Of a stretch of 33,037 bases of DNA, positions 1 to 33,037 are shown piece after piece. Location: the NCBI GenBank assembly GCA_013203465.1, contig JABMNR010000108.1:1-33037 (forward strand), in the 5' to 3' direction. The first letter of the stretch is position 1. Every line of letters begins with the position of its first letter. The DNA is from Alphaproteobacteria bacterium. GTDB lineage: Bacteria > Pseudomonadota > Alphaproteobacteria > Thalassobaculales > Thalassobaculaceae. Position numbers and translations under genes: made by a program. The notes beneath the pieces were generated by a model, which made no database searches, was not told the DNA's origin, and worked only from the letters and a program-made list of their open reading frames with translations.

Positions 1-1146
1 CAGCAACGCCATCTGCGACAGCGGTACGTTCTTGCGCTGGAAATCCTCGATCCGGTCGCCAACCGTGCGGGCCTCTTCCTCACCGTCCCAGACACCGCGC
101 ACGATGATCTTTTCGCCGTCGTCGCCGTCGGTCCACAAGGTCTTGCCGAGCCGGCCCTCGTTGTGGGCGATCAACCCCGACGCGGCCGCCAGGATGCGCG
201 AGGTCGAGCGATAGTTCTGCTCCAACCGGATGACCTTGGCGCCGGGGAAATCGGTCTCGAACTTCAGGATGTTGCCGATCTCGGCGCCGCGCCAGCCGTA
301 GATCGATTGGTCGTCGTCGCCGACACAGCAGATGTTCTTGTGATCCTGGGCCAACAGCCGCAGCCACAGATACTGCGCCACGTTGGTATCCTGATACTCG
401 TCGACCAACAGATAGCGGAACTGCCGCTGGTACTGGGCCAGCACGTCGGCGTGCCCTTGCAGCAGGGTCAGGCCATGCAGCAGCAGATCGCCGAAATCCG
501 CCGCGTTCAGGGTAATCAGCCGCTCCTGGTACTGCTTGTAAATCTCCCGAAGCCGGCCACCGGCGAGGTCGCCAGCCTCCGCCACGCCGATCTTGTCGGG
601 CCCTAGGCCACGATCCTTCCAACGCTGGATCACCCCCATGATCACCCGCGGCGGCCAGCGCTTCTCGTCGACGTTCTCAGCCTGCAGCACCTGCTTCAAC
701 AGGCGAAGCTGGTCATCGGTGTCCAGGATGCTGAAATTCGATTTGAGGCCGACCAACTCGGCGTGCCGCCGCAGGATGCGCGCCGCCAAGGCATGAAAGG
801 TGCCGAGCCAGACCTGCTCGGCGGCTGGACCGATAATACGCGCCACCCGCTCCTTCATCTCGCGCGACGCCTTGTTGGTGAAGGTCACCGCCAGCACGTT
901 CCACGGCGCCGCCTTGCCCAACGCCAACACATGCGCCAGACGGGTGGTCAGCACCCGGGTCTTGCCGGTACCGGCACCCGCCAGCACCAGGACAGGTCCG
1001 TCGATCGCCTCCACCGCCTCGCGTTGGGCCGTGTTCAGCCCACTCAGATAGCTATCCGGCCGGGGGGCTTGGACCGGCGGCGCCGGAGGGCGGGCTTCGG
1101 CGGCATTCCCGCGCGGCGGCGGCTGGTTTGCGAACAAGTCGGTCAT
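1..1146 (-). CDS. uvrD: UvrD/PcrA-type ATP-dependent DNA helicase (3' end cut off by window edge)
   Basis: Superfamily 1 3'-5' DNA helicase of nucleotide-excision and mismatch repair. The 382 codons visible are the N-terminal half. They show the Q motif (LNTAQREAV, about residues 38-45), Walker A AGAGTGKT (56-63), motif Ia FTNKASREMKER, Walker B LLVDEYQDT, motif III VGDDDQSIYGWRGAE and motif IV LEQNYRS. Residues 9-31 form a Pro/Ala-rich leader before the helicase core. The ATG is at 1144-1146 on the minus strand; the reading frame stays open to base 1, so the rest of domains 1B/2A/2B lies outside the window. It lies 67 bp downstream of the CLC gene on the same strand. Family assignment is secure. 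Whether it would be named uvrD or pcrA cannot be decided from this half. Confidence 0.93.
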   Translation of the reverse strand, partial: MTDLFANQPPPRGNAAEARPPAPPVQAPRPDSYLSGLNTAQREAVEAIDGPVLVLAGAGTGKTRVLTTRLAHVLALGKAAPWNVLAVTFTNKASREMKERVARIIGPAAEQVWLGTFHALAARILRRHAELVGLKSNFSILDTDDQLRLLKQVLQAENVDEKRWPPRVIMGVIQRWKDRGLGPDKIGVAEAGDLAGGRLREIYKQYQERLITLNAADFGDLLLHGLTLLQGHADVLAQYQRQFRYLLVDEYQDTNVAQYLWLRLLAQDHKNICCVGDDDQSIYGWRGAEIGNILKFETDFPGAKVIRLEQNYRSTSRILAAASGLIAHNEGRLGKTLWTDGDDGEKIIVRGVWDGEEEARTVGDRIEDFQRKNVPLSQMALL

Positions 1147-1213
1147 AGCCAAGCGATATACCACGCGGATGGCCCAAGGCGGTTAGGTTTTGGGTCTAAA
1201 ACACGCCAATCGC

Positions 1214-3019
1214 CTACAATGTCTCGCCGTGTTCCTCGGCACGCTGGTTGACCAGCGCATCGTTGTAGGCGCGCATCACGTCGCGTTCGTGCAAACAGCC
1301 AATCAGCCGCATGTTCTCAGGCGTATCGACCACCGCCAACAAACCCTCGTCGACCTCGCTGAACCGGCCTATGGCCTTCAGCAAATCGTCGCTCACGGCG
1401 AGCATCGGCGGCGATCGGCGGGCCAGATCGCGAGCGACGTGCTCCCCGTCCTTGCTGCGGTCGAACGCCGCCTCGCCAAGATCGGCAAGGGTGATGGTTC
1501 CGAACAACGTTTCACCCCCCTCGACCACGAACAACTCGTTGTGCGGCGCCTGCCGCAGCCGGTCACGCAGAGTGTCCATCGGCGCGTCCACCGAGACGAC
1601 CACATGGTCCTGCTTCACCAGGTCGTGGACCCGCAGACTGCGCAACGCGGTCATGTCGTGACCGCCCTGCAGGTCAAGCCCGCGCCGCTTGAGCTGGTCG
1701 ATGAAGAACGACGGTCCATGCCAAACCCGGGTGATCAGCGAGGCAATCACCACCGCCACCATCACTCCGATGGTCAGGCGGTAATCGTTGGTCATCTCGA
1801 AGATGATCAGGATGGTGGAAATCGGCGCGCCCAACACGGCCCCGGACACCGCTCCCATGCCGATCAGAGTGTAGGCACCGTGCCCCGAGGACAGATGCGG
1901 GAACGGCTCGGTCGCCACCAGACCGAAGGCGCCGCCCAGCATCGCGCCGATGAACAGCGACGGCGAGAAGATGCCGCCGCCGAACCCGGCTCCCAGACAC
2001 AGGGCGGTCAGCGCGATTTTCAACACCGCCAACGTGACCAACAGCCGAAAGCCGTAATTCTCCTTCAACGCGTTATCCATCGCCTCGTAGCCGACCCCGA
2101 GGATTTCCGGGAACTTCAAGGCCACGACACCAACCACCAGCCCCGCCGCCGCTGGGCACAGCCAACGCGGCAACGGAATCGCGGTGCTCTTGATCTCGAT
2201 CCAGCCAGACAGGCGCATCAGGGTGATCGCCACCGCGGCGCTGGCGACACCAAGCAGCGCGAAAGCGGGGAATTCGAGGAATGAGCCGATCTGGTGCTCT
2301 TGGATGATGAAGGCCGGGAAATCCCCGAAATACATCCGCGACACGATGGTGCCGCACACCGACGCGATGACGATCGGCGCGAAGGCGGACAGCGCGTAAT
2401 GTCCGATCACCACCTCCAAGGCGAAGAACACCCCGGCGATCGGCGCGTTGAACGAGGCGGCGACCGCGCTCGCCACGCCACAGCCGAGCAGGGTTCGCGA
2501 CTGCGACCGCGTTAAGTGGAGCGACCGGCCGACGAAACTGGCCAGCGCGGCGCCGAGGTGCACCGCCGGCCCTTCGCGCCCGACCGAGGCGCCACAGCCG
2601 ATCGAGGTGGCACTGATCGCCGCCGCCCCCAAACCCTGGCGAATCGACATGCGGCCGGCGCGCAGCGCGCTCGCCTCGATCACATCCGCCACACCCTGGG
2701 GGCGTTCGCCGGGCATGACATAGCGAGTGAACAAGCCGATCAGCAGCCCGCCCGCCACCGGCGCCAGAACAAGCCGCCATGCCGGCACCGCCGCCGCCCC
2801 GGTTGCCACGTTTTCCGAGCCGAAACCCAGAAAAAGTTCTTGCAGGATGTCAATTGACTCGCGAAATGCCACCGCGGCGGCGGCGGCGGCGAAGCCCACC
2901 GCCAGGGCCGCCACACTCATGACCAGCTGATCATTGCGGATCAGCCGCTTCAAACTAAGCAAGTGGCGGGCGACAGGCATTGATGCGGTGGCTGCGCAAA
3001 AAGTCGCTTCGGATGCCAC
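1214..3019 (-). CDS. CLC-family chloride channel/transporter with C-terminal CBS domains
   Basis: Inner-membrane chloride-transport protein of 601 aa from the GTG at 3017-3019; ATG at residue 14 (2978-2980) is an equally possible start because neither has a clear ribosome site. CLC motifs are present: GREGP at residues 147-151 with the gating glutamate E149, GVASAVAASFNAPIAGVFFALEV around 181-203, and GAGFGGGIFSPSLF. The first selectivity motif, GSGIP in E. coli CLC, reads PQGVA here, so the chloride-coordinating serine is replaced. The position matching the internal proton glutamate (E203 in E. coli) is valine (LEVV, about residues 201-204), as in eukaryotic CLC channels. After the membrane domain, residues from about 440 form a CBS pair, a likely nucleotide-binding regulatory module. 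It is probably chloride-selective; channel versus antiporter is undecided. Confidence 0.9.
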   Translation of the reverse strand: MASEATFCAATASMPVARHLLSLKRLIRNDQLVMSVAALAVGFAAAAAAVAFRESIDILQELFLGFGSENVATGAAAVPAWRLVLAPVAGGLLIGLFTRYVMPGERPQGVADVIEASALRAGRMSIRQGLGAAAISATSIGCGASVGREGPAVHLGAALASFVGRSLHLTRSQSRTLLGCGVASAVAASFNAPIAGVFFALEVVIGHYALSAFAPIVIASVCGTIVSRMYFGDFPAFIIQEHQIGSFLEFPAFALLGVASAAVAITLMRLSGWIEIKSTAIPLPRWLCPAAAGLVVGVVALKFPEILGVGYEAMDNALKENYGFRLLVTLAVLKIALTALCLGAGFGGGIFSPSLFIGAMLGGAFGLVATEPFPHLSSGHGAYTLIGMGAVSGAVLGAPISTILIIFEMTNDYRLTIGVMVAVVIASLITRVWHGPSFFIDQLKRRGLDLQGGHDMTALRSLRVHDLVKQDHVVVSVDAPMDTLRDRLRQAPHNELFVVEGGETLFGTITLADLGEAAFDRSKDGEHVARDLARRSPPMLAVSDDLLKAIGRFSEVDEGLLAVVDTPENMRLIGCLHERDVMRAYNDALVNQRAEEHGETL

Positions 3020-3092
3020 AGCTTACCGGTCAACCTGGTCGCGTCAAACCGCGCCTTGCCGATTGGGGGTTTGGCTCCGTAGGCTGGCGCCC

Positions 3093-3575
3093 ATGACGAT
3101 CCGAATTCGCCGCGCCACGATCGACGATGCCGAGACGCTCCTGCGGCTCGTCAGACGTTTGGGGGAAGTCCAGGGCGCGGCACACGAGATGACCGCCACG
3201 GTCGAGGATCTGCGTCGCGACGGTTTCGGCCCCTCGCCCCGTTTCGAAGCGTTGCTGGCGGAGGCGGCCGACGGATCGCCGGTCGGGCTGGCGCTGTATT
3301 ATTTCACCTATTCGACCTGGGCCGGCTGCACGAAACTCTATGTCGAAGATTTGTTCGTCGACCCGAACTGCCAAGGTGCTGGGCTCGGCCGGCGCCTGAT
3401 GGCGTCGCTGGCGGTGATCGCCCTCGACCGAGGCTGCGTCGCTCTCGATCTCGCGGTGAAAAGCGACAACCGGGCGCGCGGCTTTTATGAACGGTTGGGG
3501 CTCACCCGCAAGGGCAGCTGGCAGCCATACGGGGTGTCACGCGACGCCCTGCGCGCCCTTGCCAGCCATGCGTAA
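3093..3575 (+). CDS. GNAT-family N-acetyltransferase (diamine acetyltransferase-like)
   Basis: A 160-aa acetyl-CoA-dependent N-acetyltransferase. The start is placed at ATG 3093 (MTIRIRRATIDDAETL), the usual GNAT beginning; the frame is open further upstream but that part has no family resemblance. The segment FTYSTWAGCTKLYVEDLFVDP followed by the acetyl-CoA loop QGAGLGRRL and the C-terminal ARGFYERLGL is the pattern of the spermidine/spermine (SSAT-like) branch, whose substrates are polyamines or other primary amines. The actual substrate is not determinable here. It is divergent from the CLC gene, with about 73 bp between the starts, and converges on the GGDEF gene. Confidence 0.85.
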   Translation: MTIRIRRATIDDAETLLRLVRRLGEVQGAAHEMTATVEDLRRDGFGPSPRFEALLAEAADGSPVGLALYYFTYSTWAGCTKLYVEDLFVDPNCQGAGLGRRLMASLAVIALDRGCVALDLAVKSDNRARGFYERLGLTRKGSWQPYGVSRDALRALASHA

Positions 3576-3590
3576 CGCCGACGCGGAAAG

Positions 3591-4643
3591 TCAGACGGTC
3601 GCCTTGGTCGTGCCGTCGGCCGGCATGTCGTTTTCGGTCGTTACCTGATCTCGCCCGTTCTGCTTGGCGCGATACAGGGCGGCGTCCGCGCGCTCCACCA
3701 GAGCCGACACCGGCTCGCCAAAGGCATAACAGGCGACGCCGGCGGATAGGGTGACGGTACCGAGATCCTCGCCGGTGTTGCGGCGGACGATGCGCCGCTT
3801 GCCAATGCGATGGCGAATACGCTCGGCCAGCCCGCGGGCAGCCTCGAGATCGGCGTTCGGCATCACCACGGCGAACTCCTCGCCGCCATACCGCGCCGAC
3901 AGGTCGCTGTCGCGCGCGCTGTCGATCATCGTTCGACCGACCAGGCGCAACACCTGGTCGCCCAGTTGATGGCCGTAATTGTCGTTGAAGGCCTTGAAGT
4001 GATCGATATCCAACATAATCAGCGATAGCGCCGAACCGTTTTCCATGGCGGCGGCGGCGGCCTCGCGCAGGGCGGCATCGAAGCGCTTCCGGTTGGCCAC
4101 CCCGGTCAAGCCATCGGTCATCGCCTCGCGCCGAGTTTCTGCCAACCGATCGCGTAACGCCTTGATCTCGTTCGCCGAAAAATCAAGCTTGGCCTGCAAC
4201 GCCGCGTTACGGCGATTGAATTCCTCCGTCTCGCGCTTAAGGACACCAACCAACTCGATGGCAACCGTGTCGGTGGCGCCGTCCAGCGCCGTGGACGCCC
4301 GGTCCAGCGCGGCACCGTACCGCCCCAAACCCGCCCCGGCTTCGCCCAAGGCCTGGGACACTCCTTGGGTCAGTTCTCCCAAGCCAGTGGCGACGCCCTC
4401 GATCGCGTCGGAGCGCCAGGTTGGCAGGATGAAGCGCTCGAACAAGTCCGCGCACAGGCTCTCGTCGAGGGGCCGGCGGTTGCTGATGAGGACGTCGAGG
4501 CTGCGGCGCAGTGCCTCGTTGGCGCCGCTGACGTAGTCGTACCACACCGCGTAGTTGGCGGCGGTCGGCGGCACCTTGTGACGGGCCATCAAGGTCCACG
4601 CCGCCTCGGCGTGCGCCTTGACCTGATCCAAGTTCGCCGTCAT
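3591..4643 (-). CDS. GGDEF diguanylate cyclase
   Basis: Makes the second messenger cyclic di-GMP from two GTP. It has 350 aa. Residues 1-75 are an alpha-helical region (AWTLMARHKVPPTAANYAVWY) common in alphaproteobacterial cyclases, residues about 85-165 look coiled-coil, and the GGDEF domain runs from about 170 to 340. The active-site signature is GGEEF (253-257), a functional variant, with LDIDHFKAFND as the metal-binding strand. RDSD (244-247), five residues before GGEEF, is the inhibitory I-site, so product feedback is expected. There are no membrane segments, so it is probably cytoplasmic. GGAGG lies 11 bases before the ATG. A pair of 17-bp repeats sits about 90 bp upstream. Confidence 0.92.
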   Translation of the reverse strand: MTANLDQVKAHAEAAWTLMARHKVPPTAANYAVWYDYVSGANEALRRSLDVLISNRRPLDESLCADLFERFILPTWRSDAIEGVATGLGELTQGVSQALGEAGAGLGRYGAALDRASTALDGATDTVAIELVGVLKRETEEFNRRNAALQAKLDFSANEIKALRDRLAETRREAMTDGLTGVANRKRFDAALREAAAAAMENGSALSLIMLDIDHFKAFNDNYGHQLGDQVLRLVGRTMIDSARDSDLSARYGGEEFAVVMPNADLEAARGLAERIRHRIGKRRIVRRNTGEDLGTVTLSAGVACYAFGEPVSALVERADAALYRAKQNGRDQVTTENDMPADGTTKATV

Positions 4644-4733
4644 CGCTTCACGCGCCTCCTCGGCACCCGCCGACGGTTCATGGAAGCCAAGTCAGCGGGC
4701 CCCTTACTAATATCAATTTTTATCTAATTCCAT

Positions 4734-4767
4734 CATGATCATCCTTCGGCCATGATCATCCCTCGGC
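4734..4767. repeat. 17-bp tandem repeat, two copies, with a palindromic core
   Basis: Units 4734-4750 and 4751-4767 differ at one base. Each contains the perfect palindrome ATGATCAT (4735-4742 and 4752-4759), so two palindromes are spaced exactly 17 bp apart. The pair lies between the end of the thioesterase gene (4781) and the start of the diguanylate cyclase (4643), in a locally AT-rich stretch. It could be an operator or simply a slipped duplication. Confidence 0.6.
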
Positions 4768-4780
4768 AAGAGCATGAGGT

Positions 4781-5272
4781 TCACCCGCGGCGGATGGCGA
4801 TCCGCCGGTTGATATCGGTGGACGGAATGTCGCCGGCGTGAACGATCGCCGCCTCGCGAACGCGTTCGACGACATCCGGTGGAAACGGCGCCGAGCGCCG
4901 GGCCGCCAAATCGACATGCATGCACATCAACTCGTTGGTTGCGGCGAGGTAGCCCTCCTCCGCGTGGAACATACGATGAAACAGATGGATGCGCTTGGCA
5001 TCATGGTCGACGATCCGGGTGCGGAACATCAACGGCGCGCCTTCGCGCACTTCCTGATCGTAGGTCACATGAGCCTCAAGCACGAACATCGACGCATCGG
5101 CCTTTCGGCGATAGGCCTCGCCCACCCCAAGATGGGCACACAGCGCTTCGGTCGCCTGATCAAACGCGACCAGATAATAGCCGACGTTCATGTGGCCGTT
5201 GTAGTCGATCCATTCCGGCCGGACGGCCGCCCCGCCCGACTCGAACCATCCGGGGTCGTTCTTGCTCGCCAC
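4781..5272 (-). CDS. Hotdog-fold acyl-CoA thioesterase
   Basis: A 163-aa thioesterase of the 4-hydroxybenzoyl-CoA thioesterase/FatM-like hotdog superfamily, hydrolysing an acyl-CoA in the cytoplasm. RPEWIDYNGHMNVGYYLVAFDQATEAL near the N terminus is the signature helix/strand with the catalytic-type Asp-Tyr-Asn-Gly-His. VLEAHVTYDQEVREGAPL and RMFHAEEGYLAATNELMCMHVDL complete the fold. It resembles the thioesterases linked to carnitine/betaine breakdown (betainyl-CoA thioesterase type), but substrate is inference only. The start is set at GTG 5270-5272 because GGAGGG (minus strand, 5279-5284) precedes it by 6 bases; a TTG start 8 codons upstream would overlap that site. It is divergent from the transporter gene with a 50-bp shared promoter region. 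Confidence 0.8.
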   Translation of the reverse strand: MASKNDPGWFESGGAAVRPEWIDYNGHMNVGYYLVAFDQATEALCAHLGVGEAYRRKADASMFVLEAHVTYDQEVREGAPLMFRTRIVDHDAKRIHLFHRMFHAEEGYLAATNELMCMHVDLAARRSAPFPPDVVERVREAAIVHAGDIPSTDINRRIAIRRG

Positions 5273-5322
5273 GCTCCACCCTCCGTTTCCAGTCAACGCC
5301 CCATCCCAGCGGAGCCACCGGC

Positions 5323-6246
5323 ATGATGGGGCTGCTGGCGTGGTTCGGCAAACGGGCGACCAGTGCCCTGGCGGTGGGAGTGTTTGTCGGCCTGGCGATA
5401 CCGGATCTCGCGACCCTCACCCGTCCACTGTTGGTGCCGGCGATCGTTGTGATGCTGATCATCTCGTTGTTGCGGCTGGATCCAACGACGCTACGCGCCT
5501 CGTTACGGTCGCCGACACGCACCATGCTCGCCGTGGGCTTCGTGCTGTTGATCTCACCGCTGCTAGGTTTTTGGGGCGCTGAAGTCCTGGGGCTGACGGG
5601 CGGCGTTCGCACCGCTCTGGTGGTTTGGACCGCGTCGCCGCCGCTCGTTTCCGTCACCGCGATCGCTGTCATTGTCGGCCTCGACTCCGCCCTGGCGCTG
5701 ACAGTCATGACCTTGTGCGGTCTGTTGATGCCGCTGACCTTACCACCCCTTGTTCTCAGCCTGATCGATCTCGACCTGGACATTGCGCCGTGGGTATTGA
5801 GCGGTCGGCTCGCGGCGCTAATGCTGGGCGCCGCCTTGGCGGCCGCCGCGATCCGCCGCCTGACGGGGCCGGACCGTCTGAACCGCGCCAGCGACGCCAT
5901 CGACGGCGGTTTTGTACTGATCATGCTGGTGTTCGTGGTTTCGGTGATGGACGGCGTGACGGCAACGGCGCTCGCCGATCCGGGCCGCATCGCCGGTCTG
6001 GCCGCGCTGGTATTCACCGTCAGTCTCGTGATGCAGGCGGCCGGGTTTCTGCTCTTCCTGCCGGCCGGTCGGCGTACGGCCGCCACCATCGGGTTGACGG
6101 CGGGGAATCGAAACATGGCCGTGGTGCTGAGCGCCGCGCCGAGCGCGTTCGCGCCGGAGGTATTTCTTTATCTCGCCATGTTGCAGTTTCCGATCTACCT
6201 GCTGCCGGCCATCCTACGCCCGCTGTACCGCCGCCTTGGTCAATAA
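5323..6246 (+). CDS. BASS/SBF-like integral membrane transporter
   Basis: A 307-aa polytopic inner-membrane protein with about nine or ten hydrophobic segments. The layout, with paired LLVPAIVVMLIISLLRLD and a late GLTAGNRNMAVVLSAAP stretch, resembles the bile acid:sodium symporter (BASS/SBF) fold, in which the GNRN-type loop lies near the sodium-binding crossover. The substrate is unknown. The start is ATG 5323 (directly followed by a second ATG), with GGAG at 5311-5314, eight bases upstream. The frame is open back to 4879 but that part overlaps the divergent thioesterase and is not coding. Sharing a 50-bp divergent promoter with a thioesterase hints at an organic-acid substrate, but this is weak. 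Confidence 0.6.
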   Translation: MMGLLAWFGKRATSALAVGVFVGLAIPDLATLTRPLLVPAIVVMLIISLLRLDPTTLRASLRSPTRTMLAVGFVLLISPLLGFWGAEVLGLTGGVRTALVVWTASPPLVSVTAIAVIVGLDSALALTVMTLCGLLMPLTLPPLVLSLIDLDLDIAPWVLSGRLAALMLGAALAAAAIRRLTGPDRLNRASDAIDGGFVLIMLVFVVSVMDGVTATALADPGRIAGLAALVFTVSLVMQAAGFLLFLPAGRRTAATIGLTAGNRNMAVVLSAAPSAFAPEVFLYLAMLQFPIYLLPAILRPLYRRLGQ

Positions 6247-6363
6247 GTCAGGGCGGTTTGGATGGACTGCTGGAATAGGCGATAATCAAGCTGGCGCATC
6301 GACGGATAGACCCCCCGAGACGGCCAAGGAACCCGATTGCATGATCCTAGATAGGAAACCTTC

Positions 6364-8115
6364 ATGGTGAGGGCGATCGACAGCGCGCGGCGGCGCGGTC
6401 GGCTCGGAAGCTGGCGGCGACGGCTGACGATCGTGATCTTCACCACGGCCGCGGCAGGTGCGAGCTACGTATTCACCGCCGCAAACCCGATCGAGTTCCA
6501 GAATCTGGTAGCCGTCGGGGTCACCGTGCTCGGGTTCGTGGTCCTGATTCTCGATTGGTGGGTCAGCCGCGGCATCAAGCGCTCGGGCGGCGTCCAAGCG
6601 CTCCGTTCCGGCGGCAAACTGTCGACAGGTGCCGGTGCCACGGCCGGCCGGCTATGGGCCCAGGGCGAAGGGTTTCGAATCTACGGCCTGAAGGATGACG
6701 CGCGTAAGAATTTCAGCGAGGCGGTGGCCTTGTTCCGCGAGGCCAAGGATAAAGCGGGCGAGGCGCAGGTGAAGCTCAGCCAAGCAGGGCTCGCCACCGA
6801 AAGCGATGCCTTCGATCAAGCCGAGCCGCTGTTCCTGAGCGCGGAAACCTTGTTCAAGGACGCTGACGACGCACGAGGCGTCGCCCGCGCGATGTCTGGA
6901 CGTGGCTTCATGCAGCTCAAACGCCGGGGCTACGAGGCCGGGCGTCAAGCCTTCGAGGAAGCCCGCCAGATATTTGCCCGCGAAAACGACCGATTTGGCG
7001 AAGGCAACGCCTTGCTCGGCCTCGGTGAGGCGTCCGCACGCCTCAGCAAACCAGGAGAGGCTGGGGATCACTTCGATCAGGCGCGGTTTTTGCTCAGCCA
7101 GGCTGGCGATCGGATCGGTGAGGCGCACGCACTGTATGCCCGCGGTGAAATGCTGCGCCTGGAACGCAACAACGCCGAGGCTCAGAATCGGTTCGAACGG
7201 GCGCTGACGCTGTATCGGCGGACAGGGGATTACCTTGGTGAAGGTATGGTGCGGCTGGTTCTCTCCGACTCCTATCGCCGCATGCAGCGGCCGAACGAGG
7301 CACGCGACATGGCGCTGGAGGGTGGGCAACGCTTCAAGCAGGCGGGGCGACGCATTGGCACGAGCGAGTTGCTCGCCGGGCGCGGCGACGTGCGGCGGTG
7401 TCGCATTCGGTTCGATTGGGCCCGCGCCAATGGCCTCGCCGCCCGCAATCTGTTCGTCGAGGCAGGTGATAAGGACAATGAGTCCCGGATGATGATCGGT
7501 CTAGGCGAAATGGAGCGTCTGGCGGGCAACCTAGAGGAGGCGAAAGCGCTGTTCGATCGAGTGAACGGGCAGTCGAAAAGCTCCAAGGATCTGTTGATCA
7601 TCGCCGACGCGCAGAAAGGTCGTGGACACGTGGACATCGCCCGCGACCAGAAGCGCAGCGCGCGCGAGGTGCTCAAGGAAGCCTACGGCCACTACCAGAA
7701 CTCCGGCGGCGGTCGCGACGCGGCGCAGGCTCTGATGGACCTCGGCCAGCTCGACATGCTCATGGACAATCCCGATCGCGCCCGTGTGAATTACGCACAG
7801 GTCCGGACAATGTATCAGTCGCTTCGCGACCCACATGGCGAGGCTTCGGCGGTACGCGCGATCGGTGATCTTGAAGCGGCGCAAAACCGCCTGCCACAAG
7901 CTCAACAAGCCTATGCCGAGGCCCGCATCCTGTTTCAGAGCATTGGCGATCGCTTGGCCGAGGCCGACGCCGCGTTGTTGATCGGGTTGTTGGCGGTCAA
8001 CATCGACAACGCGACCGCGACAGCACTTTTGATCCAGGCGGGACGCTTGTACCGCGCCGTCGGAGCCGCCGAGTGGCAACGAAACGCGCGCGCCATGGCT
8101 CTGCGCGTCCGCTGA
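6364..8115 (+). CDS. Membrane-anchored tetratricopeptide (TPR) repeat protein
   Basis: A 583-aa protein with a short basic N terminus (RRRGRLGSWRRR), two hydrophobic segments (about residues 21-40 and 47-66) and then about 12 consecutive 40-residue TPR-type repeats to the C terminus. Repeat units follow the pattern GD..GEA.AL..LGE..R......A...F..A..LF, typical of 40-residue TPR_12 arrays. The topology suggests a hairpin anchor with the solenoid in the cytoplasm or periplasm; orientation cannot be told. Such solenoids bind other proteins; no catalytic domain is seen. AGGA at 6353-6356 is 7 bases before the ATG. The neighbours (BASS-like transporter upstream, mlaA downstream) do not define a role. 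Confidence 0.75.
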   Translation: MVRAIDSARRRGRLGSWRRRLTIVIFTTAAAGASYVFTAANPIEFQNLVAVGVTVLGFVVLILDWWVSRGIKRSGGVQALRSGGKLSTGAGATAGRLWAQGEGFRIYGLKDDARKNFSEAVALFREAKDKAGEAQVKLSQAGLATESDAFDQAEPLFLSAETLFKDADDARGVARAMSGRGFMQLKRRGYEAGRQAFEEARQIFARENDRFGEGNALLGLGEASARLSKPGEAGDHFDQARFLLSQAGDRIGEAHALYARGEMLRLERNNAEAQNRFERALTLYRRTGDYLGEGMVRLVLSDSYRRMQRPNEARDMALEGGQRFKQAGRRIGTSELLAGRGDVRRCRIRFDWARANGLAARNLFVEAGDKDNESRMMIGLGEMERLAGNLEEAKALFDRVNGQSKSSKDLLIIADAQKGRGHVDIARDQKRSAREVLKEAYGHYQNSGGGRDAAQALMDLGQLDMLMDNPDRARVNYAQVRTMYQSLRDPHGEASAVRAIGDLEAAQNRLPQAQQAYAEARILFQSIGDRLAEADAALLIGLLAVNIDNATATALLIQAGRLYRAVGAAEWQRNARAMALRVR

Positions 8116-8252
8116 TTGGCCCATCACAAAGCGCGGCATTTCTGCAACACTTTCGCCACAAGCCCCGTGGGCCTCTTGGGCGCGGACTGGCAAACCCGGC
8201 GTGGCTGTGATAGGTCACTTTTAGCTCGAAAGTGCCGCCTTTGGCGCGCGCG

Positions 8253-8296
8253 GCATGGAATTTGCTCTTCTGAGGCATGGAATTTGCTCTTCTGAG
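8253..8296. repeat. Perfect 22-bp tandem repeat, two copies
   Basis: Units 8253-8274 and 8275-8296 are identical and directly adjacent (begin GCATGGAATTTG, end TCTTCTGAG). They lie in the 243-bp space between the TPR gene (stop 8115) and mlaA (start 8359), about 60 bp before the mlaA start, so in its leader or promoter region. No coding role is apparent. Confidence 0.8.
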
Positions 8297-8358
8297 CTGA
8301 GGATATGGGCGGGGTGTTCTGGCCGCGGTTCGGTTCGAAAAAAAAGGACTCGATTCGG

Positions 8359-9159
8359 ATGCGTCGTTTTTTTGCGACAACGTTTCTCGCCGCCGCCCTG
8401 TTGTCCGGTTGCGCGGCTCCAGGTGAACTGGATGAAGGCGAGGTCTACGACCCGATCGAGCCGGCGAACCGTATGGTTTTTGCCGTTAATGAAACCATCG
8501 ATACCTTCGTGCTGCAGCCCACGGCCTTCGTCTATAAGGAGACCATTCCGGCGCCTGTTCGGGACATGGTGCGCAGCTTCCTCGACTGGGTACGATCGCC
8601 GGTGATCTTGGTAAACGACATTCTTCAGAGCGATTGGGCCGCCGCCGAGATCACGGCCTCGCGTTTCGTCGCCAACGCACCGATGTTTGGCTTCGTGGAT
8701 AACGCCACGGGGCTGGGGCTTGTCCATCGGGACGAAGATTTCGGCCAGACCCTCGGTGTTTGGGGAACCGAAGGCGGTATTTACATCATGCTGCCCCTCC
8801 TCGGGCCGTCGAACACGCGCGATACCGTGGGCCGCGTTGTGGATTATTTCATGGATCCGACGACCTACATCGGCGACGACGACGCGAACTTTAACTACCA
8901 GATCAGCCGGCGAGCCGTGGATGGCATTGACTTCAGGGCACGCAATTACGAGGTCATCAACGATTTGAAGGCCACGTCGGTCGATTACTACGCGCGAGTG
9001 CGCACCATTTATCAGCAAGCCCGGAATTCGGCGATCCGGAATGGCGCGCCCGCACCCTCCGTGCCAAGCGTGGTGCCCAATTCATCGGGCGAGTTCGATG
9101 AGTTCGTGCCAAGCAGTTCGGATGAACAGACCGGCAGCAAGCCAGCAGCCTCGGATTGA
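8359..9159 (+). CDS. mlaA: MlaA (VacJ) outer-membrane lipoprotein of phospholipid retrograde transport
   Basis: Outer-membrane component of the Mla system, which removes mislocalised phospholipid from the outer leaflet. It has 266 aa. A lipoprotein signal peptide ends in the lipobox LLSGC with the lipidated Cys at residue 18. The family motif YDPIEPANRMVFAVNE follows at about residues 31-46, and FGFVDNATGLGL, DFGQTLGVWG and YIMLPLLGPSNTRDTVG further on are MlaA hallmarks. The C terminus is a low-complexity Ser/Pro/Glu tail. The start is ATG 8359 (MRRFFATT) because the signal peptide begins there; an in-frame ATG at 8305 would add 18 residues without signal character. AGGA lies about 10 bases upstream. 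mlaC follows 90 bp downstream. Confidence 0.92.
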   Translation: MRRFFATTFLAAALLSGCAAPGELDEGEVYDPIEPANRMVFAVNETIDTFVLQPTAFVYKETIPAPVRDMVRSFLDWVRSPVILVNDILQSDWAAAEITASRFVANAPMFGFVDNATGLGLVHRDEDFGQTLGVWGTEGGIYIMLPLLGPSNTRDTVGRVVDYFMDPTTYIGDDDANFNYQISRRAVDGIDFRARNYEVINDLKATSVDYYARVRTIYQQARNSAIRNGAPAPSVPSVVPNSSGEFDEFVPSSSDEQTGSKPAASD

Positions 9160-9249
9160 TTTCGTACGCGGAATCCCCATTAAGTTTAGGCAACAAATTC
9201 CGGCGACAAACGCCGGTATCGAACGACTAACGACAGAGTGGGGGACAAG

Positions 9250-9861
9250 ATGGGGGCCATCGCACGTATCGTTCTCGTCGCCGCGGTCCTGGTGGTGGGA
9301 TCGCGCGCGTCACTGGCGGAATCGGGGGCCGAGAACTTCATTCGCACCCTGGCCGACCGGGCGCTGAGCCTCGTCACCGAGCCGTCGGCCTCGATGCCAG
9401 AGAAGCGCGTGCGCTTCGACGCGTTGTTGAACGAAACCTTCGACATGCCGGCGATTGGCCGGTTCCTGCTCGGACGCTATTGGCCTCTAGCGACGCAGGA
9501 GCAGCGCGAGGCCTATCTCAAAGCATTCAACGAGAACATCGTCTACACCTACACCAACCGCTTCAATAGCTACTCGGGACAAACGCTCTCGGTCGATGGC
9601 AGCCGCGAGGATGGTCAATTCGTGATCGTCACCAGCCGGATCATCGACCCCAACGGCGGACCGCCGGTGGTCTTGGACTGGCGCTTGGTCAAGACTGGCG
9701 ATGACTACAAGGTCATCGACTTGAAGATCGAGGACGTGAGCATGAGCATCACCCTACGCCGGGAATACGCCTCGCTGATTGAGAACAACGGTCGCAGTGT
9801 CCAGGCCTTGATCGACGCGCTGAACAAAAGCATGGCGACCCTGAAGGCAAGAAATTCCTAG
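9250..9861 (+). CDS. mlaC: MlaC periplasmic phospholipid-binding protein
   Basis: Periplasmic shuttle that carries phospholipid between MlaA at the outer membrane and the MlaFEDB ABC transporter. It has 203 aa. A signal peptide MGAIARIVLVAAVLVVG runs to a likely cleavage after ASLA (residue 21). The mature part contains RVRFDALLNETFDMPAIGRFLLGRYW and the YTNRFNSYSGQTLSV block with DWRLVKTGDDYKVIDLKIEDVSM, the conserved core of the Ttg2D/MlaC family. The ATG at 9250 is preferred over GTG 9238 because the purine-rich GGGGGACAAG sits just before it. It is co-oriented with mlaA; no mlaF, mlaE or mlaD gene is in the window. Confidence 0.9.
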   Translation: MGAIARIVLVAAVLVVGSRASLAESGAENFIRTLADRALSLVTEPSASMPEKRVRFDALLNETFDMPAIGRFLLGRYWPLATQEQREAYLKAFNENIVYTYTNRFNSYSGQTLSVDGSREDGQFVIVTSRIIDPNGGPPVVLDWRLVKTGDDYKVIDLKIEDVSMSITLRREYASLIENNGRSVQALIDALNKSMATLKARNS

Positions 9862-9880
9862 AACGCGACCGGTCCACTAA

Positions 9881-11563
9881 TCAGGCACGAACCAGCGGCT
9901 TGTAGCGGATGCGGTGGGGCTGGTTGGCATCATCGCCGAGGCGGCGCTTGCGATCCGCCTCGTACGCCTCGTAGTTGCCCTCGAACCACTCGGCATGACT
10001 GTTGCCCTCGAAGGCGAGGATATGGGTCGCGATGCGGTCAAGGAACCAGCGATCATGGCTGATCACCACAGCGCAGCCGGCAAACTCCAGCAGACCATCC
10101 TCCAAGGCCCGTAGGGTGTCGATGTCCAGATCGTTGGTCGGTTCATCCAGCAACAACAGGTTGGCGCCGGATTTCAGCATCTTCGCCAGATGCACGCGGT
10201 TGCGTTCGCCACCCGACAGCTGGCCGACCTTCTTCTGCTGATCGGCGCCACGGAAGTTGAACTGCCCGCAATAAGCCCGGCTCTGTATCTTGCGCCGACC
10301 TAGATCGATCTCGTCGAGACCGTCGGAAATTTCCTCGAACACCGTCTTGCCGGCGTTCAAGGTGTCGCGGCTCTGATCGACATAGCCAGCCACCACCGTG
10401 TCGCCGACCACGAACGTGCCTTTGTCCGGCTGCTCCTGGCCGGTGATGATCCGAAACAGCGTCGTCTTGCCGGCGCCGTTCGGCCCGATCACCCCGACAA
10501 TACCCCCCGGCGGCAGCTTGAACGACAGGTTCTCGATCAGCAGATGGTCGCCAAAGCCCTTGTAGAGCCCCTCGGCATTGATCACCACGTCACCAAGACG
10601 CGGTCCCGGCGGAATGACAATCTGCACATTGTCGGCGGCCTTCTCCTGACTCTGCGCCAGCAAATCCTCGTAGGCGTTGATACGCGCCTTCGACTTGGCC
10701 TGACGGGCGCGCGGGCTCTGCTGTATCCATTCCAGCTCATGGTCGAGGCTGCGCATGCGTGCCGCCTCGGTCCGGCCCTCTTGCTCCAGCCGCTTCTTCT
10801 TTTGCACCAGCCAGCCGGAATAATTGCCCTCGTAGGGAATGCCCCGCCCCCGATCGATCTCCAGAATCCAGCCGGCGACTTCGTCGAGGAAATACCGGTC
10901 ATGGGTCACGGTCACCACGGTGCCGGGATAATCAGCCAAGGTCCGCTGCAGCCAAGCAACGCTCTCGGCGTCGAGATGGTTGGTCGGCTCGTCCAGCAGC
11001 AACAGATCCGGTTGCGACAGCAGCAACTTGCACAACGCCACCCGGCGGCGCTCTCCGCCTGATAGCTTGGAGACGTCGGCGTTGCCCGGTGGACAGCGCA
11101 ACGCGTCCATGGCGATCTCCACCTTGCGCTCCAGATCCCACGCGTCGGCGGCGTCGATCTTTTCCTGCAGCTCGGCCTGCTCGGCCAGCAGCGCGGTCAT
11201 CTCGTCGTCGGTCATCTCCTCGGCGAACCGCGCGCTGATCTCGTTGAACTGGTCGACCAAATCCTTGACCGCGCCCATGCCCTGAAGCACGTTGCTTTGC
11301 ACATCGACGCTCGCATCCAGCTCCGGCTCTTGGGCGAGATAGCCGACCGTCGAGCCCTCGGCGGCCCAAGCCTCGCCCTGATATTCGGTGTCAAGACCGG
11401 CCATGATCCGCAGCAACGTCGATTTACCGGCGCCGTTCAGGCCCAGCACGCCGATCTTCGCACCCGGCAGGAACGACAACCGGATGTCCTTCAGAACTTC
11501 CCGTCCCCCGGGATAGGTCTTGGACAAACCGTTCATCACGTAGATGTACTGATAAGACGCCAT
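9881..11563 (-). CDS. ettA: Energy-dependent translational throttle protein EttA (ABC-F ATPase)
   Basis: A soluble ABC-F protein that binds the ribosomal E site and couples translation to the ATP/ADP ratio. It has 560 aa, close to the E. coli length of 555. It has two ABC cassettes: Walker A GLNGAGKST and GPNGAGKTT, signatures LSGGERRRVALCKLL and LSGGERNRVHLAKML, and Walker B LLLLDEPTNHLD and LLLLDEPTNDLD. There are no membrane segments. The linker between the cassettes contains the RMRSLDHELEWIQQSPRARQ stretch of the tRNA-interaction (PtIM) arm. The start is ATG 11561-11563 (MASYQYIYVMNGLSK), matching the EttA N terminus; an upstream in-frame ATG at 11614 would add 17 residues not found in the family. 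It converges with mlaC. Confidence 0.94.
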   Translation of the reverse strand: MASYQYIYVMNGLSKTYPGGREVLKDIRLSFLPGAKIGVLGLNGAGKSTLLRIMAGLDTEYQGEAWAAEGSTVGYLAQEPELDASVDVQSNVLQGMGAVKDLVDQFNEISARFAEEMTDDEMTALLAEQAELQEKIDAADAWDLERKVEIAMDALRCPPGNADVSKLSGGERRRVALCKLLLSQPDLLLLDEPTNHLDAESVAWLQRTLADYPGTVVTVTHDRYFLDEVAGWILEIDRGRGIPYEGNYSGWLVQKKKRLEQEGRTEAARMRSLDHELEWIQQSPRARQAKSKARINAYEDLLAQSQEKAADNVQIVIPPGPRLGDVVINAEGLYKGFGDHLLIENLSFKLPPGGIVGVIGPNGAGKTTLFRIITGQEQPDKGTFVVGDTVVAGYVDQSRDTLNAGKTVFEEISDGLDEIDLGRRKIQSRAYCGQFNFRGADQQKKVGQLSGGERNRVHLAKMLKSGANLLLLDEPTNDLDIDTLRALEDGLLEFAGCAVVISHDRWFLDRIATHILAFEGNSHAEWFEGNYEAYEADRKRRLGDDANQPHRIRYKPLVRA

Positions 11564-11776
11564 GGTCGCCGTGCTCGCCAGTTGTCGAGGAGATGGCGGT
11601 TCTAGCTCAGCCACCCCGCGCCCGCAACGATACGGTGACCGGCGTGTGAAGGCTCATGACCGTGCCGGGAAAGGACGCCTCATTGACCAGGAGCATTGTG
11701 GGGGTATGGCCCGCGGCGCAAACTAATGCATCGGTCGTGCGTCCGTTGTCTCAGCACTTGGCCAGGGAGGGCAAGT

Positions 11777-13918
11777 ATGGCGTCAACAACTGGGGCGACT
11801 CCGCTGTTCGCGATTGAAGCGGTCGCCGTCGATACCGAAACGACTGGTCTGGATGCCGCCAAGGTCAGGATCATCCAGCTTGGAGCGATCCACATAGCGA
11901 ATGGGGCGCTGGACGCCGAGAGATTCTACGAACAGCTCATCGCTCCCGGCGTGCCTATCCCGCCACCCTCGACGGCCATACACGGCATCACCGAAAACGC
12001 GGTTCTTGAGGCGCCGACGCTGAAAGAGGCCTGGCCCACCTTCATCGCCTTTCTGGATGAACGGGTTGTCGTCGGGCACTCGATCGGTTTCGATCTGACG
12101 GTTCTGGCCGCCGAGGCGGAACGCAACCGACTTGCCTGGAAGAAACCACGATCGTTGTGTGTACGCCTGCTGGCGACGATCGTGGCTCCGACGCTTGCCA
12201 ACCACTCGCTTGATGCGCTGGCGAGTTGGCTCGGATTGGAGACGAGAAACCGGCACCAAGCCCTGGGAGACGCCGAGGCAGCCGGCCTCGTCTTCCTCGC
12301 CCTCATCCCAAAACTGCGGGAAAAAGGCATACGCACGCTCGCCGAGGCCGAACGCGCCTGTTTGGGACTGCTGCCCGAGTTGAACCGTCACGCCAACGCG
12401 GGGTGGGACATGCCGGTATCCGAACCGGGTCTCGACGACAAACGGGGCGTACTCGACCGTTTTGACAGCTATGCCTACCGCCACCGCACCGGCGATCTGA
12501 TGGCCAGCCCCGTTACCGTGGTCACGCCCGACACGACCCTCAAACAGGCCCTCGATTTGATGGCGTCGCGCGCCATCTCGTCGGTGTTCGTATCGCCAAC
12601 CGGTCAACCGAACCGTGATGTCCGGGACTACGCCATTCTGACGGAACGGGATGCGATGCGCCGGATCGCCAAGAATGGAGCCGCCGCCCTGGACGAGGTT
12701 GTGGCGGCGATCGGTTCGAGGCCGATCCACACCATTCATGAGAACGCCTTCCTCTATCGCGCGATCGGTCGGATGAGCCGCCTCAAGATACGTCATCTGG
12801 GCGTACACTCGGACTCGGACATCTTGACCGGCGTCGTCTCCGCTCGAGACCTGCTGCGGTTGCGCGCCGACCCTGCCATCGCCCTCAACGACGTGATTGA
12901 AGAGTCCGCGTCGGCCGAGACGTTGGCGGTGGCCTGGTCGAGCTTGCCAGGCGTTGTTAACGCGCTCATCGCCGAGGAGATCGATGCACGCGTCATCTGT
13001 GAGATCGTCAGCGAGGAAATCCGCGCCATGACCCGGCGCGCCGCCGTCCTCGCCGCCGAGTCCATGATCTCCGATGGCAAGGGAGATGCTCCTTGTCCCT
13101 ATGCCGTCATGGTCCTGGGGTCGGGAGGGCGTGGCGAAAGCCTTCTTGTTCCCGACCAGGATAACGCGATCGTCTTTGCCACCGGCGCGCCGGGGGGGAC
13201 CGAAGACCGCTGGTTCGCCGAGCTTGGCGCGCGCATGACCGACATCCTCGACGCGGGCGGGATTCCGTACTGCACCGGTGGGGTCATGGCGCGCAACGAC
13301 GCCTGGCGCGGATCGGTCGACACGTGGAAGGACCGCATCGACGGATGGGTTCGGCGGTCCACGCTGGAGGACGCCCTCAACGTCGATATTTTTTTCGATC
13401 TGACCCCGGTTCACGGCGCGCGATCCCTCGCTCTCGACCTCTTGGCTCACGCCTATGATCGCGGCCGAGGCAATGTGGCCTTCGCCAAGGCACTGGCGCG
13501 AAATCTTTCCGCGGTGCCGGAACCGTTCACGATGTTGGGTGGACTGAAAGCCGCGGGAGGTCGTTTCGATTTAAAACTGTACGCTCTTTTTCCCATCGTG
13601 GCGGCCACCCGAACATTAGCGATTCGCCACAATGTAAGAAGACAATCGACCAAGGCGCGCATCGAGGAACTGATAAAGCTTGGCCTTGGCAGTGAAGCGG
13701 ATTTCACCGCCATGCTGCACACGCACACCCTCGCCTTGTCGCTGATGTTGGGGCAGCAGAGTCAGGACATCGCGTCGGGCCGAAAGTCGTCCAACTTGAT
13801 TGACCTCAACGGGTTAAGCAGGTCGCAAAAAAATCATCTGAAACAATCGCTTAAGTCGATCTCTCACATCCCCACGATAGTGCGGGATCTGCTGTTCAAG
13901 CAGGTGTCACGTGGGTGA
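11777..13918 (+). CDS. Fused DEDDh exonuclease - CBS pair - DUF294 nucleotidyltransferase
   Basis: A 713-aa three-part protein. Residues 10-175 are a DnaQ/epsilon-type 3'-5' exonuclease with the DEDDh set D19 and E21 (DTETTG), D106 (GHSIGFDL), H160 and D165. Residues about 235-365 are two CBS repeats (RTGDLMASPVTVVTPD and IRHLGVHS..TGVVSARDLL), which usually sense adenine nucleotides. Residues about 380-560 are a DUF294 GlnD-like nucleotidyltransferase with GSGGRGES (448-455) and the metal aspartates D460 and D462. The rest is the DUF294 C-terminal helical domain. GGGAGGG at 11765-11771 is five bases before ATG 11777. It precedes the DUF4212/symporter pair, so a role in sensing or controlling solute uptake is inferred. 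All visible catalytic residues are intact. Confidence 0.88.
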   Translation: MASTTGATPLFAIEAVAVDTETTGLDAAKVRIIQLGAIHIANGALDAERFYEQLIAPGVPIPPPSTAIHGITENAVLEAPTLKEAWPTFIAFLDERVVVGHSIGFDLTVLAAEAERNRLAWKKPRSLCVRLLATIVAPTLANHSLDALASWLGLETRNRHQALGDAEAAGLVFLALIPKLREKGIRTLAEAERACLGLLPELNRHANAGWDMPVSEPGLDDKRGVLDRFDSYAYRHRTGDLMASPVTVVTPDTTLKQALDLMASRAISSVFVSPTGQPNRDVRDYAILTERDAMRRIAKNGAAALDEVVAAIGSRPIHTIHENAFLYRAIGRMSRLKIRHLGVHSDSDILTGVVSARDLLRLRADPAIALNDVIEESASAETLAVAWSSLPGVVNALIAEEIDARVICEIVSEEIRAMTRRAAVLAAESMISDGKGDAPCPYAVMVLGSGGRGESLLVPDQDNAIVFATGAPGGTEDRWFAELGARMTDILDAGGIPYCTGGVMARNDAWRGSVDTWKDRIDGWVRRSTLEDALNVDIFFDLTPVHGARSLALDLLAHAYDRGRGNVAFAKALARNLSAVPEPFTMLGGLKAAGGRFDLKLYALFPIVAATRTLAIRHNVRRQSTKARIEELIKLGLGSEADFTAMLHTHTLALSLMLGQQSQDIASGRKSSNLIDLNGLSRSQKNHLKQSLKSISHIPTIVRDLLFKQVSRG

Positions 13919-14179
13919 TGACGAGCGTGCAATTCTCGCCTGTGGGCGGCGGAAGACTTTAGAGTTCGATGGTGCTCTGATCGTATTAGCCGCCACGCGC
14001 CAAGAGATCTAGGGCGCCCGGGTCAAGCCCACCGATCGCTCTGCTTGCAAGATTCAGCGATTGAGTTACGCTCGTAAAGTAGCGTGGGCATTAGTCCACC
14101 CAGTTGGGGGCTCCAGATAAAAATTAAGATTAAACAGGGGAAACTCTGAGTTACCCAATGAAAATGGGAGGAAATAACC
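13919..14179. other. Intergenic region before the symporter genes
   Basis: 261 bp between the exonuclease/DUF294 gene and the DUF4212 gene on the same strand. The last 80 bases are AT-richer than the surroundings and end in a strong ribosome site, GGGAGG at 14166-14171. I see no reading frame of merit, no intrinsic terminator with a T-run and no convincing sigma-54 element. It probably holds the symporter promoter. Confidence 0.5.
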
Positions 14180-14446
14180 TTGAATGACCAAGTGATGGAG
14201 AATCGAGAAGAACATTGGCGGAGAACCAGAAATCTGATGATCATAAATCTGATCATATGGTTTTTCTTCGCTTTTGTCGTGCACTGGTTCGCGCGCGATC
14301 TCAATGAAATAAGCTTCATCGGCTTCCCTGTCGGTTACTACATGGCCTCTCAGGGATCGCTTTTCGCTTTCGTCATCCAGCTGTTTGTCTTCGTGAGACA
14401 GCAGGATCAGATCGATCGCGATTGCGGTGTGGCCGAAGAAGATTAA
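14180..14446 (+). CDS. DUF4212 small subunit of sodium:solute symporter
   Basis: An 88-aa inner-membrane protein with two transmembrane helices (about residues 18-40 and 52-73) and charged ends, of the DUF4212/TIGR03647 family. This family occurs as the small partner of VC_2705-type sodium:solute symporters. The motif EHWRRTRNLMIINLIIWFFF, followed by FPVGYYMASQGSLFAFV, is characteristic. The start is TTG 14180 because GGGAGG lies 8 bases upstream; the next in-frame ATG (14195) has no ribosome site. The large subunit starts 15 bp after the stop, so the two are translated from one message. The transported solute is unknown, with acetate or another short carboxylate likely by family association. 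Confidence 0.9.
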   Translation: MNDQVMENREEHWRRTRNLMIINLIIWFFFAFVVHWFARDLNEISFIGFPVGYYMASQGSLFAFVIQLFVFVRQQDQIDRDCGVAEED

Positions 14447-14461
14447 GGGAGGAATCGCGTC

Positions 14462-16294
14462 ATGAGCTGGTTCAGAATTCAGGGAAGGTTCGTCGATAAC
14501 CTGCCCAAGATCTATGGCATCTACACGGGCGGCTTTCTGGGATTCGTCGCCTTGATGGCCATCCTCGAGCAGTACGGGGGCGCTACCGCCGACACCATCG
14601 GCATCCTGTTCGTCGCCTTCACCATCGTCATCTACGCCCTCATCGGCTGGCTGTCCCGCACGATGCAGGTCGACGCCTACTACGTCGCGGGGCGTGAGGT
14701 GCCGCCCGTGTTCAACGGGATGGCGACCGCCGCCGACTGGATGTCCGGCGCGTCCTTCGTCGCCATGGCCGGCGGTATCTACATGGGCGGCCACTCCTAC
14801 CTTGCCTTCGTGGTCGGGTGGACCGGTGGTTACGTGTTGGTCGCGGTACTGATGGCGCCGTATTTGCGCAAGTTCGGCTGCTACACGGTTCCGGACTTCA
14901 TCGGCACCCGCTACGGCGGCAATCTCACGCGCCTCCTTGCGGTCCTGGTTCTGGTGGTGGCGTCCTTCACTTACGTGACGGCGCAGATCAACGCGACCGG
15001 CACCATCGCGTCGCGCGCGTTGCAGATCCCATTCGAGGTCGGCGTCTGGTTCGGCCTTCTGGGCATTCTGCTGTGCTCGATGCTCGGCGGTATGCGGGCG
15101 GTCACCTGGACCCAAGTGGCGCAATACATCGTGCTGATCATCGCCTATCTCGTACCGGTGTTCTGGATGTCCATGAAGCAGGACTTCGGCGTCATTCCCC
15201 AGTTCGCCTATGGTGACGCCACGGCCCGCATTCAGGAACTGGAGCCCATGCTGGGTGTCGGTACACTCAAGGCGACCGAGAGCTTCGCCGGTCTGAGTGC
15301 GTTGGTGAACCTGCACGCCACACCGGGCGACTCCGCCCTCGCGGCGTGGAAGTTCGTGACCCTGGTCGCCGCCATGATGCTCGGCACGGCGTCGCTGCCG
15401 CACATCCTGATGCGCTACTTCACCACCCCGTCGGTGCGCGCCGCCCGGACCTCGGTGGCGTGGTCGTTGTTCTTCATCACCCTGCTGTACTTCACCGCTC
15501 CGGCGTTGGCGACGTTCACCAAGCTGCAGGTGCTGGATCCGAATCTAGCGACCAGCATCATCGGCAAGGCCATTGTCGACGTAAACGCGCTGGAATGGAT
15601 ACAGAAATGGAGCGAGATCGGCATGTTGAAGATCGCCGACTCCAACGGTGACGGCATTCTGCAGATCAACGAGTTCTTCATGCGCGGCGATATCGTCGTG
15701 CTGGCGACCCCGGAGATCGCGGGACTACCCTACGTCATCTCCGGCCTGGTGGCCGCGGGTGGCATGGCGGCGGCGATGTCGACGGCCGATGGCCTGCTTC
15801 TGGCCATCGCCAACGCGCTTAGCCACGATCTGTACTACAAGATCATCGACCCCAAGGCGGAAACCCGGAAGCGACTTCTGGTTGCCCGTATCCTGCTGAT
15901 CCTGATCGGTGCCGCCGGCGCCTTCGTGGCCAGCCTGAAGTTGACCAGTATTCTCGGAGCGGTGGCCTGGGCCTTCTGTTTCGCGATGTCCGGTCTGTTC
16001 TTCCCGCTGGTGCTCGGGGTCTGGTGGAAACGGGCCAATCGCGCGGGAGCGATCGCCGGCATGGCGGTCGGGCTGGGCGTTGGCTTCTGGTACCTCTACA
16101 TGGTCAGGTTCGCGGGTATGGAGCCGTGGATCGGTCTTGATCACCTTCGCTTCGGCATCGTCGGGGCAAGCGCAAGCCTGATCTCGATGGTCGCGGTGAC
16201 CCTGATGACCGCGGCACCCGACGCGGAGACTCAAGCCATGGTGGACGAGGTTCGCATCCCATCTGGCGCGACCATCCTAGGGTCGACGCACTAA
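14462..16294 (+). CDS. Sodium:solute symporter large subunit (VC_2705/ActP-like) with EF-hand loop
   Basis: A 610-aa inner-membrane sodium-coupled transporter of the SSS family, VC_2705 subfamily (TIGR03648), with about 13 membrane segments. TYYVAGREVPPVFNGMATAADWMSGASF-type sequence at about 77-105, GGYVLVAVLMAPYLRKFGCYTVPDF and GLVAAGGMAAAMSTADGLLLAIANALSHD are SSS sodium-site and core motifs. Between membrane segments at residues 393-404 (15638-15673) it has a canonical EF-hand loop, DSNGDGILQINE, with acidic or amide groups at positions 1, 3, 5 and 9 and Glu at position 12. GGGAGG precedes the ATG. It pairs with the DUF4212 subunit and ends at a strong terminator. The substrate is not known; ActP homologues carry acetate. 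Confidence 0.9.
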   Translation: MSWFRIQGRFVDNLPKIYGIYTGGFLGFVALMAILEQYGGATADTIGILFVAFTIVIYALIGWLSRTMQVDAYYVAGREVPPVFNGMATAADWMSGASFVAMAGGIYMGGHSYLAFVVGWTGGYVLVAVLMAPYLRKFGCYTVPDFIGTRYGGNLTRLLAVLVLVVASFTYVTAQINATGTIASRALQIPFEVGVWFGLLGILLCSMLGGMRAVTWTQVAQYIVLIIAYLVPVFWMSMKQDFGVIPQFAYGDATARIQELEPMLGVGTLKATESFAGLSALVNLHATPGDSALAAWKFVTLVAAMMLGTASLPHILMRYFTTPSVRAARTSVAWSLFFITLLYFTAPALATFTKLQVLDPNLATSIIGKAIVDVNALEWIQKWSEIGMLKIADSNGDGILQINEFFMRGDIVVLATPEIAGLPYVISGLVAAGGMAAAMSTADGLLLAIANALSHDLYYKIIDPKAETRKRLLVARILLILIGAAGAFVASLKLTSILGAVAWAFCFAMSGLFFPLVLGVWWKRANRAGAIAGMAVGLGVGFWYLYMVRFAGMEPWIGLDHLRFGIVGASASLISMVAVTLMTAAPDAETQAMVDEVRIPSGATILGSTH

Positions 16295-16310
16295 CACGGC
16301 GTTTCGCCGA

Positions 16311-16349
16311 AAGCCGGGGAGAGAATACCTCTCCCCGGCTTCTTTTTTT
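16311..16349 (+). terminator. Rho-independent terminator after the symporter operon
   Basis: A perfect 13-bp stem (16311-16323 pairing with 16329-16341), with a five-base loop AATAC and a run of seven T at 16343-16349. It starts 17 bases after the symporter stop codon, so it closes the exonuclease/symporter transcription unit. Confidence 0.93.
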
Positions 16350-16396
16350 GCTACCTTCGGCTCGAGCAGACTCCATTCATCCGGAGCGTTACGACC

Positions 16397-16753
16397 ATGC
16401 AATCCGCCATTCCCCTTTGGGCCTTGGTGCTCGACTACGTCCTTGGGATGATCATGTGGACGTTGATCGGCCGCTTTGGGATGGGCCTCTTCCTGCCCAA
16501 GGAAAGTAAATTCTTTTTTATGCGGTTTTTCGTGTGGGCGACGGATCCGCTGCTCAATCTCTTTAAGCCGATCACGCCCAGCTTTCTCATCCCCGCCATC
16601 GTGCCGCTCTACGTGGCGTGGTTCTTTTACATGGTCCGCTTCTATCTGATGCCCTGGGTGCTCGGCTATTCGGTGATGGGCATGCTGTCGTTTCCGCTGG
16701 AAAGCGAGTTCGCCCACGGGCTGGCCGCATTCTTCAGGATGTTCCTCAACTAA
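16397..16753 (+). CDS. Small integral membrane protein, unknown function
   Basis: 118 aa, with three hydrophobic helices (about 6-30, 60-83 and 87-106) joined by a loop FVWATDPLLNLFKPITPSFL. That loop and the following hydrophobic stretch vaguely recall YggT-family proteins, but the match is too weak to name. GGAG at 16383-16386 lies 10 bases before the ATG, and the codon use fits the neighbours. It follows the terminator of the symporter operon, so it has its own transcription or depends on read-through. It converges with the next gene, 12 bp away. Confidence 0.65.
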   Translation: MQSAIPLWALVLDYVLGMIMWTLIGRFGMGLFLPKESKFFFMRFFVWATDPLLNLFKPITPSFLIPAIVPLYVAWFFYMVRFYLMPWVLGYSVMGMLSFPLESEFAHGLAAFFRMFLN

Positions 16754-16765
16754 TACCAAGGTTCA

Positions 16766-17485
16766 TCAAACTTTAGCGCCCGCGCTCAGCAGCACGGCCT
16801 CAGCGTGAAGGCTGCGGCGCAAATCATCCCGCACTTCCTTCCAGCGGAACCGGACCGAGTTCACCACAATCGGCTCGTCGGCCTCTTTCAATTCGTCGAC
16901 GATCGGCGCCCAGCGCACCAGCGCCGGCGGACTCTCGGTGAACGCCGCCTCACCGTCGGCAACAGCCGCCCAATCACAGGACGCCACGCGCTCCAGAACC
17001 CGGTCGGCGGTTGCCTTGTAGTCGGGCCCCGCGTTGTCCGGAACGCCGGTATCCGCAAGAATGGACGCCACAACGTCCCGCATCAATTGCCCCACCGCCT
17101 GCGGCGGGGCATCGCTCGCCCGGGCGACCATGCCGCCCGCATAGACAGAGACATCGGACAAACACGCCAACCACATCTGCCACTTCGCGATGTTGACCGA
17201 CGCCACGAAGGGATCATCGTCGAACAACTCCGGATAGCGGAGCCCCGCGCGAGTGCGCAGATAGCCATACAGCGACGTCTGCGCCACATAGCTGGCGCGG
17301 GTCTCGATAAAGCGGCGCAAGCTTGCCGGATCGGTAACCGCCTCGGCCCGCCGTCGGCGCCCAAGCCCGAGATAGTCCCGAACCACGCCCAGCACCCCCT
17401 CCAGCGTGAACCTGGCCCCTCTTCGAGGTGCTGGAACCTCTTCCGAGGGAAGCGTCACATCACTGGATGCCGGGGGTCGCCGCAT
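16766..17485 (-). CDS. Conserved-looking hypothetical cytoplasmic protein
   Basis: 239 aa, not recognised. It has no signal peptide or membrane helix. The N-terminal 30 residues are low-complexity; the rest looks like a helical globular protein with RRFIETRASYVAQTSLYGYLRTRAGLRYPELFDDDPF and VNIAKWQMWLACLSDVSVYAGG as its most ordered parts, and a C-terminal FRWKEVRDDLRRSLHAEAVLLS. GGAGGG lies 8 bases before the ATG at 17485, supporting the start and real expression. It sits between the symporter region and the CoA-lyase operon, on the operon's strand and 124 bp after its last gene, so it may be its tail or independent. Confidence 0.7.
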   Translation of the reverse strand: MRRPPASSDVTLPSEEVPAPRRGARFTLEGVLGVVRDYLGLGRRRRAEAVTDPASLRRFIETRASYVAQTSLYGYLRTRAGLRYPELFDDDPFVASVNIAKWQMWLACLSDVSVYAGGMVARASDAPPQAVGQLMRDVVASILADTGVPDNAGPDYKATADRVLERVASCDWAAVADGEAAFTESPPALVRWAPIVDELKEADEPIVVNSVRFRWKEVRDDLRRSLHAEAVLLSAGAKV

Positions 17486-17609
17486 GCCGTTTTCCCTCCA
17501 CCGGTTCTATCTCGTCACACCGACAGGTTCGGACGAGGTCGCCGGACCATATCCCACAGCACGATCAGCGTAGACCGAATAAGCACCGCTCCTGGTCCGC
17601 GGCCGGGCG

Positions 17610-18521
17610 TCAGATCCCGCGCGCCTTGATCCGATCGCGGGCCGTGATCACCCGCCGGGCGCGATCGACAATCGGCTTGTCGATCATCTTGCCCTGGTAG
17701 GCGACAGCGCCGAGGCCGCGCGCCAGCGCATCGTCGAACGCCGCCAGCACGCCCTCGGCGTGGGTGATCTCTTCAGCACTCGGGGCGAAAGCGGCGTTCA
17801 GCACCGGCACCTGCGCCGGATGGATCGCCATGCCGCCTTCCGAGCCATTGCGCCGCCCCGCCTCGGCCGCCCGGCGGAAGGCATCGAGGTCGGTAAACTC
17901 GGCGATCGAGCCGGGATAGCCCAACGGGATCACCCCGGCCTCACGCGCCGCCAGCCGCACCGCCGCGTCATAGGGGTCGAGCACGGCGGGGTCCGGCTCC
18001 GGCAGGCCGAGATCGGCCGACATATCCTCACCGCCAAGCGTGATCGCCGCCACCCGCGCGCTGCCCTTGGCGATGGCGCGAGCCTCGGCCACGCCCTTGG
18101 CGGTCTCCACCAGCACGGCATAGCGGATATGGCCGGGCACCAGCCCCCGCTCCGCCTCCAGCTCGGCCACCACCTCATCGATCGCCACAAGATGATCGGC
18201 GCTATCGACCTTCGGCAAGCACAGCCCGTCGACCCCGGGGATTACCGCCGCCTCCAGATCAGCCACCGCGAGGCGCCAGGGCCGGTTGATCCGCACCAGC
18301 ACGTCGCCCGCTCCCCGCGCCACGGCCGCGACCGCGCCGGCCAACACCGACCGCGCCGCCGTCTTGGCGTCGGGGGGGATCGAGTCCTCCAAATCGAGGA
18401 TGATCCCGTCGGCGCCGCGCTCCGCCGCCTTGGCGACGAACCGCACCGCCGTCGCCGGCACATACAACAGCGACCGCCACAGTGGTGGTTCGCGGGGCGG
18501 CTCCCGGTCGGTCCCAGCCAT
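17610..18521 (-). CDS. CitE/HpcH-HpaI family CoA-ester lyase
   Basis: A 303-aa TIM-barrel lyase of the citrate lyase beta/malyl-CoA lyase group, cleaving a 3-hydroxyacyl-CoA type ester into acetyl-CoA (or propionyl-CoA) and a 2-oxo acid with Mg2+. Family marks are RSLLYVPATAVRFVAKAAERGADGIILDLEDSIPP at the N terminus, LVRINRP, GLCLPKVDSADHL, the acid AVLVETAKGV, LGGEDMSADLG and AIHPAQVPVLN. Its ATG shares one base with the stop of the CoA-transferase gene (TGATG at 18519-18523), so translation is coupled. The likely substrate is a hydroxy-dicarboxylyl-CoA such as malyl-, citramalyl- or methylmalyl-CoA; the sequence alone does not separate these. Confidence 0.88.
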   Translation of the reverse strand: MAGTDREPPREPPLWRSLLYVPATAVRFVAKAAERGADGIILDLEDSIPPDAKTAARSVLAGAVAAVARGAGDVLVRINRPWRLAVADLEAAVIPGVDGLCLPKVDSADHLVAIDEVVAELEAERGLVPGHIRYAVLVETAKGVAEARAIAKGSARVAAITLGGEDMSADLGLPEPDPAVLDPYDAAVRLAAREAGVIPLGYPGSIAEFTDLDAFRRAAEAGRRNGSEGGMAIHPAQVPVLNAAFAPSAEEITHAEGVLAAFDDALARGLGAVAYQGKMIDKPIVDRARRVITARDRIKARGI

Positions 18522-19729
18522 CAGATCACCCCTTGTTCGGAGAGCACGGCCGGATCACGGCCAAGCGCGCGCCAGATGTCGTCGTTGTGCTCGCCCAATT
18601 CCGGGGCGGGGCGGCGAAGATGGCCCGGCGTGCGGGACAGCCGGGGAATGACGTTGTGCATGGTCAGACGGCCCGCCTGCTCATCCGGCAGGGAGACCAG
18701 AACTTTCCGGTCGCGCGGATAGGGGTGCTCGGCGATCTGCGCCACATCGGCCACGGCCCCGACCGTCACGCCCGCTTCCTCGAACAAGGCCAGGCATTCG
18801 TCCCGGGTTCGTTCCGCCATGAAGGCGCCGACGATCGGGTCGAGCTGATCGTTGTTCGCCACCCGATCGGTGTTGGTGCGAAACCGGGGATCATCGATCA
18901 GATCCGGCCTGCCCATAGCACGGAACAGCCGCTCGGCCATCGCCTGCATCGAGCCGGAAAGCGCCACGTACTTGCCGTCCTTGCAGCGGTAGACATTGCG
19001 CGGTGCTGTCTGATTGGACAGCGAGCCCTTGCGCTCGGGAACTTTCTTCGTCAGCTCGTAATTGGCGACGATCGGCCCCAGGACCGAATGAATCGGGTCG
19101 AACAGCGGCAGATCGATCACCTGCCCCGGCCCGCCCTTCAGCTCCATCTCGCGCACCGCCACCATCACCGCGAAGGCACCGTACAGCCCGGCGATCATGT
19201 CGGCCAGCGCCAGCGGCGGCAGCACCGGCGGCCGATCATCGAAACCGTTCATCGCGGCAAATCCGCTCATCGCCTCGACCAGACTGCCGAACCCGGGCTT
19301 GTGCGCCCACATCCCATCCTGTCCCCAACCGGAGATGCGGACGATCACCAGATCCGGGTTGCGGGCGTGCAGCACCTCTGGGCCGATCCCCATCGCCTCC
19401 AAGGTGCCGGGCTTGAAATTCTCGACCAGCACCCGCGCGGTCGCCGCCAAGTCGAGAAACAGCTCGGTCGCTCCCTCGGCCCGCCAGTTCAGCGTCACGC
19501 TCTTTTTGTTCCGGCAGTAGACCTTCCAATGGGTCGCCACCCCTTCGGTCTTCCAATTGCGCAGATCGTCGCCGGTGCCCGGTTTCTCGACCTTGATGAC
19601 CTCGGCCCCGTGATCGGCCAGCACATGGGTCACGGCGTTGCCGGCGACCAAGCGGGACAAGTCAAGCACCCGCATCCCGTCGAGCGCGCCCTGTGCGTCG
19701 GGCGTCCATTCAATCTCGGCCCCGCTCAT
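18521..19729 (-). CDS. CaiB/BaiF (family III) CoA-transferase
   Basis: A 402-aa family III CoA-transferase, moving CoA between carboxylic acids through an enzyme-bound aspartyl anhydride. Visible marks are GMRVLDLSRLVAG (residues 18-30), HGAEVIKVEKPGTGDDLR, VYCRNKKSVTLN, LVENFKPGTLEAMG, RISGWGQDG and LALADMIAGLYGAFAVMVA with the likely catalytic Asp at 177. The C-terminal part has the expected GRPDLIDDPRFRTNTDRVANNDQL. Its start overlaps the stop of the upstream dehydrogenase by ATGA (19726-19729) and its stop overlaps the lyase start, so the three proteins are made together. It probably activates the organic acid later cleaved by the lyase. Confidence 0.9.
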   Translation of the reverse strand: MSGAEIEWTPDAQGALDGMRVLDLSRLVAGNAVTHVLADHGAEVIKVEKPGTGDDLRNWKTEGVATHWKVYCRNKKSVTLNWRAEGATELFLDLAATARVLVENFKPGTLEAMGIGPEVLHARNPDLVIVRISGWGQDGMWAHKPGFGSLVEAMSGFAAMNGFDDRPPVLPPLALADMIAGLYGAFAVMVAVREMELKGGPGQVIDLPLFDPIHSVLGPIVANYELTKKVPERKGSLSNQTAPRNVYRCKDGKYVALSGSMQAMAERLFRAMGRPDLIDDPRFRTNTDRVANNDQLDPIVGAFMAERTRDECLALFEEAGVTVGAVADVAQIAEHPYPRDRKVLVSLPDEQAGRLTMHNVIPRLSRTPGHLRRPAPELGEHNDDIWRALGRDPAVLSEQGVI

Positions 19730-20685
19730 ACAGTGCTCTCCTCGGCCAGCGCGGCAAGCACCGCGTCGGCGATCACGGTTCCCACACGGTCGTTGCTTTC
19801 ATCGGTCAGGCCGGCGATGTGCGGGGTCAAAACCAGATTAGGGCACCCCTCGAACACCGCCGCCGCCTCGGCCGACAGCGGTTCGGTCTCGAACACGTCG
19901 AGGGCGGCGCCGGCCACCTGTCCCCGGCGCAGGGCATCGGCCAAGGCCGCCTCGTCCACCACCCCGCCACGCGCGGCGTTGATCAACACCGCCCCCGGCC
20001 GCATCGACGCCATGGCTTCACCGTTGATCAGCTTCCGGGTGCCACCGGTCAGGGGAACGTGCAGGCTCACCACATCGGCGACCGCCAGGAGTTCCGTGAG
20101 ATCGCGACAACACCGGACACCCCGCAGCGCCGGGTCGCCAGGATCGAGATAGGGATCGAAGGCGGCGATCGCCATGCCGAGCGCGCGGGCCCGGCTCGCC
20201 ACCTGGCGGGCGATGGCGCCGTAGCCGACCAACCCCATCGTCTTGCCCGCCACCTCGCGGCCGATTAACGCCGTGCGCGGCCAGGCACCGGTGATCATCG
20301 CGTCGTTCGAGCCGTAAGCGCCGCGCAGCAGATGCAACGCCATAGCGATCACGTATTCGGCGACGCTGACGTCGTTGGCGCCGGCCGCCGGGGCCACGGC
20401 TACACTGCGCGCCTGACAGGCGGCCACGTCGATGTTGTCCAAGCCGACGCCCAACCGACCGACGATGCGCAAGCCGGAGCCGGCCGCCAGCAGATCATCG
20501 GTCACCCGTGTGCGGTTGCGCACCACCAGCGCCCGCGCCAGGCGCAACAGCGCCGGGATCGCCTTCGGCCGATCGACCAGGCCGGGATCGTACAGCGTGT
20601 CGTGCGCCGCCGAGAGGCGGTCGACCGCAGCCCGATCCATGAACTCGGTGATAACGATGTCGGGATTCGACGAGGGCATGCGCAT
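19726..20685 (-). CDS. D-isomer-specific 2-hydroxyacid dehydrogenase
   Basis: A 319-aa NAD(P)-dependent dehydrogenase interconverting a 2-hydroxy acid and a 2-oxo acid. The Rossmann motif is GLVGYGAIARQVASRA (GxGxxA variant). The catalytic set is the Arg in INAARGGVVDEAALADAL, the Glu in DVFETEPL and the His in LTPHIAG. The N terminus, DIVITEFMDRAAVDRL with ALVVRNRTRVTDDLL, recalls SlcC-type sulfolactate dehydrogenases, but that is memory-based and unproven; a glycerate/glyoxylate-type activity is the alternative. The start is taken at ATG 20685; TTG 20706 and ATG 20679 are also possible as no good ribosome site is seen. First gene of the three-gene operon. Confidence 0.87.
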   Translation of the reverse strand: MRMPSSNPDIVITEFMDRAAVDRLSAAHDTLYDPGLVDRPKAIPALLRLARALVVRNRTRVTDDLLAAGSGLRIVGRLGVGLDNIDVAACQARSVAVAPAAGANDVSVAEYVIAMALHLLRGAYGSNDAMITGAWPRTALIGREVAGKTMGLVGYGAIARQVASRARALGMAIAAFDPYLDPGDPALRGVRCCRDLTELLAVADVVSLHVPLTGGTRKLINGEAMASMRPGAVLINAARGGVVDEAALADALRRGQVAGAALDVFETEPLSAEAAAVFEGCPNLVLTPHIAGLTDESNDRVGTVIADAVLAALAEESTV

Positions 20686-20754
20686 GTCCGAAAGCGGATT
20701 AGACAAGGTTGGACAATACCCTTGCTGATCGGACCTCGAAAGAACCGTGCCGCC

Positions 20755-21138
20755 TCATGGCGCCGCGGCCTCTAGGCGGATCAAGCCAAGGCGGCGTCCG
20801 GTGTCGAGGTCGACCAGCATCAACGCCGGGCGATCTCCGGCCAAAAGCAGACGCAGGATCAGACGCCGGCCATCCATCTCCATGTCCTGGATCACCGCGC
20901 CGGCGGGTAGAGGAAGCGACACCTCGTCAAAGGACGGCGGCGGCATCTCTGAGCGGGCGCGTGACGTTGGGTCAACGCCCGAGCCACCGCTCAACCGCTG
21001 AACCACCGTCACCGCAAGGATCACCACCCCGACGACAATCAGCATGCCCATCACGCCGACGGCCAGCTTGACCGCGCCGAGATAGGACACACCCGGCCGC
21101 TTTTCCGGGCTTCCGCCTTGCCCTATGGTGCCGGTCAT
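20755..21138 (-). CDS. DUF6476-like single-pass membrane protein
   Basis: 127 aa from ATG 21136-21138, with a charged N terminus (EKRPG), one transmembrane helix (about 24-45, LAVGVMGMLIVVGVVILAVTVV) and a small C-terminal domain, SFDEVSLPLPAGAVIQDMEMDGRRLILRLLLAGDRPALMLVDLDTGRRLG. This architecture and the divergent position next to an RluD-family gene fit DUF6476 of alphaproteobacteria, from memory. The predicted start overlaps that of rluD by 14 bp, so one of the two starts may be shorter; GTG 21090 is an alternative here. Function unknown. The dehydrogenase operon begins 69 bp downstream on the same strand. Confidence 0.7.
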   Translation of the reverse strand: MTGTIGQGGSPEKRPGVSYLGAVKLAVGVMGMLIVVGVVILAVTVVQRLSGGSGVDPTSRARSEMPPPSFDEVSLPLPAGAVIQDMEMDGRRLILRLLLAGDRPALMLVDLDTGRRLGLIRLEAAAP

Positions 21139-22165
21139 GCGCGCGGCCCCCCCCCAATCGATCCACCTGGACGCCTCCGAGGCCACGCTGGCGGCGATCC
21201 CGACCGACCGGGTCGACCGCTGGCTGGCGCAGTGCTTGGAGGTCCAGGAAGACGTCCCAAAATTGTCACGCAACCGTTTGAAATCGTTAATATTGGATGG
21301 TCAGGTCAGCGCCGATGACGCGACGATAACGGACCCCTCGGCGTCGGTCAAACCGGGGGCGGTCTACCGGATCGTGGTGCCGCCGCCGGAACCGGCCGCG
21401 CCAGAGGCTCAGGACTTGCCGCTGGCCGTGGTGTACGAGGACGCCGATCTGATCGTGATCGACAAACCGGCCGGCATGACCGTGCACCCGGCGCCCGGCT
21501 CGCCACGCGATACGCTGGTCAACGCGCTGATCGCCCATTGCGGCGACACGTTGTCGGGGATCGGCGGCGTCCGCCGCCCGGGGATCGTCCATCGGATCGA
21601 CAAGGAAACCAGCGGCCTGCTGGTGGTGGCCAAGACCGACACCGCTCACCATGGCTTGGCGGAACAATTCGCGCGCCACGATGTGGACCGGGTCTATCTG
21701 GCGCTGTGCCACGGCGCCCCGGTACCAACGGCCGGTCGGATCGAGGGCGCGATCGGCCGCCATCCACGGGACCGCGTCCGCATGGCCGTGCGCCCCGCCG
21801 GGCGCGGTAAAGCCGCCATAACCCACTATAAAACACGTGAGCGGTTCGGCACGGCGGCCGCCTTGCTGGAATGCCGGCTGGAGACCGGGCGCACCCATCA
21901 GATCCGGGTGCATCTGGCCCATATCGGGCACCCCTTGGTTGGCGACCCGGTCTATGGAGGCGGCCGGCGTGCCCGGGCGGACGGGATTACACCCGAGGCC
22001 AGGGAAGCGATCGATTCCTTTGCCCGGCAGGCGCTGCACGCGACGGTGCTCGGCTTCGTCCATCCGACGACGGGGGAGACTGTCCGGTTCGAAAGCCCAC
22101 CGCCCGCCGATCTGGCCCAATTGCTCACCGCGTTGCACCGCGGCGGCCAACCCTTCACAATGTAA
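21125..22165 (+). CDS. rluD: RluD-type ribosomal large-subunit pseudouridine synthase
   Basis: Isomerises uridines to pseudouridine in 23S rRNA. It has 346 aa. An S4-like RNA-binding domain (RVDRWLAQCLEVQEDVPKLSRNRLKSLILDGQVSADD) is followed by the RluA catalytic domain, with IDKPAGMTVHPAPGSPRDTLVNAL and HRIDKETSGLLVVAKT holding the catalytic Asp. LETGRTHQIRVHLAHIGHPLVGDPVYGG and the C-terminal FARQALHATVLGFVHPTTGE match RluD closely. The frame starts at ATG 21125, with a second ATG at 21137; neither can be favoured by a ribosome site. Nine consecutive C at 21147-21155 lie immediately after the second start. rpoH follows 81 bp downstream. Confidence 0.9.
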   Translation: MVPVMRAAPPQSIHLDASEATLAAIPTDRVDRWLAQCLEVQEDVPKLSRNRLKSLILDGQVSADDATITDPSASVKPGAVYRIVVPPPEPAAPEAQDLPLAVVYEDADLIVIDKPAGMTVHPAPGSPRDTLVNALIAHCGDTLSGIGGVRRPGIVHRIDKETSGLLVVAKTDTAHHGLAEQFARHDVDRVYLALCHGAPVPTAGRIEGAIGRHPRDRVRMAVRPAGRGKAAITHYKTRERFGTAAALLECRLETGRTHQIRVHLAHIGHPLVGDPVYGGGRRARADGITPEAREAIDSFARQALHATVLGFVHPTTGETVRFESPPPADLAQLLTALHRGGQPFTM

Positions 22166-22182
22166 CCTCGGCTGCCCATTTA
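22151..22182 (+). promoter_or_regulatory. Candidate sigma-32-type (heat-shock) promoter of rpoH
   Basis: CCCTTCACA at 22151-22159 resembles the -35 CnCTTGAAA of sigma-32 promoters (two mismatches). After a 14-bp spacer, GCCCATTTA at 22174-22182 resembles the -10 CCCCATnTA (one mismatch). It overlaps the end of rluD and would give a leader of about 58 bases before rpoH. Autoregulated heat-shock transcription of rpoH is known in other alphaproteobacteria such as Agrobacterium. The match is by eye. Confidence 0.45.
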
Positions 22183-22246
22183 CCCTTTATCGGATGGAGG
22201 CACCGAGTGTTTCGTGCGCCCAATTTTCGGGAACAAAGGATCACAC

Positions 22247-23146
22247 ATGGCACCGCGATCCCCTAATCTGCCGGCCATCAGCGCCGAAGGAAATCTGTCG
22301 CGGTATTTGCAGGAGATCCGCAAATTCCCGATGCTGGAGCCGAAGCAAGAGTACATGCTGGCCAAGTCATGGCGCGAGCATGACGATGTCGACGCCGCGC
22401 ATAAGCTGGTGACCAGCCACCTTCGGCTGGTCGCCAAGATTGCCATGGGCTATCGCGGCTATGGCCTGCCGCTGGCCGAGCTGATCTCCGAGGGCAACGT
22501 CGGCATGATGCAGGCGGTCAAGCGCTTCGACCCGGAACGGGGATTCCGGTTGGCGACGTATGCCATGTGGTGGATTCGCGCCTCGATCCAGGAATACATC
22601 CTGCACTCCTGGTCGCTGGTGAAAATGGGCACCACGGCGGCGCAGAAGAAGCTGTTCTTCAACCTGCGCAAGCTGAAAGGCCAGATGCAGGCGATCGAGG
22701 AGGGCGATCTGTCGCCCGAACGCGTCACGGCGATCGCCGAGAAACTCGATGTTCCCGAGAGCGACGTGATCTCGATGAACCGTCGCCTCGCCAGCCCGGA
22801 TCACTCGCTGAACGCCCCGTTACGCCAAGATGGCGAGGGCGAATGGCAGGATTGGCTGGTCGACGAGGGACAGAATCAGGAATCCCGCCTAGCCGAAGAC
22901 GACGAATTGCAGAAGCGCCGCCGGCTGCTGAACCTGGCGATGGAAGGGTTGAACGACCGCGAGCGGCATATTCTGACGGAACGCCGCTTGCGTGACGATC
23001 CGACCACATTGGAGGAACTGAGCCAGGAATACGGAATCAGCCGGGAACGCGTGCGGCAGATCGAGGTGCGGGCGTTCGAGAAGCTGCAGAAGGCAATCAA
23101 GAACTCGGCGATCCAGGAGAAACTTGTGCAGGAAACCGCGCACTGA
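22247..23146 (+). CDS. rpoH: RNA polymerase sigma-32 factor RpoH
   Basis: Directs RNA polymerase to heat-shock promoters. It has 299 aa (E. coli 284). Region 1.2/2 contains NLSRYLQEIRKFPMLEPKQEYMLAKSW, LVTSHLRLVAKIAMGYRGYGLPLAELISEGNVGMMQAVKRFDPERGFRLATYAMWWIRASIQEYILHSWSLVK. The RpoH box (QKKLFFNLRKLK), diagnostic for sigma-32 over RpoD, comes next, and region 4 ends with TLEELSQEYGISRERVRQIEVRAFEKL. The start is ATG 22247, with AAGGA six bases upstream; the in-frame ATG at 22214 is not supported. Many alphaproteobacteria have two rpoH genes, and which copy this is cannot be told. Confidence 0.95.
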   Translation: MAPRSPNLPAISAEGNLSRYLQEIRKFPMLEPKQEYMLAKSWREHDDVDAAHKLVTSHLRLVAKIAMGYRGYGLPLAELISEGNVGMMQAVKRFDPERGFRLATYAMWWIRASIQEYILHSWSLVKMGTTAAQKKLFFNLRKLKGQMQAIEEGDLSPERVTAIAEKLDVPESDVISMNRRLASPDHSLNAPLRQDGEGEWQDWLVDEGQNQESRLAEDDELQKRRRLLNLAMEGLNDRERHILTERRLRDDPTTLEELSQEYGISRERVRQIEVRAFEKLQKAIKNSAIQEKLVQETAH

Positions 23147-23167
23147 CCGCCGTGGGGTGGTGGCGGT

Positions 23168-23647
23168 TCAGCCCGCGCCGTCCTCGCCACCGCTCTCCCG
23201 CTTGTTGCCGCCCGCCACCCCGGGACCCCATTCCTCGACCAGTTCTCGCTGGCGGTGGCGCAGCCTTTGGATGCGCTGCTCGGCCCGCATGCCGATGAAC
23301 ATGCCGACGATCCCAGGCGCCACGAAAAAGATCGCCCACCCCAATGCCGCCGCGCCAAACATCACCAACCAGGTGAACGGATCAGCGATCAGGCTAAAAG
23401 CCTTTTCGTAGGAATGATCCTCGCTCCACAGCACGATCATGAACGGCAGCACGCCCGTGAAGTTCATGCAGCCGACGCACAAGGTGGCGTATTTCTCCTT
23501 GCGGCGATCGGTCAGCATGGCCACCAGTGTCGGCAGCATGCCGACGCCGAGCAGCATCACCGTCGGCAATGTGAACACCGCCACACCGCCAATGATGGCG
23601 ATCATGATGGTTCGAGTGGCGGCGGCGTTGGCGGACTGGACTGCCAT
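23168..23647 (-). CDS. Hypothetical three-helix membrane protein
   Basis: 159 aa with hydrophobic segments at about 14-38 (IMIAIIGGVAVFTLPTVMLLGVGMLPTLVAM), 56-73 (LCVGCMNFTGVLPFMIVL) and 90-118 (TWLVMFGAAALGWAIFFVAPGIVGMFIGM), then a basic, charged tail rich in Arg and Gln. It contains a Cys-Val-Gly-Cys pair. Not recognised. The start is 59 bp after the stop of the pseudokinase gene on the same strand, suggesting one transcript and a membrane partner for it. It converges with rpoH with 21 bp between stops. No clear ribosome site. Confidence 0.7.
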   Translation of the reverse strand: MAVQSANAAATRTIMIAIIGGVAVFTLPTVMLLGVGMLPTLVAMLTDRRKEKYATLCVGCMNFTGVLPFMIVLWSEDHSYEKAFSLIADPFTWLVMFGAAALGWAIFFVAPGIVGMFIGMRAEQRIQRLRHRQRELVEEWGPGVAGGNKRESGGEDGAG

Positions 23648-23706
23648 GGCGTTCGGTCAGAGGCTCGGGGCTGAGAGCCGTTCAAAGGCTCGGTGGGTCG
23701 TGCGTG

Positions 23707-25710
23707 TCATAGCATGTACGTAATGATGATGGCGGTCGAACCGAGACTGCCGGTGACACCCGACGCCACGGCGGCAACCTGCTCACCCAACTCGGACGCC
23801 ATGTGTTCGCGATTTTGCAGCTCAATGGTCAACTGTTGCACCTGGGCGCCGCAATGCTGATGTTCCTGCAAGGCGCGGGCATAGCCCTGCTGATCACGCT
23901 GTACCGCCCGATTGTCACCGTAGATCGTATGCAGCTCAAGGAGTTGTCCGCTTTCGGCCGCCTTCTGTACATTCGCCTCGACCGCCTTCCGCTGCTTCAA
24001 ATTATGAAACTTATTGACCGCCGGCTTGAGCAGCTCACTGAACCACCCCGCCAAGTTCGGAGCCGGCCCATTCTTGGAATGCGCCTGAATGCGTGCGTAC
24101 AGATTAAGCGCCGCGAGCGTCCGCTCGACGCCGCTATCATCTTGGCCCGACAACGCGCGGAAGTATCGCTCGTCGATGTCGGGATTGCGCGCGGCCGTGA
24201 AGGCGGCAATGTGCCGATCCATCGGTGAACTTGGCCGATCACGGCGGTTGGCCGCCATCTCCATGGCCGGAATCAGTTCCTCGACCCGAGTAATGAAATA
24301 GACATCGACCAACGGGCTGCGGCAATGGATATGATCGTTCAACGCATACAAAACCCGCTCTATGCCGTACCCCACGCCAGTCTGGTTCAGGTTGGCCGGC
24401 AACCGGTCGAACAAACTGTACAATTCGGTCAGGTCGGACCGTGTTCGCACTTGCAGCGACATCCATTGGCCGACGAATTTACCGTTGATGAAGTCCGCGA
24501 TCTTCTGGCGCAGATCCTCTTGATCGAACCGCATGGCCAGCGCCGGCCCCACCCCATCGACATGACAGGCGAATCCCTTGTGACGCAGGGGTGCCGCCGG
24601 ATCGAGCGCCATAGACGCGCGCGTCACCAACTTCGGTGAATCCGCCTCTGGAACGTTGGCGACGACCGCCGAGCTGCCGACAATCTTGTTGACGTTCTCG
24701 ACCACGACTTCGTCCGTCAGGCTGCGCCGCAGCCAGTTATCGAAATCCTGGCTGCGCACCACATCGGCCGCCACCAACCAGTTTCGGCCCATGGCGTCGG
24801 CGGCGGAGCGGACGTTGTCATGATCGTGCCCGGCAATCGTAAGCGGCCGAGCGGCGCGAGGCGGCAGCTTGGCCTGTTTCGGGGTCAACCGCCGTCCGCC
24901 GATCCACAGCTCAACCTCACGGATCGACCACCGCTCCCGTACTTCGTCCGACAGCAGGCCGCGCAACAGCTCCATCATGTTCATCTGGATGCGCGCGCCG
25001 GCGGTCAGCGCCGAGTACGACCCAATGGCGATCTTCCGCTCGATCAGCTCCTGACGGTCCTGAGCGTGCACCGGGTTGCGCCCAAGCAACAGAAAGATCA
25101 AGCACACGCCGATGGCATAAAGATCGTCGGTGACGCCACCCCGCCCGCGCGCGATCGGATCCGCCATCGCCTGTTCCAGTGTCTCGACGAAACTTGGGTT
25201 GTTCAACCCCGGCGGACAGGTCAACGCGTCACCCAGGATGATCATGCGCTTGCTGGTGTCCGCGTAGTACAGGTTGTCTGGCCGGATCGCCCGGTGCGGC
25301 ACGCCACGCGCCGACATATCTCGAAGTGTCGTCATGACCGGAACGAGGAAGTTGCGCGTCAGCTGTTCGTCATTGAGCGGCTCGATCGTCTCCGCCACGT
25401 CCTTGATCAGACGCCCGCCGGCCGGTTTCTCATACACCACCACCGGTAACCGCCGCCGACGCGGCGTCCAGGTACCGATCCCCCATTCGACAAGCCGCAT
25501 TAGCGCACTGCCAGAGAACCCCTGCATGCTCTCCAGGTCGTCGAACCGCAACGGCACGTCCGGCTCGCACGCGTACGCGACCAATTCCGCGGCCTCGTCG
25601 CGCCGGCCCTTAGCGGCAAACGCCTTGGCGTGCGGCAGGTCGAATTCCGGAAGCGGTTTATTCGGATCGACATCGACCCGATCCTTGATGACCACCATTC
25701 CGTCGGCCAT
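23707..25710 (-). CDS. Protein kinase-like protein with degenerate active site (pseudokinase)
   Basis: 667 aa. Residues about 60-280 follow the plan of a Ser/Thr kinase: hinge-like PVVVYEKPAGGRL (89-101), catalytic-loop-like VPHRAIRPDNLYY (137-149), DFG-equivalent LGDAL (159-163) and a C-lobe helix DDLYAIGVCLIFLLLGRNP. The catalytic Asp of HRD is Ala141, DFG reads DAL, and no VAIK-type Lys is visible in the N-lobe; Asn146 and Asp161 are kept. Catalytic phosphotransfer is therefore unlikely, while nucleotide or protein binding is possible. Residues about 300-630 are an unidentified, mostly helical region. The last 20 residues are hydrophobic (GSTAIIITYML), a possible tail anchor. GGGAG precedes the ATG by 9 bases. 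It is followed by a small membrane-protein gene. Confidence 0.75.
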   Translation of the reverse strand: MADGMVVIKDRVDVDPNKPLPEFDLPHAKAFAAKGRRDEAAELVAYACEPDVPLRFDDLESMQGFSGSALMRLVEWGIGTWTPRRRRLPVVVYEKPAGGRLIKDVAETIEPLNDEQLTRNFLVPVMTTLRDMSARGVPHRAIRPDNLYYADTSKRMIILGDALTCPPGLNNPSFVETLEQAMADPIARGRGGVTDDLYAIGVCLIFLLLGRNPVHAQDRQELIERKIAIGSYSALTAGARIQMNMMELLRGLLSDEVRERWSIREVELWIGGRRLTPKQAKLPPRAARPLTIAGHDHDNVRSAADAMGRNWLVAADVVRSQDFDNWLRRSLTDEVVVENVNKIVGSSAVVANVPEADSPKLVTRASMALDPAAPLRHKGFACHVDGVGPALAMRFDQEDLRQKIADFINGKFVGQWMSLQVRTRSDLTELYSLFDRLPANLNQTGVGYGIERVLYALNDHIHCRSPLVDVYFITRVEELIPAMEMAANRRDRPSSPMDRHIAAFTAARNPDIDERYFRALSGQDDSGVERTLAALNLYARIQAHSKNGPAPNLAGWFSELLKPAVNKFHNLKQRKAVEANVQKAAESGQLLELHTIYGDNRAVQRDQQGYARALQEHQHCGAQVQQLTIELQNREHMASELGEQVAAVASGVTGSLGSTAIIITYML

Positions 25711-25808
25711 GCGCTCAGACTCCCACTGGGTACGTGGTGATTCGGCGCGCCGAGTTTACCACGCGCGCGCGCATCCGCGCACCGGTCGAGGATGGCGGCA
25801 TCCGACGA

Positions 25809-27107
25809 TCATGGTCCGGCGGTGAAAGGATCCTTGACCAGTATGGTGTCGTCCCGTTCCGGGCTGGTCGACAACAGCGCGACCGGCGCCTCGATCAACT
25901 CTTCAATGCGGCGGATATATTTGATCGCATTGGCCGGAAGCTGCGCCCAGGACCGCGCGCCCCGGGTGCTTTCCGCCCACCCATCCACGGTCTCGTACAT
26001 CGGCTCGACCCGCGACTGCGCGCCTTGCGCGGCGGGAAAGTGATCGAGGGTGCTCCCGTCCAACCGGTAGCTGGTGCAGACCTTCAGAGTCTTGAACCCG
26101 TCCAGAACGTCGAGCTTGGTCAGCGCGATGCCGTTGATGCCCCCGGTCTTCACCGCCTGCCGAACCATCACCGCGTCGAACCAGCCGCAGCGCCGCGCCC
26201 GCCCGGTGACGGTACCGAACTCGTGCCCGCGCTCGCCAAGGGTGCGGCCGACCACGTCCTGCAACTCGGTCGGGAACGGTCCCGCGCCGACCCGGGTGGT
26301 GTAGGCCTTGGCGATCCCCAGCACGTAGCCGATCGCGGTCGGCCCGATGCCGGCTCCGGTCGCCGCCTGACCCGCGACCGTGTTCGAGGAGGTCACGAAA
26401 GGATAGGTGCCGTGATCGACGTCCAGCATCACCGCTTGCGCGCCCTCGAACAGGATGCGCTTGTTGGCCAGCCGGGCCTGGTCCAGCCGCTCCCAGACCC
26501 GGCCGGCGAACGGCAGAATGCGCGGGGCGATCGCCATCAGCTCGGCCAGCAGCTCGGCCGGGTCGATTTCCGCCTCGCCCAGACCGCGCAGATAGGCGTT
26601 GTGATGCTCGGCCAAGTAAGAAACCTTGGCCTTCAGCGTCTCCGGCTCGGCCAGATCGGCGACCCGCACCGCGCGGCGGCCGGCCTTGTCCTCATAGGCC
26701 GGACCGATGCCGCGTCCGGTGGTGCCGATCTTGCGGTCGCCCCGGGCCGCCTCGCGCGCCTGGTCCAGACGCCGATGCACCGGCAGAATTAAGCACGCCG
26801 TCTCCGCCACCAGGAGATCGCCCGGCTCAAGCACGAGCCCTTGGGCGCGCAGGCGCTCCAGCTCGTCGAGGAAGGCCCAGGGATCGACCACCACGCCGCT
26901 GCCGATGACCGCCAGCTTGCCCGGTCGCACCACCCCCGAGGGCATCAGGCTGAGCTTGTAGGTCTGGTTGCCGATGACCAGCGTGTGGCCGGCGTTGTGC
27001 CCACCTTGGAACCGCACGACGACATCGGCCCGCTCCGACAGCCAGTCGACGATCTTGCCCTTGCCCTCGTCACCCCATTGGGCGCCGATCACGGCGACAT
27101 TGCTCAT
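25809..27107 (-). CDS. purA: Adenylosuccinate synthetase PurA
   Basis: Cytoplasmic enzyme of AMP synthesis: IMP + aspartate + GTP to adenylosuccinate. It has 432 aa, the normal length. The N terminus [23 protein letters not shown] carries the P-loop-like [58 protein letters not shown] and [14 protein letters not shown] are active-site blocks. The start is ATG 27105-27107, overlapping the stop of hisZ by ATGA; an upstream in-frame ATG at 27176 lies inside hisZ and is not used by the family. Translation is coupled to hisZ. Confidence 0.96.
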
Positions 27108-28288
27108 GGTGTGTCCCTTGTTCCCTGTTCCGCGTCGACCGGCTCGGCTCGACCTTCCAACCAGACATGGCTGCATTCCAGACGCCGCGCCTCCGCCACC
27201 GGATCGACGGCCGGCTCCAGGCCTTGAACGGTGGCCCGACCGGCCGCGCGCAGAGCGGCGGCCTCGTCACGCGAGGTTCCATACGGCACGTACACCCGTG
27301 GCCGTGGCGTCGGCGACGGTAGCGCTTGCAGCACCCGCTCCATGTACAGCGTGAACCCGGTCGCCGTGCCGGTTTCATCACCATTCGGACGGTATCGGCC
27401 GCCACGCCCCATCTCACCACGCACACCGCGCGCAAACAGACTGAACGCGATGCCCGTGTGGTACTCGAAGCCGCGATTTTCCACGGGGTCCAGGGTGATC
27501 GCCAACGTCGGTTCAACCGCCGCGACCCGATCGGTCACCTGGGTCAGGCGATCAAGCGCCGCGCGCGCCTCGTCGGGCAAATCAAGCCCGGCAAGCATCG
27601 CCAAGGCCGCGTCCTTCCGCCCCGAGGCCTCCAGCAACCGGGTCAGCACCGGCCGAGCCGCACCGGCCAGTTCCTCGACGGCGGCCATATCCTTGCGATC
27701 CACGGCGGCGCGCAACCGCGCGATGTCCTCCGCCGGCGCCGCCAACCCCGCCAACACCGCCGGCACCAGGGTCGGCACCATCAGATCGAGCGACAGGCCG
27801 CCAACCCCGACGGCCTTCAGCGCCTCGACGGCGACCAGAATAATCTCGGCATCGGCCTCGGCGGTGGGACTGCCGATCAACTCGGCGCCGACCTGCACAA
27901 CCTCCCGCTCCGGGTTGAGCTGGCTCGCGACCGTGCGCAGCACCTCGCCGGCGTAGCAAAGCCGCAAAGGCCGCCCGGCGTTTTTCAGCCGTGTCGAGGC
28001 GATGCGCGCCACCTGCACCGTCATATCGGCGCGCACGCCCATCATGCGTTGGGACATCGGGTCCATCAGCCGGAAGAGCCGATCGCTGGTGACGGCACCG
28101 GGTCCTTCCAGCAAACTGGTCTCGAACTCGATCAGGGGCGGTTTGACCCGCTCGTACCCATGCGCGGCCAGCCGCGCCATCAACGCCTCGATCAGTCGCG
28201 CCTCGTTGCCGGCGTTGGGCGGCAGGATGTCGCGCAGCCCGGCCGGCAGCAGGGCGCGACGGCCGAGATCGGTCAACGTATCGGACAC
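27104..28288 (-). CDS. hisZ: ATP phosphoribosyltransferase regulatory subunit HisZ
   Basis: A 394-aa histidyl-tRNA synthetase paralogue that forms a complex with short-form HisG for the first step of histidine synthesis. The class II aaRS fold is visible: [68 protein letters not shown] (motif 2 region) and the later [25 protein letters not shown]. There is no anticodon-binding domain, as expected for HisZ. hisG is not in the window. It sits between serA (107 bp upstream) and purA (ATGA overlap), an order found in many alphaproteobacteria. Confidence 0.94.
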
Positions 28289-28320
28289 AGGCGATTAGCT
28301 CCGATGCAATGCGGAAAACA

Positions 28321-28352
28321 CGGGCGCCCTGTCCTAGAGGAAACGGCGCCCG
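28321..28352 (-). terminator. GC-rich hairpin between serA and hisZ, possible terminator or attenuator
   Basis: An 8-bp perfect stem CGGGCGCC/GGCGCCCG (28321-28328 with 28345-28352) with a 16-base loop. On the minus strand it is followed by TGTTTT, a weak T-run. It lies between the serA stop and the hisZ start and could reduce read-through from serA. Confidence 0.35.
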
Positions 28353-28395
28353 CGGGCAACGGCGTGACGGCCCAACGCTTTGGCACGCCGCCGAA

Positions 28396-29973
28396 CTAAA
28401 ACGCCAGGGTATCGACCCGGACCACCTGCGGCAGGGCCCGCACTTGCGCCAGCACCGTGTCGCTGATGTCCTGATCAACCTCGACCATGGCGATCGCCTC
28501 GCCGCTATCATCGCGCCGGCCCAGGTGGAAGGTGGCGATGTTGATCCCGGCATCGCCAAGGGTCGAGCCAAGCCCGCCGATGAACCCCGGCTTGTCGTAG
28601 TTCCGCACATACAGCATGCGGGGTGCGAAATAGGCTTCAATTCCAATGCCTTGGACTTCTATCAGGCGCGGCTTGTTACCGCCGATCAAGGTGCCGACCA
28701 CCGTGCGCGCACGGGTTTCGGTCACCACCTTGAGGCGGATCAGCGTCTGATAATCCGGCTCGCGATCATGCTTGGTCACACTGAGCTCGACGCCCCGGTT
28801 GTGTGCCATGGACGGAGCGTTGACCATGTTGACGCTGTCGACCTGGGGCCGCAGCACGCCGGCGACCGCCGCCGATTTCACCGGCTCCGGGTTCAGCTCG
28901 GCGGCGTGCCCCTCCAGCTCGATCGCGATCGAGCGGATCGGACTGTCCGCCAACTGACCGCAGAACGACCCCAGCAATTCCGCCAACCGCATGTACGGCT
29001 TGAGGATTGGCGCCTCCTCGGCCGTGACCGACGGCATGTTGACGGCGTTGGAGACCGCCCCGGTCAGCAGGTAGTCGCTCATCTGCTCGGCGATTTGCAG
29101 CGCCACCTTCTCCTGCGCCTCGGAGGTCGCGGCGCCCAGATGCGGCGTGCAGATCACGTTCGGATGGCCGAACAACGGGTTCGCCGTCGCCGGTTCCTCC
29201 ACGAACACGTCGAACGCCGCCCCGGCGACATGGCCGCTGTCCAGTGCCGCCCGCAGATCCTGCTCGACCACCAGGCCGCCGCGCGCGCAGTTGATGATCC
29301 GCACCCCCTTGCGCATGCGACCGATCGCCGCCGCGTCGATGATCCCGCGCGTTGCGTCGGTCAGCGGTGTGTGCAGGGTGATGACGTCGGATTCGGCGAA
29401 CAGCTCATCCAACACGACCTTGCGGACCCCAAGCTCGGTCGCCCGTGGCTCCGACAGATACGGATCATAGGCCAGCACTTTCATGCGCAGCCCGCGCGCC
29501 CGGTCGGCGACGATCGAGCCGATGTTGCCGCAGCCGATCAAGCCCAGGGTCTTGCCGGTCAGCTCGACCCCCATGAACGCCGATTTCTCCCATTTCCCGG
29601 CCTGGGTCGAGGCATTGGCCTGGGGAATCTGCCGGGCCAGCGCGAACATCATGGCGATGGCGTGTTCGGCGGTGGTGATGGCGTTGCCGTAGGGGGTGTT
29701 CATCACCACCACACCGCGTTCGGTGGCCGCCGGTACGTCGATGTTGTCGACCCCGATCCCCGCCCGGCCGATGACCTTCAGGCCGCCGGCCTTGGCCAGA
29801 ACCGCCTTGGTGACCTTGGTGGCCGAACGGATCGCCAAGCCGTCATAACCGCCGATGATATCGAGCAGTTTGTCGGCCGGCAGGCCCGGCTTGAAGTCCG
29901 CCTCGATGCCGCGCGAGCGGAAGATCGCCACCGCCTGTTCGCTCAGCTTGTCCGAAATCAGAACCTTGGGCAT
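28396..29973 (-). CDS. serA: D-3-phosphoglycerate dehydrogenase SerA
   Basis: First enzyme of serine synthesis: 3-phosphoglycerate + NAD+ to 3-phosphohydroxypyruvate. It has 525 aa, the long form. The order is: N-terminal substrate domain (MPKVLISDKLSEQAVAIF), NAD-binding domain with GLIGCGNIGSIVADRARG, and catalytic residues in NCARGGLVVEQDLRAAL (Arg), FDVFVEEP (Glu) and CTPHLGA (His). An intervening domain (about 320-450) and a C-terminal ACT domain (MLYVRNYDKPGFIGGLGSTLGDAGINIATF) follow, the usual serine-feedback site. It lies 93 bp downstream of serC on the same strand. Confidence 0.96.
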   Translation of the reverse strand: MPKVLISDKLSEQAVAIFRSRGIEADFKPGLPADKLLDIIGGYDGLAIRSATKVTKAVLAKAGGLKVIGRAGIGVDNIDVPAATERGVVVMNTPYGNAITTAEHAIAMMFALARQIPQANASTQAGKWEKSAFMGVELTGKTLGLIGCGNIGSIVADRARGLRMKVLAYDPYLSEPRATELGVRKVVLDELFAESDVITLHTPLTDATRGIIDAAAIGRMRKGVRIINCARGGLVVEQDLRAALDSGHVAGAAFDVFVEEPATANPLFGHPNVICTPHLGAATSEAQEKVALQIAEQMSDYLLTGAVSNAVNMPSVTAEEAPILKPYMRLAELLGSFCGQLADSPIRSIAIELEGHAAELNPEPVKSAAVAGVLRPQVDSVNMVNAPSMAHNRGVELSVTKHDREPDYQTLIRLKVVTETRARTVVGTLIGGNKPRLIEVQGIGIEAYFAPRMLYVRNYDKPGFIGGLGSTLGDAGINIATFHLGRRDDSGEAIAMVEVDQDISDTVLAQVRALPQVVRVDTLAF

Positions 29974-30066
29974 GTCGTGTTCGCGCGCCCGGGGCGCACG
30001 CCTTTCGCGTCGAGACCGGAGAGAAATGAGTACCGTCCCGCGAGACGGGCCGAGGCCCGCAACCGG

Positions 30067-31230
30067 TTACGCCGCGACCGCGAGCCCTGCCTTGACCTCG
30101 CCCCAAGCCCAGTCGAGCCAGGGCAGCAACGCCTCGATATCGGCGGCCTCCACCGTCGGCCCACCCCAGATCCGCAGGCCCGGCGCGGCATCGCGGTGTC
30201 CGGCGATGTCGAAGCCCGCACCCTCGGCCTCCAGCACCTGTTCGATCTTCTTGGCGGCGGCGCGTTGATCGCCCGGCGACAACGCCTGGAACGCCGGGTC
30301 GACGATCGACAGGCAGATCGAGGTCGATGACCGCGTCGCCGGATCGACCGCCAGGAAACCGGCCCAGTCGGAGGTCTCGACCCAGCGCGATACCGCCGCC
30401 AGATTAGCCTCGGACCGGGCGATCAGGCTGGGCAACCCGCCCACCCGCTCGGCCCAGCGCAGCGAGTCGAGCGCGTCCTCGACCGCCAGCATCGACGGAG
30501 TGTTGATGGTTTCGCCCTTGAAGATGCCTTCGTTCAGTTTTCCGTCCTTGGTCAGGCGGAAAATTTTCGGCAGCGGCCAGGACGGGGTATGGCTCTCCAG
30601 GCGTTGCACCGCGCGCGGGCTCAGCACCAGCATGCCGTGGGCCGCCTCGCCCCCCAGCCCCTTCTGCCAGGACCAGGTGACCACGTCGAGCTTGTCCCAG
30701 GGCAGCTCCATCGCGTAGGCCGCCGAGGTGGCGTCGCAGATGGTCAGCCCCCGGCGGCCGGCCGGAATCCAGTCGCCGTCCGGCACCTTCACGCCCGAGG
30801 TGGTGCCGTTCCAGGTGAACACCACGTCGCGGTCGCCGTCGACCGCCGCCAGATCGGCCATCGTGCCATAGGGAGCGTCGATCACCCGCGCGTCAGCCAG
30901 TTTGAGCTGTTTCTTAACGTCGGTGGCCCAGCCGGCGCCGAAACTCTCCCACGCCAGCAGATCGACACCGCGCGGGCCGAGCAACGACCACAGCGCCATC
31001 TCGACGGCGCCGGTGTCCGAGGCCGGCACGATGCCGACGCGGTAATCGTCCGGAACACCCAGGATCGCCCGCGAGCGGGTGATCACCTCAAGCAGTTTGG
31101 CTTTTCCGATTGTCGAACGGTGAGACCGTCCGAGGACGGCGTCGGCGAGTTCAGCGGGGCCCCATCCGGGTCGCTTCGCACACGGTCCGGATGAGAACAG
31201 CGAAACCCGCGGCAAGCGCTGCGGCTTCAT
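30067..31230 (-). CDS. serC: Phosphoserine aminotransferase SerC (Methanosarcina-type)
   Basis: PLP enzyme that converts 3-phosphohydroxypyruvate and glutamate to phosphoserine, next after SerA. It has 387 aa. Visible marks are [12 protein letters not shown] at the N terminus, [30 protein letters not shown] and the lysine-containing [23 protein letters not shown], with the Schiff-base Lys in WQKGLGG. It belongs to the form common in alphaproteobacteria (TIGR01365-like). Two adjacent ATGs (31233, 31230) are possible; 31230 is chosen because AAGGA is then 7 bases away. A hairpin and a sigma-70-like promoter lie just upstream. Confidence 0.93.
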
Positions 31231-31250
31231 CATGTCATCCTTCGATGTAA

Positions 31251-31268
31251 CCACTCGTTGGGGAGTGG
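31251..31268 (-). ncRNA. Candidate serC-motif leader hairpin
   Basis: On the minus strand, CCACTC and GAGTGG (31263-31268 and 31251-31256) form a perfect six-pair stem around the loop CCCAAC, 20 bases upstream of the serC start and downstream of the predicted promoter. The serC motif of alphaproteobacteria (an Rfam cis-regulatory RNA) occurs in this position before serC. I recall it as a compact hairpin near the start codon, so this is a plausible member. The ligand is unknown. Confidence 0.45.
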
Positions 31269-31281
31269 CGGCCCGGCGCGG

Positions 31282-31309
31282 ACACTAAGGATGCGCGCGG
31301 CGGTGTCAA
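31282..31309 (-). promoter_or_regulatory. Predicted sigma-70-type promoter of serC
   Basis: Minus strand: a perfect -35 TTGACA (31304-31309), 16-bp GC-rich spacer, and -10-like TAGTGT (31282-31287). Transcription would start near 31275, giving a leader of about 45 bases that contains the hairpin at 31251-31268. Confidence 0.5.
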
Positions 31310-31380
31310 CGGGGTTTTGTGGCGGCGCGGGACGATACGCGGCGTTCGGTCAAGTCAAACTGGTGTCACCCCCGCCTGAA

Positions 31381-31599
31381 AAGACGGTGGTGTTTTCTAA
31401 AAAAATCGACGAGTAATCAACACTTCAAGATTGCTATGCATACAAAAGAAAAAATACATTTACCAAATATTAACCATGTTTTGTAACGAAAATTTTCCAA
31501 TTCCCGGGTTACCAAAGGCGCACTGCGAATGGGCGCTTAGATTCGAAGTCCACGCCTTGAAGAAAATCCCCATATCCCGAATGTAGATTGGAGAGAATT
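31381..31599. other. AT-rich intergenic region upstream of the chemotaxis receptor gene
   Basis: About 220 bp of markedly lower GC than the rest of the window, between the divergent serC and chemoreceptor genes. It holds a CtrA-like site (31459-31475) and ends in the ribosome site GGAGAG at 31590-31595. No reading frame with coding character and no terminator were found in it. Confidence 0.6.
31459..31475 (+). promoter_or_regulatory. Candidate CtrA-binding site
   Basis: TTTA, seven bases, TTAACC: one mismatch to the CtrA consensus TTAA-N7-TTAAC, and the right half continues as TTAACCAT (31470-31477), the known half-site. It is about 125 bp before the chemoreceptor start. CtrA controls motility and chemotaxis genes in many alphaproteobacteria. 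Confidence 0.35.
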
Positions 31600-33037
31600 A
31601 TGTCTAGCATACTCATGACGGCCCCCCCCGGTACCGCCACGAGGTCGGAAAAATCCTTCACGCTCAACAACCTCCAGATCACCCAGAAGCTGGTCATGAT
31701 TCTGCTGGCGTTCGGCGTCGTGCCGGCGGCCATCCTGTTCGGTATCTTCGAGTATTCGAAGGGCACCTTCGAGGCGGCGTTTCGCAAGCCGCTAGCGCAG
31801 ATGGCCATCACCATCGGCGACACCGTCGACCGCAACCTGTTCGAACGCTACGGCGATGTGCAGGCGTTCGGTCTGAACGCGGCGGCCAAGGATCCGGCCA
31901 ACTGGCGCCGGCCAAGCGACGACAACTCCCTGGTCCAGGCCATGAACGGCTACATGACCGGGTATGGCATTTACCGGGCGATGCTGTTGCTCGATCTCGA
32001 CGGCAACGTCCTGGCGGTCAACACCGTCGACCCCAAGGGAAAGCCGATCGACACCAGCGCGTTGACCGCGATCAACTTCGGCGACCGGAGCTGGTTCAGG
32101 AAAACCCTCAAGGGTGAGTTCCTGGTAGGCAGCAACGGTTTCACCGGCACCGTGGTCGAGCAACCGCATCCGGTCGATGTCGTGGCCAAGCTCTATGGCG
32201 ACGACGGCTATGTCATCCCGTTCGCCGCCCCGGTTCATGACGCCAACGGTAAGCCGATGGCGGTGTGGGTGAACTTCGCCGATTTCGGTCTGGTCGAGGA
32301 CATCGTCGCCGGATTCTACCAAACGCTCGCCGCCGACGGCATGGCGAACGGCGAGGTGACGGTTCTCGATCCGACGGGCGCGGTGATCATCGATTACGAC
32401 CCCAAGGGCCAGGGTTGGACCAACTACAAGCGCAACCCCGAAGTAATCGGCAAGCTGAACCTCGCCAAGAAAGGCGTCGGCTCGGCCGTGAGCGCCGTCA
32501 ATGGCGAGAGCGGCTCGAACGACTCGCTGCACGCCCGCAAACAGATCGTCCAGGCCGGCGGCTACGCCCACACCGATGGCGCCTATGACTATCCGGGCCT
32601 CGGCTGGTCGGTGCTGGTGCGCATCCCGGTGGACGAAGCCTACACGGCGGTGGTCGACGTCGAGCTTATTCAGGAAGTCACACTCGGCATTTCGGCCATC
32701 GTGCTGCTGGTGCTCGGCGTGCTGTTCGGTCGCAGTTTCGCGGCACCCATCATCCGTTTGACCACCGCGATGGGCACGCTCGCCGGTGGCGACAAGACCG
32801 TTGAGATCCCGGGCACCGGGCGCGGTGACGAGCTTGGCGGCATGGCCAAGGCGGTGCTGGTGTTCAAGCAGAACATGATCAAGAACGACGAGTTGGTCGC
32901 CGAGCAGGAAGCCGAGCGCGCCCAGCGCGAGGAGCGCGGCAAGGCCATCGAGGCGATGACCGAGGAGTTCGACAAGCGGGTCGAGGAGATGCTGAAGACG
33001 GTGGCCAGCGCCACCGCCCAGCTCGACGCTTCCGCCC
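31600..33037 (+). CDS. Methyl-accepting chemotaxis protein, N-terminal part (cut by window edge)
   Basis: Membrane chemoreceptor that signals ligand binding to CheA. 479 codons are visible. A short cytoplasmic N terminus precedes TM1 at about 31-51 (LVMILLAFGVVPAAILFGIF), then a periplasmic sensor of about 300 residues of dCache type (YRAMLLLDLDGNVLAVNTVDPKG, FGDRSWFRKTLKG, VIPFAAPVHDANGKPMAVWV). TM2 is at about 359-381, HAMP at about 382-433 (GTLAGGDKTVEIPGTGRGDELGGMAKAVLVFK), then the first coiled coil of the signalling domain (AMTEEFDKRVEEMLKTVASATAQLDAS). The conserved hairpin tip lies beyond the window. The ATG at 31600 has GGAG six bases upstream. Eight consecutive C occur at 31622-31629 near the start. 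The ligand is not deducible. Confidence 0.93.
   Translation, partial: MSSILMTAPPGTATRSEKSFTLNNLQITQKLVMILLAFGVVPAAILFGIFEYSKGTFEAAFRKPLAQMAITIGDTVDRNLFERYGDVQAFGLNAAAKDPANWRRPSDDNSLVQAMNGYMTGYGIYRAMLLLDLDGNVLAVNTVDPKGKPIDTSALTAINFGDRSWFRKTLKGEFLVGSNGFTGTVVEQPHPVDVVAKLYGDDGYVIPFAAPVHDANGKPMAVWVNFADFGLVEDIVAGFYQTLAADGMANGEVTVLDPTGAVIIDYDPKGQGWTNYKRNPEVIGKLNLAKKGVGSAVSAVNGESGSNDSLHARKQIVQAGGYAHTDGAYDYPGLGWSVLVRIPVDEAYTAVVDVELIQEVTLGISAIVLLVLGVLFGRSFAAPIIRLTTAMGTLAGGDKTVEIPGTGRGDELGGMAKAVLVFKQNMIKNDELVAEQEAERAQREERGKAIEAMTEEFDKRVEEMLKTVASATAQLDASA

Follow-up and report, generated by a model that had tools for sequence, protein, structure and literature searches.

The window, a stretch of 33,037 nucleotides that makes up the whole of contig 101 in a genome of 4.48 Mb and 238 contigs, carries on its plus strand a gene joining an exonuclease to a nucleotidyltransferase, followed by the two genes of a sodium/solute symporter and an intrinsic terminator (Table 1). 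The frame of the first gene is intact from its ATG to its stop codon, and AGGGAGGG stands a few bases 5' of the ATG. In the 713-residue product, Pfam profiles matched above their cutoffs to an RNase_T exonuclease (residues 16 to 172; 103.8 bits), a CBS pair (residues 239 to 364; both CBS domains above cutoff, the best at 239 to 297), DUF294 (PF03445; residues 390 to 529; 128.4 bits), and DUF294_C (PF10335; residues 569 to 698; 92.5 bits). AlphaFold modeled the whole chain with a mean pLDDT of 91.6, leaving the linker between the exonuclease and the CBS pair (residues 212 to 229) disordered. The original prediction, made from the letters of the window alone, of an exonuclease, a CBS pair, and DUF294 in one frame was borne out, as were the DUF4212 gene, the SSS transporter gene, and the strong terminator that it had placed after them on the same strand.

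Table 1. Features of the fused gene and symporter locus (window positions)
Feature	Position	Strand	Description and basis
Fused DEDDh exonuclease-CBS pair-DUF294-DUF294_C gene	11777..13918	+	ATG at 11777, stop at 13918; 713 aa; ORF, Pfam, AlphaFold
Intergenic stretch, fused gene to DUF4212	13919..14179	.	261 bp
DUF4212/TIGR03647 small symporter subunit	14180..14446	+	TTG start, Shine-Dalgarno GGGAGGA 5'; profiles
TIGR03648 (VC_2705 family) sodium/solute symporter large subunit	14462..16294	+	NCBIfam
Intrinsic terminator	16311..16341	+	13-pair stem, then T7

The TIGR03647 and TIGR03648 models both scored above cutoff on adjacent genes, as befits a two-subunit symporter; the large subunit reached 674.8 bits against an NCBIfam cutoff of 320.75. 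With a gap of 15 bp, the DUF4212 and symporter genes are very likely cotranscribed. Because 261 bp part the fused gene from DUF4212, a common transcript of all three genes is only possible; neither a convincing promoter nor a CrbR (ACTU) site was found in this stretch. By its family, the symporter would be a monocarboxylate uptake system of the acetate/pyruvate type: VC2704/VC2705, after which TIGR03648 is named, is described as a putative symporter of acetate and a cation in the CrbRS acetate switch (PMC7858070). Our literature searches on DUF4212 found nothing. Directly past the terminator lies a 118-aa hydrophobic frame (window 16397 to 16753) with no Pfam or NCBIfam match, and farther on, the minus strand (window 17610 to 20706) encodes in a row a CitE-like lyase, a CoA-transferase of family III, and a 2-hydroxyacid dehydrogenase, which may together form a small operon for acid degradation.

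The catalytic residues expected by the original prediction are in place at both ends of the fused protein. The DEDDh set of the exonuclease, D19, E21, D106, H160, and D165, is complete and is the same in the eight fused proteins aligned; D19 and E21 are each kept in 177 of 178 exonucleases, H160 in all 178, and D165 in 176, and position 106 is D or E throughout (178/178). The DxE, D, and HxxxxD motifs, together with the predicted fold, mark this half as a putative 3'-5' exonuclease of the DEDDh (DnaQ/RNase T) type. The nucleotidyltransferase carries G448-S449, the metal aspartates in D460-Q-D462, and a third acid, D541; D460 and D462 are kept in 174 of 179 nucleotidyltransferases, the exceptions being mostly gaps, and D541 is D in 56 of 56 relatives. 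A cysteine at residue 499 (window 13271 to 13273) is also near-invariant in DUF294 (174 of 175 letters). Both CBS domains have the T/S-x-x-D ribose motif (T289..D292 and S355..D358), which suggests that the pair may bind adenine nucleotides and sense adenylate.

The one-chain fusion, which the original prediction had set against the separate genes often found elsewhere, is not special to this genome. Full exonuclease-CBS-DUF294-DUF294_C chains were found at 19 loci: the window, 7 found by genome searches, and 11 found by a scan of named genomes, whose records include Nitratireductor, Aquamicrobium, Bradyrhizobium, Pseudolabrys, Stappia, and Hoeflea. One of the 7, a relative from the same family (locus L032), is 63 to 64% identical. 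On a tree of 111 CBS-DUF294 rows, obtained by a quick search, the fused chains form one group that requires one change (SH-aLRT, 92) and is nested among loci in which a same-strand exonuclease gene immediately precedes the CBS-DUF294 gene. With 19 intact loci in one group, we rejected the idea that the fusion is a unique oddity; on its recurrence across many genomes, we likewise rejected an assembly artifact. On the evidence of the tree, the fusion probably arose once, and the loss of one stop codon in an alphaproteobacterial ancestor is the simplest account of the sequences. At two loci (L035 and L142), the exonuclease and CBS-DUF294 genes are still separate and mutually in frame, with a TAG between them. 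Where the exonuclease is not upstream, the gene order is usually reversed, and all five such CBS-DUF294 proteins scanned have an N-terminal cyclic nucleotide monophosphate (cNMP)-binding domain, of which the window protein has none. Two further copies are damaged: in genome G002 (L033:9240-9666), an inserted stretch resembling an insertion-sequence transposase breaks the fused gene in the nucleotidyltransferase active-site region, and in G022 (L034:7592-9801), the gene runs through three overlapping frames and is frameshifted or misassembled. Among the 19 intact fused loci, 10 show DUF4212 and the symporter (with the insertion-broken locus counted, 11 of 20), in varying orientation to the fused gene, which is divergent at 6; the other 9 intact loci showed no DUF4212 within the stretch examined.

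To count co-occurrence, 299 evenly drawn Pseudomonadota genomes were surveyed with frames called from stop to stop, domain calls from profiles seeded with the window proteins, and DUF294 counted from strong matches. DUF294 was present in 116 genomes, DUF4212 in 102, and both in 80, far beyond chance (odds ratio, 16; Fisher P = 2e-24); 36 of the 116 DUF294 genomes lacked DUF4212. The survey gave at least 150 DUF294 places, and with distances taken to the matches listed, at least 66 of 104 DUF4212 loci lay within 10 kb of a DUF294 gene; in genomes with both, the figure was at least 66 of 82 (80%), against a rough chance expectation of <1% (20 kb of about 4 Mb). Around 84 DUF294 loci of the same draw, which we chose from a ranked list and surveyed over about 16 kb each, an exonuclease was fused or within 1 kb in 74, a transporter-sized SSS frame was present in 47, and DUF4212 was present in 34. 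The statement in the original prediction that separate exonuclease and DUF294-CBS genes often lie near such symporters was thus correct, and the linkage to the transporter is kept despite changing gene order and orientation. Among the loci inspected in detail, the exonuclease of many unfused relatives (L035, L038 to L042, L045, L053, L068, L146, L183, L202, and others) forms the C-terminal part of a longer frame, which begins with one or two hydrophobic segments and in some cases includes a PAS domain. This arrangement suggests that the exonucleases of many unfused relatives may be membrane-anchored sensors; the window protein has no such hydrophobic segment.

A clue to the reaction of the nucleotidyltransferase half came from its predicted fold. 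Among the matches listed, sequence searches of solved structures returned only exonuclease, CBS, and chance relatives, and the relatives of the nucleotidyltransferase surfaced by fold alone. Residues 366 to 713, modeled separately (pLDDT, 96.5), matched the N-terminal half of GlnE with a Z score of 27.9 over 313 residues, the C-terminal half of GlnE with 25.9, and DrrA with 25.1; partial or shorter DrrA chains followed at 13.0 and 12.5, and the next family, the aminoglycoside nucleotidyltransferases, stood at about 10. The exonuclease half has an ordinary DnaQ/RNase T fold. GlnE (the adenylyltransferase/deadenylylase of glutamine synthetase) and DrrA (SidM) are protein adenylyltransferases, and the likeness covers the nucleotidyltransferase, the helical C-terminal domain, and the metal-binding D-x-D, although sequence identity to the window protein is 11 to 12%. 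Whereas GlnE strips AMP with a second nucleotidyltransferase domain, the window protein has an exonuclease and a CBS pair in that place. By analogy it also resembles GlnD (UTase/UR), in which a nucleotidyltransferase, an opposing hydrolase, and sensor domains share one chain; in GlnD these are an HD hydrolase and ACT sensors, neither of which was found in the window protein by the Pfam scan. A survey of HEPN domains had already placed DUF294_C with the C-terminal domains of GlnD and GlnE (PMC3710099); what is new here is that the comparison of models carries the GlnE likeness to the whole DUF294-DUF294_C half. Because the closest folds are those of protein adenylyltransferases, the model favors a protein over RNA as acceptor and makes transfer of a nucleoside monophosphate (NMP) to protein plausible; a common fold alone is no proof of the reaction. 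We found no report of binding, activity, or biochemical function for any DUF294 protein in the literature searched.

The association of the exonuclease and DUF294 with a transporter is partly known already from Pseudomonas, in which the two are split genes (pp_0354/pp_0353, PA3233/PA3232, and pflu5625). In P. putida, pp_0354 (CBS-DUF294) and pp_0353 (RNase_T exonuclease) form an operon, which lies near glcB rather than actP (PMC9927547); in PAO1, their homologs adjoin actP and yjcH, and the genes belong to the MxtR/ErdR (CrbS/R) regulon together with acs and actP (PMC9927547, PMC5715377, PMC8402216). The window shares with these loci both the domains and the link to an acetate/pyruvate transporter of the SSS type that has a small partner. 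Unlike the single chain of the window, the Pseudomonas genes are two, with the nucleotidyltransferase before the exonuclease, the partner in PAO1 is ActP/YjcH where the window has TIGR03648/DUF4212, and the Pseudomonas-type CBS-DUF294 protein (L178) has the N-terminal cNMP-binding domain that the window protein lacks. Growth on pyruvate suffers when either pp_0353 or actP-I is deleted, and deletion of pp_0354 leaves growth on acetate, succinate, and pyruvate unchanged; Henriquez et al. propose a role for pp_0353 in mRNA decay (PMC9927547). The pyruvate phenotypes are those that an inhibitory DUF294 protein and an exonuclease relieving the inhibition would give; an exonuclease acting alone also fits. 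A search for papers on RB-TnSeq cofitness found none.

CrbS/R control found no support in the source genome. No SSS-type sensor kinase was found in the 238-contig assembly, in which the window symporter is the sole SSF match; a query with the kinase-type SSS frame of L141 hit kinase, PAS, and receiver parts alone. Matches to the ACTU motif in the window are about as many as chance would give (264 versus 267 expected). Elsewhere, kinase-type SSS frames of about 940 to 1340 aa stand beside the fused gene (L047, L049, L050, L135, L136, L138, and L141), and those scanned (L047, L135, L136, and L141) contain PAS and histidine kinase domains.

We propose that the fused protein acts in the cytoplasm to regulate the adjoining DUF4212-SSS symporter. 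The CBS pair would bind adenine nucleotides and so set its activity; the DUF294-DUF294_C half, acting like GlnE or DrrA, would place a nucleotide, most likely AMP, on a protein, lowering uptake or use of the acid; and the exonuclease half would oppose it, most simply by hydrolyzing the nucleotide off. To this model as a whole we assign a rough probability of 0.38; adenylate sensing, the protein substrate, the opposing roles, and the symporter system as target are inferred. The absence of a pp_0354 deletion phenotype, the position of the P. putida genes away from actP, and the DUF294 genomes and fused loci in which no DUF4212 was seen all weigh against it. The narrower version, in which the DEDDh exonuclease itself removes the tag of the GlnE-like domain under adenylate-gated CBS control to govern a sodium/monocarboxylate symporter, is unlikely. 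A nuclease that erases AMP has a precedent in RNase Z, which removes AMP from proteins as proposed here for the window exonuclease; yet RNase Z has a metallo-beta-lactamase fold and is specific for SelO substrates, and the DEDDh enzyme RNase T, of the same Pfam family as the window domain, showed no deAMPylation in vitro or in cells (PMC12663964). The original prediction had placed the modification on the transporter or on RNA. By fold, a protein is the likelier acceptor and RNA the less likely one; DUF4212 as the NMP acceptor is unsupported, since the soluble tails of the DUF4212 protein in the window hold no tyrosine, and no such tyrosine is universally conserved. Our confidence in a writer/eraser mechanism is modest because RNase T is inactive as a deAMPylase and DUF4212 makes an improbable acceptor in this case.

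The inactivity of RNase T (PMC12663964) and the ordinary fold of the exonuclease half would also suit an enzyme that works on the ends of RNA or DNA and might, for instance, trim mRNAs of transporter or TCA/glyoxylate genes, with the nucleotidyltransferase tuning it or acting separately. This reading agrees with the mRNA decay proposed for pp_0353 (PMC9927547); we consider it doubtful, as the nucleotidyltransferase half resembles protein adenylyltransferases and not RNA-modifying enzymes, the module keeps close to the transporter, and the predicted membrane anchoring of many unfused exonucleases would be odd for general mRNA decay. Modification of a central carbon enzyme such as Acs, with the symporter nearby merely through a common acetate/pyruvate program, is unlikely. 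It could draw on the coregulation of acs, actP, and the split genes by MxtR/ErdR and CrbS/R (PMC5715377, PMC8402216, PMC9927547), on the position of the P. putida genes near glcB, and on the 36 DUF294 genomes without DUF4212; against it stand the 10-kb linkage of 80% or more in genomes with both and the pyruvate phenotype common to actP-I and pp_0353 mutants. Alternatively, one end might synthesize and the other degrade a small nucleotide messenger that the CBS pair senses, with no protein modification: nucleotides are ligands of CBS domains, short oligonucleotides can be degraded by DEDDh enzymes, and signal nucleotides can be made by pol-beta-type enzymes. We regard this as very unlikely, given how far protein adenylyltransferases lead the other fold matches.

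Proteins of the DUF294-CBS type occur widely, as do the exonucleases that partner them, and the match of the model to GlnE and DrrA suggests what reaction they may catalyze. The fused form would unite a writer and its candidate eraser in a single soluble protein, open to direct assay. If the regulator proposed here is real, it would provide a route linking energy status to carboxylate uptake, and its exonuclease half would be a new kind of protein de-nucleotidylation enzyme.
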